In this document: positions 1 through 64,000 of the stretch, piece by piece
Layout of the letters: the number at the start of each line of letters is the position of its first letter
Position numbering within the stretch: the stretch's first letter is position 1
NCBI RefSeq assembly: GCF_007559275.1
Contig: NZ_VMHK01000002.1
Span: forward strand, 62,001 to 126,000
Length of the DNA stretch: 64,000 nt
From: Bifidobacterium apousia
Lineage (GTDB): Bacteria; Actinomycetota; Actinomycetes; Actinomycetales; Bifidobacteriaceae
Direction of reading: 5' to 3'
The notes under the pieces: generated by a model
The model's input: the letters and a program-made list of their open reading frames with translations, nothing else
Database searches by the model: none
Told to the model about the DNA's origin: nothing
Made by a program: the position numbers and the translations under genes

Positions 1-237
1 GTCGGGCCCCTGGGCGTGGCCCTGGTCATCACGGTTCTGGTCATGGCCCTGGGCGGGGTTTCCGGTGCGGCCATGAATCCTGCACGTGACTTTTCCGCTC
101 GATTGGCTTACTGCCTGCTGCCCATGTCCGGCAAGAAGGATGCGGACTGGAGCTACGCCTGGATACCCTTTGCCGGGCCGATCATCGGAGCCTGCATCGG
201 TGTGCTAGCTCCTGCTTGGATGGGGCTGCTGCCCTGA
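1..237 (+). CDS. Aquaporin/glycerol facilitator family protein, C-terminal part (partial)
   Basis: The reading frame is open from the first base and ends with TGA, so only the last 78 residues of the protein are present. They contain the motif NPARD, which matches the second NPA box of MIP-family channels (the NPARDxxxR form found in glycerol/water facilitators). It is followed by a Trp-rich loop and a final hydrophobic helix with small-residue packing (AGPIIGACIG). The product would be an inner-membrane channel passing water, glycerol or other small neutral solutes. The first NPA box and the selectivity-filter residues lie outside the window, so aquaporin and glyceroporin cannot be told apart. 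Confidence 0.85.
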   Translation, partial: VGPLGVALVITVLVMALGGVSGAAMNPARDFSARLAYCLLPMSGKKDADWSYAWIPFAGPIIGACIGVLAPAWMGLLP

Positions 238-254
238 TTGTCAGCATGGAAAAG

Positions 255-295
255 CCCTCGGCCCTGTCAGGGGGTTATTACGACAGGACCGGGGG
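255..295. terminator. Imperfect hairpin between convergent genes
   Basis: Bases 255-268 pair with 282-295, with one mismatch and one wobble, around a 13-base loop (inner arms CCTGTC/GACAGG). It lies 18 bases after the aquaporin stop and 26 bases before the stop of the opposing gene, so it could end transcription from both sides. There is no clear T-tract. Confidence 0.45.
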
Positions 296-320
296 TCGAG
301 TTGGTTAAGGCAGCTCGAAC

Positions 321-737
321 TCAGTAGCTGGCTGAGGTGGGCTCCTGGAAGCGGACTGTCAGCCCGCGGCCGTGGTGAAGGAACATCTCTGCACCGTGGC
401 GGTCGACGTCGCGATGGGTGAAGAGCATGCGGATGGCGAAGGCCGTCTGGACATCATCAGGCAGGTCCAGGAAGGCCTTGTGGGCATCCCATCCATCAGC
501 TGCGACAGCCTTGTTGGGTACGTAGGCGTATCCATAGCCGTCCTCGTCCACGTAGCCCAGGAACGGCAGATCCCATGCCTGGTGGTAGCTCAACTGATCC
601 TTGTAATCCTCGACCTTCTTGAGGGCCTCGTCGCTGATGCCGTATTTGCGTGCGACCTCGTTGGCCTTGGCGGTTTTCGCGTCGGCATCTTTTTCGAACA
701 TGGAAGTATCAACAACAATGACTGTATCGTCTGCCAT
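321..737 (-). CDS. Conserved-looking hypothetical protein, 138 aa
   Basis: I do not recognise this protein. The reading frame extends upstream, but the ATG at 737 (protein start MADDTVIVV) is preceded by AGAAAGG at a suitable distance, giving 138 residues. It is acidic at the N-terminus, with a lysine/alanine-rich helical stretch (residues about 15-45), then an aromatic and glycine-rich segment (GYVDEDGYGYAYV) and a His/Arg-rich C-terminal part. There is no signal peptide or membrane helix, so it is probably cytosolic. It converges on the aquaporin gene and stands alone. No function is inferred. Confidence 0.6.
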   Translation of the reverse strand: MADDTVIVVDTSMFEKDADAKTAKANEVARKYGISDEALKKVEDYKDQLSYHQAWDLPFLGYVDEDGYGYAYVPNKAVAADGWDAHKAFLDLPDDVQTAFAIRMLFTHRDVDRHGAEMFLHHGRGLTVRFQEPTSASY

Positions 738-973
738 GACTGACCTTTCTGTGTGACGGCCTGCACGTGTGGCAATCGACATCATGACCGTGCAGGGCCA
801 TGACCGTTCAGGTGACCGTCCATCGTCGACGGTGACCTCTGGATGCAAGATTCCTTCCACTTGCAAGAATAGCAAATTTCGTCTGCAGATAGGAGCAGGG
901 AACCGTGAGGTTCACCATAGGTGCCTGTCACTAGTGAAGAAGAGGCCCAGCTGTGTTCTCATGCGGCGAACGA

Positions 974-3900
974 TTAGCCCAGGTCAGCATCCTGATCCCT
1001 GCGATGCCGAAGCATGCACATCAGTGCCAGGCCGAGGACGGCAGTGCCGATAGCCAGCGCTACAGGCATGACTATGTCTGAGCCTGAGGCGGCTAGGGCT
1101 TGGGAATCTGCAGATGGCTTTGCTTGGTCATCAGAAGATTGGTTTCCTGCTGCCGGTTTTTGGCTATTGGAACTGGTTTGATCTGGTTTGTTGGATGCAT
1201 GATCGGACTCGCTCGGCTTGTTCGGCTTGTTTGGTTCTACCGGCGGATTTGGCTTGTCACGTCCTCCAGAGTTGCCAGAGTCGTCGGGGTTATCCGGCTT
1301 GGCCTGGTAGGTGTTGGTGAAGGTGGTGTCCTTGCTGGTGATGGTGGCTTGGAGCTGGCCTTGCTGGTCGTCGGTGACGTGGACGTCGACCGTGGCCGTG
1401 TGCCGGTCGTAGGTGATGCCGGGCAGGCTGCCCTGGTCCTCGCGGATGGTGTAGTGGTAGTCGCCGGGCTGGTCCAAGGTCAGGTCGTTGAAGACGATCC
1501 TGCCCTGGGCGTCGTTGGATGCCGAGCCCGCTTCATGGCCGGTCTCCCCGTCGTACAGGTGGAAGGTGAACTCGTTGGCCTTCAGGTCCCGGCCCTGCAG
1601 GTGCTTGGTGGCGGTGATGACGGGCTTGGCCGGCTTGGCCTGGTATGTGTTGGTGAAGGTGGGGTTGTTGCCGTCGATGGTGGCTTGGAGCTGGCCTTGC
1701 TGGTCGTCGGTGACGTGGACGGTGATCCGGTGCGTCTTCTGGTCGTAGGTGATGCCGGGCAGGCTGCCCTGGTCCTCGCTCACGGAGTACGTGTAGTCGC
1801 CGGCCTCGGTCAGGGTCTGGTCGGGGAATGCGACGGCCCCGTCGGCCTTGTTGGATGCCTGGGCGAGCTGCTTGCCGTCCTTGGACAGTTGGAAGCTGAA
1901 CTCATTGTCTTTCAGGTTTCGGCCTTGCAGGTGCTTGGTGGCGATGAGGTTCACCGTGGCCGGCTGGGCCTTGTAGTGGTTGGTGAAGACCGCCGTGTCT
2001 ATTTTGTTGCCCTTGCTGTCAGTCCATTGCGCCTTGGCGGTACGGTGCAACTGAGCCGCATCGGTCGTCAAAGTGATGGTCAGGATTGCAGTGCTCTGAT
2101 CATACGTCAGGCCAGGAATGGAGCCGGTTTCCTGGTGTATGCGATACTTGTAGCTGCCATCGTCGGGCAGAGCATACACATTGACGGGCACCTGGGAATC
2201 TTGATTATTGGCATTTACGATGATTCGGCTAAGCAGGGCTGCAGAGGGTGCACCATGCAAGGGTTCGACAGTCAGTGCGAAGGAGTCTGAGTTGAGCCAG
2301 TTCCTGCCTTGAATCTGTACTTTGACTCCTGCAGACACTTCATTGGTGTCCATTGGTCCTGTCAAGCCACAGTTGTTGAAATTCAGGGATTGGCTGGCTG
2401 CGTCCACCATATCCTCGGCCTTCTGGAACTTAATATCCTTGATGACGGCGCCGTTCATGGTTCCGTTCTCCAGTATGTCGCTGGCTGAGGAGTTTTCGCT
2501 CGGGCTGGCTCCGCTGGCCTTTTGGATTGTCGTAGACAGGTGGGTCCAGTTCGTATTCGGAGCGGGGTCGAACCGCAGGTGGAATTGCCCTGCCGGTATA
2601 TTGGTCAGTTCGTACTTGCCCTGGGAATCAGATTTTGTGCTCAGATCATCATGTGGGGTGACGACCGACTTGGCGGGCTTGTCGTCAGAATCATTGAGCA
2701 GGGTCACTTTGACATTTTTAAGCAGAATATCTTCCGAAGAGCGGGTGCCGTCCCCATTGACGTCGTACCATACGATGCCACTGATGGAACGTTGAACAAC
2801 CATGGCCTGGGCAGGCATTTGGTTCAGTGCATTGCCCCAGCGATTCCGATAGAGGTCGCCGGAGGAGTTGTTTCCGGGGTTTATATGGAAAGTAATGTCA
2901 TAGCGGAATTGGTCGGGCTGCCCATCGATGATGAAGGCCCAGGCGACCACGTTTTCAGGCATTTTCACTTCGCCACTTGTTGTGTCCAAGTCAGCCTTGT
3001 CCCAAGAGAGGTATTCCTGGGATTGTATGGAACTCGTGTCATTCACCCGCCATCGAGAATCTGTGGTGTAGCGGATGGTGATTCGGCTCAGACTAGCCCC
3101 CGCCGAAGCTTTTATGCTCATATCGGCAAAAGTGGGTTCCCCGTGGAAGTCGGGTTTGCCGCTTGTCTGTTTGTACGGCATGATGTCGATGGCATAGTGA
3201 TGTTGCTTGCCGCTGCCTGAGGTGCTGCTCAGCATGTTGGTGAAGCCGATTGGTGCACCGGCTTCATTCGTATCCTGTACGGCCGAAGTGGAAAGGCTGG
3301 TGGTGTTGGTCCGCCAAGCGTGGATAGTGAAGGAGTCGGCAGTCTTCAAGTATGTGTTGGGCTGGGACATATTCTGTTTTGACTGAACTGTGGCAGAGGT
3401 CGTCAGGTCTTCGTTGGAGCCGATGTCTTTGCTAGGGTCAGTCAGGTCACCCAGGGAGGTGGAGAAGTGGATGACGCGGTTGTTGCCGTCCACAGGGATG
3501 TTCGTCAGTGTCCAGGACAGAGTGGTGATTCCGGTTACGGAGTCCGTGCTCACTGATGGCTCACAGGCGGTTCCGCCCTCTATGTGGCCCATTTCAGGCG
3601 TGGCTTCCGTATATGTGCCACCCAATCGGGCGCTGCCGGGGATGTAGTGGAGCTTTGCCGGTAGTTTGTCGGTGATGTAGAGTTCAGTTTTGGCGCCCTT
3701 GTTGGCTTGGGAAGCTGATGTGCCGGTGTTGATGGTTAGCCGCCAGTCAACGAACCGTTGATCGCTGTCTATGTCAAAGTATTCTTTGGGTTTGGAATTG
3801 GTGCTTTTTTGTGCCACGGCGTTGGAGATGGTGTTGGTTTCGCCGGCTACATAGAGGCTGTCCCCGTGTTCATTGCCGCCGGTGTCTCCGCCCAGGTAAC

Positions 3901-6412
3901 CGTTTATTTGGTCATAGCTGGCCTTGGTATAGCCTCCGACCGACGTGGCTAAGACGGGGGGTTTGGCTTTGGCCAGTTCGTAGGGGTTCTGTTGCTTGGC
4001 CCAGTCCTCCCATTCCTGATCGCTGGAGTTCTCGGGGCTTAGCCCGGCCATAGCTGCTAATTGGCTGCGGGTGAAAGTGCGTGAAACTGATGTCAGCTGG
4101 GCTACCGAACCTACTTTGGCATCGGGGAGGACGTTGATCACAAATCCGCCGAAGCCGAATCGGGAATTCTCTTCGGCAAAACTGGTGGGCGCGGCGGTGT
4201 GCCCGCCCAGCAGCATGCCTACAACCGTGCCATGCTTCTTTGCATCCTCCTGCGTGCTATAAAAGTTCAGATCCTCTATGTCGGCATTGGCTTGCTCAGT
4301 GTCGTTTTTCCAGTCCTTTCCGTCGGGTTTGGTGGCGTACATGACCAGTTCCTGTGATGGGTTTTGATCGCTCGTTCGCTCGTATTTATCGTATTTGCTG
4401 TTCTGCCAGATGCCATTGACCCAAGGAATATCCAGACCTGCGGGGTCTGGCAGTCTAACGACCTTTGGGTCGATCTTGACCAAGGACATTCCCAGCAGAG
4501 GCAGATCGGCCTTGCTGGTTTTGAAGTTGAAGCCGGCCGTTACCCGCACTTTGGTCCCTGCGACTGCTGAGTCGGTCCCCCGTAGGTTGTCAGGAGCATT
4601 CCACCACCCGCAGTCCACGCCGTCATCAAAATAGTTAGGAGCCGTCATACAACTGTACTGAATGATGTTGCTGATGCCTGCCTTTATTGTGCTGGAGCCT
4701 AGCGTGAAGATGACGTTATGCCACATGTCATCGGACTGGTCGGTTTGGTTTGACGTGTCCGTGGGGCCGGTGGCAGGGGGTAAAGACTGGTTTGATAGCG
4801 ATTTCGCACTCAGGTTGCCGTCGTCGACCTTGCTCTGCAGGCTGAGGCCGGTCTGTCCATAGTAGTTGGCCACGTCCTTGCCGTCGACAGTGGAGGGGTT
4901 GAAGACATATAGGTAACCAGTGGAGATTTCGGCCACTTCTTGTCGCGTGCAGTCAGTCGAGGCCAGGGCAGGCGTGCACTTGGCGCCTGGTGCATAGGTG
5001 TGTCCCAGGTAGGGGAAGGGGTCGTTGGTTTTATAGTCCTTCAAAGTCAGGTCCAGCCTGAGGCCCTGGCTGTTCCGCTGTTCAGCCACGGTGTATTGAC
5101 CATTGCCTTGGACTTGGTCCTTCCCGGCCGTGCCACCCGTGGATCGGGCATAGCCATAGTTGCTGAGAGTGGGTCTCCAGCCCTGATCACCGGTGTTGCG
5201 TCCGCTGTTGTTGAAGTCGCCGTCGATGGTGCCGATGTCCCAGAAGTAGGGTTGCAGATCCGCTATCTTCGGGTAGGCATCTCCGCCAGCGGTCTGCCAC
5301 AAATTGCTCAGTGACAGGGAAAAGGTAATGGGGCCAGTGGGAACCTCCAGACCCTTGAGACCCTTGGTTCGATCGGGCCAACGCATGTCAACGGCCCAGT
5401 TGAACTTGCTGATGATCCCCTTGCGCTTACCCAGCTCATGGTTGGGGTAATTGCTGGCGGCTGGGGTGTTGAAGTCGAAGGTTTGGTTGCCGGAGCCTTC
5501 ATTGGTTCCGCCAGTGATTCGCAGGTTCAGATTGAGCTTGGCTGATACGGTGACCGGATCGGACGTGGCCGAAGCAGGATCGGTCTTGGTGACAGTATCC
5601 GGAGCGCCCCAGGCCTGGATTTCGGGGGCGAATTTGCTGCCATTGGCCATGCTTCGGACCCGGAGGACCAGAGTGACGCTGGAGGATCCCGGAATAACGG
5701 TAGACAAAGTCGGTGTTGCGGTGAGTAGCCTGTAAACGGTAAGCACCTGTGTCGGATGACCGTCGATGGTCTCTGTGGTTTGCTTTGGCTGGTACCCCGG
5801 CGTATTGTCCACCCAGCCCATGGAATCCACATCAAAGGTGACCTGGTCTTCAGGCTGGCTCAGTTTGAATTGGAAGCCTATTCGGCCCCGGCGGTAACTG
5901 GTTGTCTCGTTGCGGGTATTTACGGCGAAAGAGTAGGTGTAGGACAACTTATCGAAAGTGCGCACTATGTCATTGTCCGCATCGTGGTCATTGCCGGGGT
6001 TGTTGTCGTTGTCGAAAGGAGCCGTGCCGGTGGAGCGTGAGGCCTGGGACAGTGTGGTGACCACGGCGTCGTCGGTGTCCAGCATGTCCTTGATGACCGA
6101 TCTGGTGGTCGGCTTTCTGCTGGGTTGTACGGGCGCGGCCTGGTTCGAGGCGGTTGACTTCGACTGCTGAGTGGTTTGGGCTGCCTCGGATGCGGCGGTG
6201 TCTAACTGCGGAGTCGAGGTCTGGATCGATGTGGACGATGCCTGGTTTGTGGCAGTCGCTTGCTGTGCATGTGCCGTTGGAGATGTCGACGTGGAGGCCG
6301 TGGTCCGGGCATCCGCTGTTTGCCCGCCATCAGCCAAGGCCATAGTGGGTATCAACATGGCCATAGTCATCAGGCCGGCCAGGACTTTTCCGCTCAAATT
6401 ACCCTTTGCCAC
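974..6412 (-). CDS. Large cell-wall-anchored surface protein with pilin-type isopeptide domains, 1812 aa
   Basis: This is a secreted, wall-anchored adhesin-like protein. The GTG start at 6412 follows AAAAGGAGAAAC. Residues 1-27 form a signal peptide (MAKGNLSGKV..., probable cleavage after ALA). A Ser/Thr/Gln-rich linker follows, then a long beta-rich region up to about residue 1200. An SdrD_B/Cna-B-like unit (GIVWYDVNGDG) lies at about 1205-1280. Three tandem streptococcal-pilin-type isopeptide domains lie at about 1367-1482, 1490-1590 and 1596-1704; the last two share the pattern TKHLQGR.L..NEF, EDQGSLPGITYD and FTNTYQAKP. A Pro/Ser/Asn-rich wall-spanning stretch leads to LAASG at 1773-1777, a hydrophobic helix (about 1781-1799) and the basic tail RHRRD. 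The anchor motif differs from LPXTG. No sortase or second pilin subunit lies nearby, so a single adhesin is more likely than a pilus operon. Binding target unknown. Confidence 0.85.
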   Translation of the reverse strand: MAKGNLSGKVLAGLMTMAMLIPTMALADGGQTADARTTASTSTSPTAHAQQATATNQASSTSIQTSTPQLDTAASEAAQTTQQSKSTASNQAAPVQPSRKPTTRSVIKDMLDTDDAVVTTLSQASRSTGTAPFDNDNNPGNDHDADNDIVRTFDKLSYTYSFAVNTRNETTSYRRGRIGFQFKLSQPEDQVTFDVDSMGWVDNTPGYQPKQTTETIDGHPTQVLTVYRLLTATPTLSTVIPGSSSVTLVLRVRSMANGSKFAPEIQAWGAPDTVTKTDPASATSDPVTVSAKLNLNLRITGGTNEGSGNQTFDFNTPAASNYPNHELGKRKGIISKFNWAVDMRWPDRTKGLKGLEVPTGPITFSLSLSNLWQTAGGDAYPKIADLQPYFWDIGTIDGDFNNSGRNTGDQGWRPTLSNYGYARSTGGTAGKDQVQGNGQYTVAEQRNSQGLRLDLTLKDYKTNDPFPYLGHTYAPGAKCTPALASTDCTRQEVAEISTGYLYVFNPSTVDGKDVANYYGQTGLSLQSKVDDGNLSAKSLSNQSLPPATGPTDTSNQTDQSDDMWHNVIFTLGSSTIKAGISNIIQYSCMTAPNYFDDGVDCGWWNAPDNLRGTDSAVAGTKVRVTAGFNFKTSKADLPLLGMSLVKIDPKVVRLPDPAGLDIPWVNGIWQNSKYDKYERTSDQNPSQELVMYATKPDGKDWKNDTEQANADIEDLNFYSTQEDAKKHGTVVGMLLGGHTAAPTSFAEENSRFGFGGFVINVLPDAKVGSVAQLTSVSRTFTRSQLAAMAGLSPENSSDQEWEDWAKQQNPYELAKAKPPVLATSVGGYTKASYDQINGYLGGDTGGNEHGDSLYVAGETNTISNAVAQKSTNSKPKEYFDIDSDQRFVDWRLTINTGTSASQANKGAKTELYITDKLPAKLHYIPGSARLGGTYTEATPEMGHIEGGTACEPSVSTDSVTGITTLSWTLTNIPVDGNNRVIHFSTSLGDLTDPSKDIGSNEDLTTSATVQSKQNMSQPNTYLKTADSFTIHAWRTNTTSLSTSAVQDTNEAGAPIGFTNMLSSTSGSGKQHHYAIDIMPYKQTSGKPDFHGEPTFADMSIKASAGASLSRITIRYTTDSRWRVNDTSSIQSQEYLSWDKADLDTTSGEVKMPENVVAWAFIIDGQPDQFRYDITFHINPGNNSSGDLYRNRWGNALNQMPAQAMVVQRSISGIVWYDVNGDGTRSSEDILLKNVKVTLLNDSDDKPAKSVVTPHDDLSTKSDSQGKYELTNIPAGQFHLRFDPAPNTNWTHLSTTIQKASGASPSENSSASDILENGTMNGAVIKDIKFQKAEDMVDAASQSLNFNNCGLTGPMDTNEVSAGVKVQIQGRNWLNSDSFALTVEPLHGAPSAALLSRIIVNANNQDSQVPVNVYALPDDGSYKYRIHQETGSIPGLTYDQSTAILTITLTTDAAQLHRTAKAQWTDSKGNKIDTAVFTNHYKAQPATVNLIATKHLQGRNLKDNEFSFQLSKDGKQLAQASNKADGAVAFPDQTLTEAGDYTYSVSEDQGSLPGITYDQKTHRITVHVTDDQQGQLQATIDGNNPTFTNTYQAKPAKPVITATKHLQGRDLKANEFTFHLYDGETGHEAGSASNDAQGRIVFNDLTLDQPGDYHYTIREDQGSLPGITYDRHTATVDVHVTDDQQGQLQATITSKDTTFTNTYQAKPDNPDDSGNSGGRDKPNPPVEPNKPNKPSESDHASNKPDQTSSNSQKPAAGNQSSDDQAKPSADSQALAASGSDIVMPVALAIGTAVLGLALMCMLRHRRDQDADLG
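1294..1965 (-). repeat. Tandem ~336-bp coding repeat in the surface-protein gene
   Basis: Bases 1294-1629 and 1630-1965 are two adjacent copies of a repeat of about 336 bp (112 residues) encoding the last two isopeptide domains. Stretches such as GGCTTGGAGCTGGCCTTGC and GGTGATGCCGGGCAGGCTG recur at the same phase. Similarity is strong at the DNA level, which suggests recent duplication or ongoing gene conversion. Confidence 0.75.
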
Positions 6413-6617
6413 GTTTCTCCTTTTGAGCGCCGACGACCGCCTGGGGCGTCGGGCCGGGCATCCCTTTCAGGTCATCCGGTCGACTGTCTACGATGGTTAT
6501 TGAGTCATCCGATAATAATGCTATAGAGCAGTATACAAAATCACTGGTTATGATCCCGCTATTGATATGCGCCTCCGAAGAAAAAGGGTCAACAATGGAC
6601 AGAGCAAGGAGGCCCGC

Positions 6618-7868
6618 ATGAGTGAACGGGATCATCGTGAGCCTTCGGCGGTCGGTCCTCCAGGTCACGGAATGCGCGAGCGGTCGGTTGTTTACGGGTT
6701 TTTCATCATTATGGGTATCGGTACTTCGGCCTGGATTTCTCGTCTGCCAACAGTCAAGAGCAGTCTCGGTCTGCAGCCTTCGGGCCTGGCTCTGATGACC
6801 ATCCTGGGCGGATGCGGCGCTCTGGTCGGCATGCTGGTCTCGGGAGTGCTGACTGATCGGCTGGGCGTGCGCCGGGCCATGCTGCTGGCAGCCTCCACCT
6901 GGTGCCTGGGGATGGTGATCGCGGCCTTGGCCGTCACTCTGCGTTCGGTGCCAGGGGTAGTTTTGGGCCTGCTCTTCAATTCGGCGGGAATCAGCCTCTG
7001 GGGGACGGTCAACACTGTCGAGGCCGGTGCAGTGGAGCGCTTCTCCTCTCGGTCCATAATGCCGCGCTTCCATGCCTCATATAGCCTGGGCATGTTTCTA
7101 GCCCTGGGTCTGGGTTCGCTCCTGTCTCATCTTGGTGTAGCCATAGGCGCGCACCTGGCGGTCAATGCGCTGGTCAGCCTGGCTCTGGTGGTCGCCTGCG
7201 TTCTGCTCTGCCCGGCTCAGCCTCTAGGGGATTGCAAGGGCGGCGCTGACGACGAACGTTCGGATCGGCAGGAGGGGTCAGGGCAATCGTCCGCCTTTGG
7301 CAAGCAGTTGGCGGCTTGGGGCGATGCCCTGGTGCTCATGCTTGCCCTGATCAACGTGGCCCTGGAGGCCAGCGAGGGTGCCGTCAACGACTGGAGCGGT
7401 ATTGGCCTGGTCGATGCCTTCGGCGTCCCTGAGTCTCAAGCCGGTCTTGCTCCCACGATTTTCGCTGCGGCCATGATCGTCTCAAGGTTGCTGGGTACGC
7501 ACTTGATCGAAGGATTGGGGGACATGCGCTCGTTGGTCCTGACCCTTCTGGTCTCAGCTCTGGGCATCCTGGTCTACGCTCTTTCGCCCTCTTTCGTGTT
7601 GAGCCTTGTGGGCACTGGGATCTGGGGCGTCGGAGCAGCTCTGGGCGTACCTATCGTCACCACGCTGGCAACCAAGGATCCGGCCATGGCAGCCCAGCGC
7701 GCTTCGGTCATCTCCACCGCCTACTACGGAGTCTCCTGGATCATTCCCCCGGCCATCGGGTTTTTGGCCGACCATACCGGTGTCAGGCCGGCGCTGTTGC
7801 CCTTGGCGTTCTTGCTGGTGGCGGTCACCCTCCTGGTGCCCCCGGTGTCCAGGCTCACTCGGGAATAA
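6618..7868 (+). CDS. MFS transporter, YbjJ/FucP-like type, 416 aa
   Basis: This is a polytopic membrane transporter of the major facilitator superfamily. The ATG at 6618 (MSERDHRE) follows AAGGAGG; the upstream in-frame extension has no such signal. It has about 12 hydrophobic segments, the MFS loop motif DRLGVRRAMLL between helices 2 and 3, and the early motif SAWISRLPTVKSSLGL typical of the YbjJ-like branch. A charged central loop (about residues 215-235, rich in D, R, Q and S) separates the two halves. Substrate unknown; neighbours give no clue, since it is transcribed away from the surface-protein gene and no regulator or enzyme is joined to it. Confidence 0.85.
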   Translation: MSERDHREPSAVGPPGHGMRERSVVYGFFIIMGIGTSAWISRLPTVKSSLGLQPSGLALMTILGGCGALVGMLVSGVLTDRLGVRRAMLLAASTWCLGMVIAALAVTLRSVPGVVLGLLFNSAGISLWGTVNTVEAGAVERFSSRSIMPRFHASYSLGMFLALGLGSLLSHLGVAIGAHLAVNALVSLALVVACVLLCPAQPLGDCKGGADDERSDRQEGSGQSSAFGKQLAAWGDALVLMLALINVALEASEGAVNDWSGIGLVDAFGVPESQAGLAPTIFAAAMIVSRLLGTHLIEGLGDMRSLVLTLLVSALGILVYALSPSFVLSLVGTGIWGVGAALGVPIVTTLATKDPAMAAQRASVISTAYYGVSWIIPPAIGFLADHTGVRPALLPLAFLLVAVTLLVPPVSRLTRE

Positions 7869-7875
7869 TGCCCTT

Positions 7876-7899
7876 CGGTTGGCAAAACTCCGCCAACCG
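7876..7899 (+). terminator. Hairpin after the MFS gene
   Basis: CGGTTGGC (7876-7883) and GCCAACCG (7892-7899) form an 8-bp perfect stem with an 8-base loop, 8 bases after the MFS stop. The T-tract is weak. Confidence 0.45.
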
Positions 7900-8023
7900 G
7901 TTGTCGGGCGAAGTACGGTCTTTGGGCAGATATTCGGATTCAAACAGCCGTTCCCAAATATTGCCGTACGTGTCAGCGAATCTTATGGATGCAGCATCCA
8001 GTCGGCACCGGCCCTGAGGATTG

Positions 8024-8392
8024 TCAATAGGTCAGATGGATGCCTTTCCCTGCCAGATTCTCCAAGCACTCCTGCAGATAGGTTGCATCGTGCTCGGGAT
8101 AGATGGGGTCCGTCAACGGCGCTGCAGTTAAATTCTTGTATGGCGGGCAATGCCTGCCGCGGTAGAGCGGGTCATACCAAGCGGGATCAGGATGGTAGCC
8201 GCGCTCGCGCATCATTGCCATGACCAGCAGATGAAATTGAAAGAGCTTGTATGGGGAGTAGCAGAAGACATAGTCAACGGTGGCATGCCGTCGACCCCAT
8301 CCAAGGCCCCGCAGGGCGGTGATCTCCCTATGCTGGCCCAGCAGCTGCTGTCTGGGAAGCAGTGGGATTAAATCTTGATGCCACAGTCGCAT
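8024..8392 (-). CDS. Pyrimidine-dimer DNA glycosylase / endonuclease V-like protein, 122 aa
   Basis: The sequence matches the small family annotated as pyrimidine dimer DNA glycosylase (T4 endonuclease V-like): MRLWHQDLIPLLPRQQLLGQ near the start, then ALRGLGWGRRHATVDYVF, then YHPDPAWYDPLYRGRHCPPY. Members are predicted to nick DNA at UV-induced cyclobutane dimers and are about this long. The ATG at 8392 begins the conserved MRLWH motif and is preceded by GAGGGGGG; the longer frame adds 32 residues outside the family pattern. It sits alone between an MFS gene and an SDR gene. The family match is strong; the exact lesion specificity is inferred from the family name only. Confidence 0.8.
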   Translation of the reverse strand: MRLWHQDLIPLLPRQQLLGQHREITALRGLGWGRRHATVDYVFCYSPYKLFQFHLLVMAMMRERGYHPDPAWYDPLYRGRHCPPYKNLTAAPLTDPIYPEHDATYLQECLENLAGKGIHLTY

Positions 8393-8505
8393 GACACCCC
8401 CCTCGTTGGGGGCATAAGTGAACCCCTCCCTCAGCCTAGCCGCTTGCATTGCTGTGAGGCGGACTGGCAGAAGAAGGGGTTGGGGCAAGTCCTTAATGGA
8501 ATTCC

Positions 8506-9246
8506 TTACTGGGCGATGAATCCGCCGTCCACAACGAATTCGGCACCCAGCGCAAACTTGGATTCGTCGCTGGCCAGATAGACGCAGATCTCGCCGATGT
8601 CCTGAGGCTCGCCGATATGGCCCAGGGGCGTCAGCTTGCTCATTCTGTCTTCAAGGCTCTGGCTGATCAGAGGGGTCTTGATGAATCCAGGATGGACCGA
8701 GTTGACGCGAACGCCGTAACCATTGTTGGCGGAATCCAGGGCGGCGGACTTGGTGAGCAGCCTGGTGCCGCCCTTGCTGGCGTTGTAGGCTCCGGCCCGG
8801 CTCAGGCCCACGAAGCCCTCGATGGAGGAGATGTTGATAATGGATCCGCCCCGGCCTTTCATGACCCTCATGCCATGCTTGGTGCCCAGGAAGGTTCCGT
8901 TCAGATTGATGGCGATGATCTTCTTCCAGTCATCGTAGCTTTCCTCGTCCATGGTGACACCTTTGTCGCCGACGCCGGCGTTGTTGACCACGGTGGTCAG
9001 CTGGCCCAGCTTCTTTTCAACGGTGTCGATGGTGGAGACCCACTGGTCCTCGTCCGTCACGTCCAAGGTGTGGAAGACGACCTGCCCGGGATGCTCCTGC
9101 ATGAAGCTGCGGGAGGCATCGGTCTCCTTGATGTCGGTAAGGGCCACCTTGGCTCCCTCGCGGACGAAGCATTCGGCGATGCCCACGCCCATGCCGCCGG
9201 TTCCTCCGGTAATGATGGCTACCTTACCTTGTAGACGATCAGTCAT
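8506..9246 (-). CDS. SDR oxidoreductase, R-specific alcohol dehydrogenase-like, 246 aa
   Basis: A classical short-chain dehydrogenase/reductase. It has the cofactor motif TGGTGGMG (residues 13-20), NNAG, the catalytic serine in NISSIEGFVG, the YNASK active-site Tyr/Lys pair, and the C-terminal end GAEFVVDGGF. Overall it closely resembles the Lactobacillus R-specific alcohol dehydrogenase (HPGFIKTPL, GHIGEPQDI.EICVYLASDESKFA), so a likely role is NAD(P)H-dependent reduction of ketones or aldehydes to alcohols in the cytosol. The ATG at 9246 has AAGGAG five bases upstream; the in-frame GTG at 9252 overlaps that site and was not used. It is monocistronic. The substrate is not determined by sequence. 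Confidence 0.88.
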   Translation of the reverse strand: MTDRLQGKVAIITGGTGGMGVGIAECFVREGAKVALTDIKETDASRSFMQEHPGQVVFHTLDVTDEDQWVSTIDTVEKKLGQLTTVVNNAGVGDKGVTMDEESYDDWKKIIAINLNGTFLGTKHGMRVMKGRGGSIINISSIEGFVGLSRAGAYNASKGGTRLLTKSAALDSANNGYGVRVNSVHPGFIKTPLISQSLEDRMSKLTPLGHIGEPQDIGEICVYLASDESKFALGAEFVVDGGFIAQ

Positions 9247-9574
9247 ATCCACTCCTTTATAGAGATGTGCTGTCGTATTTCATCCTATGCGATGGCATGC
9301 CCACGCTGACGGCTGCTGTATGAGCCATTCCGGATGATACGTCTCCTGCAGTCGGTATGTGGATTTGCGTTATTGCTTTGTCAAGCCTGCTGGCTGTAAC
9401 TCGATGAGATTTTTCGACCTCAAAAGCGATGATTTATGACGTGAATCAGCATGATGCCAACTGAATTGTTCACGAGTGAGTTTTGAATAATAACGTATCC
9501 GCACTCATCGACCTTTGTGGCTTTGTACCCTATCATTGAAAAGCAGCAATACAGCAATTACTGTAACAATGATT
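9247..9574. other. Gene-free stretch upstream of the SDR gene
   Basis: No ORF with coding character is seen. On the minus strand a TTGACA lies about 140 bases before the SDR start but lacks a good -10 partner at 17 bases, so no promoter is assigned. The AT-rich part next to the MFS remnant holds nothing recognisable. Confidence 0.4.
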
Positions 9575-9930
9575 TCATGCATATATGTTGCCTTTCCTGT
9601 GGCCATCGACCAGCGGAAGAGAGCCAGTTGTCAGAGCTGCTACCATGATCAGCGCGCTCAAGATGAACAGTATGGCATAACCATGTGGCCGGTCAACAAT
9701 TTTATGCCCCAGAGGATCGCTGCGACGGCTGAGGCTGCGGAACCGGCCATCTGTATGCAGGCATCAATCTCCGTATAGTCCAAGGTGCCGAAGACCGAGC
9801 GCACCAACAGAGGTGTTTCGACCGTCGTGCAGGTATATACGAATCCAAATCCGAAAGAGCCGAGCAGCAGCAGGATGCCCTGGTTGGGGAAAGCTCATAT
9901 CGCAAAGATGCCCATCAGTCCGCTACTGAT

Positions 9931-9940
9931 CCCCCCCCCC
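9931..9940. repeat. C10 homopolymer tract in the MFS pseudogene
   Basis: Ten consecutive C on the plus strand (G10 in the coding strand). Nine would keep the MFS frame on both sides; ten shifts it by +1. Confidence 0.9.
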
Positions 9941-10066
9941 TAAACCAAGGATCGCATTCCGGTCGTTGATGAATCCAAGTGTGATCTCGCCGATTGCTTG
10001 TCCAATCATGCAGGAGGAGGCAATCAGACCTGCCATGGAGGCCATGGAGGGAATGGATGTCGCATA

Positions 10067-10076
10067 GGGGGGGGGG
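10067..10076. repeat. G10 homopolymer tract in the MFS pseudogene
   Basis: Ten consecutive G on the plus strand (C10 in the coding strand), directly after the codons for QFL. A length divisible by three would join QFLP to the downstream frame YATSIPSM; ten shifts it by +1. Confidence 0.9.
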
Positions 10077-10654
10077 CAGGAATTGGTAGACAGTCTGATC
10101 AATGGTGATCAGTGCGGCAGAATATCTCCAAGGATTAGAAAGCCGGGGTACGCATGGCCTGATGTGCTGTTAGCCCTTGCTCGTGGGTTTTGCTGCAGAT
10201 CTAGGTCTGATGGATGTGAACGGACGACGAATATGGTAAATGGAAGAGCGGCGACCTGGATGATAAGTCCAACGGTCAGGCATCTACGTCTCCATCCGTC
10301 GGGTGCGGATTGGATGATCAAGTTGCCTAATTGGTTGAAAATAGCACCGCCTACACCTGTGAAGACCATGCACAAACCTATATTGAATCCGATGCGCTTG
10401 CAGAACCATGCGTTGATCAAGATGGGTACGGCTAGGTAAAGTACAGCCGGCATGCCCACGCCTATGATGAATCCGCAGACGTAGAACTGCCAGACAGCCT
10501 AAAACCAGCAAAAGGATGCTTGCGCTTAGCATAGCGCGCAGGTCGAATTGCGTAGGATGATACCAGTATGTTGTTGCGGAATCTGCGATGAGGATGCCTA
10601 TATGGGCACGAATTATTCTAATAAGATTTTTAAATGTTGAAGAGTAGCGAGCAC

Positions 10655-11506
10655 TCAGTAATTACCGTTTTGACGGCGGTACTGTATAGGAGTCATGCCT
10701 ACTTGATGTTTGAAAGTGTTGCACAGGATCGATATCGAGGAGAATCCGCACTGTTTGCGGATTTCGTCCAGGGAAAGATTGCTGTTGACGAGTAGGAACT
10801 TGGCCACATCAACACGTGAAGCCGTGATATATGCGTGAGGTGTCAGTCCTGTCTGTTTTTTGAAGATACGAATGAAGTGGTATTCGCTCATATATGCCCG
10901 TTCGGCCAGTGAGCTCACCGTTAGTGACTGATCGAGATTATCGGCGATGTATGCTATCGAGTCATCGATAGTACGTGAGCGCTTTGCTGTGACTCCAGGC
11001 TTGTTCTCTACAGCAAATTCCGTAAGCAGATCGGTAATATGACGAGCCATCTCCGGTTCGGAGTATCCACCTTGATCCGTCGCCATATCGTGGATCTCAC
11101 GCAACTGAGTCCGCGCATACGAAGGGTTGCGAAGGCTAATTACGTTTCCAAGCTTAGCTGTGATCAAATCATAATAGGGCCGCGCAGTTATTCCGTCGAA
11201 ATGCATCCACAGTACGTCCGTTTCAGTGTCAGTCCCATAACAATGACGGGAATAGCAGTCAACGAGAACGAATTGATCAGCCACGGCCCGTAAATGACCT
11301 GTAGGCAGATCCAAATCCATGGATCCTGAGAGCACTAGCATGACGAGAAAACTGTCAAAGGAACGGCGATCAAGGCGATAGCCGGGCTGGTAGCTGAACA
11401 GGCCAGATCTGAGCAGATAAAGAAATGTACGCCGGGCTGTGGCCGAAGGAATTCGCATGACGAAGTCCGACTTGGCCAAGTCGATGAAGTGCTCGGCGGG
11501 TTTCAT
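10655..11506 (-). CDS. AraC family transcriptional regulator, 283 aa
   Basis: A two-domain sugar-type regulator. The N-terminal half (about 20-160) is a cupin-like sensing domain with the family pattern PGYRLDRRSFDSFLVMLVLSG and VLVDCYSRHCYG. The C-terminal part (about 185-280) holds two helix-turn-helix units: SLTVSSLAERAYMSEYHFIRIFKK and SLDEIRKQCGFSSISILCNTFK, ending in the signature GMTPIQYRR. The ATG at 11506 follows AGAGGAACAGTAATC. It lies downstream of, and in the same direction as, the DUF5107-galM-sugar porter genes, 133 bases after the porter stop, so it probably controls that group on binding a sugar-derived ligand. It could instead be a relic partner of the decayed MFS gene that follows it. 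Confidence 0.88.
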   Translation of the reverse strand: MKPAEHFIDLAKSDFVMRIPSATARRTFLYLLRSGLFSYQPGYRLDRRSFDSFLVMLVLSGSMDLDLPTGHLRAVADQFVLVDCYSRHCYGTDTETDVLWMHFDGITARPYYDLITAKLGNVISLRNPSYARTQLREIHDMATDQGGYSEPEMARHITDLLTEFAVENKPGVTAKRSRTIDDSIAYIADNLDQSLTVSSLAERAYMSEYHFIRIFKKQTGLTPHAYITASRVDVAKFLLVNSNLSLDEIRKQCGFSSISILCNTFKHQVGMTPIQYRRQNGNY

Positions 11507-11639
11507 GATTACTGTTCCTCTTTGTCCATATTCCTTAACGATAGGCTATAAGTCTGGTTCTTAAGTGGGTAAGGATGATGGCAGGAACCGTATGGCATGA
11601 CCCCTGCCATCATCAAAATGCCCGTGTAGGGTCCCAGTT

Positions 11640-13079
11640 TCAGTTCTCGCTCATGTCTTCTAGCGCCACGCCGCTGGTTTCAGGCAGGGCCTTGGTGACC
11701 AGAAGGAAACCTACTACGCCGAAAAGGGCGAAGATCACATAGGACCAGCCCAGGCCAATCCCGTCACGCATGGAAGGGAACACCCAGTTGCAGGCGGCTG
11801 AAGCTATCCAGCAGAAGAATGTTGCCACTGACACTCCTATGGCGCGAATGGAGTTTGGCAGCACTTCGGAGATGACGACCCACATGCCAGGTGCCCAGGT
11901 CGCGGAATAGCAGAACCAGAATACATTGGCTACGATCAGCAGGAACCAGGCCCAGCCTGTGGTCACGTTCACTTCACCGTTGACCACTTTGCCGGTGAAG
12001 AACCCTACGGCCATAAGAGCCAGACCAATGGTCATGGTTACGGAGCCAATCGTCAGCAGCTTGCGCCGACCGATCTTGTCGATGTAGGCCATGCCGATCA
12101 TGGTTGCAATCAGGGCAAAGATCGTGCGAATGAACGACATGTGCAATGCGCTTTGCTCGGAGAATCCGACCATCTGCCACATGGACGAATCGTAGAACAT
12201 GATAACATTCGTCCCTTGGAGCTGCTGTAGCATGGCTACTCCGATTGCCACCCACATAACCTTGCGCAATCCGAAGCAATCGCCCCTCAGATCAGACAAG
12301 CGTGCCGGACGTTCGAGCATGGTTCCACGTATTTCCTGAACCTTGTCGTCGGGATCGGGCTCGCCTGTGATTTCGGAGAGGATAGTCCTGGCCTTCTCGT
12401 TCTGCCCTTTCATCACCAGATATCTCGGGGACTCCGGGAGCATCAGTGCCACCACGAACATAAGTATGCCCGGCAGAGCCATAGTCATCAGCATCCATCG
12501 CCAAGCCGCCAGACCCAGCCACCAGGTCTTTTCGGCACCGCCTGCGCCCATGGCATACAGATCATTGAGGCCTAAAGCTGCAATTTGTCCAAGAACGATG
12601 GCGAACTGTTGCATGGAACCTAGCATGCCGCGCAGATTCTGAGGAGCGATCTCCGAGATGTACGAAGGGCCGATGACAGAGGTAAAGCCGACTCCGATTC
12701 CTCCTAGGAATCTGAATATGAAGAACACCCAAACGTTGCTTGTCAGGCCCGATACCAGGGCGCAGGCCACGAACAGTATGGATGCGCCGATAAGAACCTT
12801 GGTGCGACCGTAGCGATCGGCGAGTTTGCCGGCAAACCAAGCTCCTACAGCGCAGCCGACAAGTGCCGATGAAACCGTGAATCCGGACATGAAGCCTGTG
12901 ACGCCGAATCCGGAATCCGGACTGGTCAGTGCCTTGACGGCGCTGTTGATGACGGATGTGTCGTAGCCGAACATGAATCCGCCGACGGCAGCGGCTGCAC
13001 AAACGATAATGAGTTTGATCCTATTGCCGTTGGATAAGCCTTTTGCCGGCGGTTTGCCGGTTTTAGTTGGATGAGACAT
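11640..13079 (-). CDS. Sugar porter (MFS, XylE/GalP-like), 479 aa
   Basis: A proton-linked monosaccharide transporter of the sugar porter family in the cell membrane, with 12 predicted helices. Family motifs are visible: FGYDTSVINSA in helix 1, the loop DRYGRTKVLIGA, RFLGGIGVGFTSVIGPSYISEIAP, the PESPRYLVMKG signature after helix 6, QQLQGTNVIMFYDSSMW in helix 7, and the second-half loop DKIGRRKLL. The start at 13079 has only a weak site (GAAAGAAG). It is the third gene of a row with the DUF5107/TPR protein and aldose 1-epimerase, 42 bases after the epimerase stop, so it probably imports the sugar the unit acts on. Closest in type to hexose/xylose symporters; the substrate is not fixed by sequence. 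Confidence 0.9.
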   Translation of the reverse strand: MSHPTKTGKPPAKGLSNGNRIKLIIVCAAAAVGGFMFGYDTSVINSAVKALTSPDSGFGVTGFMSGFTVSSALVGCAVGAWFAGKLADRYGRTKVLIGASILFVACALVSGLTSNVWVFFIFRFLGGIGVGFTSVIGPSYISEIAPQNLRGMLGSMQQFAIVLGQIAALGLNDLYAMGAGGAEKTWWLGLAAWRWMLMTMALPGILMFVVALMLPESPRYLVMKGQNEKARTILSEITGEPDPDDKVQEIRGTMLERPARLSDLRGDCFGLRKVMWVAIGVAMLQQLQGTNVIMFYDSSMWQMVGFSEQSALHMSFIRTIFALIATMIGMAYIDKIGRRKLLTIGSVTMTIGLALMAVGFFTGKVVNGEVNVTTGWAWFLLIVANVFWFCYSATWAPGMWVVISEVLPNSIRAIGVSVATFFCWIASAACNWVFPSMRDGIGLGWSYVIFALFGVVGFLLVTKALPETSGVALEDMSEN

Positions 13080-13121
13080 GTGAGAAACTTCTTTCTATGT
13101 TGTTGACGGATCGCTGTTGTT

Positions 13122-14180
13122 TCAGGAGATGATGCTCGTTCGGTAGCAGATTCTGGCGGTAAAAATGTCGCCTGCTCTCAAGATGGGTTTTATGGGGTCG
13201 TCGCTGTTGATGGCGTTGGGTACAAATTCGCACTCAAGCGCTATGCCTTCCCTGGGCCCATAGCAGTGGCCATCCCTAGCTCGGGTGTTACTCAGATAGT
13301 CACCGGTGTACATCTGGATTGCGGGTAGATCGGAAAAGACGTCGAGCCGAATGCCGGTCTTCGCGCTGGCTAGTGTGGCCATATGGCCGAACTCACGGGG
13401 GCTTTTGTTGATCGGGTAGGCATGGTTGTAGCCGTGTCCAAGCCTGATCTGATCGAAAGCCGGATCGCGCCGCTCACTGATGCTGCAGGGTTTCCTGAAA
13501 TCCATCGGAGTACCGGCCATGGCCTGTCGAGAGCCTGTTGGTATGGCATCCTCACTGAGGATCGGGCAGAACGTATCTGCATTTATCTGCAGTGTGTGAT
13601 CCAGAATATTGCCAGATTCGTCGCCGTCCAGATTGAAGTAGGCATGATTGGTGAGATTGCATATGGTGTCTGCATCCGTGGTGCCTTCGAAGGTTATTTC
13701 GAGTCCGTCATCCTGAAGTCTGTAGCATACCGTGATCGACATGGCTCCTGGAAAGCCTTGATCGCCGTCTGGGGTATCCATCCTCAAGGTGACATGCCGG
13801 TCATCGTACGAATCAGTCGTCCAAAGTCGGTGCTCGTAACCGTCAGGACCGCTGTGGTTGTTATTCTTGCCGTCGTTCGCTGCTAATCGGTATGTGCGTC
13901 CATTCAGCTGGAACTGAGCATTGGATATCCTGTTGGCATTGCGTCCGATGGTGGCGCCCAGACAACAGGCGTCAGCGCAATAGCTCGCTAAATCCGGGCA
14001 TCCCAGGACTATTTGCCTAAGTTCTCCTGCACTGTCCGGGGTGAGGAAAGAGACAAGCCGCGCTCCGTAATCGGTGATTGTTGCCGATTGCCCCTGTCCA
14101 TTCCGGAGCTTGAACAGGTGTGCGGCTCTATCATCGTCTAATCTGCCGAATTCGTCGGTAGACATGTCCGTTGTCTTCAT
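13122..14180 (-). CDS. galM: Aldose 1-epimerase (mutarotase), 352 aa
   Basis: Interconverts alpha and beta anomers of aldoses in the cytosol. Seen in order: an N-terminal strand region ITDYGARLVSF, the GATIGRNANRI motif, NHSGPDGYEHRLW, the catalytic-histidine segment LTNHAYFNLDGDESGNILDHTLQI, and the C-terminal motifs IQMYTGDYLS and ALECEFVPNAIN with the catalytic glutamate. Length is normal for GalM. The ATG at 14180 overlaps the TGA of the upstream DUF5107 gene (ATGA), so the two are translationally coupled. With a sugar porter next, it would speed use of an imported sugar. The symbol is by family; galactose is not proven to be the substrate. Confidence 0.9.
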   Translation of the reverse strand: MKTTDMSTDEFGRLDDDRAAHLFKLRNGQGQSATITDYGARLVSFLTPDSAGELRQIVLGCPDLASYCADACCLGATIGRNANRISNAQFQLNGRTYRLAANDGKNNNHSGPDGYEHRLWTTDSYDDRHVTLRMDTPDGDQGFPGAMSITVCYRLQDDGLEITFEGTTDADTICNLTNHAYFNLDGDESGNILDHTLQINADTFCPILSEDAIPTGSRQAMAGTPMDFRKPCSISERRDPAFDQIRLGHGYNHAYPINKSPREFGHMATLASAKTGIRLDVFSDLPAIQMYTGDYLSNTRARDGHCYGPREGIALECEFVPNAINSDDPIKPILRAGDIFTARICYRTSIIS

Positions 14181-17100
14181 GCTGTCGCCTTAGTTGCAGC
14201 GGAACTGTTCATCAATATATGCCGATGGGAGAGTTCGTCGCTAAATAGGTTGACCTGGATGTGGCTGGGATCTTCGGACATAGCCTTGGCAAGCAGATCC
14301 GACGCCTTTTGTGCCTTCCCCAATCCGATATTGGCTAAGGCCATGACATACAAGCAATGAATATGGTTCATTCTTGTGTAATCTTTGTCATAGATTACGA
14401 AGTCAGGAAGGGATACTGCGAAGTATTCTATAGCTGCTTGATCGTTCAGATGCTGTTCGCCGAAGTCCAGCAGGCGGTAGAACCTGGCATTGGCAGGTCC
14501 GTGTTCACCCAGTGCAGCATGAGCTAGGCCCTGGTATAGGATCATTTCTGCAGGCTGATCGTTATAGAACATTGCACCCTTGACTTCGTCGGGTCCGATG
14601 GTTGCTTGACGGAATTGGGCTTTTGCCGCATCATCATGGCCCATGTGTGCCTCGATCAGGCCTAAGAGATAATGCAGATCGTTGTCTTTCTGTCCTTCGA
14701 GCTTGCCCTCGCCCAGATTTTCTGGATAGGACTGGGCCTTGGTCAGTAGATCCTTAGCTGTTTGCCAGTCTTGGGCATTCATTGCATCCTTTGCCATAAG
14801 CGTCAGGCTGATGCGGTATTGGGCTGTGATCTTTCCTTCTCCGCCTTCCCAAGGGTGGAAATGCCGTTTACCCATCAATTCATAGGCTTCGCGATAGTTA
14901 CCGGTCATGTTGAGCACTGTCAGATACTCGATGTACAAGTCATCGCGCTCTTGAACGGCGTTGAGATTGCGGCGGTATTCGACCAGACGCTGGCTGTAGG
15001 TCCATCCAAGCATCCGGCGGAGTTGATCCAGCTCCAGGAAAATGCTGGAATCCGTTGGATCGAGGCTGAAGGCCTTTTCCATCTGCTCCAGGGCACCGGC
15101 TTCATCATGTCGCTTGTTATAGTATGCCAAGGATAAGTTGCGGTGGACGGTGGGGAAGTTCGGATCGTTTCGAGCGCTGGTCTGCCACAGCTCGATAGCC
15201 CTGTCTGATTGGAGCTTGTCGTAATAAAGGCATCCCAGATAATAAGGTGCCTTGGCGTTGGCGCCCATCTTCATCGCAGTCTGAAGGACCTGAATATCGT
15301 CCAAGGTGTTGGGGAAGCAGCAGTAGCTGTCGTCTTCTTCGCCTTTCAGGATCGCTTCTTTGGCTTGGTCGGGATGATTCATGGCTGCCAGGTAATAGCC
15401 TTTGTAGTAATCCAGCATCGGATCCTGGCCTTTGGCTTGGTTCAGCATGGCCAGGGCTTCATCGTAGGCTCCGAACGATGCGTATTCGCGAGCTGCCTTG
15501 ATATGGTTCTTCGTGACTCCCCGGGTAAGGTCCAAGTCGCGTATGTTGCTTGTGCTCAGGTAGTGTTCATAACGTGAGACGAAGTCAAATGCGTCCAAGG
15601 CGAGGTTCTTCTCCACCTGGCTGGCGGCCTCGTCAGTTCGGCCCAATTTACGCAACAAGTAGGCTTTGAGCCCTCTAGCCCTGATGTTCTCGGAGTTCTT
15701 CACCAGGCTTCTATTGACGAAGTCCAAGGATTGAGACCAGTCGCCGCGGCGTGCGCTGATTGCGGCGAGATAGAAGAAGCCCATTTCTTGCTGGGAATCA
15801 TCCCAGGTCGACTTGTAAAAGGCATCGTATGCCTGATCTTCCAGTCCCAGATACCAATTGGCCAAGCCGAGATTGAAGTATGGTTCTGAATCATAGGGGT
15901 TGGGGTTACGGCTGGTTATGCGATCGATGGCCTTTTGGAAATGTTCCTTTGCTTTTTCGAATACACCACGTCGTAGCAGAAGCAGGCCATAGGCATTGTT
16001 GATCCTGGCATCGCCGGGGTCACGTTGCAGTCCTTCCAGATAGTAGGGATCGGGACGATATGTGGCATGGCGGTATTGTTCGAGATGGGTGCCGATTAGG
16101 AATAGCTCCTCATTGGTGGCGACATCGCTCGGTTTGGGTGCGGCTTTTGCGGGGCTGGGCAGTTTGTCGATAGTATCTGGTTCCGGAGTGTAAGAGACGA
16201 GTTCCTTGCCGGTGTCTTGGTCAGTGACCGATACGGTCATGTCTGTGGGAGCCGCCCCATGAGTGTCGAACTCTTCAGTGAGGATATTGACGGGGCTCAG
16301 TCGAGTGGTTCGTTCGAGTAGGGTCTCGCCTTTACGATTCGTGACCTTGACCAGACCATGGTCTACAAGGTGTGTGGCGTACACGGTTACCCGGCCCTGC
16401 CCATCCGACAAGCCGCTGCCATCGACGCCTTCGGTCTCTCCGGCGGCTTTCGCGGGATCAACAGGGCCAAACTCCATGTTCACAGCAGCGTCTAACGTAG
16501 CGTTTTTTACCAGACCGCAGGCCTTATATGGCATGAAATACTGGGTGAAGCGTTTGGTTTCGAAGGGTTTGAGCCAGCTGAAATCCGGCTGGTTGTCGGT
16601 GAATACACCGGTCATGAGTTCGGCATAGGGGCCATTGTCATCGGTCAGGTTCCGATCCCAGGCATGTCCAAAATCACCGCTACCCCAGACCCACTGCTTC
16701 TTGCCGGGACTGATGTGATGGTCGGCATAATGCAGGATGCCGGCTTGAGCTGCGTAATCGTATCCGCCAACGAAGTCGTACTTGCTTCCAGCGGCCATGT
16801 AGGAGGTGGGAACGGGGACGTTCTTGTACCTGCCGATGTCCACGCCTTCTGAATAGTCGTGCTTGTAATAAGTGCCCGTGGCGATAGGATATCTGCTCAC
16901 GTCACGTTTGCCGTGATCCATCACCGCTGTCACATCCGGAGGCATGACCGTCTTGGTATGGGCGTTGACGGATACGGCTGGGTTAGCCCACCAAAGGAAA
17001 GTCTGGGGAAGGCTTGTGCCATTGTAGAGATCTCCCGTGATGGCTATGTACGCCTTACCTGGATAAAGGGCGATTGTAGTGACGACCTCGGTGCCGTACA

Positions 17101-17566
17101 TCTGGTCGACATCGTGGCATTGGACTCCCTTGCCGCCATTGGCGAGATCGACAAGACGGTAATCGACTGGACTGAAAGTAGTGGGGCGATGGTGCTGAGG
17201 CCAGTTAAATTCGATGCCTCCCGAGATCCACGGTCCCGTAAGGCCGACCAGTGCAGGCTTTATGACATCGTTTCGGTAGACGAAATCGTACCCGTTGGTC
17301 TTATCCTGGGCATATTGGATTCTGCCCCCTAGCTCGGGGAGTACCGTTACCTTTATATATTCATTCTCAATGATGACAGCTTTGTATGACTTGTCTTCCT
17401 TGGTGTCTTTGATGGAAGTGATTACCGGGTATGGATAGACCTTGCCCGAGGATCCCTGATAGACGCGTTTTTCAATAAATTGAGGATTCTTATCCGGTTT
17501 GCCGACTCCGTAGGTGGGGATGACCAAGGTGGTGTCCGAAATTTTGACCTGTCCGGTTGATGACAT
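14177..17566 (-). CDS. DUF5107-domain protein with TPR array, 1129 aa
   Basis: A large, apparently cytosolic protein with no signal peptide or membrane segment. Residues about 40-340 look like the DUF5107 beta-sandwich (EYIKVTVLPELGGRIQYAQDKTNGYDFVYRNDVIKPALVG, GGIEFNWPQHHRPTTF), a fold related to galactose mutarotase. Residues about 480-1100 are a long TPR array, with repeats such as INNAYGLLLLRRGVFEKAKEHFQ, EPYFNLGLANWYLGLEDQAYDAF and VHRNLSLAYYNKRHDEAGALEQ. The ATG at 17566 follows AAAGGAGCAGGTA. It is the first gene of a row with galM and a sugar porter and overlaps galM by 4 bases. DUF5107 proteins have no settled biochemical role that I know of; a carbohydrate-binding or anomer-acting job is inferred from fold and context. 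Confidence 0.85.
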   Translation of the reverse strand: MSSTGQVKISDTTLVIPTYGVGKPDKNPQFIEKRVYQGSSGKVYPYPVITSIKDTKEDKSYKAVIIENEYIKVTVLPELGGRIQYAQDKTNGYDFVYRNDVIKPALVGLTGPWISGGIEFNWPQHHRPTTFSPVDYRLVDLANGGKGVQCHDVDQMYGTEVVTTIALYPGKAYIAITGDLYNGTSLPQTFLWWANPAVSVNAHTKTVMPPDVTAVMDHGKRDVSRYPIATGTYYKHDYSEGVDIGRYKNVPVPTSYMAAGSKYDFVGGYDYAAQAGILHYADHHISPGKKQWVWGSGDFGHAWDRNLTDDNGPYAELMTGVFTDNQPDFSWLKPFETKRFTQYFMPYKACGLVKNATLDAAVNMEFGPVDPAKAAGETEGVDGSGLSDGQGRVTVYATHLVDHGLVKVTNRKGETLLERTTRLSPVNILTEEFDTHGAAPTDMTVSVTDQDTGKELVSYTPEPDTIDKLPSPAKAAPKPSDVATNEELFLIGTHLEQYRHATYRPDPYYLEGLQRDPGDARINNAYGLLLLRRGVFEKAKEHFQKAIDRITSRNPNPYDSEPYFNLGLANWYLGLEDQAYDAFYKSTWDDSQQEMGFFYLAAISARRGDWSQSLDFVNRSLVKNSENIRARGLKAYLLRKLGRTDEAASQVEKNLALDAFDFVSRYEHYLSTSNIRDLDLTRGVTKNHIKAAREYASFGAYDEALAMLNQAKGQDPMLDYYKGYYLAAMNHPDQAKEAILKGEEDDSYCCFPNTLDDIQVLQTAMKMGANAKAPYYLGCLYYDKLQSDRAIELWQTSARNDPNFPTVHRNLSLAYYNKRHDEAGALEQMEKAFSLDPTDSSIFLELDQLRRMLGWTYSQRLVEYRRNLNAVQERDDLYIEYLTVLNMTGNYREAYELMGKRHFHPWEGGEGKITAQYRISLTLMAKDAMNAQDWQTAKDLLTKAQSYPENLGEGKLEGQKDNDLHYLLGLIEAHMGHDDAAKAQFRQATIGPDEVKGAMFYNDQPAEMILYQGLAHAALGEHGPANARFYRLLDFGEQHLNDQAAIEYFAVSLPDFVIYDKDYTRMNHIHCLYVMALANIGLGKAQKASDLLAKAMSEDPSHIQVNLFSDELSHRHILMNSSAATKATA

Positions 17567-17873
17567 TACCTGCTCCTTTGTCTTTTAAGGTTATGTCTGG
17601 GGGAGTCGAGCGGCCCGAAGCAGCTCCGATGCTGTCTCCTTACGTCTCACACTAAGGCTGGATATTTGGGTTGCGACCAGTAAAATTGTCCTCTTATTTC
17701 GGATTCTTGCTCTTACAAGGAGGATTTGTGGCCTCGCGCCGGTTCGGTCTGTCGATTCTGAAATCACAGACTCTGATAGGTAAGTCACATGTGGCCCACT
17801 TTTAACTTGCACTTCCAGCGGCTCGAGGTTGTACCATCAGGCCGATTGAAGATCAAGGAAAGGTGGGACTGCT
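17567..17873. other. Divergent promoter region between the DUF5107 operon and an SDR gene
   Basis: This 307-base stretch holds the start signals of both divergent genes. No confident -35/-10 pair or long palindrome was seen. It is the natural place to look for sites of the AraC regulator encoded at 10655-11506. Confidence 0.4.
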
Positions 17874-18620
17874 ATGACAGTTGCAGATAAGACAGTGCTG
17901 ATCACTGGAGCTTCGTCCGGCATCGGGGAGGCCACAGCGAGGCTGTTGGCACAGCGGGGGGCCAAGGTGGTGCTGGGCGCTCGCCGCAAGGATCGGCTGG
18001 ATACAATCGTCAACGACATCGTTCAGGCGGGTGGCCAGGCGGCCTCCATGGCTCTGGATGTGACTGATCGACAGGCCAATGAGAACTTCGTGGCTTTCGC
18101 CAAGAAGCAGTTCGGCGGAGTGGACGTGGTATTTCTCAACGCCGGGCTCATGCCTAACTCGCCCTTGTCGGCTCTGCATGTGGACGAGTGGGACCGCACC
18201 ATTGATGTCAATCTCAAAGGCGCACTGTATGGGATTGCTGCGGCCCTGCCGGAGTTCGTCGGGCAGCGTCACGGGCAGTTCATCGCCACCTCTTCGGTGG
18301 CTGGGCTTAAAGCCTATACTGGCGGAGCGGTCTACGGGGCAACCAAGTGGGGCCTGCGTGATCTGATGGAGGTGCTCAGGATGGAGTCCGCCCAGGAGGG
18401 GACGCATATTCGTACCTCTACCATTTATCCGGCGGCCATTAAGACTGAACTACTGGAGACCATCACAGACAAGCAGACCCTGGCTGATATGAACAAGACC
18501 TACGACAGCTACCAGATCGACCCCGAGCGAGTGGCTCAGGTGGTGGCCTTTGCCATTGATCAGCCTGAGGATACCAATGTATCGGAATTCACCGTAGGCC
18601 CCACCATCCAGCCCTGGTGA
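17874..18620 (+). CDS. SDR family oxidoreductase, YdfG-like, 248 aa
   Basis: A classical short-chain dehydrogenase/reductase of the branch that includes YdfG-type serine/3-hydroxy acid dehydrogenases. Visible are TGASSGIG (residues 11-18), an NADP-type basic segment ARRKDRL after strand 2, NAG, the serine in TSSVAG and the YGATK catalytic pair, followed by STIYPAAIKTELLE. The ATG at 17874 is preceded by AAGGAAAGGTGGG. The gene is monocistronic and converges on the nicotinamidase gene 18 bases downstream. Substrate unknown; it probably reduces a carbonyl with NADPH. Confidence 0.87.
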   Translation: MTVADKTVLITGASSGIGEATARLLAQRGAKVVLGARRKDRLDTIVNDIVQAGGQAASMALDVTDRQANENFVAFAKKQFGGVDVVFLNAGLMPNSPLSALHVDEWDRTIDVNLKGALYGIAAALPEFVGQRHGQFIATSSVAGLKAYTGGAVYGATKWGLRDLMEVLRMESAQEGTHIRTSTIYPAAIKTELLETITDKQTLADMNKTYDSYQIDPERVAQVVAFAIDQPEDTNVSEFTVGPTIQPW

Positions 18621-18638
18621 ATTCCTCTGTCGTTGCCT

Positions 18639-19259
18639 TTAGTCGCCGTTGGAGGAAAGAAGACGAATGCCGGCTTGGGCCATGGCCTTTCGAGCCTCGA
18701 CGCCCTGATCCTCGCTGACCGGGACAGTCATATCCTCGAAGACCGTGACCTGGTAGCCCAGCTTCGCGGCATCCAAGGCCGTTTCCTTGACGCAATGCGA
18801 TTCGGCGATGCCGACTACATCCACTTGGTCGACGCCAGCTTGCGCCAAGGCATCGGCCAGGGTGACCCCTGATGACTTGGCCGCAGCGAATTCCTCCCTG
18901 CTCTGGATCCGATCAGTGTTGTCTTCGATGCCTTCGAACCCGGAGTAGGCAGCTGAATACTGACCTTTTTTGAAGTGATGGGTGATGCCCAGCCCACGAA
19001 TACTCGGATGCAGTTCTGCCCCGGGCGAGCCCGCTACGCCATGTCTGGGCCAGGTGTCCACAAAATCCGGGTGATCGGACCAATGAGATCCGGGTTCGAT
19101 ATGCCAATCCTGGGTGGTGGCCATGTAGGCGTAGTCCTTGGCATGGCTGTGGACATAGTCGGCGATTTTGCCAGCTGTGGCGTTACCTCCCTCGACTCCC
19201 AGTTCACCTCCTTCGCAGAAGGTCGGTTGAACATCCACGACGATCAAAGCCTTGGACAT
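18639..19259 (-). CDS. pncA: Nicotinamidase (pyrazinamidase), 206 aa
   Basis: Hydrolyses nicotinamide to nicotinate and ammonia for NAD salvage. The cysteine-hydrolase triad is complete: Asp9 in ALIVVDVQ, Lys97/98 in HHFKKGQY and Cys156 in ESHCVKETALDA. The metal-site residues Asp51, His53 and His59 lie in TQDWHIEPGSHW. Length fits the family. The ATG at 19259 has GGGAG eight bases upstream; the in-frame GTG at 19268 overlaps that site and was rejected. Monocistronic between an SDR gene (convergent) and an acetyltransferase gene (divergent). Confidence 0.92.
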   Translation of the reverse strand: MSKALIVVDVQPTFCEGGELGVEGGNATAGKIADYVHSHAKDYAYMATTQDWHIEPGSHWSDHPDFVDTWPRHGVAGSPGAELHPSIRGLGITHHFKKGQYSAAYSGFEGIEDNTDRIQSREEFAAAKSSGVTLADALAQAGVDQVDVVGIAESHCVKETALDAAKLGYQVTVFEDMTVPVSEDQGVEARKAMAQAGIRLLSSNGD

Positions 19260-19612
19260 GGTGATCACTCCCTTGGTCGATGCTGACGGTAGGCAGAGGG
19301 AATACCGGGTGAAGCTCCACGAACATTCCTCTTATGCAGCAGTTTACTTTTCGTGGACGGGTCAGGCTTTCGGCTTTGGGTCATGTGGACGAATATGCCT
19401 AAGAATTGCCCTCATGTGTACAAGATGGCAAGGCTGGTAACAACGGGGATTGAATGTGAGCCTTGTAGGTGGATTCATGCGGATTGCCAGGGTGTTTGCT
19501 TGGTATCCTGAGTGCCAGGATTGTACGGGGTTATGGCCGGTGCTTCTTTTTCAGCCTGTCTCTTCACTGCCAAGGCGGAGTCAAGCATCATCCCAAAGGA
19601 GAAGATGCGAAT

Positions 19613-20383
19613 ATGAGGATCAATGAGTTCGGACAGCCCATAGGTGACGCGGTTTCGTTTGCGGGGACCATGATGCCGAAACCTGTCGAGTTGATAGGCA
19701 GGACCGTTCTGGTGGTGCCTTTGGATGCGAACCAAGGCAATGCCTTCTATGAGCGGATTTTCGGTCCGGATTGTGACGAAGCCATCATGACCTACAGCAC
19801 CCACGATCTCTACCCTGATAGACCAGCATTCGACTCAGACTTCACATCCATGATTGAAAGCCGGGATCCGCTCTTCTTTGCTATTGTCCGCAAGCGGCCT
19901 GCATCTGAACCTGGTGTCGGTCAGTCTGCAGGTGTGAAGGACGTGGATATACGGAAGCATGTGCAGTTTCATGATTCGTCGGATCTGTTGGGCATGTATG
20001 CTCTGATGCGGATTCGGGCGGATATGGGGAGCGTCGAGATGGGCCATGTCATCTATACCAGGGAGCTGCAGAGAAGCAGACAGGCCACCGAGGCCCAGTA
20101 TCTGATGGCTCGGCATGTCTTCGAGGACTTGGGCTATCGCCGATACGAGTGGAAGTGCGACAGCCTCAACGCGCCCTCGCGGGCAGCTGCGCTGAGGCTG
20201 GGGTTCAAGGCTGAAGGCCGGTTCAGAAACGACATGGTCTATAAGGGCCGAACTCGCGATACGGATTGGTTTTCCATATTGGATAGTGAATGGCCGGCAG
20301 TGAAAGAGCGGTTGGAGACCTGGCTGGATGATGCCAATTTCGATGAGGATGGCAGGCAGAAGCGCCGTCTGCAAGATTGCTGA
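19613..20383 (+). CDS. GNAT family N-acetyltransferase, 256 aa
   Basis: A cytosolic acetyl-CoA-dependent acetyltransferase of the GNAT superfamily. The core (about residues 60-225) shows strand 4 EMGHVIYTRELQRSRQATEAQYLMARHVF, where the usual acetyl-CoA-binding arch is followed by a helix, then YRRYEWKCDSLNAPSRAAALRLGFKAEGRF, the typical GNAT motif B for RimJ/RimL-like enzymes. The ATG at 19613 follows AAAGGAGA; the frame extends upstream by 48 residues without a better start. It converges on the UvrA-like gene 26 bases away. Substrate (protein N-terminus, amino acid or drug) unknown. Confidence 0.82.
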   Translation: MRINEFGQPIGDAVSFAGTMMPKPVELIGRTVLVVPLDANQGNAFYERIFGPDCDEAIMTYSTHDLYPDRPAFDSDFTSMIESRDPLFFAIVRKRPASEPGVGQSAGVKDVDIRKHVQFHDSSDLLGMYALMRIRADMGSVEMGHVIYTRELQRSRQATEAQYLMARHVFEDLGYRRYEWKCDSLNAPSRAAALRLGFKAEGRFRNDMVYKGRTRDTDWFSILDSEWPAVKERLETWLDDANFDEDGRQKRRLQDC

Positions 20384-20409
20384 ACTGTTGCTGATCTGAA
20401 TGCAGCTTC

Positions 20410-22683
20410 TTATGATCGCACTGCTGCATCCTTGATAAAGTCAAAATAGGCATTCATGGCTCGGGCTGTGGGAGTGTCATTGCGGCGCATCAGTGCAAGC
20501 GGAGCCCCTTCAAACAGCACCTTGCCTCCATCGTTTCCAGCTCCTGGACCCATGTCGATTACCCAGTCGGCCTGACCTATGAAGCGCAGGTTATGTTCTA
20601 TGGCGATGACAGTAAGACCTTTGTTGGCGATGAGGCTACGCAAGAGGGCAATCTGCTGCAGGATGTTGGATTCATGCAGGCCGCTGGTAGGCTCGTCCAA
20701 AATCATGGTCTCATGCATTCCTTCCTTGAGCAGTTTGGCCAGTTTGAGGCGTTGCAGCTCACCGCCCGAGAGCGTATCGAGGGCCTGCCCAATGGACAGG
20801 TAGGACAGCCCGACATCCTCCAGGGCCTGCATAGCTGGTCCCAGCGCCTCACAATATTGGTGCATGGCCTCGCTGGCAGTCAGTTTCAGCACCTGGGCGA
20901 TGTTGAGACCGCGGTATCTGGCGGACAGAGCCTGCGTTGAATACCTGGTTCCGTGGCAGCTTTCGCAGACAGTGCTGGTATCACCCATGTAAGCAATATC
21001 CAGGGTGACGACTCCCTTGCCCTTGCAAACCGGACAGGCTCCAGCAGCGTTGAATGAGAAGAGTGAGGGGGAATTACCTGTAGCCTTGGCGAAGGCTTTG
21101 CGCAGCTGGTCGAAGACGCCCAAGTAGGTCAGCAAGTTGGAACGTCCGCTGGCCTTGATCGGCTTCTGATCCAGGAGTATGGCATCATGCTGAGCCATGA
21201 AGCCTTCCTTGATCAGGGTGCTCTTACCTGAGCCGGCCACTCCGGTCACCACAGTCAGCATATGCCTAGGTATCTTGGCGCGGGCTTCTCTGACGTTGTG
21301 GGCAGTGACCTTGTCTATTGCATAGAAGCCTTGTGCAGGCGCTGCCGGTTCGTTTACTATGCCTGGATCTGACAGGGCTCTGCCCGTGGCTGTGCCGCTT
21401 TCCAACAGAGACCGGTGGTCCCCCTCGAAGACGATCTGTCCGCCTTCCGTGCCTGCTCCTGGCCCCATATCGACGATATGGTCGGCGATGGCGATGAGTT
21501 CAGGGTCATGATCCACGATTACCACCGTATTGCCCTTGTCCCGCAAACCTTTGAAGATTTTCCTGATCCCGGTCAGGTCATGGGGGTGCAAACCAACACT
21601 GGGTTCGTCGAAGATGTAGAGCACGTCATTCAAGGGGCTGTTCAGACAGTTGGCGATTTTCAGACGCTGCGCCTCTCCTCCGGAAAGCGTAGATGTGTCG
21701 CGCTCCAGGCTCAAGTAGCCCAGCCCAACCGTTATCAGGTTGGCTATCTTGCGTTTCAGGTCCTGCAGAATGGTCTCGGCCTGATTGTCGTGAATCTTCC
21801 CGAGCCAGTCCTGCAGGTCGGTCACGCTCATGGCGGAGCAGTCAGCTAAGTTCAGTCCGGCGATCCTTGCTGAGCGGACCTTGGCGTTGACTCTGGTCCC
21901 CTGGCAGTCGGGGCACCGGGTGATTCGTGTAACCTCCTCCAGCTCATGCTGGTATTTGCCATTGCTCTGGTTGATGAAGGTCTTGGTGATTCGGGGCACC
22001 AATCCTTCATACATGGCCGTCTTGTGCCAGCTGGGGCCAGGGTGTGCCGGTTTTTGCTTCTTGCCATAGAGCAGGAGGTCAAGGTCGCTGCTGGTCCACT
22101 CCCGTAGGGGCAGATCGTTGTCAAAGTAGCCTGAATCCGTATATCTGGTCAGTCTCCAGCCGCCCGGCTGAAAGGTGGGAAAATTGATGGCTCCCTGGTT
22201 CAGCGAGAGACCCATGTTCAGCAGGCGATCAAGCACCAGACTGCGTACAGTTCCCAGGCCCTGGCAGGTCGGACACATCCCCGCAGGATTGTTGAAGGAA
22301 TACATCATAGAGTAACCGATGAAGGGCTGGGCCATGCGGGAAAACAGCAGGCGTAGGGCAGTATAGATATCGGTGTAGGTGCCCACGGTTGAGCGGGCAT
22401 TGCCTGAGAGCTGCTTCTGGGTTACGACAATGGAGAAGGGCAGGTTGTCGATGCGCGCGACTTCCGCAGGCTCATACTTGGGCATGAGCTGCTGAATGTA
22501 GGAGCTGTAGCTGCGGTTGATCATGCGCTGTGACTCGGCTGCCAGCGTGGAAAACACGAGAGACGACTTTTCTGAACCCGACAGGCCGGTGACCACGGTG
22601 ATGGCCCGCTTTGGTATGGCCAGCGAGACTTGCTTGAGGTTGTGCGTGGAGGCCCGATCAATAAGAATGCACTCGGTCTTCAT
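20410..22683 (-). CDS. UvrA-like ABC ATPase (resistance type), 757 aa
   Basis: A soluble twin-cassette ATPase related to UvrA but shorter than the roughly 950 residues of true UvrA, matching the UvrA-like proteins linked with drug resistance. Seen in order: a first Walker A that reads GLSGSEKSS (33-41), a zinc-type CPTCQGLG motif, CPDCQGTR, signature LSGGEAQRLKIA, Walker B VLYIFDEPSVGLHP, a second Walker A GVAGSGKST, CPVCKGKG, signature LSGGELQRLKLA and TMILDEPTSGLH. Glu38 replaces the invariant glycine of the first P-loop. The gene starts inside the stop of a MarR gene (ATGA overlap), so the pair forms an operon that MarR probably represses. A role in nucleotide excision repair is less likely. 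Confidence 0.88.
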   Translation of the reverse strand: MKTECILIDRASTHNLKQVSLAIPKRAITVVTGLSGSEKSSLVFSTLAAESQRMINRSYSSYIQQLMPKYEPAEVARIDNLPFSIVVTQKQLSGNARSTVGTYTDIYTALRLLFSRMAQPFIGYSMMYSFNNPAGMCPTCQGLGTVRSLVLDRLLNMGLSLNQGAINFPTFQPGGWRLTRYTDSGYFDNDLPLREWTSSDLDLLLYGKKQKPAHPGPSWHKTAMYEGLVPRITKTFINQSNGKYQHELEEVTRITRCPDCQGTRVNAKVRSARIAGLNLADCSAMSVTDLQDWLGKIHDNQAETILQDLKRKIANLITVGLGYLSLERDTSTLSGGEAQRLKIANCLNSPLNDVLYIFDEPSVGLHPHDLTGIRKIFKGLRDKGNTVVIVDHDPELIAIADHIVDMGPGAGTEGGQIVFEGDHRSLLESGTATGRALSDPGIVNEPAAPAQGFYAIDKVTAHNVREARAKIPRHMLTVVTGVAGSGKSTLIKEGFMAQHDAILLDQKPIKASGRSNLLTYLGVFDQLRKAFAKATGNSPSLFSFNAAGACPVCKGKGVVTLDIAYMGDTSTVCESCHGTRYSTQALSARYRGLNIAQVLKLTASEAMHQYCEALGPAMQALEDVGLSYLSIGQALDTLSGGELQRLKLAKLLKEGMHETMILDEPTSGLHESNILQQIALLRSLIANKGLTVIAIEHNLRFIGQADWVIDMGPGAGNDGGKVLFEGAPLALMRRNDTPTARAMNAYFDFIKDAAVRS

Positions 22684-23117
22684 CGGTCGACCCGCTCCTG
22701 GCGCAGCTTGGCGATAAGGCTGTTGGCAAGAGCTGTGAACTCTTCCTGCTCGTCTTCGGACCAGACCTGTCGGGCATCCTCCTCGAGGGTCTTGTGCTGT
22801 TGATCGATGATGCCGAGCATGTCCCGGCCATCCGGGGTCAGGCTGGTTTCCAGCTCGCGCCGGTCATGAGTATCGGGCGTTTGTTTGATATATCCGAGGT
22901 CGCGCAGCGTGCTCAGGTTCTTGGAGATCTTGGATCGGCTCATGCTGAGCCGTTGGCCAATCTGTGAGGGAGTGGACGCTCCTGTGCGCAGAATGGTGAG
23001 GATGTCGAACTGTTGCCAAGTAATGTTCCCCGGATTGACCCTGTTGCGCTCTGCTACGAATTCGCACTGCAGATACATGAGCGCATCGTAGAGGGAGGAC
23101 GGCTTATTTGATTTCAT
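22680..23117 (-). CDS. MarR family regulator of the UvrA-like gene, 145 aa
   Basis: A winged-helix repressor-type protein. The recognition region is ASTPSQIGQRLSMSRSKISKNLSTLRDLGYI followed by the wing TPDTHDRRELETSLT, whose DRR is the MarR hallmark. Length is typical. The ATG at 23117 has no Shine-Dalgarno site; instead TATGAT lies 12 bases upstream, suggesting a very short leader. Repeats of GAAACTAT cover the start region, which fits autoregulation. It is translationally coupled to the UvrA-like ATPase gene. The inducer is unknown, probably a drug-like compound. Confidence 0.88.
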   Translation of the reverse strand: MKSNKPSSLYDALMYLQCEFVAERNRVNPGNITWQQFDILTILRTGASTPSQIGQRLSMSRSKISKNLSTLRDLGYIKQTPDTHDRRELETSLTPDGRDMLGIIDQQHKTLEEDARQVWSEDEQEEFTALANSLIAKLRQERVDR

Positions 23118-23118
23118 T

Positions 23119-23147
23119 ATAGAAACTATATCATATCGGAAACTATC
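23119..23147 (-). promoter_or_regulatory. Putative operator/promoter of the MarR-uvrA-like operon
   Basis: GAAACTAT occurs at 23122-23129 and 23139-23146, spaced by 17 bases, and the first copy lies in the small palindrome ATAG-AAA-CTAT (23119-23129). Read on the minus strand, TATGAT between the repeats could be the -10. The sites would block transcription when MarR binds. Confidence 0.5.
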
Positions 23148-23670
23148 TATTGCCCGGATAGGCAGTTACGCTCTGGCTTCGGTCTTGTCTGACTGTATCG
23201 GACCGATGAAGTCGGGTCTCAGGAGGTTCGATATTCGCTGTGTTTTGTTGAAATAGCGCAGGATATTTCATGGAACGCTTAATCGACTTTCTGTGCAAAG
23301 GACGCTCTTGCATGCCTTCATTGTTGCTTGTAAGAGCTTCTTGCATGAGAGTAGGCGTGTGTTTGCCGGGTGGATCCCTTGAGGCGGGTTAGCGGTTCTT
23401 TGTGTCGGTTGCTCCAAGGCAAAGAGGGGCTATGGGACTCAAGGCTCGTGATTTGTTGACAGGGGGTGGTGGGACGGAGTGTCAACTTATCGCCCTATCA
23501 GTTTTGCTTAGTCGGTCGGTTATGCAGAACAACGATACTGACACCTCAATGCCAGGTAAGCCAGCATGTCCACCGGTCGGAGAGGCTGAGCTATGGCTCT
23601 TCTTTGGCTCGAGCATCCCCTTGCCTCCTGTATTACGAACGTTGTTGGATAGGTTTTGTAGTTCTTTGAT

Positions 23671-23713
23671 TTGACAGCCAGGCTTTCTTTGTTAATAATG
23701 TAGCACGCTACAT
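23671..23713 (+). promoter_or_regulatory. Promoter and MarR-type operator of the second MarR-MFS operon
   Basis: TTGACA (23671-23676) is followed after 16-17 bases by TAATAAT (23693-23699). The palindrome ATGTAGC-AC-GCTACAT (23698-23713) starts within the -10 and covers the expected start point, a placement that suits repression by the MarR protein encoded just downstream. Confidence 0.7.
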
Positions 23714-23732
23714 TTTAGGGAGGCGGTAACTT

Positions 23733-24182
23733 TTGGAGCTCTCGGAGAAGCGGCCAGAGGGACTGGTCAAAATAGCCAACACTCTGCTGGAAAAGCACAT
23801 GAATGAGTGTGTGCGGAGCATCTTTCCCAATCTGACTGGTCCTCAGTTTGTCATGGTCTATTACCTGTATGAGCAGGAGGGCCTGGAGGTGACGCAGAAG
23901 ACGGTGGGCGACAGGTTCCGTTTGAGCCATCCCACGGTTCGGGGAGTTGTCAAACGGCTGGTCAAGGCAGGATGGTTGACGGCAAAGCCTCAGACTGATG
24001 ACCGACGTCAGATGGTTCTTGAGCTTACCGGACATGCGCGCAATGAGCTGGATGCCCACCAGGTCGAGATCCGGCATGCATTGGAGGCCACGGGCAAGCT
24101 TGCCTTGAAAGGGTTCGATGAGCAGGAGAGCAGACAGCTAGTCGGCTACCTGGAACGAATCATTAGAAACATGGAATCCTGA
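23733..24182 (+). CDS. MarR family regulator of an MFS efflux gene, 149 aa
   Basis: A winged-helix MarR-type repressor. The recognition helix region is TQKTVGDRFRLSHPTVRGVVKRLVKAGWL, and the wing QTDDRRQMVLELT carries the DRR motif. The start is a TTG at 23733 preceded by AGGGAGGCGG; no ATG or GTG nearby has such a signal. Downstream after 63 bases comes an MFS drug exporter in the same direction, the usual MarR-efflux pairing, and a perfect palindrome overlaps its promoter. It probably represses itself and the pump until a toxic ligand binds. Confidence 0.87.
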   Translation: MELSEKRPEGLVKIANTLLEKHMNECVRSIFPNLTGPQFVMVYYLYEQEGLEVTQKTVGDRFRLSHPTVRGVVKRLVKAGWLTAKPQTDDRRQMVLELTGHARNELDAHQVEIRHALEATGKLALKGFDEQESRQLVGYLERIIRNMES

Positions 24183-24245
24183 TCTGCTTTTAGTTGGATC
24201 ACGTAGGCTTCGGACCGAGTCGGTGAAGGACAGGGAGGATGCGGT

Positions 24246-25679
24246 ATGAATAAGGATAGCGGCGAAGGGGAAGGCAGCCAAGGCGGGGCTGAGGGAAGTC
24301 GCACTGCGATGATGGGCACGCTTTTGGCAGGGGCTTTCCTGGCCTTGATGGCGGAGACTTTCCTTAACAATGCTCTGCCCACCATCATGGCGGAATTCCA
24401 TGTGTCCCAATCCACTGCTCAGTGGCTGAGCACCTCCTACCTGTTGGTGGTGGGGCTGATGATACCCGTATCGGCTTGGGTGTTTTCCAACTTCCGATCC
24501 AAGCACACCTTTATGGTCCTGATGGCTATTTTTCTGACCGGCTCCCTGGTCTGTGTCTTCTCCGAAGGGCATTTCGCGCTGTTGTTGGCGGGCAGGATCA
24601 TCCAGGCTGTGGCCGCTGGATCGTTGATGCCTTTCATTCAGAATGTGGTGCTGCTGCTTTTCCCGCCGGATAGGCGCGGTGTGGCCTTGGGCATGGTGGG
24701 CCTGGTGGTGGCCTTAGGTCCTACGGTTGGCCCCACGCTCTCAGGGTTTGTTTTGGAGCACTGGTCCTGGAGGGCTTTGTTTGTGCTGCTTGCTGCCTTG
24801 AGCGCTGCGATTCTGGTGGCCTCGTTCTTCTTGGTCTACACGGTCAACCGCCAGGTGAGAACCCGGCTGGACACGCCTTCCGTGGTTTACTCCTGCCTGG
24901 GTTTCGGGCTCATTCTGTACGCCCTGTCCGCCATTGGGGAGGCGGGCGGTGCCTCAGTGCTTGACCTCGGATTGCTTCTGGCCGGCTTGCTGGTGGTGGC
25001 CCTGTTCTGTCGGCGTCAGCTGCTTCTGGAGTCTCCGCTGGTGAATTTGCGAGTTTTCACGAATGCCATCTTCAATCTGACCAGTCTGCTGAGCACCCTG
25101 AGCAACATCGCCATGGTCGGTGTGGAGCTGGTCCTTCCTCTCTATTTGCAGAATACGCGCGGGTCAAGCGCGCTCACCTCTGGTCTGGTCATGCTGCCGG
25201 GAGCCATTGTCATGGGCATATTCAACCCTCTCTCTGGTCTGATCTATCAAAGAATCGGAGCGAGGAAGATTTCCCTTTTGGGGTACACGGTGCTGCTGGC
25301 CGGAACCTTGCCGATGATATGGTTCGGCACCACTACCAGTCTTATTGTGATCGCCTTCTCTTATGCTCTGCGCCTGGCAGGAGTGGCACTGGTCATGATG
25401 ACCACTTTCACCGAGGGCATCAACGCTCTGCCGACGGAACTTACGGCTCATGGCAACGCGGCTGCCTCGACTGTCCGTCAGGTGGGCGGTTCGCTCGGTA
25501 CGGCCGCCGCTATGATGATCGTAACCATCGGTTCCCAGCGTGGCAGTCTCAGTGGAGCCACGACAGCCCAGGCTCTCGACCAGGGCTACCAATGGGCTTT
25601 CATCTTCCTTGCAGTCATAGCCCTGATCGGCCTATGCGGCTCGCTCTTCCTTAAACCGAACAGAACTACGACTGAGTAA
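24246..25679 (+). CDS. MFS multidrug efflux transporter, DHA2 (14-helix) family, 477 aa
   Basis: A proton-driven exporter in the cell membrane. Helix 1 contains MAETFLNNALPTIMAEF, a variant of the LDxTIVNVALP motif of the DHA2 branch; QWLSTSYLLVVGLMIPVSAWVF follows, then the antiporter motif GLVVALGPTVGPTLSGFVL in helix 5. About 14 hydrophobic segments are present. The ATG at 24246 follows GGGAGGATGCGGT. It lies in an operon behind a MarR regulator, so it probably exports the compound sensed by that regulator. Drug specificity cannot be read from the sequence. Confidence 0.9.
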   Translation: MNKDSGEGEGSQGGAEGSRTAMMGTLLAGAFLALMAETFLNNALPTIMAEFHVSQSTAQWLSTSYLLVVGLMIPVSAWVFSNFRSKHTFMVLMAIFLTGSLVCVFSEGHFALLLAGRIIQAVAAGSLMPFIQNVVLLLFPPDRRGVALGMVGLVVALGPTVGPTLSGFVLEHWSWRALFVLLAALSAAILVASFFLVYTVNRQVRTRLDTPSVVYSCLGFGLILYALSAIGEAGGASVLDLGLLLAGLLVVALFCRRQLLLESPLVNLRVFTNAIFNLTSLLSTLSNIAMVGVELVLPLYLQNTRGSSALTSGLVMLPGAIVMGIFNPLSGLIYQRIGARKISLLGYTVLLAGTLPMIWFGTTTSLIVIAFSYALRLAGVALVMMTTFTEGINALPTELTAHGNAAASTVRQVGGSLGTAAAMMIVTIGSQRGSLSGATTAQALDQGYQWAFIFLAVIALIGLCGSLFLKPNRTTTE

Positions 25680-26286
25680 GAAAGGTGTCTTTTCGCTTTC
25701 AAAGCAGGGACCGTTGCTGACATCGATTGGCTCATGATGCCAACGAGCAGGGATACAGGCATCGGTCATAATTTGATACTTAAAAAGGTATGACGCTTAT
25801 ATAGATGTGCGAAATGGAAATTGATATGATGCCGATCATTACATTTGCAGATCGTATAACCTTCAGTCTGCTGTGGACGCACTCAGCGCTCAGACCAGAA
25901 GAGGCGCCTATCAGCCTGTCCAGGAAGCGACCGGTGATTCGCTTAAGTAAGATCACCCGTCGCAAAGATCTATGGGTGCCAACTTGTAGCCGGTGACGGG
26001 GCTGAGCGTATCCTCTCTCGCGTTTGCCGTAAGTCTTCAACGGCATGGCCTTGAACTTTCTTTGTCTCGCCCATGCTCGCAGCGTCTGGTCGCCTCCGGA
26101 CATCACTGTCTTGCGAGGCACTTAGGTGATGAGGCCTCTTCTGGCAACAAGACCGCCTAGCTCACTATATTAAACGAACGGATAAGATCAAACAAAGTGG
26201 AAGATCAGGGGATCGATAGCGTAAAGGATGACAATACCGATATTCTGCATACAAAAAGAGTCTTGGGCCACTGTCCAAGACTCCGC
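25680..26286. other. 607-base stretch without a supported gene, beside tRNA-Ser
   Basis: A 113-codon frame runs on the minus strand (25780-26121), but it has no ribosome-binding site, a strongly basic odd composition and no family likeness. The stretch may be degraded sequence. Its 3' neighbour is a tRNA gene, a common insertion point for mobile DNA, but no integrase or flanking repeat was seen. Confidence 0.4.
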
Positions 26287-26374
26287 TGGCGGAGGATACG
26301 AGATTCGAACTCGTGAGGGCGTGAACCCAACACGCTTTCCAAGCGTGCGCCATAGACCACTAGGCGAATCCTCC
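26287..26374 (-). tRNA. tRNA-Ser (GGA anticodon)
   Basis: The minus strand folds as a class II tRNA. The acceptor stem GGAGGAT pairs with ATCCTCC, the anticodon stem CACGC/GCGTG encloses the loop TTGGAAA (anticodon GGA), there is a long variable arm as in tRNA-Ser, and the T-arm has GAGTTCGAATCTC. The discriminator is G and the CCA end is encoded. Confidence 0.95.
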
Positions 26375-26429
26375 AAGGCTGCAATGAATGGGGCCGTAGC
26401 CTACGTGACCCTGATCAAGGCAACTAGGA

Positions 26430-26493
26430 AATAATAACACAGGGCGGGGATTGCAAGCCAGTTCAGACGTGTCGCCGACAGTTCCCGCCCTGT
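26430..26493 (-). terminator. Terminator of the catalase gene
   Basis: CCCGCCCTGT (26484-26493) and ACAGGGCGGG (26439-26448) form a perfect 10-bp stem with a long loop of 35 bases, starting 7 bases after the catalase stop. On the minus strand it is followed by the T-rich GTTATTATTT. Confidence 0.65.
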
Positions 26494-26500
26494 TCTTGTA

Positions 26501-27943
26501 TTACTTGATCTGATCCATGGAAAGGCCAAGAGCCTCAGCCACGCGCTGGCCGTACTCCGGGTCAGCCTGGTAGAACTGCCTGGTCTCGAGAACCTGGATC
26601 TCCTGGTCATCGACAGAGCCCAGGGTGTTCTTGATGGTCTGTATCAGGCGGTCTTTCTCTTCCGGGCTCATCAGCCTATAGAGACGGCCGGCCGCGGAAT
26701 AGTAGTCATTGTCATAGGGGCGGGAGTACTCGGTCTGCCCTTGGACGGCATCGCTGTGCATTTTGGCATCGTTGTCTTCCACGGGGCCGCCCTTGCTGTT
26801 GGGCTCGTAGTTGACCGATCCATCCTGACCCTGGGACATGAACCCATCGCGCTCGTAGTTGTGGACCTCATTGACTGGGCGGTTGATGGGCAGCTGTTCG
26901 TAGTTGGCGCCCAGACGGTAACGTTCGGCGTCCTTGTACCCGAAAAGACGGCCCTGCAGCAGCTTGTCGGGGGAAGGCTCAATGCCAGGGACGAAGTTGG
27001 CGGGGGAGAAGGCGGCTTCCTCCACATCATCAAAGTAGTTGGTCGGGTTGGTGTCCAGCACGAACTCGCCTATCTCAATGCGCGGATAGTCCTTCTTGGA
27101 GACCACCTTGGTCACGTCGAAGATATCGTCCTTGTAGTCCAGGCCCTCCTGGTAAGGAAGGATCTGCACGCAGACCTTCCACTTGGGGTAGTCGCCCCTG
27201 TCGATGGCATCGTAAAGATCATGCAGGAGGAAGTCCGTGTCCTCGGAGGCGACCTTGGCGGCGGTCTCGTCGGTCATGTTCTTCACGCCCTGCTCGCTCA
27301 GGAAGTGGTACTTGACCCAGAACTGCTCGCCTTTCGCGTTGACCCACTTGAAGGTGTGGCTTCCGTAGCCGTTCATGTTCCGGTAGCTGGCAGGGTTGCC
27401 CCTGTCACCCATCAGATAGGTGACCTGGTGGACAGACTCAGGGGAGTGCGACCAGAAGTCCCACTGCATCTCCTGGCTGCGCAGGTGGGTGGCCGGGTCG
27501 CGCTTCTGCGAGTGGATGAAGTCGGGGAACTTCAGGGGGTCGTTGACGAAGAATATGGGCGTGTTATTGCCCACCACGTCGTAGTTGCCCTCCTGCGTGT
27601 AGAAGCGCAGGGCGAAACCGCGCACGTCACGCAGGGTGTCGGGATAACCGGATTCACCGGCCACCTGGGAGAAGCGCAGCAGAATGGGCGTGGTCTTGCC
27701 GGCTCCGTTGAATACGTCGGCCTTGGTGTAGGCGCTCATGTCCTTGGTCAAGGTGAAGGTTCCCTTGGCCCCAGCCCCCTTGGCGTGGACTACGCGCTCT
27801 GGTATGCGCTCGCGGTTGAAGTGGGCCAGCTTTTCGAGGAGCTGGTAGTCCTGCATGAGGATGGGTCCGCGGGTGCCCGCCGTCTGGCTATGGTTGTTGT
27901 CTGCCCAGGGCTGCCCTTCGTTGGTAGTAAGTTTGTCGTTCAT
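26501..27943 (-). CDS. katA: Heme catalase, 480 aa
   Basis: Decomposes hydrogen peroxide to water and oxygen in the cytosol. A monofunctional small-subunit heme catalase: catalytic His53 lies in [20 protein letters not shown], the catalytic Asn in [10 protein letters not shown] (about 126), and the proximal heme-ligand Tyr in [14 protein letters not shown]. Substrate-channel motifs such as [12 protein letters not shown] and the NADPH-type core are present. The ATG at 27943 follows AGAGGA at 11 bases; the frame extends 29 residues upstream without motif support. Catalase is rare in bifidobacteria but known in B. asteroides. Adjacent genes for manganese import and its regulator suggest a shared oxidative-stress role. 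Heme must come from the cell or the host; no heme genes are in the window. Confidence 0.95.
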
Positions 27944-28264
27944 GTTTGCTCGATTCCTCTGACCTCTATGAGTTTTGCGATTGACAGTCCCAAGCTGGCC
28001 AGGTCTGCGACCCAGCTCCTGGTTGACCACTCGATCGCTGATGACAGGACTCTTGATAAAATCCTGCTATTCTCCACCGTATCTGACTGGGGATTGAGTT
28101 GGTGGATATGCGCGCTGAGCGAGAGTCAGATATGTCACTAATCGAGCAAGATGCTCATGACGACGAAGAGTGATGTGTCTGTTGCGGGCGGAACTGCAAG
28201 AGAGCCGCCGACGATGCCTCATTCAATCGGCAAACGGCGACGGCTCTCATCAGAGCACTGGTGC
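27944..28264. other. Region between mntH and catalase
   Basis: It carries the catalase leader and the mntH terminator; both genes run on the minus strand. No PerR/Fur-type palindrome was recognised near the catalase start, and no clear -35/-10 pair was found. Confidence 0.4.
28202..28246 (-). terminator. Hairpin after mntH
   Basis: GAGCCG (28202-28207) and CGGCTC (28241-28246), with further partial pairing inside (CGACG/CGGCG with a G-U wobble), form a stem-loop 19 bases beyond the mntH stop. The tail TCTCTT on the minus strand is weakly T-rich. Confidence 0.5.
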
Positions 28265-29707
28265 TCAGAGCATCTGTATCAGTTCGCCCACATCCTGGAT
28301 GACCAGCTGGAGGTTAAGCCCGGTCAGGATAGCCACGACAATCCAGGCCAGGAAGGCCATCCATCGAGGGTTGGCATACTTGCCCATGATCTTCTTGGAG
28401 GAGGTGTACCAGACCAGGGGGATCATGGATATGGGCAGGGCCACGCACAGGAAGACCTGGGAGTAGACCAGCAGACTATCCAGGGCGGACTCCTTGCCGC
28501 CGAAGGCGATGGTGCAGATCAGCACGGGGATGATGGAGATCACACGGGTGACCAGCCTGCGCAGCCAGAGAGGAATCCTCATGCGGATGAAGCCCTCCAT
28601 GACGATCTGTCCGGTCAGAGTGCCGGTAATGGTCGAGTTCTGACCGGAGGCCAGCAGGGCCACAGCGAAGAGGGTGGAGAGCAGACCGGAGGCGACCGGG
28701 CCGGCGATGGTCTTGTCGCCGAGAGCGTTGTAGAGGGCAGTGAAGGTATCCAGCCCCTCGCCGTGTCCGAAGAACATGGCTGCACCCAGCATCAGCAGCA
28801 GGCAGTTGACCACGAAGGCGGCGGACAGCTGGATGTTGGAATCCCAGGTGGCGAAGCGGACCGCGTTGGCAACCTGACGGTCGTCGCTGCGGTCGAAGTC
28901 GCGGGTCTGAACGATGGATGAGTGCAGGTAAAGGTTGTGGGGCATGACCGTGGCGCCCACGATGCCCAGAGCCATGGTCAGCTGTCCGTTGCCCAGGATG
29001 GCCTTGTCGGGGATGAAGCCGCGGAAGACTGCGGGCATGTCGGGCCTGGCCAGGAAGACCTCGTAAAGGAATACCGCCATGATGACCAGGATCAGGGTGG
29101 CCACGATGGCTTCGATGCGGCGGAAGCCGATCTTGGTCAGCAGCAGGAGGATGAGCACATCCAGCACGGTCAGCGTCACGCCCAGGATCAGCGGAATGCC
29201 GAAGAGCAGTTTCAGGGCGATGGCCCCGCCGATCACCTCGGCGATGTCGGTAGCCATCACAGCCAGCTCCGTGCAGATCCAGAGGACGAAGCTGAGCCGG
29301 CGGCTGGTGTGCTGGCGGGTGGCCTGGGCCAGGTCCAGACCAGTCACGATTCCCAGCTTGGCCGACATGTACTGCAGCATCATGGCGATCAGGCTGGAGA
29401 TCAGGATGACGCTCATGAGCAGGTAGCCATACTGGGCGCCGCCGCCAATGGAGGTGATCCAGTTGCCGGGATCCATGTAACCGACTGCCACCAGGGCGCC
29501 CGGGCCGGAGAAGGCTGCCAGGTTCTTCCAGAAGGAGGAGGTCGAATTGGGTACGGAGACCGTGGCGTTGATCTCCTCCAGGGAGCGCCCATTGGCCGTC
29601 TCAATGATGGGATGGGATTGGTGCTGCCGACTGGACGGCGGAGTCCTGACTTCGGATCCGGCTGGACTGGCGGACCCTGAGGCGGGTCGGGTCTGAGTGT
29701 TCGGCAT
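28265..29707 (-). CDS. mntH: NRAMP-type manganese/divalent metal transporter, 480 aa
   Basis: Proton-coupled importer of Mn2+ (and Fe2+) in the cell membrane. Helix 1 carries the metal-binding motif DPGNW in [12 protein letters not shown], and helix 6 carries [15 protein letters not shown] with the second metal site (MPHN). The loop [11 protein letters not shown] and about 11 hydrophobic segments agree with the family. The first 50 residues are a polar, Ser/Pro-rich cytosolic extension. The ATG at 29707 follows AAGGAAGGTGAC. It is divergent from a DtxR/MntR regulator, with a palindrome between them, and lies upstream of catalase on the same strand, so manganese import and peroxide defence are side by side. 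Confidence 0.93.
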
Positions 29708-29754
29708 GTCACCTTCCTTGATTCTGGACCGTGGTGGTCGTGTGGCTGGCTATA

Positions 29755-29774
29755 GACTTCGACCCTTCGAAGTC
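29755..29774. promoter_or_regulatory. Palindromic operator between mntH and mntR
   Basis: GACTTCGA (29755-29762) and TCGAAGTC (29767-29774) are perfect 8-base inverted arms around CCCT. The site lies 47 bases before the mntH start and in front of the divergent DtxR-family gene, the expected place for a metal-dependent repressor to control one or both genes. Confidence 0.7.
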
Positions 29775-29883
29775 TAGTGGCGCTCGATGAAGAATACCAG
29801 AGGTGATCTGTGACAATCTCAAAATATGCCTGCGGGGGTTGCTCGCGGGTCGCGCCATGGATCTGTGCTATAGACTGTGGAAC

Positions 29884-30642
29884 ATGGGAATTGCCGAACT
29901 GTCTTCTAGCGCCCAGGATTATCTCAAGGTCATCTGGGATCTTCAGGAATGGGACAAGGGCCCTGTCCAGCCCACTGCGGTGGCCGAAAGGACGGGCATG
30001 AAACAGTCGACGGTCTCGGGCGCGCTGGGTCGTCTGGTCGATGCCGGTCTGGTCACTCACAGGCCTTACGGCAAGGTGGAGCTGACCCAAACCGGTCGTC
30101 GCTATGCGGTCACCATGGTCCGGCGCCATAGGCTGCTGGAGACCTTCCTGGTGCAGGTTCTCGGTTACGGATGGGATGAGGTGCATGAGGAGGCGGACAG
30201 CCTTGAGCACGCCGTCTCTGACAAGATGGTGGACCGCATCGACGAATATCTGGGACACCCCACTGCGGATCCACACGGGGATGCCATACCATCGGCTGAC
30301 GGAGATCTGCCTGATATGCCGGCTACCAGTCTTCTATCCGAGGTGCCGATAGGCTCAAAGGTCTGCATTCAACGAGTCAGCGACGAGGATTCGGACATCC
30401 TCAGGTATCTCGTTCGTCTCGGTCTCGTGCCTGGGAGTATTCTGCGTGTGGAAAGCAGGGAAAACAAGGACGGGATTGCGAAGTTTCAGGTGAGTACTCT
30501 TGCGCCTGCTGCTCCGGCAACTTCTCCCACGGAGTTGGGCAGTAATCCGGCGACGAATTTGGAAGCGCAGAATGAGGATGCTCAGAATGTCGTCGATGTG
30601 GACTTAAAAGCCGCTGATCTGATTCAGGTCAGTATGGCATGA
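29884..30642 (+). CDS. mntR: DtxR/MntR family metal-dependent repressor, 252 aa
   Basis: A metalloregulator. The N-terminal winged helix contains SSSAQDYLKVIWDLQEW, PTAVAERTGMKQSTVSGALGRLVDAGLVTH and the wing GKVELTQTGRRYA. The dimerisation and metal-binding domain contains RRHRLLETFLVQVLGYGWDEVHEEADSLEHAVSDKMVDRI, with the usual His/Glu/Cys-type ligands partly visible (E, H, E, H). An SH3-like FeoA domain (about 155-250) follows with an unusual Ala/Pro/Asn-rich insert. The ATG at 29884 begins the family core; ATG 29857 is possible. Neither has a Shine-Dalgarno site, but TATAGACT lies just upstream, so a leaderless transcript is possible. Divergence from mntH makes manganese the likely signal. 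Confidence 0.85.
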   Translation: MGIAELSSSAQDYLKVIWDLQEWDKGPVQPTAVAERTGMKQSTVSGALGRLVDAGLVTHRPYGKVELTQTGRRYAVTMVRRHRLLETFLVQVLGYGWDEVHEEADSLEHAVSDKMVDRIDEYLGHPTADPHGDAIPSADGDLPDMPATSLLSEVPIGSKVCIQRVSDEDSDILRYLVRLGLVPGSILRVESRENKDGIAKFQVSTLAPAAPATSPTELGSNPATNLEAQNEDAQNVVDVDLKAADLIQVSMA

Positions 30643-30745
30643 TGGTGATGGCTATAGTCAGATGCCAAGAATCTGTGCGGGTCAAATCCAATGCCAAGGA
30701 ACAGTCAGTCGGGCAGATTCCGGCGTAATCCTTAAGGGTGCAGGT

Positions 30746-32689
30746 ATGGATGCAGATACGAGAAAAGATCGCGACCTGGGCCAAGAAAAAGTGGTTGGCT
30801 CATCTGCCTTGGTAGCATGCCCGCTGGCACGTGATCGTGCCATTCGCAGATCGGCAGATACAAGTTCCTCTTCGTTTTCTCGGTTGCATAGACATGCCCA
30901 TATATATGCGGGACTGTTCGGAATTCTGATCGCCTTGACACTGGTGCTGGTTTGGTTCTCTCGCACTGGAGATATTTGGTTGTCTCCGATTCAGGAAATC
31001 GATGCCCCTTCTCATTATTATTTCATTCGTAAGCTGCTTAGGAATGGTCTATCGGTTGCGCTGACTCTGAATCCCAATGACTCGTTTTATCCGCCTTTGT
31101 TTCATCTTCTGGTTTACGGGATCATGCGGTTGTGCGCATTGTTTGGCATCGACATCACTATATTTGCTGGTGTCAATCTGATTTGGATTGCTTATGCCGG
31201 TTTGATTTTTCCTATGGGCATGCTGCTCTGGACCTCGTATTTCCTGGATGGGCTGTGTACTTGGCAACGTTGTCTGCTTTCTGCCGCTGTGCCCATATTG
31301 TCCGTCATTTCAGCGGCTTTCCCATATTGGACTCTGAGTGCTGGTCCCCTCTTTGCCTATGGTCTGGGGACTGCTTTGCTGCCTTTTGCGCTTTATGCCG
31401 GTCTGCGACTCATTGATGCTGTGACTGCTGAACGTGCAGATGGCCCTCGTCATATATTGCAGTGGGCGATCGTCAACATCGTTTTTGGATTGCTTGTCAT
31501 GCTGGCTCATCCACGTGTTGCCTTTACCTACCTGGTGCTGATAGGGTTTTTCGTTCTCTTCAGATTGCCGTGGCGTTGGATTCTTGCGGCTCTCGGAGGT
31601 CTGGGAGTCGCGGTTCTGTTCTTTGCCTTGTATGTGATGCGCCGTGATCATGGGAAGGATTTCCTGCATCCGTCCAATTGGTTTCACACTTATCAGCCTA
31701 CGCGGAGCCTGTCTGAAGCCTTCCGAATTGTCATTACTGATTTTCTGCCTGGTATTTCCGGCCTGGCAATGGCTGTCTGCCTGGTGCTTTCCATTGTGTC
31801 TGCACTGGCTCTGAGCGGCAGACGGTTCAAGGATGGTTTGGCACTTGTTCTCTCATATGTACTGATAGGGGTGATTTTCGTATGTGCAGCTGCGGTTAAG
31901 GGGCCACTGGCTAATGTGCTTACCGCTGCTTGGTACCGAGGAGAGACTCGGCCATTGACAATGATCCCGCTTGGCGTTGTGCCTCTGTTGGTTTTCGGTA
32001 TGCGATGCCTATTCCAATACAGACCGGACACAAATAAGAGGTCTTTCGTGTCGGTTCTCTATAGAGAGTACGGATCGAATTTTGTAGTAGTTCTTCTCTT
32101 GGTCTGCTTGACAACTGCGGCCTGCTTCTTTAACCCCACTCGGGAGGCGGTAGCATCGAGCGTGGCTCGAAACACGGGTTTTACTAAGACTGACCAATCG
32201 GAGCAGCTTACCGACCGGAAACGTCAAGTGCTTTCTCAAGTCAACCAATTGGTGGGGCCGCATTCCACTGTAATTGCTGATCCGCTCAACGGATCCATGT
32301 ATGGGATGACACTGTATGGCATAGACATGCTGTACCCGGTATATAACCCCATGGATACCAAGAATGGCAAGGTCTTTGGTCAGGTAGAACACGCGTTCGC
32401 TTCCGGGGATCCCGAGCTCATGTTGAGCACGACTTGTCCGGTCACTACCAGCTATGACAAAGGGGCCGAAAACAGGACTGCAACTCCAACGAATAAGTAC
32501 CTGCTTACTATGGGCGATCAGGCATCTGATCTGCAAATGTTCACCTATAAAGCCCAGTATTATCCGTTCCATAATCAAGCACTTTTCGATAGATACATAA
32601 AATCGGGGGCTCTTCAGAAGATCAAGGACTTCGGGTCACCTGTTGGAGGTAGTCAGCCTTGGGAACTCTACCGTTTATCGTGCAGCTAA
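30746..32689 (+). CDS. Polytopic membrane protein, GT-C-like, 647 aa
   Basis: An integral membrane protein with about 12 hydrophobic segments and a C-terminal soluble part (about 470-647). I do not know a named family with certainty; it resembles the DUF6541-type proteins of actinobacterial glycan loci. The first outer loop carries QEIDAPSHYYFIRKLL, followed by SFYPPLFHLLVYG. An acidic residue in that loop and a YPPLFH segment are features of GT-C glycosyltransferases that use lipid-linked sugars outside the membrane. The ATG at 30746 follows AAGGGTGCAGGT. It opens the glycan locus, so a role in adding sugars to, or flipping, a surface polymer is inferred. Function not proven. Confidence 0.65.
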   Translation: MDADTRKDRDLGQEKVVGSSALVACPLARDRAIRRSADTSSSSFSRLHRHAHIYAGLFGILIALTLVLVWFSRTGDIWLSPIQEIDAPSHYYFIRKLLRNGLSVALTLNPNDSFYPPLFHLLVYGIMRLCALFGIDITIFAGVNLIWIAYAGLIFPMGMLLWTSYFLDGLCTWQRCLLSAAVPILSVISAAFPYWTLSAGPLFAYGLGTALLPFALYAGLRLIDAVTAERADGPRHILQWAIVNIVFGLLVMLAHPRVAFTYLVLIGFFVLFRLPWRWILAALGGLGVAVLFFALYVMRRDHGKDFLHPSNWFHTYQPTRSLSEAFRIVITDFLPGISGLAMAVCLVLSIVSALALSGRRFKDGLALVLSYVLIGVIFVCAAAVKGPLANVLTAAWYRGETRPLTMIPLGVVPLLVFGMRCLFQYRPDTNKRSFVSVLYREYGSNFVVVLLLVCLTTAACFFNPTREAVASSVARNTGFTKTDQSEQLTDRKRQVLSQVNQLVGPHSTVIADPLNGSMYGMTLYGIDMLYPVYNPMDTKNGKVFGQVEHAFASGDPELMLSTTCPVTTSYDKGAENRTATPTNKYLLTMGDQASDLQMFTYKAQYYPFHNQALFDRYIKSGALQKIKDFGSPVGGSQPWELYRLSCS

Positions 32690-33156
32690 TAAATGCCAAC
32701 ACCAGGCGGTGCGTGTTCATTGATGAGGGTAATGAGTGTACAAGATCACTGTGGCCTATTCCGGGATATGCCTAGATCAATGAAATTGGGCTTCTGAGGA
32801 AAGACGGCAATAGCAGTTAGTGCCGCTTCGATAAAGTGCAATAATCAGTTGTATTGCCTGTTAATAACACTACGGGATATGGTACGCTATAATCAGTTAA
32901 TTCACGAACATGGTCGTTAGCAGATATAGGCAAGTATGTTTTATCATTCCGTATACTCTTCGAGAGTAGCTGAAGCAGGGATGAACTATTGACCAGGGTA
33001 GAAGTCGTGCAGTGTTTCCGGCCGGTCAGGCTGAGATAGTACTTCATTCCGGTAAAGGGTAGATTATGATAGTCGAAGTATATTTGCCTTGTTATTGTGC
33101 TGTCATTAGCGGCTTCCCTTGCAGGGCGAAGAGAAGATGCGAAGGAGTAACAAGCG
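32690..33156. other. 467-base AT-rich stretch without a gene
   Basis: It lies between two plus-strand genes. A 76-codon minus-strand frame (32817-33047) has no ribosome-binding site and is not accepted. Base composition is lower in GC than in the flanks beyond the glycan locus. No strong palindrome or promoter was recognised. Confidence 0.4.
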
Positions 33157-33873
33157 ATGCTGTACGGTTTGACGATATCTCTGGTTATGCCATGCCGTAA
33201 TGAGGCAAAGCATCTGGCTCGGATGGTTGCCGCTATTCCCGATTTCTACGACGAGATAATCTGCGTCAGCAATAAATCCACTGATAATACGGTTGCAATT
33301 GGTCGACAGCTTGAAAAGTTGTATCCACGTTTCCATTTACTTGTTGATGATCGTGTAGTCTCTGGAATCGGTTATGGGTTTGCTCATATGACTGGAATCA
33401 GTAGAGCCAAGAGTTCGATTATCGTATGTGCAGATTCCGACGGTACTTATCCTATCGAAGATCTTCCGCGTATCTTAGGCATTATGAAAAACCGTAGTCT
33501 GGTCTTTGCTTCCTGCTCACGGTATCCAGATAAAAACATTCCTTTCACCCTGCAACTGGGGGTAAAAGTCCTGAACCTTGAAATTTTCTTTCTTTATGCA
33601 ATCATCATTCATGACTCCCTGTCTGGGATGTGGGTATTCGAGCGTAGTGTTGTCCCTTCCCTGCATTTGACGGAGGGCGACTGGAACCTTTCTCCCCAGA
33701 TCAAACTTAATGCTCATAAATATCTGGGTGATCGTTTCGGCGAAATTAAAGTTACTCAGCGAACTAGGCTTGGAGAGACAAAACAGTCCTACGTAAAAAC
33801 CGGGCTGGGTCATTTGAAATGGATCTTCAAAAACCGCTTTACTCAGCGTGAGGGTATCCAATCTGCCGATTAA
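33157..33873 (+). CDS. Family 2 glycosyltransferase, 238 aa
   Basis: A GT-A-fold glycosyltransferase resembling polyprenol-phosphate sugar synthases. The start ISLVMPCRNEAKHLARMVAAIP is the typical first strand and loop. CVSNKSTDNT replaces the more usual DDGSxDxT. CADSDGTYPIEDLPRIL contains the DxD-type metal site (DSD) and the YP.EDL motif seen in dolichol-phosphate-mannose-synthase-like enzymes. No transmembrane tail is clear, although VLNLEIFFLYAIII is hydrophobic. The ATG at 33157 has AAGGAG nine bases upstream. It probably charges a lipid carrier with a sugar for the neighbouring GT-C-like membrane proteins; that coupling is inference. Confidence 0.8.
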   Translation: MLYGLTISLVMPCRNEAKHLARMVAAIPDFYDEIICVSNKSTDNTVAIGRQLEKLYPRFHLLVDDRVVSGIGYGFAHMTGISRAKSSIIVCADSDGTYPIEDLPRILGIMKNRSLVFASCSRYPDKNIPFTLQLGVKVLNLEIFFLYAIIIHDSLSGMWVFERSVVPSLHLTEGDWNLSPQIKLNAHKYLGDRFGEIKVTQRTRLGETKQSYVKTGLGHLKWIFKNRFTQREGIQSAD

Positions 33874-33957
33874 AACGGTAATGTAACTACTCACATCGAT
33901 ATCAAAAATTACAGGCCATAATCTTCTACGAAGCTGGACGTCCTTGGGTCATTAATT

Positions 33958-35394
33958 TTAGATCGCCTCGGTATTCTGACTTTTCTTCGTGGTTTCCTCT
34001 CCAGTTTCCTTTATTTTTGGCGGCTGTGTCTTATTGGATTCTGCTTTGGAATCTTTTGTGGCAGTGAGGTTTTCGCCAGGGGCATGGAAGACGATGCAGA
34101 CTAGGAGGGGAAGAAAAGGTTCAAAGTACCTGGCCTGAATTCCCTTGATGGAATCACCAATCCTCATCAGAGGCAGTGTGTTCCAAGTGAGCATCATTGC
34201 TGCATAGACCATATAAATAAGGAGGAGGAAAGCAAAAGCCGAGGTGATCTGGTATCGATATATGCTTATAAATTCTCGAGTTGAAGTAACTTTGTATCGG
34301 GGACGGGGGAAGTTGTGGATGAGCAATCCCAAGGCCAGACCAATTATGACTACTAGGAGGATTGAGGGAGCGCCTAGTCTAAGCAGCTGCATAGGTTCTC
34401 TCATGAAGTTCCACGCCACAGCTATGAACATCCTCAATGGATGGCGAATCATGAAGATTAAATTCTGAGAGACGGATGCTTCAGCCCAAACAGTTGAGTA
34501 CAAGGATGACCAGGTACTATACACTGCCAGTATGATGAGGGCGGAGAAACCCAAATAAAGAGCTTTCCGTTTGGTCGAGAGAATCCGTCGAGGCAGGACG
34601 AGAATCAATATAACAAGACTTGCGTAGACCGTTTTGCACATGAACAAGAGCACTGTGAGCACCGATACGGCTATCATCTCCGTCCTTGTGGCGGGCTGGT
34701 TACGTGTGGTGATGGCCATGAAGAGGGCGATAAATACGGCGCACAGGCTGATAAAAAGAGAATCTGCCATGAGACTCGATGCGATGAACATACCATGTGG
34801 CAGTGCACCGATGATAGCCAAAAATATTTTCCCTCTAGGGATGATAACAATGGCTAGGCAGAACATGATGGTGTAAACCAGCAGGTTGCTCATCCGACCC
34901 AATTGCCAAGTCTGGTAAGGGGATTGATGCGTATGAAGGCCCATCCAGATGCCCATAGCCTGCGGCAGGAATACAGCCGGGAAATATTGGTTGGCGCGGT
35001 TCGTGAGTTTAAGGGAATCTGTGGTGACTTCCCTGCTTGGTGCCGAATTATTAACAGCCTTTTGAGCCTCAATTGCTGGATCATAGTCTGCTGTCTGGTT
35101 CAGAAGAGTCGCTACTAATGCGTTCTGGCATCCCTGAAGACTTAGAAAGCGGGAATCGCCGTGAAGCTGCTGGATTTTGGTTGTATTACCGTAGTGATCT
35201 ACGTGTAGATCGGGTTTGTTGAGAATTTGTCCGGTGGCAGCGGCGTACGAGGCATAGGCATGAATATTTGGATCGGGTAAGGACAGCGCACCCACTGTCG
35301 TGATATAGAAGCTGCCTTGGAGCAAGGCGAACATAAGAAAGAACAGCAGAGCCCCTTTGCTCTTTTTCAGGGCTCGTATTGGTTGCTTTTGCAT
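33958..35394 (-). CDS. DUF2142-type membrane protein (first of a tandem pair), 478 aa
   Basis: A multi-helix membrane protein with about 10-12 hydrophobic segments. After helix 1 comes a large outer loop with ALSLPDPNIHAYASYAAATGQ and HGDSRFLSLQG. Next are NRANQYFPAVFLPQAMGIWMGLHTHQSPYQTWQLGRMSNL and SSLMADSLFISL. These fit the DUF2142 family found in polysaccharide loci and thought to be GT-C-like. The ATG at 35394 follows AGGAG at seven bases. The C-terminus is a hydrophilic Lys/Thr/Glu-rich tail of about 40 residues. It is 93 bases downstream of a paralogue in the same direction and converges on the GT2 gene. Substrate unknown. Confidence 0.75.
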   Translation of the reverse strand: MQKQPIRALKKSKGALLFFLMFALLQGSFYITTVGALSLPDPNIHAYASYAAATGQILNKPDLHVDHYGNTTKIQQLHGDSRFLSLQGCQNALVATLLNQTADYDPAIEAQKAVNNSAPSREVTTDSLKLTNRANQYFPAVFLPQAMGIWMGLHTHQSPYQTWQLGRMSNLLVYTIMFCLAIVIIPRGKIFLAIIGALPHGMFIASSLMADSLFISLCAVFIALFMAITTRNQPATRTEMIAVSVLTVLLFMCKTVYASLVILILVLPRRILSTKRKALYLGFSALIILAVYSTWSSLYSTVWAEASVSQNLIFMIRHPLRMFIAVAWNFMREPMQLLRLGAPSILLVVIIGLALGLLIHNFPRPRYKVTSTREFISIYRYQITSAFAFLLLIYMVYAAMMLTWNTLPLMRIGDSIKGIQARYFEPFLPLLVCIVFHAPGENLTATKDSKAESNKTQPPKIKETGEETTKKSQNTEAI

Positions 35395-35487
35395 GTTTGG
35401 GCTCCTGCCGATAAGCATATTAGAAGATAATAAGTATGCGCTGATGCTGGACGATAAAGTAGGCATTGACGATGCCGAGGATCACGG

Positions 35488-36891
35488 CTATTGCATTGGA
35501 GAAGCATTCTCTGCTCTGGGAGTTTCCTCAATAGAATCGGTCGGTGTCTGCGGGGCTCGAGTGGTTGATGTCTTCTCGGGCGGGAAGAAACAGATACTGG
35601 TCATGAGGGGCAGAAGCGGGGTGAGATACCTCCCCTGAAACCCCTGTATCGCATGGACGGTCCTCATGACAGTCATATCGTTCCAAGTGAGATCAATGAA
35701 GAGGAAGGCCAGGAAAGCTGCGCAGAAGAACGCGACGATGGAAACCCAGACGTACCGGTATCGACGTATAGAAGCAGACGGAGAGTTCTGGCCCGCCGCC
35801 ATATATCTGTCGGAAGTGAACAGAATGATCCAAGCCGTCAGCACGACGAGTGTAGGAACCAAGGCAGTTGGACCGATTTTCAAGAGCTTTTTGGGGAACT
35901 CTATAAGATTCCAAGAAATAGTGAATATGACCTTTAAGGGGTGCCTGAACATGAAATGGGTGTTGTCAGCAATGCTAGCGATTGCCGGTACAATCTGATA
36001 GAACGAACTCCACAAGCCATAAATTGGGAGTGCAATCAGGGCTGATATGCCTGTGAATTTGGCCTTGCGTTTCGTTGTCATTAGTGACTTAGGTAGTGCC
36101 CATACCAACAGAGCCAGTGCCACGTACACCGTTTTAAAGAGGAAAAGGCAAACAGTGAGTCCTATAAGGATTCCCATCTGACCTCGGGTTACCGGTTTAT
36201 CGTGGGTTGAGAGGGAGAAGAAATAGGCGATGAAGCATGTACAGATACTGATGAACATGGCATCTGCCATGAGGCTGGATGCTATGAATATGGTTGGGTA
36301 GAGCGAACTCAGTATGGCTATGAAATACTTCCCTTTGGGAATCATTGTGATGGCCAGGCTGATTAGGAGGAGGTAGAAGGCAAAATTCGCTATTCTCCCG
36401 CATTGCCAGACGTTGTAGGGACTAAGGCCCGTGTGGAGTCCGATCCATACACCTATCCCTTGTGGCAAGTAGACCAGAGGGAAGTATTGGTTTGCACGCG
36501 AAGGAAATGTCTTGTCAGGGAGAGTGACTTGGGAAGACGGCCTCTGATCGGCCAAGCGTTGATTGCCTATGTAAGGGTCGGTGGCCATGGGGTCACCGAT
36601 GATGTCCATCACTAACGCGTTGTTCATGCCCTTGTTGTGGAGGAATCGGGAGTCACCTGAAATATGCTGGCTCTTTATTGTGTTTCCGAATGTGTCCGTA
36701 TGACGCTCTGGCAAATTCATTATTTGCCCGGTTGCCATGGCATACGAGGCGTTGGCATGCATGTCACCATCTGGCAGGGTCAGGGCTCCGACATTGGTCA
36801 GAAAGACCATGCCCTCGAATATGGAAATAATGAGGAAGAACAATACCGCAAAGGTGCTGTGACTGTTTAATCGTTTAGCTTGCAGTTTCAC
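35488..36891 (-). CDS. DUF2142-type membrane protein (second of a tandem pair), 467 aa
   Basis: A paralogue of the next gene downstream. It shares helix 1 followed by VGALTLPDGDMHANASYAMATGQIMN, the SGDSRFLHNKG loop, SRANQYFPLVYLPQGIGVWIGLHTGLSPYNVWQCGRIANF and SSLMADAMFIS, plus a similar order of hydrophobic segments. The start is a GTG at 36891 with AGGGGG upstream. The C-terminal tail is Thr/Pro/Glu-rich and shorter. The gene is divergent from rmlB. Two adjacent copies suggest two related steps in surface-glycan assembly, for example acceptors or donors that differ; this is inference, since the family has no well-defined reaction that I can cite. Confidence 0.75.
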   Translation of the reverse strand: MKLQAKRLNSHSTFAVLFFLIISIFEGMVFLTNVGALTLPDGDMHANASYAMATGQIMNLPERHTDTFGNTIKSQHISGDSRFLHNKGMNNALVMDIIGDPMATDPYIGNQRLADQRPSSQVTLPDKTFPSRANQYFPLVYLPQGIGVWIGLHTGLSPYNVWQCGRIANFAFYLLLISLAITMIPKGKYFIAILSSLYPTIFIASSLMADAMFISICTCFIAYFFSLSTHDKPVTRGQMGILIGLTVCLFLFKTVYVALALLVWALPKSLMTTKRKAKFTGISALIALPIYGLWSSFYQIVPAIASIADNTHFMFRHPLKVIFTISWNLIEFPKKLLKIGPTALVPTLVVLTAWIILFTSDRYMAAGQNSPSASIRRYRYVWVSIVAFFCAAFLAFLFIDLTWNDMTVMRTVHAIQGFQGRYLTPLLPLMTSICFFPPEKTSTTRAPQTPTDSIEETPRAENASPMQ

Positions 36892-36973
36892 GCAGGCCCC
36901 CTTGCTTAGCGACCATAGAGGCCCGTAGCTGAATACAACAGAGGTACATTAGCACACCTAAAAAAGGAAGTAG

Positions 36974-38014
<1,041 letters not shown>

Positions 38015-38130
38015 CCGTGAGGACAACACGTCGGGATGCGAAGTTGCTTTCTGCGTTGCTCGAGTGATATTCGCTTCCCCCTAGTGATGAAAGATGATCG
38101 ATCCCGTAAGAAAGTGACTAAATAGTAACC

Positions 38131-39588
38131 ATGTCTTTTGATTTCGAAAAAGAGTTGAAGGTCACCAAGACCAACATTCCCGGGCTTTTGGTCTTTGACC
38201 TGCCAGTGCACGGTGACAACCGAGGCTGGTTCAAGGAGAACTGGCAACGGGCCAAGATGACGGAACTCGGTCTGCCTGATTTCCACCCGGTGCAAAACAA
38301 CATCAGCTTCAATGCCAGCCGTGGCGTTACCCGCGGTATCCATGCCGAGCCCTGGGACAAGTTCATTTCCATCGGGAGCGGTGAGATTTTCGGTGCCTGG
38401 GTGGACCTCCGCCCAGGCGAAGGGTTCGGACAGGTGTTCACCACCCGGCTGGATCCCTCCAAAGCCATCTATGTACCTAGGGGAGTGGGCAACAGTTTCC
38501 AGGCCCTGGCCGATAATACGGTCTACACCTATCTGGTCAATGCCCACTGGTCCCCGGAGCAGAAGAAGACCTATACCTTCGTTAACCTCGCTGACCCCCG
38601 GCTCGGCATTGAGTGGCCCATACCGCTTGATCAGTGCGAACTGAGTGAAGCGGATAAAAACCACCCCATGCTGGCCCAGGCCAAGCCCATGGCTCCGCGC
38701 CGAACCCTGGTGACCGGCGCTAGCGGCCAGCTGGGGCGGTCCATCCGTCAGTATGTGCAGGACCACGATCTTCAAGGGTTCGAATTCACGAACATCGAGG
38801 ACTTCGATTTCTCCGATCCTGAGGCATACGACCAGTTCGACTGGAGTCTGTACGGTACCATCATCAATGCGGGTGCCTATACCGCGGTCGATATGGCTGA
38901 GACGGACCAGGGGCGGCAGGATGCTTGGAAGTCCAACGCCGTAGGGCCGGCAATGCTGGCCAAGGTCGCGGAAGAACACAACATGACCTTGGTGCATGTC
39001 TCCAGTGATTACGTTTTCGATGGGCATCAGGAGGAGCACACTGAGTCCGAGCCCTTCGCCCCTCTCGGCGTGTACGGTCAGACCAAGGCCGCAGGGGACA
39101 TAGCGGTTTCGAATATACCCCGCCATTACATTCTCCGCTCCAGCTGGGTGATTGGTCAGGGGCATAATTTCGTTAAGACCATGATGAGGCTTTCCGACCG
39201 AGTGGCTAATCCTGATGACGGTCTCGACTCAGTTACCGTCGTAGACGACCAAGTTGGCAGGCTGACCTTCACCGATGATATGGCTGCAGCCATCTTCCAC
39301 CTCCTGGATTCGCGGGCGCCATACGGTACCTACAACCTGACCGGCTCGGGGTCTATCGCCTCTTGGGCCGAAATTGCAAGTCGCGTCTTCGAGCAGACCA
39401 ATGGCAACGGCGACAAGGTGAAACCGGTATCGACCGAGGACTACTATGCGGGAGCCGCCGGCCCTATTTCCCCGCGTCCGACAAACAGTGCCCTCTCTCT
39501 GGATAAAATCAGAGCCGCCGGCTTCCATCCCAAGGATTGGGAGGGCGCCCTAACGGATTACATCCAGTCCATTCTCGACTCCCGCTGA
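38131..39588 (+). CDS. rmlCD: Fused dTDP-4-dehydrorhamnose 3,5-epimerase / reductase, 485 aa
   Basis: One protein carries the last two steps of dTDP-L-rhamnose synthesis. Residues about 1-185 are RmlC, a cupin-type epimerase: FDLPVHGDNRGWFKENWQ, the catalytic-His segment GVTRGIHAEPWDKF, IYVPRGVGNSFQAL, and TYLVNAHWSP with the active-site Tyr. Residues about 190-485 are RmlD, an SDR: TLVTGASGQLGRSI, NAGAYTAVDMAE, VHVSSDYVFDG, the YGQTKAAGD Tyr/Lys pair and ILRSSWVIG. Such fusions are known in bifidobacteria and couple epimerisation to NADPH reduction. The ATG at 38131 has no clear ribosome-binding site. Transcribed with rmlB and rmlA. Confidence 0.95.
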   Translation: MSFDFEKELKVTKTNIPGLLVFDLPVHGDNRGWFKENWQRAKMTELGLPDFHPVQNNISFNASRGVTRGIHAEPWDKFISIGSGEIFGAWVDLRPGEGFGQVFTTRLDPSKAIYVPRGVGNSFQALADNTVYTYLVNAHWSPEQKKTYTFVNLADPRLGIEWPIPLDQCELSEADKNHPMLAQAKPMAPRRTLVTGASGQLGRSIRQYVQDHDLQGFEFTNIEDFDFSDPEAYDQFDWSLYGTIINAGAYTAVDMAETDQGRQDAWKSNAVGPAMLAKVAEEHNMTLVHVSSDYVFDGHQEEHTESEPFAPLGVYGQTKAAGDIAVSNIPRHYILRSSWVIGQGHNFVKTMMRLSDRVANPDDGLDSVTVVDDQVGRLTFTDDMAAAIFHLLDSRAPYGTYNLTGSGSIASWAEIASRVFEQTNGNGDKVKPVSTEDYYAGAAGPISPRPTNSALSLDKIRAAGFHPKDWEGALTDYIQSILDSR

Positions 39589-39723
39589 GTATCCTGCTCC
39601 CGGCCAGACCGCTATGCGGGGGAACCGCAGAGATTTTGTCACTCATCGATTCCTGCTGGCGGTCGGCAGTAAGCTGTCTTAAGTTTGACACGGATGTAAG
39701 AGTCTTAAGAAAGGCGTCACGTG

Positions 39724-40623
39724 ATGAGAGGCATCATTCTTGCAGGCGGTTCGGGCACGCGGCTGTATCCGCTGACCACCGTCACTTCCAAGCAGCTGCT
39801 TCCGGTGTATGACAAGCCTATGATCTATTACCCCCTGAGTGTTCTCATGATGGCGGGAATAAACGAGATACTGATCATTTCCACCCCGATGGACATAGGT
39901 AATTTCCAGCGACTCCTAGGCGATGGGAGCCGGTATGGCATTAGACTCTCCTACAAGATCCAACCCAGCCCGGACGGTCTGGCCCAGGCATTCATCCTGG
40001 GTGAGGACTTCATCGATGGCGAACCCTGTGCCTTGGTTCTGGGCGACAACATCTTCTACGGGAACGGCCTTGGTCGCACTTTGAGGAGTGCAGCCGGCAA
40101 CCAGCACGGGGCAACGGTGTTCGGCTATTACGTGGACGATCCGGAGCGGTACGGCGTGGTCGAGTTCGACAAAGACAACAAGGTCGTCAGCATTGAGGAG
40201 AAACCAGAGCATCCGGCCAGCAACTATGCGGTGACCGGACTGTACTTTTATGACGAGAGGGTCACTGAGTTCGCTAAGCAGGTTAGGCCCTCGGCACGCG
40301 GTGAGTTGGAAATCACTGATCTGAATCGTCTTTACCTTCAAGATGGATCACTATGTGTTCAGACACTGGGACGCGGCTATGCATGGCTGGACACAGGGAC
40401 CATGGATTCCCTCTATGAAGCCGGCGAATTCGTCAGAACTGTTCAAAAGGCTCAAGGCCTGCCTATCGCTGTTGTGGAGGAGGTGGCCTATGAGAATGGC
40501 TGGATCACCCGTGAAGAATTGGTTGAAGCAGGCCAGAGGTATGGCAAGTCTCCATACGGGCAGCATCTGTTGGATGTTGCCAACAACAAGATCATCTTCA
40601 AGAAACATGTGGATCAAGCCTGA
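39724..40623 (+). CDS. rmlA: Glucose-1-phosphate thymidylyltransferase, 299 aa
   Basis: First step of dTDP-L-rhamnose synthesis: joins glucose-1-phosphate and dTTP to give dTDP-glucose and pyrophosphate. The nucleotidyltransferase signature [18 protein letters not shown] is at the N-terminus, followed by [17 protein letters not shown]. The metal-binding Asp lies in [10 protein letters not shown], and [11 protein letters not shown] and [11 protein letters not shown] are typical of short RmlA enzymes. The ATG at 39724 is used because MRGI is the canonical start; the GTG directly before it is also in frame, with AGAAAGG upstream. It completes the pathway in the order B, CD, A. Confidence 0.95.
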
Positions 40624-40686
40624 CGATTCAGGAACCTGCATCGAGAGGTGCAGATTCTGTGCTCAGGAACCACTGGGGAGATAGCA

Positions 40687-41514
40687 TTGAAGATTACAGA
40701 AATTTTCAACAAAAAGAATCGACTGTTGCTCAAGGCCATGGTCTCCACAGACTTTAAGTTGCGGTATCAGGAATCTGTCTTGGGGTACCTGTGGTCGGTT
40801 CTCAAGCCTCTTATGCTCTTTGCCATTATGTATGTTGTCTTTGTGCGCTTCATGCGTTTCGGAGCAGACGTGCCGCACTTTGCAGTGGCGCTCTTACTTG
40901 GCATCATACTATGGAACCTCTTCAATGAAACAACGACAGGAGGTATGCTCTCGATTGTAGGGCATGGAGACCTTCTGCGTAAGATTTACTTCTCCAAGTA
41001 TGTGGTTGTTGTCGCATCATCTATGAGTGCCCTGATCAATTTCGGATTCAACTTTATCGTTGTCATCGTCTTCGCCTTGATCAATGGTGTCAAACCATCG
41101 TGGTCTAACCTGCTCATTGTACCAATTGTATTTGAACTGTATCTCTTGGCCTTGGGCATCGCTTTCTTTCTTAGTGCGCTCTATGTTAACTTGCGCGACC
41201 TGAACCCTATCTGGGAGGTCGTGACTCAGGCCGGGTTTTATGCAACGCCAATCATCTATCCGATTAGCATGATTTCCTCCAAGGCTGGCATCTATGGCCC
41301 TATTTTTGCCAAGCTGGACCTCTTACTGAACCCTATGGCCCAGATAGTGCAGGATGCCCGACATGTGCTGATTTCCCCGGCTAACCCCACATTATGGGAA
41401 TGGGAAAGCAACTTTTTTATCGCCTGCTGGCCCGTCGTTTTTTCCCTGCTGATCTTCCTGTTAGGCCTGAGGTTCTTTACTGTTAAATCTAAGTACTTCG
41501 CGGAGCTGGTATAA
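40687..41514 (+). CDS. wzm: ABC polysaccharide exporter permease (Wzm/TagG-like), 275 aa
   Basis: Membrane half of an ABC-2-type exporter for lipid-linked polysaccharide. It has six predicted helices, with the N-terminal amphipathic start LLLKAMVSTDFKLRYQESVLGYLWSVLKPLMLFAIMYVVF, which is the family hallmark (K..Y..S.LG..W....P). The conserved end segment ATPIIYPISMI...LLLNPMAQIVQDARHVL also fits. The start is placed at the TTG at 40687, which has GGGGAG six bases upstream; the in-frame GTG at 40648 lacks such a site. The ATG of the ATPase gene directly follows its stop (TAAATG), so the two subunits are co-expressed. Expected to export the rhamnose-containing glycan made by neighbouring enzymes. 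Confidence 0.88.
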   Translation: MKITEIFNKKNRLLLKAMVSTDFKLRYQESVLGYLWSVLKPLMLFAIMYVVFVRFMRFGADVPHFAVALLLGIILWNLFNETTTGGMLSIVGHGDLLRKIYFSKYVVVVASSMSALINFGFNFIVVIVFALINGVKPSWSNLLIVPIVFELYLLALGIAFFLSALYVNLRDLNPIWEVVTQAGFYATPIIYPISMISSKAGIYGPIFAKLDLLLNPMAQIVQDARHVLISPANPTLWEWESNFFIACWPVVFSLLIFLLGLRFFTVKSKYFAELV

Positions 41515-42738
41515 ATGAAGTTTTCAAATAAAACCGACAGCTTGCCTGAGGATGTGGCTCTGAGGGTTTCCCATGTGTCCAAAGACTTTAAACTGCCCTA
41601 TGAGAAGACCAACAGCCTTAAAGGTGTCGTCTTCAACACTATTCGTCGTCAGAATGGATACACCATTCAGCACGTGCTCAAGGACATTTCCTTCGAGATA
41701 AAGAAAGGCGACTTCTTCGGTATTGTCGGCAAGAACGGTTCCGGAAAGTCCACCCTTCTGAAGATCATCTCCCGGATTTACTCTCCCAACAGCGGTAAAG
41801 TCCAGGTCAATGGGAAATTGGTGCCTTTTATCGAGTTGGGCGTGGGATTCAACCCTGAACTTACGGGCAGGGAGAACGTATACCTGAATGGCGCCATGCT
41901 TGGGTTTACCAGGGAAGAGATCGATGATATGTACGATGATATCGTCGACTTTGCTGAGTTGGGTGACTTCATGGAGCAGAAGCTGAAGAACTACTCCAGT
42001 GGCATGCAGGTGCGGCTTGCTTTCTCTGTAGCAATCAAATCTCAGGGTGACATCCTTGTTTTGGATGAGGTACTGGCTGTAGGAGACGAGGCTTTCCAAA
42101 AGAAATGTCAGGATTATTTCTTCGAAGCCAAGCGTGAGAAGAAAACCATAATCCTGGTCACCCACTCTATGAGCGATGTGCGCAAGTTCTGCAATAAGGC
42201 CATGCTGATACAAGATGGAGTAATCTCCAAGTTCGGCATGCCGGATGACGTGGCCAGCGCATATTCCGATTACTTCCTAGAGCAGCAGCAGAAAGCCGTG
42301 CAGAAAGACAATGAAGCCGTTCGCCTGGAGCATGGTAACGGAATCCGGATGGTTGATGTACAGGTCACAACCAACGGGAGGAGCACACAGCTCCTCGATA
42401 TAAACCAGAACTTCACTATAAAGATCGTGTTCGAGTGTGATCGGGATATACCTCGTGGAGTCTTCGCCATCAACCTAATTGATCAGCAGGGCAGGGTGGC
42501 TCTGGCCACCTCGAACAAGGTCAATTCGGACAAAGACACCTTCACTAAGGGACGTCATGAAATTGTATTCGAAATCGAGAATGTGTTGGCTTCTGGAGAT
42601 TATCACGTCAATATCGCAGCCGCCTCAGGAAACGACCTTCTACTCAAGCAATCGACTGTGTATCAGTTCCAGGTTCGCAAGGCTAAGCTCTATGACCAAA
42701 GCTTGACTCACCCTAGGATCAGTGTAAAGCTGATTTGA
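41515..42738 (+). CDS. wzt: ABC polysaccharide exporter ATPase with C-terminal binding domain (Wzt-like), 407 aa
   Basis: ATP-binding partner of the preceding permease. The nucleotide-binding domain (about 15-260) shows Walker A VGKNGSGKST, the Wzt/TagH-type stretch VPFIELGVGFNPELTGRENVYLNG, signature YSSGMQVRLAFSVA, Walker B DILVLDEVLAVGD and the switch His in VTHSM. Residues about 270-407 form a beta-rich C-terminal domain like the Wzt-C domain, which in characterised O-antigen exporters binds the chain end and checks its cap. This suggests that the exported polymer carries a recognisable terminal modification, though no methyl- or kinase-type capping enzyme was seen here. Confidence 0.92.
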   Translation: MKFSNKTDSLPEDVALRVSHVSKDFKLPYEKTNSLKGVVFNTIRRQNGYTIQHVLKDISFEIKKGDFFGIVGKNGSGKSTLLKIISRIYSPNSGKVQVNGKLVPFIELGVGFNPELTGRENVYLNGAMLGFTREEIDDMYDDIVDFAELGDFMEQKLKNYSSGMQVRLAFSVAIKSQGDILVLDEVLAVGDEAFQKKCQDYFFEAKREKKTIILVTHSMSDVRKFCNKAMLIQDGVISKFGMPDDVASAYSDYFLEQQQKAVQKDNEAVRLEHGNGIRMVDVQVTTNGRSTQLLDINQNFTIKIVFECDRDIPRGVFAINLIDQQGRVALATSNKVNSDKDTFTKGRHEIVFEIENVLASGDYHVNIAAASGNDLLLKQSTVYQFQVRKAKLYDQSLTHPRISVKLI

Positions 42739-44408
42739 TGATGACATCTAGGCGAATGCAGGGCAAACGTGTACTCATTACCCAGAGCTCTTTGGATCGC
42801 ATAGGAGGTAGTGAGGTCCAAGCTCTAGAGCTGGCCCGATATCTTCAGAGTGTCGGATGTATCGTTACGGTCTATGCCTGGATTGTCGATGATCTTGTCG
42901 GTTCCTTATTCGCTCAGTCCGGTGTTCGGATCATTACCAGCAATATGGTGGATTCTGCAGACTTGCACATGACGGATTTTGACCTCATCTGGGTACAGCA
43001 TGAGGTCCTGCCTAAGACCTTTTTCCAACAGCTCGAAGGACTGGGTTCCGGTCCGCGCCCGTGCGTGGTCTTCTCTCATATGTCTCCTTATCGTGAAGTC
43101 CATCTGGAGCAGCCCTATACATATGATTTGGAGAACCGGATTGCGGATCGGATCGTATTCAATTCCTCAGGAACTCTCGAGGCTCAGCAGGGGTACTTTT
43201 CCAAGGACGATTCACGCCTTGCCATATATCCCAACCCTGCACCGATGAGCTTCGTCGAGAAGCGTCATACCATTCGACCTGACTTGGGCAGAATTCTCAT
43301 TGTCTCAAACCATACACCGTCCGAACTTCTCCGAGCAGTTGACTCCCTCAAAGCGCGGGGCCTAATGGTGGACCGGCTGGGCGATGTGACCGAGCAAGCC
43401 AACTCTTTGACGACGCCGGATCTGCTGGACAGATATGATTGCGTCGTAACCATCGGTAAGACCGTGCAATACTGCCTGGTTCAGGGCATACCAGTCTTCA
43501 TCTATGACAGATTTGGCGGACCAGGCTATTTGACGGCGGAAAACTATGAGCAGGCTGCTCGGTTCAATTTCTCTGGCAGAATGGAGGGGTCCTGCCCATC
43601 CTTGGTTGATGAAATCAATCGCCGGAGCATAATCGATGGCCCGACCTTAGCGGCTCAGATTCTTGAGGGATATACTGCCGCCTGCGATTTTCAGACAGCT
43701 CGGCACGATGAGTTCATTCGTCGCTTTGCCATTGACGGGGCCGTGGACCGGGTAGTTGGCGACATGTCTGCCAGACCAGAGTCTTTAACAGGCATAGATA
43801 AGGGTTATGTCGATTATCTATTTCGGAACAGCCAGATGGTCGAGGATTATGTCCGCTCCAACCAACTAGCCAACAACCCCAGATTGGCTTTTTACCGGCA
43901 ACAGATCCAACTGTTCCGAGGTAAGAATAGAGCTTTTTCTATTGACGACCAGACGACACTTTGTGAATCCATGCATGAGGAGAACCATCTTGAAATACCG
44001 GCGGGGGATCATAGCATCTTTCGAATCGATTTTGGCGAACTGCCATGCCTGATTACCGATCTAACTGTCCATGCAGCTGCTGCAGCCAAGGTGAAAGTTA
44101 GCTCAAATGCCTCTTTTGAGAATGCGGGTACTCTGTTCTTTCTCTCTGCTGATCCTCAACTTTATATTGAAACAGATCCGCCGGGCAGGGAGGTATCACT
44201 GACTGCTCGCGTATATCCTCTTGACCATGTCCCTCCTCAGCCTCTGGCCATATTGACCGAAAGGATCCGAAGGCATCAGGACAGCGACCGTGCTGATCTT
44301 GAGCGGTGGCAACGATTCAGGAGTCAGACGCTTGTGGCCTTATTGATCAAAATCCGTAGGGCTCTCAGAAGTGCGAAGACGAGGAAGAAAAAGGATGATC
44401 GTTCATAG
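42738..44408 (+). CDS. Glycosyltransferase-like protein (GT4/GT-B N-terminus), 556 aa
   Basis: The N-terminal part (about 10-330) looks like a GT-B glycosyltransferase: KRVLITQSSLDRIGGSEVQALELARYLQS, with the glycine-rich GGSE loop seen in GT4 enzymes, then DLIWVQHE, VVFSHMSPYREV, ADRIVFNSSGTLE and the later TIGKTVQYCLVQGIPVFIYDRFGGPGYL, which resembles a donor-binding segment. The rest (about 390-556) is a beta-rich domain ending in a basic tail. The start overlaps the wzt stop (TGATG); a TTG one codon earlier is possible. The next gene begins inside its end. It probably adds sugars to the exported glycan; donor and acceptor unknown. Confidence 0.75.
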   Translation: MMTSRRMQGKRVLITQSSLDRIGGSEVQALELARYLQSVGCIVTVYAWIVDDLVGSLFAQSGVRIITSNMVDSADLHMTDFDLIWVQHEVLPKTFFQQLEGLGSGPRPCVVFSHMSPYREVHLEQPYTYDLENRIADRIVFNSSGTLEAQQGYFSKDDSRLAIYPNPAPMSFVEKRHTIRPDLGRILIVSNHTPSELLRAVDSLKARGLMVDRLGDVTEQANSLTTPDLLDRYDCVVTIGKTVQYCLVQGIPVFIYDRFGGPGYLTAENYEQAARFNFSGRMEGSCPSLVDEINRRSIIDGPTLAAQILEGYTAACDFQTARHDEFIRRFAIDGAVDRVVGDMSARPESLTGIDKGYVDYLFRNSQMVEDYVRSNQLANNPRLAFYRQQIQLFRGKNRAFSIDDQTTLCESMHEENHLEIPAGDHSIFRIDFGELPCLITDLTVHAAAAAKVKVSSNASFENAGTLFFLSADPQLYIETDPPGREVSLTARVYPLDHVPPQPLAILTERIRRHQDSDRADLERWQRFRSQTLVALLIKIRRALRSAKTRKKKDDRS

Positions 44409-47400
44409 CGCCACAAATTATGAGATTTCCATTGAGGATCTGGTGAGAAACCCCACGGCTGGCACCGTAACGGTGTCCGGTTGGGCTGTGGATACCTATC
44501 GCAAGATCGAGTTGGGCATGCGATCAAAAGATAAGGATGTAACCGTTGAACGGCAGGCCAGACCGGACATCACCACGACTTTTGAGCTGGAATCGTCGGC
44601 TCGACCAGGATTTGCTGCTGTAGTTCCCGCTGACAAGAAGTCATTCAGTCTTTTCTTCATGATTAATGGTGCTGAGCGACCGATTCAGATAGACCTGTCC
44701 CGCTTGGAACAGAGACTCAGAAAAGATAGGAAGAGGCAACGCCTGAAGCAGATTGCCTACCGTCTTATTCGAGATTCCTTCTCGGCCAATGTGAGGGCTT
44801 TGTTGAAGCATTTGAAGAGAAAGGTTACCAAGCGGCAGAAGTTCTATGACGAGTGGATACGGACCCACGAGGTAGAAAATCCCGAGACGGCGAAGCGTGC
44901 CATAGAGGGGTTTGCCGAGAAACCACTAATTTCGATAGTGATTCCCGTGTACAACGTGGATGAGCAATGGCTGCGCAAGTGTGTGGACTCCATGAGAGAC
45001 CAATGGTACTCAAACTGGGAACTGTGCTTGGCTGACGACCACTCTTCTGATGGGTCAGTGCGGACACTGCTGAAAGACATATCCGCCAGTGATCCTCGAA
45101 TCCACGCAGTGTTCAGGGAGAAGAATGGTGGCATAGCTGCTGCCACGAACTCTGCAATCGAGCTAGCCAAGGGGCAATATATCGGCTTCATGGACAATGA
45201 CGATGAGCTTGCCCCCAACGCCCTCTACGAAGTGGTCGTGGCGATCAATTCAGATCCCACCATTGATTTTATCTACACGGATGAGGATAAAATCACAGAA
45301 AAAGGAATCAGATTTGATCCCTTCTTCAAGCCGGATTTTTCTCCACACCTCTTGCTGAGCCATAACTACATTACCCACTTCGTGACCGTTTCTAGAGCCT
45401 TACTGCAGAAAGTCGGAGGCTTGAACCCAGCCTTCGACGGGAGCCAGGACTACGACTTCGTTCTCAGAGCGACCGAGCAGGCGAAGAAGGTTCACCACAT
45501 TCCACAAATTATGTATCACTGGAGGACCCTTTCCAGCTCCGTGGCGGGGGACCCCCGTAGCAAGATGTATGCTTATAAGGCTGGCAAGTCTGCGCTCGAA
45601 GATGCTCTTGAGCGTCGGGGGATCGATGGCAATGTCAGTATGCTCGATAACCTGGGCACTTACAAGATCGACTACCATGGCGAAACACCCTCAGTGGCTG
45701 TTGTTGCTTCAGGATATTCGGAAGAAATGCTCCATGAACTTGAGGCAAGAACAGACTATCCTCGGGTGAGGTTTGTGCCGACTGGCGGGAAAAGTTGTGA
45801 CGAAGTTTCGCGCGGCTGCGACGAGGACCTCTTGGTTTTCTTGGATAGGAAGAGCCCCAAGAGAGCTGACTGGCTGACCGAGATGGTCAACTATATCCGT
45901 GACAATAAGGTTGGCGTAGTCGGTGGCAAAATCATGGATGATCAAGGCCGTGTTGCCAATGTGGGGGTTACTCTTCGGGCAATGAAAGCAGGCCGGCCTT
46001 TTGAAATGCGAGGAGATTGGGATCAGGGCATCGGTTACTACTTCCGTGACCTTCTACCTCGAGATATGTTCGCCGTTACGGAGGACTGCATGGTCACTAG
46101 ACGGCAGGATTTCGAGAGAATGAGAGGGTTCGATGAGTCTCTTCCTGCAGGTCTTCAGGGCATTGACTACTGTGCGAGACTGCAGCAGGAGCATGGGCTT
46201 ACCGCTCTCTGGCAGCCTTATTCCCTCTTTGTCGACAAAACAGAAAATCTGACGGAGATATCCCGCGACGACTTGGATAGATATCTGGCTGCTCATAAGG
46301 ACTTGGTTGATCCTTTCGCCTCGGCTTTCTTCCCCTCCCTGGAGCCAGGCCACGCCCCCGTCGAGGGATCCATTGACCAGATTCTGATTTCTTCGGATTC
46401 CTCCGCCATTACGGTTACAGGTTGGGCTGCTGACTTAGAAGCGCATGAGCCGGCGTTGATCGACATATCACCCGATGAGAATGTCCGTCTGGAAAAAATG
46501 GAGCGGGTACTTCGTCCAGACGTGAATATGGCCATGGCCATGCCCATCGATTCAGAGCTTGGGTTCAAGGTAAGGATCGGTTTGCCAAACGGGCTGGCGG
46601 CCTTTCGCGCTGAGCGCCCCGCGCTGGTCTTTTCAGGCCCTTCCGGTCAGGTTTCAATGGCTTTGAAAGTGCCTCACTCACGGGCGATGTCAAGGTTCGA
46701 GGATCTGCTCAGACGGGCTGCTGCTATAAGGCATCCGCGTCGTCTTGCCCGGCGCATTTCTGATCGCTTCTTGGCACCTCGCCGGCAGAAGAAAGCTTAC
46801 AGAAAGCTCATCGCTCGCACAGAGCATTACGATAGAGCGGTTGTTGAGTCCAATATCGAAGGGTTCGCATATAAGCCTCTGATCTCTATCCTGGTACCTG
46901 TCTATAACGTCGAGCCACGGTGGTTGCGTGCCTGTGTGGATTCCGTCCGCAACCAGTATTACTCCAACTGGGAGCTCTGCCTGGCTGATGATTGTTCCAC
47001 GGATCCACGTGTGGCTGAAGTTCTCAAACAACTGAGCACAGAGGACGAGCGTATCAAGGTTGTGTTCAGAACAGAGAACGGGCACATATCGCGGGCAACC
47101 AACTCAGCCCTCGATGTTGCAACCGGAGAATTCATAGCTCTAGTCGACAATGATGATGAACTGTCTCCTCAGGCCCTTTTTGAGGTGGTTAAGCGACTCA
47201 ATGCAAAACCTGAAACGGACTTGGTCTATAGCGATGAGGACAAGGTGGACGAGCAGGGTCATCGGTTTGATCCGCATTTTAAGCCTGACTACGAGCCTGA
47301 TCTTCTCCTGAGCACAAACTACATCAGTCATTTGGGTGTTTACCGAAGGTCTATTGTCAATAAAATCGGTGGTTTTCGGACGGGATATGAAGGTTCCCAG

Positions 47401-48486
47401 GATTACGACATGCTTCTGCGGTTCATTGAGCAGACCGAGTCTTCAAGGATCCAGCACATAGCAAAGGTGCTCTATCACTGGAGAACTCTGCCCACCTCGA
47501 CCGCCTCCAGCAGTGGTGCCAAAGATTATGCATCCGAAGCAGGAGTACGTGCGCTTCGCTCGGCCATGGGACGCAGGGGAATTGACGCCGAGGTGGTATC
47601 CGCGGGCCCAAGTGGCATTTACGACGTCCACTATGGAATTGACAGCTCGGCCTTGGTGTCAGTGATTATTCCCACCAAGGATGGCTATGACAATATTGAG
47701 CGGTGCATGGATTCGCTGATCGGGAAGACCCAATACCCCAACTATGAGGTGCTCATTGCCGATAACGGCAGCAGGAACCCGGCCATGAAGAAGCTGTATG
47801 CCAGGTACAAGGAGCGCCTGGGCGACCGGTTCAGGGTGCTGGAACTGGATATTCCCTTCAACTTCTCCCGCATCAACAACCTGGCCGCCAGGGAGGCGAG
47901 AGGGGAGTACCTTCTCTTCCTGAACGACGACACCCAGGTCATCAGTCCGCTCTGGATGACGCGCATGGTCTCCTTCGCCCAGCTGCAGCGGGTGGGGGTT
48001 GTTGGCGCGAAGCTCTATTACCCCGTCAACACCATCCAACATGCCGGCATTGTTCTGGGGCTTGGAGGCGTGGCCGGGCATATCATGGTCGGTACGCCGC
48101 GGACCCACCTTGGCTATTTCGGCAGACTCATCGAGAACGTCAACTACTACGCCGTAACGGCGGCATGTTGTATGGTCAAGGCCAAGGATTTCCAAGCTGT
48201 GTCCGGTTTCGACGAGGATCTCGCGATTGCATACAACGACGTTGATTTGTGTGCGCGGATTCATGATCAGCTGGGCAAGGACAATGTCTGGGCCCATGAG
48301 GCTGAGCTCTACCATTTCGAATCGGTGACCCGGGGAAGCGATGCCAAGGACAAGCAGAAAAGGGCGAGGTTGGAAAGAGAGTCGGAGGTTTTCCGGCGTA
48401 AACACGTCGAGGCGGTTGAAAACGATCCCTACTACAATCCCAATCTCTCCAGAACTTCAGGTAACTTTTGGATCCGAGAGGACTGA
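44395..48486 (+). CDS. Giant multi-domain glycosyltransferase with internal duplication, 1363 aa
   Basis: Two consecutive modules of about 650 residues each contain a small beta domain followed by GT2 domains. Module 1 has a beta domain (about 15-100, GTVTVSGWAVDTY), GT2-A (about 178-410: ISIVIPVYNVDEQWLRKC, LCLADDHSSDGS, GFMDNDDELAP, YHWRTL) and a degenerate GT2 (about 432-640) whose DxD position reads FLDRKSPKR. Module 2 has a beta domain (about 655-765, ITVTGWAADLE), GT2-B (about 826-1060: ISILVPVYNVEPRWLRAC, LADDCSTDPR, VDNDDELSP) and GT2-C (about 1085-1330: VSVIIPTKDGYDNIERC, IADNGSRN, FLNDDTQV, with AYNDVDLCAR as the ED-type base). The ATG at 44395 follows GAGGAAGAAAAAGG and overlaps the previous gene by 14 bases. 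Probably a polymerising or multi-linkage rhamnan-type transferase. Confidence 0.88.
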   Translation: MIVHSATNYEISIEDLVRNPTAGTVTVSGWAVDTYRKIELGMRSKDKDVTVERQARPDITTTFELESSARPGFAAVVPADKKSFSLFFMINGAERPIQIDLSRLEQRLRKDRKRQRLKQIAYRLIRDSFSANVRALLKHLKRKVTKRQKFYDEWIRTHEVENPETAKRAIEGFAEKPLISIVIPVYNVDEQWLRKCVDSMRDQWYSNWELCLADDHSSDGSVRTLLKDISASDPRIHAVFREKNGGIAAATNSAIELAKGQYIGFMDNDDELAPNALYEVVVAINSDPTIDFIYTDEDKITEKGIRFDPFFKPDFSPHLLLSHNYITHFVTVSRALLQKVGGLNPAFDGSQDYDFVLRATEQAKKVHHIPQIMYHWRTLSSSVAGDPRSKMYAYKAGKSALEDALERRGIDGNVSMLDNLGTYKIDYHGETPSVAVVASGYSEEMLHELEARTDYPRVRFVPTGGKSCDEVSRGCDEDLLVFLDRKSPKRADWLTEMVNYIRDNKVGVVGGKIMDDQGRVANVGVTLRAMKAGRPFEMRGDWDQGIGYYFRDLLPRDMFAVTEDCMVTRRQDFERMRGFDESLPAGLQGIDYCARLQQEHGLTALWQPYSLFVDKTENLTEISRDDLDRYLAAHKDLVDPFASAFFPSLEPGHAPVEGSIDQILISSDSSAITVTGWAADLEAHEPALIDISPDENVRLEKMERVLRPDVNMAMAMPIDSELGFKVRIGLPNGLAAFRAERPALVFSGPSGQVSMALKVPHSRAMSRFEDLLRRAAAIRHPRRLARRISDRFLAPRRQKKAYRKLIARTEHYDRAVVESNIEGFAYKPLISILVPVYNVEPRWLRACVDSVRNQYYSNWELCLADDCSTDPRVAEVLKQLSTEDERIKVVFRTENGHISRATNSALDVATGEFIALVDNDDELSPQALFEVVKRLNAKPETDLVYSDEDKVDEQGHRFDPHFKPDYEPDLLLSTNYISHLGVYRRSIVNKIGGFRTGYEGSQDYDMLLRFIEQTESSRIQHIAKVLYHWRTLPTSTASSSGAKDYASEAGVRALRSAMGRRGIDAEVVSAGPSGIYDVHYGIDSSALVSVIIPTKDGYDNIERCMDSLIGKTQYPNYEVLIADNGSRNPAMKKLYARYKERLGDRFRVLELDIPFNFSRINNLAAREARGEYLLFLNDDTQVISPLWMTRMVSFAQLQRVGVVGAKLYYPVNTIQHAGIVLGLGGVAGHIMVGTPRTHLGYFGRLIENVNYYAVTAACCMVKAKDFQAVSGFDEDLAIAYNDVDLCARIHDQLGKDNVWAHEAELYHFESVTRGSDAKDKQKRARLERESEVFRRKHVEAVENDPYYNPNLSRTSGNFWIRED

Positions 48487-48498
48487 ACATCCAGCCGG

Positions 48499-49527
48499 CT
48501 AGGCCATATTCTTGATCCGGGCGTCATAGACCAGCTTTTCTAGATGCCTGACCCAGGTCGAGATGGTGCAACGGATTCTCTGGAAAAGCCCCATGCTCTG
48601 GAAGAGGGCATCGGCTCGCTTCCGGTCTAGACGCAGTTTCTGCTGGTTTTTCGGGTCTGACCCTGCTGCAGCGGTTTCCGACCGGAGTCCATCCCAAATA
48701 GAGTAGTAGCTACGCATAGGGGTGATCCCACTGTCCAGAGCTAGTTTGAAATTTGTCAGGCCTGCAGCGACGTTATCTCGGTAGAAGTTCATACTGCGGA
48801 GGGCATGCGTTACGGACGAGGGAGACTGCAGCCAGTAGTACAGAACCGTATCAATGTCTGCTACCTTAGACATTCGTCGGTATAGCGGGCCAGCCACCAT
48901 GATGTCCTGCGCATAGCGGCCGGGGGGGAAGCGGATGCCTTCCCACAGCCCAGCTTTGTAAAGTCTGCACCAATTGGCCTCGTTGAAATACCTGGCCTCA
49001 CCAGATTTGCCCGTCATGTCCATAAAGATCCGAAGACTCTTGCAGAAGTAGGTTTGATAGGCCTTGAGGGGGTTAGTGAAAACCTGGATGCTTCGGGGTG
49101 TGGCAGCACCGTGAGCAGCTTCATTGACAATAGATCCTATTTGGGAAGAGCCAAATTGCTGCCATCTGGCTTTGCTCATGTCGGCATCAGTAGATTTCAG
49201 GGCGTGGAGAAGTAGCTCGATGTTTCTCCTGTCAAGGACATCGTCGTTGTCAGCGAAAGCCAAATAGCGGCCCTTGCTGGCATCAAGACCTGCGTTTTGG
49301 GCTATGGAGATGCCTTGGTTTTCCTGGTGTATCACCTGGATGCGATGATCTCGGGCCGCGTATCGGTCACAAATGTCGCTGGATCCGTCTGTGGATCCAT
49401 CGTCCACGAGAATAATCTGCAGGTGTTGGTAGGTCTGCCCGCAGATGGAATCAAGGCAGTATGGCAAGTACTGGGCCGAGTTGTACACAGGGATGATGAT
49501 GGATACCAGGTCTTGGCTAACTGTCAT
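48499..49527 (-). CDS. Family 2 glycosyltransferase (EpsJ/WaaV-like), 342 aa
   Basis: A GT-A-fold glycosyltransferase at the end of the glycan locus. The N-terminal 110 residues carry all core motifs: VSIIIPVYNSAQYLPYCLDSI, IILVDDGSTDGSSDICDRYA, the stretch HQENQGISIAQNAGLDASKGRYLAF, and the metal-binding ADNDDVLD. The middle has a typical acceptor-side region with GRYAQDIMVAGPLYRRM, where an acidic residue may act as base. The C-terminal 100 residues are helical and basic. The ATG at 49527 has no strong ribosome-binding site. It converges on the giant transferase gene 12 bases away. Linkage and sugar unknown. Confidence 0.87.
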   Translation of the reverse strand: MTVSQDLVSIIIPVYNSAQYLPYCLDSICGQTYQHLQIILVDDGSTDGSSDICDRYAARDHRIQVIHQENQGISIAQNAGLDASKGRYLAFADNDDVLDRRNIELLLHALKSTDADMSKARWQQFGSSQIGSIVNEAAHGAATPRSIQVFTNPLKAYQTYFCKSLRIFMDMTGKSGEARYFNEANWCRLYKAGLWEGIRFPPGRYAQDIMVAGPLYRRMSKVADIDTVLYYWLQSPSSVTHALRSMNFYRDNVAAGLTNFKLALDSGITPMRSYYSIWDGLRSETAAAGSDPKNQQKLRLDRKRADALFQSMGLFQRIRCTISTWVRHLEKLVYDARIKNMA

Positions 49528-49851
49528 AGCAGCCAGTCTAGTGGAGCCTTCTCATGATCTTGCACTGTGCGGAGAACCGACCGGTATTTAATGCTTGTAA
49601 GCTTCCTCCTTCTCCATACCGATTTGTCTCTGTTTTACAGCGGCTACGGCAAATCGTAGATGGATGGTTTCTAATGGGATGTGAAGCAAATGGTTTTTGT
49701 TCAGCATCCTTGCCGTGGTTCAGTCCGGCTAACGGTATATTATAGAAACATTGTTTGGTGGTTCCGGCGTTACATACAAGCCGGTCCGCCGGCTTTAAAC
49801 ACCCTCCTGTCACGGAAGGTCCGTGACCTGTAAGTCCAAAGGAGGTGGGTG
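49528..49851. other. Divergent region and rpsF leader
   Basis: This stretch of about 320 bases separates the last glycan gene from rpsF. It holds an AT-rich TATATTATAGA near 49737, possibly part of the rpsF promoter, and the leader hairpin listed separately. No gene is supported. Confidence 0.45.
49809..49827 (+). promoter_or_regulatory. Hairpin in the rpsF leader, possible S6:S18 autoregulatory site
   Basis: GTCACGGA (49809-49816) and TCCGTGAC (49820-49827) form a perfect 8-bp stem with loop AGG, 13 bases before the AAAGGAGG of rpsF. In other bacteria the S6:S18 complex binds a structured rpsF leader containing a CCG element; a CCG is present in the 3' arm. The family match is tentative. 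Confidence 0.4.
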
Positions 49852-50148
49852 ATGTCTGCGCACAAGTATGAATTGATGTTCATTGCCGATCCGGCCATGG
49901 ATGAGCGCTCGCTGAAGAAGCTGACCGACCAGTATCTCGAGGTGGTCACCAAGGAAGGCGGCTCCGTCGACAACATCGATGTCTGGGGTCGTCGCAAGCT
50001 GGCCTACGAGATCGACAAGCACAAGGAAGGCAACTACGTGGTGGTCGAGTACACCTGCGAGCCCTCCGCCAGCGCTGAGCTCGATCGTGTGCTCAACCTG
50101 AACGAGTCCGTCATCCGCACCAAGATTCTTCGCAAGGATGACAAGTAA
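49852..50148 (+). CDS. rpsF: 30S ribosomal protein S6, 98 aa
   Basis: A component of the small ribosomal subunit platform, binding 16S rRNA together with S18. YELMFIADPAMDE at the start, VDVWGRRKLAYEI in the middle (here IDVWGRRKLAYEID, a near-universal S6 motif) and the C-terminal VLNLNESVIRTKILR identify it. Length is normal. The ATG at 49852 has AAAGGAGG six bases upstream; the GTG one codon earlier is less well spaced. First gene of rpsF-ssb-rpsR-rplI, the standard bacterial order. Confidence 0.97.
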   Translation: MSAHKYELMFIADPAMDERSLKKLTDQYLEVVTKEGGSVDNIDVWGRRKLAYEIDKHKEGNYVVVEYTCEPSASAELDRVLNLNESVIRTKILRKDDK

Positions 50149-50272
50149 GCAAACAGCAAAAGGACATAGAAGCGTCGGCTGACGTCCGGCCCTCGCGTCG
50201 AAAGTCCAAGGGTGCGGGATTCGCCCCCAGGAGGCCCATTCCCAAGTCCTCACTCCGAGGAAAGGTCGTGAC

Positions 50273-50890
50273 ATGGCGGGAGATACATACATCACCGTGG
50301 TGGGCAATCTCACTGCGGATCCGGAGGTGCGTACGACCTCCAACGGAGGCACGGTGGCCAACCTGACCATCGCGTCCACGCCCAGACAGTTCAATAGGAA
50401 CTCGGGGCAATGGGAGGATGGCGACTCGCTCTTCATGCGTTGCTCGGCTTGGGATTCCACCTACAGTCCCATGGCTTCCAACATTCAGGCCAGTCTGACT
50501 AAGGGCATGAGGGTAATCGCCCAAGGTCGTCTAGTGCAGCGCTCCTATCAGGATCGTGAGGGCAACAACCGCACGGTTGTGGAGCTGCGTCTGGATGAGA
50601 TCGGACCTGCACTGACACGGAACACCGCTCAGGTCACCAGGAACGCCAACACCGGTGGCGGAGGATCTCGCGGCGGTTTCGCCGGCTCCAACAACGGCGG
50701 CTACCAGGGTGGGGCATCCTACCAGGGTGGCGCCGGCGCGGCATCGGCCCCTATGGGTCGTCAGCAGCCAGCGCAGAGCCAGCAGGCCCCGGCCCAGGAT
50801 CCTTGGTCATCGACCGGATCCGGCGATTCCTTCGGATCCTTTGGGTCCACCGGCGAGTTCGGTGGTTCTGGAGACGATCCCGAATTCTGA
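50273..50890 (+). CDS. ssb: Single-stranded DNA-binding protein, 205 aa
   Basis: Binds single-stranded DNA in replication and repair. The OB-fold (about 1-110) shows ITVVGNLTADPEVR, FMRCSAWDS, ASLTKGMRVIAQGRLVQRSYQDREGNNRTVVELRLDEIGPAL. A Gly/Gln/Ala-rich linker follows, ending in the acidic tip GDDPEF, the partner-protein binding tail (usually DDIPF). The ATG at 50273 follows GAGGAAAGGTCGTGAC. It lies between rpsF and rpsR as in many bacteria. Confidence 0.97.
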   Translation: MAGDTYITVVGNLTADPEVRTTSNGGTVANLTIASTPRQFNRNSGQWEDGDSLFMRCSAWDSTYSPMASNIQASLTKGMRVIAQGRLVQRSYQDREGNNRTVVELRLDEIGPALTRNTAQVTRNANTGGGGSRGGFAGSNNGGYQGGASYQGGAGAASAPMGRQQPAQSQQAPAQDPWSSTGSGDSFGSFGSTGEFGGSGDDPEF

Positions 50891-50926
50891 AGTTTCATAG
50901 CGTCATCATTTATTTAAGGAGTACCA

Positions 50927-51175
50927 ATGTCACGTAAAAGGCCGCAACCGCCGGTCAAGCCCTTCAAGAAGAAGCCGAATCCTCTGAGGGCTGCCAAGAT
51001 TCATACCATTGATTACAAGGACGTGGCTCTGCTGCGCAAGTTCATCTCGGACCGGGGCAAGATCCGTTCCCGCCGCATCACCGGTGTTACCGTCCAGGAG
51101 CAGCGCGAGATCTCCAAGGCTATCAAGAACGCCCGCGAGATGGCCCTGCTGCCCTACGCCACCAACGGTCGCTGA
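50927..51175 (+). CDS. rpsR: 30S ribosomal protein S18, 82 aa
   Basis: Partner of S6 on the small-subunit platform. The core [50 protein letters not shown] is the S18 signature. The N-terminus is basic and proline-rich, typical of actinobacteria. No zinc CxxC motif is present, so this is a Zn-independent form. The ATG at 50927 has AAGGAG five bases upstream. It lies 36 bases after ssb and 14 before rplI. Confidence 0.97.
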
Positions 51176-51189
51176 GGGAGGTCCGGATT

Positions 51190-51639
51190 ATGGCAAAGGA
51201 AACCAAGGTAATTCTGACCGATACCGTGACCGATCTGGGTCATAAGGGCGACGTTGTCGGGGTCAAGCCCGGCTATGCGCGCAACTTCCTGATCCCCCAG
51301 GGACTGGCTTTCGCCTGGTCCAAGGGCGCAGCTGCACAGATCGAGTCCCTGCAGCGGGCACGCCGTGCCAAGTCCATGGCCACCCGTGAGGATGCCGTGG
51401 CAGCCAAGACCGCCATCGATGGCCAGACCGTCGAGATCGCAGCCAAGGTGTCTGATTCAGGCAAGCTCTTCGGCGGCATCTCCAATGATGCCATCGCCCA
51501 GGCTCTTCGCCCCTTGGCCGATGTGGATCCCCGAGCCATTTCGGTGGAGACCATCAAGACCACTGGCGAGTTCCCGGCCACTGTGGCCCTGCACCCCGAG
51601 ATCTCGGCCGCTTTCACGGTCAAGGTCGTCGCCGAGTAG
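51190..51639 (+). CDS. rplI: 50S ribosomal protein L9, 149 aa
   Basis: A large-subunit protein with two RNA-binding domains linked by a long helix. The N-terminal domain has [35 protein letters not shown] (the L9 signature). The helix spans about 45-75, and the C-terminal domain ends with [18 protein letters not shown]. The ATG at 51190 follows GGGAGGTCCGGATT. Last gene of the operon, followed by a strong hairpin. Confidence 0.97.
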
Positions 51640-51697
51640 TAAATCTGATCTACTATCCCATAACGATTCTTTTTGCAATAGGGATCTGGGCTTAAGC

Positions 51698-51740
51698 AGG
51701 AGGCCTTCCCGCAGCAGATATATGCGCGGGAAGGCCTCCT
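51698..51740. terminator. Strong bidirectional terminator after rplI
   Basis: AGGAGGCCTTCCCGC (51698-51712) pairs with GCGGGAAGGCCTCCT (51726-51740), a perfect 15-bp stem with a 13-base loop. It lies between rplI and the opposing tautomerase gene. Confidence 0.85.
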
Positions 51741-51764
51741 TATGTGTTACGGCGGTTCGTTCGC

Positions 51765-52112
51765 CTAGAAATTGCCGCCATTCCAGCCCCAGTCGGTGGT
51801 GGCCGTATAGCGGATGTAGGTGCGGTTCTTGGGGATGGACAGCTCAGATTCCAGCGTGTCCATGATGGTCTTGGTCAAGCTTTCCCAGGCGGACTTGGGT
51901 ACGTCGCTGCCGAAGACGTTGACCTCGACATAGGCTGCAGGCTTGCTGTCGTCACCGCCGAAATAGATGGGCATGTCCGACTCGAAGGGGCACATGAGCC
52001 AGCCCTCGGACTTGCCAGGGACAGCGGTGATGGCCTTGCCGTAGGCGGTCTTGATCCGTTCGCGCTGTTCTGCAGTGATGGGTGTGCTTACATGGGTGTG
52101 GATGACGGGCAT
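51765..52112 (-). CDS. MIF-like tautomerase family protein, 115 aa
   Basis: A small protein of the tautomerase superfamily that resembles macrophage migration inhibitory factor. Pro2 follows the start Met (MPVIHTHVST), as needed for the catalytic amino-terminal proline. The length (115) matches MIF, and the end YIRYTATTDWGWNGGNF parallels the MIF C-terminus (VGWN...F). In between are KTAYGKAITAVPGKSEGWLMCPFESD and YVEVNVFG. Phenylpyruvate/dopachrome-type tautomerase activity is expected from the family; an effect on a host is speculation. The ATG at 52112 follows AAAGGAAGCACC. It stands alone after the rplI terminator. Confidence 0.82.
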   Translation of the reverse strand: MPVIHTHVSTPITAEQRERIKTAYGKAITAVPGKSEGWLMCPFESDMPIYFGGDDSKPAAYVEVNVFGSDVPKSAWESLTKTIMDTLESELSIPKNRTYIRYTATTDWGWNGGNF

Positions 52113-52220
52113 GGTGCTTCCTTTCCGGTCCGTCCGGCATGACCAATCAGAATGATTCGGTTCGTCTGGCGGATGGCTGACTATTCCCGTCCCATAGTAG
52201 CCTCGACCGGGCCGGCTGGC

Positions 52221-52745
52221 TTAGCGCCAGCCGAAGGGACGATGACTCAGGGACCAGGCCCCCAGACGGTGAGCCACAGAACGGGGGTCGACCGGCTTGC
52301 CGGGGGCGGGAGCATCCAGCAGCCACTTGCGGATCAGGAAGTTCCAGATAGCCACCACCACGGTGGCTGTGATCTTGGCGATGTTGGCGTAGAGCAGGTA
52401 ACGGGCGTGCATGGTGGTGATGGCGTCCGGCGGCAGCATGGCAGTGCCCATCCACAGGATCACCTCATTGATCCCCAGGCCGATCACCGAGGAGACCAGA
52501 AAGACCGCCATCTCCATCCACCGGGCCATGTCCTCCCTATGCTTGAAGACGTAACGCATGCTGGCCAGATAGTTGAAGACCAGGGAGATCAGGAAGGAGA
52601 TGGCCCCAGCTAGGACATTGTTCAGGTGCGGCCCCATGATTAGCAGATTCATGATGCCGATGTCAATCAGGAAGGCGATGACGCCCACGATGCCGAACTT
52701 GAGCAGCTGTCCGATTAATCTACGCACGATAGCCCATTCAATCAT
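52221..52745 (-). CDS. GtrA family membrane protein, 174 aa
   Basis: A small protein with four membrane helices of the GtrA type, thought to help move lipid-linked sugars for polysaccharide modification. LLKFGIVGVIAFLIDIGIMNLLIM in helix 1 is the family motif; FLISLVFNYLASMRYVFKHRED follows in helix 2 with the typical NYxxSxxYVF pattern, then two more hydrophobic segments and NFLIRKWLL. The start is uncertain: ATG 52745 has AGGA too close, TTG 52787 has AAGG and GTG 52727 is also in frame. It follows an MFS gene on the same strand by less than 70 bases. A link to the glycan locus 3 kb away is possible. Confidence 0.8.
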   Translation of the reverse strand: MIEWAIVRRLIGQLLKFGIVGVIAFLIDIGIMNLLIMGPHLNNVLAGAISFLISLVFNYLASMRYVFKHREDMARWMEMAVFLVSSVIGLGINEVILWMGTAMLPPDAITTMHARYLLYANIAKITATVVVAIWNFLIRKWLLDAPAPGKPVDPRSVAHRLGAWSLSHRPFGWR

Positions 52746-52805
52746 TCCTGCTGTGCTCGCGGGGTAGCGGGAGCCGCTTGTGCGCAAAAGCCTTACGTTG
52801 CGCCC

Positions 52806-54143
52806 TCAGGCGGGCAGTTCGGTCAGAATGGGTTCCTCGGTGCTGTTTCGGATTTGACGGAACCCTACAAAGGCGATGGCCAGCGAGGTCAGAGCCAGAG
52901 CAGTGACCACCCCGAACCCGCCTTGGGATCCGTAACGGTCGATGAACTGCCCGGCCACAGCCGAACCCGCTGAGGACCCGATCGAATTCATGGCGCTCAG
53001 CCAAGCCATGCCTTCGGTGAAGCGGATGGGCGGCACCAGGTGGAGCATGAGCTGGTTGCCGTTGATCCAGGTGGGTGCCTGGCAGACGCCGATGATCAGG
53101 TAGATGATCATGATGGTCCACAGATTCCTGGCGAACATGAAGGTTCCGATGCCCAGGTTGACTACCAGCAGGCAGAAGTAGAAACGCTTCCAGAGGGGGA
53201 TGGTCCAGTTCTTGGCCCCGTAAAGCAGGGCACCGACCAGGGAACTGAAGGAGAAGCAGGCGAAGACGAATCCGGTCATCTGCTTCATCCCCTGTTCGGT
53301 GGCGAAGGCGATGATAGAGATGGATGCGGCGCTCTGGAAGGCTCCCAGGCCGAACCAAGTGGCGCAGACGGCAATCATGCCGGCGCTCCAGAAGGCCCCG
53401 CTGCGGCTGTTCCCACCCTCCTGGTCCCGCAGACGAGCCACCTGTTGAGCCTGATGCTCCCGGTACTCCTTGCGGGTGATGCCCTGGGCGCGGGACATGT
53501 CCGTCTGCGAGGGCGGCTCGGTCTCTCGGCAGGATAGGAACATAAAGGCCCCGACCAGCACACAGATCCCGGTAAAGGAGAAGGCCAATACGCCTGAAAT
53601 GACCGCCAGGATGGAGGCCAGCGGGTTGCCGATCACCCACATGGCCTCGTCGAAGACCCCTGACAGGGACAGGGCCTGGTTGGTGGCTCGGTGGTCGCCG
53701 CGCAGCAGATGCGTCCACCGACTACGGCTCATGGCTCCCCAGGGCGGAATGGCCGCCATGAACGGGGTGACCAGGTAGAGCACCCAGGTGGGGGCGTGGG
53801 CGGTGATGGCTGTGATCAGGACCGTGGCTGCGACGATCCAGACCAGAACCGTGGGGATGGAGACCTGTCGCTGGCCGAACTTGTCGACCATCTTGCCCAG
53901 CATGGGGCTGACCAGGGCCAGGGCCACGGCCTGGATGGCGGTCAGGGCTCCGGCCAAGGAGTAGCTGCCGTAGTAGTGCTGCACCGAGATGGTGATGGTC
54001 ATGCCCACCATGGGGAAGGGCATGGAGGCGATAACCGACCCCACTGCGAACCGTGCCGTGTGAGGCAGTCGCAGGAGCGCCGAGTATCCCCCGAAGACCC
54101 TGTGACCGGCTTCGACCAGAGCCGCTTTCAATTGCCGTGGCAT
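52806..54143 (-). CDS. MFS transporter, 445 aa
   Basis: A polytopic membrane transporter with about 12 hydrophobic segments in two halves joined by a charged loop (about 205-240, including RKEYREHQAQQVARLRDQ). The MFS loop motif GKMVDKFGQRQVSIPTV is present after helix 2. Other features are PPWGAMSRSRWTHLLRG and GVFDEAMWVIGNPLASILAVISG, seen in a group of actinobacterial MFS exporters. The ATG at 54143 follows GAGGTGAACAACCC. GtrA lies directly downstream on the same strand. Substrate unknown; export of a small molecule is the more likely direction by resemblance. Confidence 0.82.
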   Translation of the reverse strand: MPRQLKAALVEAGHRVFGGYSALLRLPHTARFAVGSVIASMPFPMVGMTITISVQHYYGSYSLAGALTAIQAVALALVSPMLGKMVDKFGQRQVSIPTVLVWIVAATVLITAITAHAPTWVLYLVTPFMAAIPPWGAMSRSRWTHLLRGDHRATNQALSLSGVFDEAMWVIGNPLASILAVISGVLAFSFTGICVLVGAFMFLSCRETEPPSQTDMSRAQGITRKEYREHQAQQVARLRDQEGGNSRSGAFWSAGMIAVCATWFGLGAFQSAASISIIAFATEQGMKQMTGFVFACFSFSSLVGALLYGAKNWTIPLWKRFYFCLLVVNLGIGTFMFARNLWTIMIIYLIIGVCQAPTWINGNQLMLHLVPPIRFTEGMAWLSAMNSIGSSAGSAVAGQFIDRYGSQGGFGVVTALALTSLAIAFVGFRQIRNSTEEPILTELPA

Positions 54144-54356
54144 GGGTTGTTCACCTCACATTCCTTAAGTGTTTTCGCAGTCCCGAAGCATGTTTTCTCC
54201 AGAACCTTCCAGATGCATGAAAGGGATATAGGGCTGCTGGGGGACTGCTACAGTGGTAACCATATCGGCGCCTGATGGGCGCCATTGGGATACTGATAAT
54301 TCTACCCCCCGCCATGGTCTCTAATCGGGTCTGCCGGGGAGCTTGGGAGGTGGGTC

Positions 54357-55013
54357 GTGCCTGCGACGACCATTCATTTCGTCCGTCATGGCCAGGTTGA
54401 TAATCCCGATCATATTCTCTATGAGCGATTGCCGGGATTCCATTTGTCCGACAGAGGCAGGGCCATGGTCGAGGCGACGGCCCATTTTATGGCCGAGGCT
54501 CCTGGCATGCGCGATCTGGAAGCCGTTTACTCCTCTCCGCTGGACAGGACCAGGGAGACCACAGCCATCCTGCTTGAGCAGATCAACCCAGCTCGTGTCC
54601 AGCACGGTTTGAAACCATTGGAGCCTGTCTATGACCGTCGTCTGATCGAGGCCGGCAACGAATTCCGCGGCAAGCGTATCGGACGCGGGCAGGGGGCCCT
54701 CTGGCGGCCCTCCAACCTGCGGCTGATCCTGGACCTGCGCCGACCCAGCTGGGGGGAGTCCTATCGGCAGATCGCCCGGCGAGTGGGGGATTTCGTCCGG
54801 CAGGTGGTCCGTAGCCATCCTGATGCGCAGATCCTGGCCGTCTCGCATGAGTCGCCCATCTGGTCGTACCGTCATCTCTTGGAGACCGGCCACCCCGAGC
54901 ACAACATGTTCCTTCGAGCCACCGCTCTGGCCTCGGTGACCTCCATCACCCTGGATTGTGACACCGGCAAAGTGCTGGGAATCACCTACGCGGACCCGGC
55001 GGCAGGCGTGTGA
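54357..55013 (+). CDS. Histidine phosphatase superfamily protein (phosphoglycerate mutase-like), 218 aa
   Basis: A cytosolic phosphohydrolase with the catalytic RHG box in IHFVRHGQVDNPDHILYERLPG at the N-terminus. The second conserved Arg lies in YSSPLDRTRETT, an acidic residue in IEAGNEFRGK, and the second catalytic His in ILAVSHESPIWSYRH. The length fits small broad-specificity phosphatases rather than glycolytic mutase. The GTG at 54357 has GGGAGG six bases upstream. The following gene of unknown function starts 75 bases later in the same direction. Substrate unknown. Confidence 0.87.
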   Translation: MPATTIHFVRHGQVDNPDHILYERLPGFHLSDRGRAMVEATAHFMAEAPGMRDLEAVYSSPLDRTRETTAILLEQINPARVQHGLKPLEPVYDRRLIEAGNEFRGKRIGRGQGALWRPSNLRLILDLRRPSWGESYRQIARRVGDFVRQVVRSHPDAQILAVSHESPIWSYRHLLETGHPEHNMFLRATALASVTSITLDCDTGKVLGITYADPAAGV

Positions 55014-55088
55014 AGACTGCTTGCACGGCCTAGGATGGCTGAGGATACTGTCGTGGATGACTGTCCGAGAACCCGATGAAGGAGCGTG

Positions 55089-55955
55089 ATGATCATGGTG
55101 GCTGTAGAGGGAAGCCTGGAGGCCATAGCCGGGCGGCCCGCCGTGGCCCAGGCGGCTGAACAGGGGGCCAGGCTGGTAGACCTTTGGCCCTTGACGAATG
55201 CCGAACATCTGGCCAACGACGCCAAGTATGCGGAGGACCTGCAGGTGCGCATCAGCATGGTGCTGGCGCAGTTGATGACGGGAGAGGATGTGACCATCCC
55301 CGACGCTGAATACGTCTATGAGGGCGCTGAGGACATTCCTGGTCGTCCGCAGGATCTGGTGGATGCCCTTATGGCGGCCAATGATGCCATCGAGGCGGCT
55401 GCACAGGCGCAGGAAGACCGGTCCAAGATGCTTGCGGATTTGGCTGAAACCTTGGGCAGCGGCTGGGATCAGGCTCGGCAGCAGGATATGGCCGCCGGCG
55501 TGGCCAAGGTCGAACAGTCCTTGGATGGCCAGAGCACATCCCCAAAATCTCCGCAAAGCAAGGAGGGAGTGGCCCGGGCCCTGGCCACCAGCCTGGCGAT
55601 TTGCCGTGATCTGCTTCGGCGTGCAGGCGCTGACCCTGATCACGCTGCGGCCGCTGCGCCAATACTGGTCTATGTCAATGAGCTCAACGAGCGGCTGGGC
55701 ATTCCCCGGGCTTTCCTGTCCGGCGAGGATGTCGTCCGAGCGTTGGGGTTACTGGATGATCCGGAGGCTTTCGCAGACCTGCTGGCTCCTCTGGCAGGTG
55801 CCGAGTGGGACCATCATCGTCAGGAGGTGCTCTGGGATCCCGAGGAGGCCAAGCGCAAGGCCAAGGAAGATGACGAGCGCAAGAGCCGCGAAGCCCTGCA
55901 GGCCAAGTTCGCCCATGTGCCCGAGGATCCCAACAAGCCTCCTGTGGAGCTCTGA
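55089..55955 (+). CDS. Hypothetical protein, 288 aa, alpha-helical
   Basis: I do not recognise this protein. It is acidic, rich in Ala, Asp, Glu and Leu, and has no signal peptide or membrane segment. Long helical stretches run from about 85 to 135 (LVDALMAANDAIEAAAQAQEDRSK begins it) and about 165-240, and the C-terminus is a charged Lys/Glu helix (EEAKRKAKEDDERKSREALQAKF) followed by a Pro-rich end. Possible starts are GTG 55086, ATG 55089 and ATG 55095 after AAGGAG; the choice is not certain. It follows the histidine phosphatase gene and may share its transcript. Confidence 0.65.
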   Translation: MIMVAVEGSLEAIAGRPAVAQAAEQGARLVDLWPLTNAEHLANDAKYAEDLQVRISMVLAQLMTGEDVTIPDAEYVYEGAEDIPGRPQDLVDALMAANDAIEAAAQAQEDRSKMLADLAETLGSGWDQARQQDMAAGVAKVEQSLDGQSTSPKSPQSKEGVARALATSLAICRDLLRRAGADPDHAAAAAPILVYVNELNERLGIPRAFLSGEDVVRALGLLDDPEAFADLLAPLAGAEWDHHRQEVLWDPEEAKRKAKEDDERKSREALQAKFAHVPEDPNKPPVEL

Positions 55956-55963
55956 GACCTTCT

Positions 55964-55997
55964 GCCCTTCGCCTTGCTATCGTCCAAGGCGAAGGGC
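55964..55997. terminator. Bidirectional terminator
   Basis: GCCCTTCGCCTTG (55964-55976) pairs perfectly with CAAGGCGAAGGGC (55985-55997) around an 8-base loop, between the convergent hypothetical gene and the DUF805 gene. Confidence 0.8.
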
Positions 55998-56006
55998 TGG
56001 CTGGAC

Positions 56007-57005
56007 TCAGCGATCGAAACGGGCTCCTCGTGGATCGCTGGGTCGGGCCAGCAGAATGATCCCGGCGACGGTTCCGGCGATCATGATCAATGCGCCCAAG
56101 CCAAGCAGGGAGAGCGAGGATCCCGGATGCCCATCAATAATAGCCAAGATGGCGAAGACCAGAGGGATGGCGCCCACCAGCTCGCTTGCAAAGGGCAGGA
56201 GTATCCAGTAGCCGGACATGTTGGTGTCGTGAAGCCGCCGTATGCCTACAGCCAGATTGGGTATGAAAAGTCCAAGGGTGACCAGGAGGGACAGAATCCG
56301 TCCCACAAAGATGGATCCTGAGGTGATGATCGAGATCGCAAGGTCGATGAAAAAGATCATCAGAACAACCCACCAGAATTCTCCGCGGGAGGCCCTCCCG
56401 GAGAAGACGGAATATTTGACGAAGAAACGCTTGCAAGCGTTTACGAAGTCAATGCCGTACCAGGGTGCGTTCAGTGGCGGCTCGCCGTTGAATCCGGCAT
56501 CCGCATAGGGGTAGGCCGGATACTGCGGGACCTGGGGGCCGGGTTGGTAGCTGGCCTGTGGCCAACCCGCGGGCGATTGATAAGGGTTGCCCGGCGCATA
56601 GCCAGTCGGAGGGGTTGCGCCATTGGGCTGACCATTGGCCTGGCCGGGATTCGGCCCTTGACCATAGGGTGCCTGCTGCTGCCCGTAGTACTGCTGACCA
56701 TAGGGCTGTTGCTGGTTGTAGTCTGGCTGTTGACCCTGCGGCTGTTGACCGTATGGCTGCCCTTGGTACGGCTGTTCCCGGCGGTAATCGTCGGCAGGTC
56801 TTTGGGCTTCGCTGATCGGATGGTACACGTCGCTTTGGTCTGAAGCTGCCGGCGCATGGCCGGATTGTCCTGGCTGAGGCTGATTCAGGTAGACTGCGGG
56901 CCCTGAGCCGGTTCCGTCTGTGTGGTCATTCTGGGGCCAGCCGTTGGCCGAACCTTGGTCATTGGGGGTCTGGTTCCCGTTGTTCGTATCATCTGGATGG
57001 CTCAT
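56007..57005 (-). CDS. DUF805 membrane protein with Gln/Pro/Tyr-rich N-terminus, 332 aa
   Basis: A membrane protein in two parts. Residues about 1-175 are a low-complexity hydrophilic tail rich in Gln, Pro, Gly, Asn and Tyr, with many QPYGQQ-like units. Residues about 185-332 are the DUF805 domain: a conserved entry WYGIDFVNACKRFFVKYSVFSGRASRGEFWWVVLMIF, then hydrophobic helices, with PNLAVGIRRLHDTNMSGYW, the family's signature (VRRLHDtgrSG), between them. The ATG at 57005 follows AGAGGG. No function is established for DUF805 that I can state. The disordered tail resembles those of actinobacterial membrane proteins that contact other factors; this is inference only. Confidence 0.85.
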   Translation of the reverse strand: MSHPDDTNNGNQTPNDQGSANGWPQNDHTDGTGSGPAVYLNQPQPGQSGHAPAASDQSDVYHPISEAQRPADDYRREQPYQGQPYGQQPQGQQPDYNQQQPYGQQYYGQQQAPYGQGPNPGQANGQPNGATPPTGYAPGNPYQSPAGWPQASYQPGPQVPQYPAYPYADAGFNGEPPLNAPWYGIDFVNACKRFFVKYSVFSGRASRGEFWWVVLMIFFIDLAISIITSGSIFVGRILSLLVTLGLFIPNLAVGIRRLHDTNMSGYWILLPFASELVGAIPLVFAILAIIDGHPGSSLSLLGLGALIMIAGTVAGIILLARPSDPRGARFDR

Positions 57006-57126
57006 GGATGTCGTCCCTCTCATCTTCTATTGATATTCCTGAATCTGACTTTTCCGTATGTTCCTATTATGGCAGGCCGGTTCTTCCGCTTGATAGCCAT
57101 GAATAGTGCAGGGGATGGGGGACTCT

Positions 57127-57915
57127 TCACTCGTCGTCCGGATTGACCATATGATCATCGCCGGCATCGCCCAGCAGTAGCCGTTCGGTCAGGGTGATCA
57201 GGGCCAGTAGGACGGCGGTCAGCAGGATGATGACCAAAGTTGCTGAGAAGATCAACGGGGTTCTAAAGGAATTGAAGGCCGACTGCAGCCATATGCCCAG
57301 GCCGTTTCTGGCGCCCAGATACTCTGAGGTGGCCGCTGTGGCGAAGACATAGGCGGCGCTGATGCGCAAGCCGCCGAAGATCTGCCCGGCGGCCACCCGA
57401 AGCTTGACGTGCCAGAGGGTCCAGGTCCGAGTTGCCCCGCAGTTCAGGGCCACGTCCTGGTAGAAACGGGGCACGGACTTGAGGCCTCGGTAGGTCTGGA
57501 CCACGATGGGAAAGAGGGCGAAGACGGCCACGATGACCACCTTGCCCAGTGGCTCGAATCCGAACCAGATCACGAACAGGGGGGCGATGGTGATCAGCGG
57601 GATCATCTGGGCGCCGGCGATCAGGGGGTAGAGGGCATCATGCAGGGTGCGCCAGCTGTAGAGTGCCAGGCCGATCACTATTCCCAGGACCGAGGCCAGC
57701 AGGAAGCCCAGCAGACCCTCAAGGGCGGTGATGGCGGTAGCGGGCAGCAGATCCTCTCGGGACTGCACTGTGGCAACCAGGATTCGGCTGGGCGCCGGTA
57801 GGGCCTGTTCGCTGACTCCTCCCAGGCGGGCTGCCAGCTCCCAGATGATCAAGAGCGCCAGCAGAGTGAGGGTCGGAGGCAGCGCCCGGGTTCTGCCCTG
57901 CTTCCCTACCTTCAT
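57127..57915 (-). CDS. thiX: ABC transporter permease, ThiX/SsuC-like, 262 aa
   Basis: Membrane subunit of an importer of the NitT/TauT/thiamine-precursor class. About six helices are present. The inner-membrane EAA-type loop reads LNCGATRTWTLWHVKLRVAAGQIFGGLRISAAY, where G and the following hydrophobic positions contact the ATPase. MIPLITIAPLFVIWFGFEPLGKVVIV is typical of the family. The ATG at 57915 overlaps the stop of the binding-protein gene (ATGA), so the two are coupled. No ATPase gene follows; the next gene is DUF805. Pyrimidine-precursor transport is inferred from the partner protein. Confidence 0.85.
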   Translation of the reverse strand: MKVGKQGRTRALPPTLTLLALLIIWELAARLGGVSEQALPAPSRILVATVQSREDLLPATAITALEGLLGFLLASVLGIVIGLALYSWRTLHDALYPLIAGAQMIPLITIAPLFVIWFGFEPLGKVVIVAVFALFPIVVQTYRGLKSVPRFYQDVALNCGATRTWTLWHVKLRVAAGQIFGGLRISAAYVFATAATSEYLGARNGLGIWLQSAFNSFRTPLIFSATLVIILLTAVLLALITLTERLLLGDAGDDHMVNPDDE

Positions 57916-59015
57916 CGACCGGCTGCTTCCCGAACGTAGCGATCGGTCCACAGGTCAGTGGCCTGAGGGGCTTTATTGGGATCGCCCTTCTTGGCGCCCT
58001 TGTAGGTGCCCGCCTTGAACTGGAAGTCCAGATAGTCCTGGGCATCCTTGACATTGATCAGCCCGCTGATGCTCTTTTGATCCGGGCTGTCGACCCAGTA
58101 CCCCTCCTTGACGATGCTCTCCATGGAGCGCTTGGCCAGGGTCGGGTCGATGGCTGATCCCTTGGTCTCCTTGACCAGGATGTCCGCCGCCTGGTCGGGA
58201 TGGCTCAGGGCGTAGTTGTATCCCTTCAGACAGGCCTTGACAAATGCCGTCAGGGCGCGACGGTGACCGGCCTGCTGCAGCCAGGAATTCTTGACCACGA
58301 AGCCCAGCTGGTCGGGGTTGCCGGGCACTCCCCAGTCGGCCTGGGTGAAGCAGTGCAGAGCCGGGCCCTTGAGCTCGCTCTCCACTCCCTCCCAATTGGC
58401 GTAGAAACCGGCGAAGTCGCCCTTGCCGCTGGTCAGGGTGGCGAAGGTGTTGGTGCCGCTGGTCACCCGCTTGAAGTCGCCCTTGCCGCCCGCATAACGG
58501 ATCATCTGCTTGACTACGGCTGTCTGCTCAGCCGAACCGAAGCTGACGAAGGTCTTGTCGTCGAAGTCCTTGGGGGTCTGGATGTCGGTGCGCGAGGCCA
58601 GCGAGCACCACCGCGCCACGGAATGCTGGCCTATGTTGAAGACCTGCCGCAGGTCGGCTCCCTGGGAGTTGAAGGTGGCCAGGTTGCTCAGCTTGGAGAA
58701 GCCCACGTCGGCGACCCAGTTCTGGACGGAGGTCTCGGCTCCTGCCTGGGCCGTCGGCAGGATGGTCAGCTTCAGGCCGGCCTTGTCGAAGTAGCCCAGG
58801 TGCCGGGCCACGTAGATGCCCACATGATTGGTGTTGGGCGTCCAATCCAGCATGAAGGACAGTTTGGAGCCGTCATCGGCCTTGTCGTCTGCCCCCTTGG
58901 CCCCGCAGGCTGCGCTCGTGGCTGCCATGCAGAGCGCAGCTGTTAGGGCGAGCGCCCGCACGATCAGGTTGTGGCCGGGAACTCTCCTGAAGCCACTGTT
59001 CCTCGACATGCTCAT
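57912..59015 (-). CDS. thiY: ABC substrate-binding lipoprotein, ThiY/NMT1-like, 367 aa
   Basis: An extracytoplasmic binding protein attached as a lipoprotein. The signal peptide ends in ATSAAC, with Cys37 as the lipidated residue (a slightly non-canonical lipobox). The mature part begins with KLSFMLDWTPNTNHVGIYVARHLGYFDKAGLKLTI, the NMT1/THI5-like motif of thiamine-pyrimidine (HMP/FAMP) binding proteins. Later features are KDFDDKTFVSFGSAEQTAVVKQMI and the domain-hinge segments. The ATG at 59015 follows AAGGTGACAGTG; GTG 59024 is also possible. Coupled to the permease gene. I searched the leader for a TPP riboswitch and found none of its core motifs. Confidence 0.87.
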   Translation of the reverse strand: MSMSRNSGFRRVPGHNLIVRALALTAALCMAATSAACGAKGADDKADDGSKLSFMLDWTPNTNHVGIYVARHLGYFDKAGLKLTILPTAQAGAETSVQNWVADVGFSKLSNLATFNSQGADLRQVFNIGQHSVARWCSLASRTDIQTPKDFDDKTFVSFGSAEQTAVVKQMIRYAGGKGDFKRVTSGTNTFATLTSGKGDFAGFYANWEGVESELKGPALHCFTQADWGVPGNPDQLGFVVKNSWLQQAGHRRALTAFVKACLKGYNYALSHPDQAADILVKETKGSAIDPTLAKRSMESIVKEGYWVDSPDQKSISGLINVKDAQDYLDFQFKAGTYKGAKKGDPNKAPQATDLWTDRYVREAAGR

Positions 59016-59329
59016 CACTGTCACCTTGCCTCTCCGGCACCCCTGGTGCCCATCCGCATCGGGGCCGCTACGGGAAGGTGAGGAGCCCGCGCGACGATCC
59101 GGTACGGTCTTGACCGATGGAATTCTGCGATATGTGCCACGGCTGCTGCCACCAGCCGCGCGAACAAGACCACTCTAGTCCAAGCCAGCCGATCCTGCCT
59201 CGCCGTGATGAAAGGTTGCATCATATGCCTCTATACTGGGAACTCACGAGAGGTTCGTGCAGGCCGGCCGCTGTCGGTCTCGTCCGAAGCAAGACAACCG
59301 ATCTCGGTAGGGGTCGACGGAGGGTTCCC
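59016..59329. other. Divergent region between thiY and a lacI-type gene
   Basis: It holds no gene. A small palindrome ACCGA-TC-TCGGT (59297-59308) lies 22 bases before the LacI start and may be an operator. A minus-strand TTGGACT near 59191 could belong to the thiY promoter, but its -10 is not clear. Confidence 0.4.
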
Positions 59330-60334
59330 ATGTCGGTGACCATCAGTGATGTGGCCAAGCAGGCGGGCATGTCCGTATCCACGGTCTCCCAGGCGCTCAA
59401 CGACAAGGGGCGCATTTCGCCGCCCACCAAGGACAGGGTCCGCAGGGCGGCCATGGAGCTGGGCTATATCCCCGACAGCCGCGCCCGTTCCATGCGTTCC
59501 TCGCGCTCGCATGCCGTTGGCCTGCTGGTCCCCGACATCCGCAACCCTTATTTCTCCGAGCTGGTCTATGCCGTCCAGGACCAGCTCTACTCGGCAGGCT
59601 ATGCGCCCCTGATCGGCGTGTCCTCTTGCCAGGCCAGCAGGCAGGAGGACTATTACCGCATCCTTCTGTCTCGGCATATGGACGGCGTTTTGGTCGTGCC
59701 TGACGGGCCCACCTCACCCATGTTGCGCACCATGTTGGCAAGGGAATTCCCTGTGGTTTTCGTGGATCGTCCCGACCAGACCCTGCCCGGTGTCCCTTTG
59801 GTGGATTCCGATCCTGTGCCTGGCATGGAGGCTGCCCTGGACGCTCTGGTAACAAGAGGAAGCAGACGAGTGGCCTTTGTTCCGGGCCCGGAGAGCCGCT
59901 CCTATACTTTTCGCGAGCGTGAGCAGGCTTTTCTGGACTGCGTAGATGTCCGTCAGGGGCTGACAGGATTGGTGGTCCGCCAGGGGTTTGAGGATCGTCC
60001 CCGGGCGGCTGCGACCATGCACGGCCTGCTTGGCCAAGGGGTTGACGCTGTCATCTTCGGATACTCGGCTGATGCCATCAAGGCCGTCGCCATGGAGTGG
60101 GACGGCGATCTGCGCTCGCGCGTGCCCATGGTCTCCTTCGACGACTTGGAGGTTTTTCAACTGATCAGCCCCCAGGTGTCGGTCATCTCCCAACAGGTGG
60201 ATCGCATGGGCCGCCAGGGCGTTGATATGCTCCTGTCCATGATCGAGCCGGGGCGGCAGGCTCCGGAGGGCATGGGCGTGGATCGCCGTCTGCGCACTCA
60301 AACACTCTTCGTGCCAAGGGGTCTGTTGGCTTAG
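59330..60334 (+). CDS. LacI family transcriptional regulator, 334 aa
   Basis: A sugar-responsive DNA-binding protein. Residues 1-60 are the LacI headpiece: VTISDVAKQAGMSVSTVSQALNDKGRISPPTKDRVRRAAMELGY, followed by the hinge helix DSRARSMRSSRSHAVGLLVPDIRNPYFSELV. The ligand-binding part is of the periplasmic-binding-protein type, with GVLVVPDGP, FVDRPD and VPMVSFDDLEVFQLISPQVSVISQQVDRMGRQGVDML. The ATG at 59330 follows GGAGGGTTCCC; the long upstream frame is not needed. The next gene on the same strand, 226 bases away, is an MFS transporter with a palindrome in its leader, so it probably controls that transporter and the following metallo-hydrolase. Confidence 0.9.
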   Translation: MSVTISDVAKQAGMSVSTVSQALNDKGRISPPTKDRVRRAAMELGYIPDSRARSMRSSRSHAVGLLVPDIRNPYFSELVYAVQDQLYSAGYAPLIGVSSCQASRQEDYYRILLSRHMDGVLVVPDGPTSPMLRTMLAREFPVVFVDRPDQTLPGVPLVDSDPVPGMEAALDALVTRGSRRVAFVPGPESRSYTFREREQAFLDCVDVRQGLTGLVVRQGFEDRPRAAATMHGLLGQGVDAVIFGYSADAIKAVAMEWDGDLRSRVPMVSFDDLEVFQLISPQVSVISQQVDRMGRQGVDMLLSMIEPGRQAPEGMGVDRRLRTQTLFVPRGLLA

Positions 60335-60414
60335 TAATCTCTTGCGTTCATACGTTCTCTTCTGTTCGTTTATAAAAACCTGACTGTTTGGATATTGTCG
60401 GACCGTGCCGTGTC

Positions 60415-60424
60415 GGGGGGGGGG
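60415..60424. repeat. G10 tract in the MFS promoter region
   Basis: Ten consecutive G between the LacI gene and the MFS gene, 136 bases before the MFS start and 14 bases before the palindrome at 60439-60457. Confidence 0.9.
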
Positions 60425-60438
60425 TAGCTTTTTGCCCT

Positions 60439-60457
60439 GTGAACCAAAAGGGTTCAC
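60439..60457. promoter_or_regulatory. Palindrome upstream of the MFS-MBL operon
   Basis: GTGAACC (60439-60445) and GGTTCAC (60451-60457) are perfect 7-base inverted arms around AAAAG. It could be the operator for the LacI protein encoded upstream, although LacI sites more often have a CG centre without a spacer. Confidence 0.5.
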
Positions 60458-60560
60458 GACTCCACGGGATCGAGTGATCTGAAGCAGAGTCACTCTTACG
60501 CGGATGGGCGGTGTCGCCCGGGTGCGTTGAAGCACCATCAACCTTATAAGGAGATTTGCA

Positions 60561-61871
60561 ATGAAGTGGCTCTTGGACTACTTGGGTATGTCTCGAAAAC
60601 AGTTTGGTATTTTCATAGTCATTACCTTATCCACCTGTATCTATTGGTTTTCCAGCATCAAGAGTGTAATTTACGAACCCTTTCGCCAAGCTCTGGGGGT
60701 TTCTAATGCCCAGCTTGGATTTTTGCTGGGTCTCATAGGTTTCGTGCAGATATTCGGTTACGCCCTGCTGGGTTGGTTGCAGGATCTGCTGCCTATCCGC
60801 AAGCTCATCGCCGTGGATCTATGGGGTTATGGAATATTCGCCCTCATTCTCGGCCTAGTGCCCCATCTGCCATACTGGTTCCTGGTACTGGCTTTCGCGG
60901 CCTTCGGCTTTTTCGGCGATGCCATCTATTGGCCAACCATTCAGAAGTCGACTAAGAGTTTGGCCACGGAACGGACGCAGGCTGCCGCTTTCAGTACTCA
61001 GGAATGTATCCGTTCCGCCATCGGACTGGTGCTTAATGCCTGCACCTTAGGATTGTTCACTCTCGGCGGTTCGCAGATCTTCGGTGCTCGCATCGCTATG
61101 TGCACCTACCCGGTTTGCATGATGCTCTTCTCTTTTGTCGTGCTTCGGTTTATCCCGAAGGACTTCCTGCATGAACAGGCTGGCACAGTCAAGAGCAAGG
61201 CCCACAAAAGCAACGGGGCTGCGATGGTCTTGCAGGCTATGAAGCTGCCAATAGTTTGGACTACCGGCTTCGGTGCTGCTGCCACTTATTTGATCTATGT
61301 GGCTGCCAACACTTACTTCCTTCCTTTCGTGCAGGCCTCATTCAAACTGTCTGATGCGGCTGCTGGTCTTTTCGGCATAGTCAATTCCGGGCTTATGGGT
61401 CTGATCGCAGCGGCTTTGTCCGGTGTGCTAGCCACAAAGAGGTTTAAGACAACTCCCCAGTGGATGGCGCTGCTCTATGTCATTGTTTGCGTCATCAGCA
61501 TATTGGTCATCTTTACGCCCCGGAGCTCGGGATGGATGATCCCCGTGGTTGTCCTCTGCTGCCTCGTGACTTTCATCTGTGTGGCTTTGCGCGCCGTTTA
61601 CTATGCACCAATAGGTGAGTACGGGGTAGATTCAGAGATCTCGGCCACGGCCATGTCCATTGCATCCTTCATCGGGTATTGCCCATCGTTCTTCGCTTAC
61701 ATGCTTTTTGGAGCCATTATCGACAATTTTGATACCCAAAAGGCATACAACCTGATCTTTGGCATGCTGGCGGTCTTCAGTATTTTGGGGATTCTGGTCT
61801 GCATGGTCGGCAACAGGGTCATACTTCGCAAACGCCATGCCGAGTCGCATGACGTCTCTGCCCAAGCATGA
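60561..61871 (+). CDS. MFS transporter of a sugar-use operon, 436 aa
   Basis: A polytopic membrane transporter with 12 predicted helices. The N-terminal half shows YEPFRQALGVSNAQLGFLLGLIGFVQIFGYALLGWLQDLLPIRKLIAVDLWGYGIFALI, an MFS first half with a weak loop motif (QDLLPIRKL). FGDAIYWPTIQKSTKSLATERTQAAAFSTQECIRS follows in the helix 4-5 region. The ATG at 60561 has AAGGAG seven bases upstream. It lies 226 bases after a LacI gene and 35 bases before an MBL-fold hydrolase gene, so import of a sugar or sugar-phosphate-like compound is likely. The distant branch is like YihN/organophosphate-type MFS proteins; the substrate is not known. Confidence 0.82.
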   Translation: MKWLLDYLGMSRKQFGIFIVITLSTCIYWFSSIKSVIYEPFRQALGVSNAQLGFLLGLIGFVQIFGYALLGWLQDLLPIRKLIAVDLWGYGIFALILGLVPHLPYWFLVLAFAAFGFFGDAIYWPTIQKSTKSLATERTQAAAFSTQECIRSAIGLVLNACTLGLFTLGGSQIFGARIAMCTYPVCMMLFSFVVLRFIPKDFLHEQAGTVKSKAHKSNGAAMVLQAMKLPIVWTTGFGAAATYLIYVAANTYFLPFVQASFKLSDAAAGLFGIVNSGLMGLIAAALSGVLATKRFKTTPQWMALLYVIVCVISILVIFTPRSSGWMIPVVVLCCLVTFICVALRAVYYAPIGEYGVDSEISATAMSIASFIGYCPSFFAYMLFGAIIDNFDTQKAYNLIFGMLAVFSILGILVCMVGNRVILRKRHAESHDVSAQA

Positions 61872-61906
61872 ATATTTCCATCCATCACAAAGGAGTATGA
61901 GCAATT

Positions 61907-62773
61907 ATGAAATTTGAACATCTAGGGACAGCTGCAGCCGAAAGAATCCCTGGCATTTTCTGCATGTGTGATCTGTGTAAGCAGGCTAGACGCATTGGAG
62001 GCAAGGAAATTCGTACCCAGTCCCAGGCATTGGTCGACGATGCACTCCTGCTCGATTTCCCTGGTGATACTTACTGTCATTATATTAATAATGAGAACTT
62101 TGATCTGCCGGCAATCACCCAACTCTTCATCACTCACTGGCACTCTGATCATTTTTACGGTGAAGATCTGGCTTATCGCATGGATTCATATGCTGATGAC
62201 AATCCCACCCATATGGATGTCTATGGCTCTGAAACCGTCAAAGGCTTCTACGAGCGAGCTTTCTTCCTGGAAGAGCATTACGATTACGGCAAGTTGACAT
62301 ATCACGCTCTTCATCCTGGTGACAGTGTCACTGTGACGGCTGGGAATGGCAGGACATACACGGTATACGCTTTTGAAGCCAAGCATGGCCATCATTTCGG
62401 CGATTGTCTCTTCTATGGGCTGACAGACGGTCAAGTGGGGCTGCTGTATGCGCATGATACGGCCTACTTCTACGAATCAACCTGGAAGGATCTGGCCAAA
62501 GCTGGGCTAAAATATGACTACGTTTCCTTGGATTGCACTCATGGGTTGACTGATTTCAGTTCCGACGTCCACATGAACTTTTCTGACAATCTGCGAGTTA
62601 GGGATCGCATGGTGAAGATGGGACTGGCCGATTCGCACACTATGTTCGTGTGCAACCATTTCTCTCATCACGGCAATGCCAGTTATGAACATATGCAGGA
62701 GGCTGCTGTCAGAGAGGGGTTTGTCAGCTCTTATGACGGAATGGTGACGAACATCCAACCTCAAGCAGTGTAA
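61907..62773 (+). CDS. MBL-fold metallo-hydrolase, PhnP-like, 288 aa
   Basis: A cytosolic metal-dependent hydrolase of the metallo-beta-lactamase fold. The metal site is clear: TQLFITHWHSDHFYGEDL with the HxHxDH motif, a further His in FEAKHGHHFGDC, an Asp in YAHDTAY, and a final His in CNHFSHHGN. The N-terminal CMCDLCKQARRIGGKEIRTQSQALVDDALLLDFPGDTY resembles the Cys-rich entry of PhnP phosphodiesterases, though the order is not identical. The ATG at 61907 has AAGGAG eleven bases upstream. It probably shares a transcript with the MFS gene and acts on what that protein imports. PhnP-like cyclic phosphodiesterase activity is a hypothesis; a lactonase-type reaction is also possible. Confidence 0.82.
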   Translation: MKFEHLGTAAAERIPGIFCMCDLCKQARRIGGKEIRTQSQALVDDALLLDFPGDTYCHYINNENFDLPAITQLFITHWHSDHFYGEDLAYRMDSYADDNPTHMDVYGSETVKGFYERAFFLEEHYDYGKLTYHALHPGDSVTVTAGNGRTYTVYAFEAKHGHHFGDCLFYGLTDGQVGLLYAHDTAYFYESTWKDLAKAGLKYDYVSLDCTHGLTDFSSDVHMNFSDNLRVRDRMVKMGLADSHTMFVCNHFSHHGNASYEHMQEAAVREGFVSSYDGMVTNIQPQAV

Positions 62774-62787
62774 GCGTTAGGTTTTGC

Positions 62788-62824
62788 AGGCGGCGCTGGC
62801 CATTTTGGACAGGGCCGCCTTTCT
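62788..62824 (+). terminator. Terminator of the MFS-MBL operon
   Basis: AGGCGGC (62788-62794) and GCCGCCT (62814-62820) form a 7-bp stem with a 19-base loop, followed by TTCT. It starts 15 bases after the MBL stop. Confidence 0.6.
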
Positions 62825-63018
62825 ATGTCTGCACCCATGGAAGCTGGGGTGGAGACGATGGACGCCTTGTAGCGAGGCCTCGACAAAAGAAGTACATACC
62901 GTGCGGAGTGTCGGGCGGCTGTGTCGTCTCTGTCAATGACCTCTACTGACCTTTCGGCCATTTGCCGCCCTTGTCCAGACCCTGCTATTTGTGATGCAGT
63001 TCACAAAACACGGAAATT

Positions 63019-63062
63019 ACTACATGTAGGCTACGAATCATCCTCAGGCACTACATATGGTG
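63019..63062 (+). promoter_or_regulatory. Two NrdR-box-like sites in the nrdD promoter
   Basis: ACTACATGTAGGCT (63019-63032) and CACTACATATGGTG (63049-63062) both match the NrdR pattern (ACaCwAtATaTwGtgT) in the ACTAcAT core. The two ACTACAT starts are 31 bases apart, three helical turns, the known spacing for paired NrdR boxes. They lie about 130-175 bases before the nrdD start. Confidence 0.75.
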
Positions 63063-63193
63063 GTCACGGCGTGATAGAGTGAGTCTTGTCAGCAAAGAAT
63101 GACATCCATGTGATTCGCCGTTCCCAGCATGGAATTTGGGAACGCCAAAGCAACTGCACATGAGTAACCGTATGAATCGTATGAGGAGTGACG

Positions 63194-64000
63194 ATGGATA
63201 CTGAGGTCATGACCGATAGCGTGAAGGAGCGTGGCATTTCGGATCGCGATGCTGTCGATGGCATTCTGGTCGAGAAGCGCGACGGCCGGATCGTCGATTT
63301 TGATCCCGTCAACATTATGAACGCCATCGAAGCCGCCTTCAAGGATGTCAAGCACGAGGTCAGCCCTGAGGATCGCCAGCAGATTCGGGACATGGCCCTG
63401 ACCGTCCAGTCTGAGATCACCGATCGCTACACCAATCCGGTCAAGATCGAGGACATCCAGACCTTGGTCGAGCACGCCCTGGTCAATGCTCATCTTTACG
63501 AGATCGCTCGCTCCTATACCTCCTACCGTCTCGACCGCGACATTCAGCGGGCTAAAGCCACCGATGTCAATGAGGCTGTCCACCGCCTGACCAGCAAGGA
63601 CGAGACTCTGGTGCGCGAGAACGCCAACAAGGACGCCAACGTCTACGCCACCCAGCGTGACCTGCTGGCCGGCGCGGTCTCCAAGGCTTCAGCCTTCGCC
63701 ATGCTGCCCAAGGATGTCTCCAACGCCCACATGAAGGGTGACATCCACTTCCATGACGCGGACTATTCGCCCTTTACGGCTGAGACCAACTGCTCCCTGC
63801 CTGACTTCGGCGACATGCTGGCCCACGGTTTCGAGCTGGGCAACGCCATGATGGACTCGCCTAAGTCCATCGGTACGGCCGCCACGCAGATCACCCAGAT
63901 CATCAAGGACATCGCCGGCTCCCAGTACGGCGGCCAGACCGTCAACCGTTGCGATGAGATGCTGGACAAGTACGCGCGTCTGGACTACAAGAAAAACTAT
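63194..64000 (+). CDS. nrdD: Anaerobic ribonucleoside-triphosphate reductase, N-terminal part (partial)
   Basis: Reduces ribonucleoside triphosphates to deoxyribonucleotides under anoxia using a glycyl radical. The frame runs off the window end after 269 codons. Residues about 22-115 are an ATP-cone: GILVEKRDGRIVDFDPVNIMNAIEAAF, then VKIEDIQTLVEHALVNAHLYEIARSYTSYRLDRDIQR. After that the NRDD core begins with KDANVYATQRDLLAG, LPKDVSNAHMKGDIHFHDADYSPFTAETNCSLPDFGDML, where HFHDxD and the NC motif are diagnostic. The ATG at 63194 follows GAGGAGTGACG. Control by NrdR is suggested by the paired boxes upstream. The glycyl-radical site and nrdG lie outside the window. Confidence 0.93.
   Translation, partial: MDTEVMTDSVKERGISDRDAVDGILVEKRDGRIVDFDPVNIMNAIEAAFKDVKHEVSPEDRQQIRDMALTVQSEITDRYTNPVKIEDIQTLVEHALVNAHLYEIARSYTSYRLDRDIQRAKATDVNEAVHRLTSKDETLVRENANKDANVYATQRDLLAGAVSKASAFAMLPKDVSNAHMKGDIHFHDADYSPFTAETNCSLPDFGDMLAHGFELGNAMMDSPKSIGTAATQITQIIKDIAGSQYGGQTVNRCDEMLDKYARLDYKKNY

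Follow-up and report, generated by a model that had tools for sequence, protein, structure and literature searches.

Organization of the locus

The window, which is the whole stretch of 64,000 nucleotides that was analysed, holds a unit of four genes coding for a DUF5107-TPR protein, a GalM-type aldose 1-epimerase, a sugar porter and an AraC-family regulator (Table 1). The gene content and the span of 10655-17566 are as the first-pass annotation had placed them, and the Pfam matches agree. The first two genes, which it described as translationally coupled, do overlap: the start of galM lies over the last 4 nt of the DUF5107-TPR gene.

Table 1. Features of the unit, with positions in the window
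Feature	Position	Strand	Basis
DUF5107-TPR protein, YphG-like, 1129 aa	14177..17566	minus	PF17128 and several TPR models over cut-offs
DUF5107 domain, residues 42-343	16538..17443	minus	PF17128; coordinates computed from residues, in agreement with genome place C7:78538-79443
GalM-type aldose 1-epimerase, 352 aa	13122..14180	minus	Aldose_epim, E 3.4e-71
Sugar porter family MFS transporter, 479 aa	11640..13079	minus	Sugar_tr, E 1.1e-103
AraC-family regulator, 283 aa	10655..11506	minus	AraC family match
Intergenic region preceding the unit, presumed promoter and AraC site	17567..17873		Aligned, conserved in 4 genomes

The 1129-residue protein matches PF17128 with an E-value of 4.7e-54 and 183.9 bits, the cut-off being 24.4. 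It consists of a mutarotase-fold domain (residues ~42-347), a β domain (~388-460) and a TPR solenoid (~485-1128). It belongs to the YphG or long DUF5107-TPR family, taken here as proteins of about 1070-1160 residues with PF17128 over its cut-off followed by TPR.

The window GalM scores 240.5 bits against PF01263 (cut-off 27) and exceeds the cut-off of the PRK11055 subfamily (300.3 vs 240), while remaining below that of the TIGR02636 Leloir galM equivalog (299.6 vs 397.65). Its residues His109, His179 and Glu316 are kept and are invariant among 10 aligned relatives. Asn252 (GYN) occupies the position of Asp243 (GFD) of human GalM. In most of 10 aligned GalM relatives that adjoin DUF5107 genes, asparagine likewise replaces the GFD aspartate; judging from the sequences, these proteins possibly form a subfamily with altered sugar contacts. 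In two other loci, small proteins of one cluster (L124:13427-14377 and L105:3884-4852) are encoded directly downstream of the DUF5107-TPR gene, where they apparently replace GalM. The former matches DUF4432 and Aldose_epim just over the cut-offs, the latter matches DUF5107 alone, under the cut-off.

The porter passes the TIGR00879 cut-off (338.8 vs 237.8 bits). Its nearest solved relative is XylE (PDB 4ja3, E 9.9e-60), although its score against the XylE equivalog model lies below the cut-off (288.4 vs 608). The AraC protein carries its own ligand-binding domain and clusters by blastp with regulators found divergently upstream of DUF5107-TPR genes elsewhere. A promoter scan of the intergenic region gave no better result than shuffled sequences (9 vs 8.1), and promoters and terminators were found in about equal number in shuffled sequence. 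Elsewhere in the window, a 1812-residue protein (974-6412) resembles by eye a repeat-bearing surface adhesin, and a 757-residue protein (20410-22683) a UvrA-type double ABC ATPase.

The first-pass annotation had stated that no hydrolase or kinase is present and that the large protein might be the missing enzyme. The statement holds within the unit and fails for the genome, which encodes a galactokinase (galK, C7:276871), an adjoining galT-family match (C7:276278) and, outside the unit, two GH42 proteins. As these functions are encoded elsewhere, a missing enzyme need not be invoked, and this reading was dropped. A substitution of DUF5107 for the Leloir pathway was likewise rejected, since 39 of 40 genomes that carry the DUF5107 family also have GalK. 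Among the listed places, read by eye, galK and the long-form gene are more than 40 kb apart or on different contigs; in one genome (G454), ~7 kb separates galK from a DUF5107 gene of the short form.

Predicted structure of the DUF5107-TPR protein

None of the 13 Pfam families matched by the 1129-residue protein at E 0.001 is PF01263, and the comparison of narrow profiles of DUF5107 and GalM gave a null result. Structure was therefore used to compare the two. AlphaFold2 models were obtained for the full-length protein (70 aligned sequences, pLDDT 87.9, pTM 0.87) and for the domain alone (68 sequences, pLDDT 78.4). The full-length model superimposes on Bacillus subtilis GalM (PDB 3mwx) with a VIA Z-score of 23.0 and an r.m.s.d. 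of 3.0 over 265 residues, and on Escherichia coli YphB (3nre) with a Z-score of 20.5. The domain-alone model matches 3mwx with a Z-score of 21.7 and a Foldseek E-value of 3.7e-10. The DUF5107 domain is thus predicted to adopt the galactose-mutarotase fold, and its earlier description as mutarotase-like is borne out at the level of a predicted model. Across GalM-type aldose 1-epimerases (PF01263), Z-scores are about 18-23.

The best structural match is PDB 5cd6 (BDI_1685 of Parabacteroides distasonis), with a Z-score of 33.6 for the full length and 29.7 for the domain (r.m.s.d. 3.0). Like the window protein, 5cd6 contains a DUF5107 domain and, by its title, TPR; no function is given in the title. 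The chain of 575-580 residues implies a shorter TPR region than in the window protein.

Two more distant relationships were considered. By eye, the YeaD segment IRGGVPVCWPWFG is similar to the DUF5107 segment ISGGIEFNWPQHH. The DUF5107 motif ISGGIEFNWP resembles IRGGVPVCWP of YeaD; the arginine of RGG is a serine and the proline is Glu119 in DUF5107, and HTYF is kept in YeaD. YeaD is presumably of the hexose-6-phosphate mutarotase type. The domain also gave weak Foldseek matches to OpgD/OpgG of GH186 (8ip1, E 5.2e-5; 9e08, E 9.8e-5), with a low TM-score and no sequence likeness shown. These periplasmic glucan proteins were demonstrated to be beta-1,2-glucanases, as a passage of PMC10514313 states. 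They show that a fold loosely related to that of the DUF5107 domain can serve a glycosidase; as the matches are weak only, GH186 was rejected as the nearest enzyme of this domain.

The comparison of the two models bears on the position of the solenoid. Blocks 221-250 and 291-310 have a pLDDT 12-20 higher in the full-length than in the domain-alone model, while the shift averages 0.3 over residues 351-470. As this gain appears when the TPR is present, the TPR would pack on the pocket side of the DUF5107 domain in these models, although causes other than TPR contact are possible for the gain. In both models, the invariant loops 31-40, 111-130 and 321-330 are predicted with some of the lowest confidence.

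Conserved residues

We take His170 of GalM to be the catalytic acid and Glu304 the base. The active-site residues of GalM are Arg71, His96, His170, Asp243 and Glu304, as given in a passage of PMC5622589. In the DUF5107 proteins, E119, H125, H126, R127, N195 and E316 are invariant in all 94 long rows of the alignment, near-identical copies included. E119, H126 and E316 are also found in the 8 short or cut rows, and N195 in 7 of them. Mean conservation is 0.83 in the DUF5107 part, 0.54 in residues 348-470 and 0.63 in the TPR part. A broad-profile comparison with GalM, weak (Prob 57) though running end to end, pairs E316 with the catalytic glutamate, placing it at the Glu304 position. If the protein were a glycoside hydrolase, the invariant E119 and E316 would be candidates for its carboxylate pair. 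No histidine is found at the position of His170, which holds Asn195 by ungapped spacing (by eye) or Pro196 according to hhalign. As the position of the catalytic acid holds no histidine, classical mutarotation is unlikely.

A plain aldose 1-epimerase extended by TPR and redundant with GalM would agree with the same predicted fold and the retained glutamate. Only 19 of the 78 non-redundant groups of the long form have an epimerase-family gene within six called ORFs, and the DUF5107-TPR protein could replace GalM in the others. The missing His170 equivalent and the presence of GalM or YphB beside the DUF5107-TPR gene in some loci make this reading very improbable.

The absence of the histidine admits a second explanation, in which a degenerate mutarotase binds D-galactose without turnover, and the TPR signals to the AraC protein or tethers GalM or a glycosidase. 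By spacing, the residue at the His170 position is an invariant asparagine, and the H170N variant of Lactococcus lactis GalM was crystallized with galactose according to the title of PDB entry 1nsx, so that this change is compatible with galactose binding. The natural loss of His170, taken with this entry, makes a binding-only sensor a serious rival. Against it, the strict conservation of acidic and histidine residues is judged unusual for a sensor, and for the same reason catalysis is favoured.

Distribution and the E. coli yph operon

Within the genus, DUF5107 is found in 12 of 27 genomes, that of the window included, as 13 copies. Four have the gene order of the window, eight are overlapped by a gene for an 892-residue GH2 protein, and one (L037) is accompanied by an ABC sugar transporter and GH42. 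Of 26 further genomes of the genus included in the search, 3 show the gene order of the window, with a DUF5107 protein 97-99% identical, and the arrangement is therefore not due to chance. The 4-nt overlap of the DUF5107-TPR and GalM genes is found in 5 window-type loci (4 distinct genomes), and an overlap of the same length with the GH2 gene in 11 GH2-type loci (8 distinct genomes). The GH2-type locus (for example L026:4419-7097) occurs in eight genomes of the genus, its GH2 protein being related to exo-beta-1,4-galactosidase; one genome (G018) carries both types. The closest named record among the matches listed, from which very near records may be left out, is from Bifidobacterium mizhiense (98%).

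Across 84,980 species genomes, at least 594 relatives were confirmed, of which the best 80 were kept as loci. These belong to Bifidobacterium, Lachnospiraceae and other Clostridia, Paenibacillus and other Bacilli, Bacteroidetes and Spirochaetales. The aligned full-length relatives, 35-69% identical, come from Actinobacteria, Firmicutes, Bacteroidetes, Spirochaetes and E. coli. The domain was found in only 12 of 396 genomes sampled from the phylum of the window, 10 of the matches being over the cut-off. The genome of Parabacteroides goldsteinii that contains locus L106 (G447) has five DUF5107 matches, two of which score far higher on the Pfam model.

E. coli K-12 yphG (b2549) encodes the same DUF5107-TPR architecture with 39% identity to the window protein. 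Of 5426 E. coli genomes, 5369 contain yphG over at least 80% of its length. As in the window, in yphBCDEFG-yphH the genes for an aldose epimerase and for a sugar transporter are in the same strand run as yphG, and a regulator gene lies beside it. The components differ: the transporter is of the ABC type (yphDEF) instead of an MFS porter, the regulator yphH is of the NagC instead of the AraC type, the epimerase is of the YphB type, and a zinc dehydrogenase, YphC, is present that the window unit lacks. The first-pass annotation had proposed an undescribed carbohydrate system; given the same core in E. coli, the unit does not stand alone and is not entirely undescribed. The yph operon contains no glycosidase or known galactose enzyme, which speaks against galactose as its sugar.

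Among the openly licensed papers listed, no functional study of DUF5107, DUF4380, PF17128, 5cd6 or YphG/yph was found, and one could exist elsewhere; nor was anything found there on a mutarotase-like domain joined to TPR in connection with galactose. A passage of PMC8163842, on phagotrophic stramenopiles, gives DUF5107 as a domain whose function is unknown.

Genomic neighbourhood

Neighbouring ORFs were taken from a mechanical caller, whose clusters may include antisense ORFs, so that six called ORFs correspond to fewer real genes. Clusters were labelled by scanning one or a few representatives, not each member, with Pfam or NCBIfam; for the count over 78 groups, the labels of L037 (GH42) and L025 (GalM) were assigned by hand. 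Of the 78 non-redundant long-form groups, 64 have a gene for a sugar transporter, an epimerase or one of the listed glycosidases within six called ORFs, and the link between DUF5107 and sugar genes that had been suggested from the window thus extends beyond this genome. Within this distance, a transporter is present in 41 groups, an AraC-cluster gene in 49, an epimerase in the 19 mentioned above, and a glycosidase of GH2, GH35, GH36, GH42, GH53 or GH97 in 37, of which 24 have GH35, GH36, GH42 or GH53. The remaining 14 of the 78 groups have none of the listed neighbour types, several of them lying on short contigs.

The frequency of selected families near the long form was compared with background in whole genomes for 40 of the 80 loci; distances for GH35, GH36, GH43, GH3 and GalK were read by eye. 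In the expectation, fragments are counted as matches and a uniform placement is assumed. Nine of the 40 genomes have GH35 within 10 kb, for an expectation of 0.43 when each genome has one anchor or 0.50 when all 51 DUF5107 matches serve as anchors (Poisson 9e-10 and 3e-9). GH36 lies within this distance in 6 of 40 genomes, for 0.57 or 0.69 expected (3e-5 and 8e-5). For GH3, taken as a control, the matches listed (about 150 of 285) place a gene within 10 kb in a single one of the 40 genomes (G439), with ~0.7 expected. No GH43 was found within 10 kb among the 150 of 454 matches listed, which with 0.6 expected is no proof alone; GH43 is over four times as frequent as GH35. GH35 and GH36 are enriched beside the long form, and GH3 is at background. 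Of the other neighbours, 107 of 242 candidate ORFs were scanned and gave 3 GH3 and at most 1 GH43.

Further neighbours act on galactosides or galactose derivatives in individual loci. GH53 occurs in several loci by scanned representatives, some of the proteins having S-layer domains, and GH42 in one (L037). One such protein, of 1826 residues with a GH53 galactanase and S-layer homology (L097:3174-8654), is encoded two called genes from a DUF5107-TPR gene, and its blastp cluster has members in L111 and L113. The GH2 representative aligns over nearly its full length with the exo-beta-1,4-galactosidase model NF049890 (E 1e-152, 507 bits), under the cut-off of 1500. D-galactonate dehydratase is found over its cut-off in two loci, L095 and L058. 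The former further holds a short-chain dehydrogenase and an SMP-30 lactonase; the latter holds GH35, a KDPG-type aldolase that passes the TIGR01182 cut-off, and a KDG/KDGal-like kinase that scores below its cut-offs. By analogy, these gene sets resemble an oxidative galactose route, which we take to be that of De Ley and Doudoroff. A family of 677-residue proteins (L125:11405-13438; 4 members near DUF5107 genes) has no Pfam match.

Taken over these loci, the sugar of the DUF5107-TPR units is most likely D-galactose. As GH92 is found near the Phocaeicola locus L102, and GH97 and GH95 in other loci, galactose is not the sole possible sugar. The same three families, the 3 GH3 among 107 other scanned neighbours, and the many gut or Paenibacillus-type degraders among the hosts (for the best 80 of at least 594 relatives) would suit a link to plant or mucin glycans generally, galactose being merely common among their sugars. 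With GH3 at background in the matches listed, GH35 and GH36 enriched, GH43 matching at most 1 of 107 other scanned neighbours, and galactonate dehydratase in two loci indicating galactose itself, such a general link appears improbable. The association with galactose is claimed for the long form only, since two scanned neighbour clusters of the short DUF5107 proteins of large actinobacterial genomes are peptidases.

The neighbourhood also informs on the sensor described above. The frequency of AraC-cluster genes, which are divergent and within 600 nt of the DUF5107-TPR gene in 31 of 102 loci, agrees with signalling to a regulator, and accompanying differing catabolic routes (several GH families, an oxidative route) is what a sensor would do. 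Against a sensor, the regulator in E. coli is of the NagC and not of the AraC type, and the window AraC protein has the ligand-binding domain mentioned above. Altogether, binding without turnover is considered possible, though unlikely.

Proposed role

The preferred reading, to which we give a little less than an even chance, is that the unit is a D-galactose module in which the DUF5107-TPR protein is catalytic at the anomeric end of the sugar. As the company of the protein varies, with several glycosidases, an oxidative route, or Leloir genes elsewhere, its step would be at intracellular galactose itself. No signal peptide was seen by eye in 8 N-termini, and the protein is presumably cytoplasmic; it most likely acts on D-galactose or a short galactoside.

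In this module, the porter would import galactose as the monosaccharide, GalM would equilibrate its anomers, and the AraC protein would turn the unit on; galK, galT and GH42 from other loci would complete galactose use. D-galactose or a short galactoside would be bound in the pocket of the mutarotase-fold domain, over which the TPR solenoid would close. E316, at the Glu304 position, would be the base, and the role of the missing acid histidine would fall to a different invariant residue, for example E119 or H126. Galactose binding, capping by the TPR, catalysis and regulation are each what we infer from the comparisons above.

More broadly, and only tentatively, the DUF5107-TPR proteins, E. 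coli YphG included, may be a new family of cytoplasmic carbohydrate-active enzymes acting on galactose or galactosides in several phyla, in which E316 and either E119 or H126 form a rewired acid-base pair and the TPR completes the pocket; this wider proposal is more doubtful than the module itself. A catalytic domain with a TPR-closed pocket would, in our judgement, be unusual in sugar metabolism. The distribution suggests a galactose module shared by Bifidobacterium of the asteroides group (from the bee gut, according to titles), gut Firmicutes and Bacteroidetes. Present in nearly every complete E. coli genome, yphG lies in a core operon that is an orphan even in the best-studied of bacteria, and the tie to D-galactose makes its function answerable by a few growth and binding tests.
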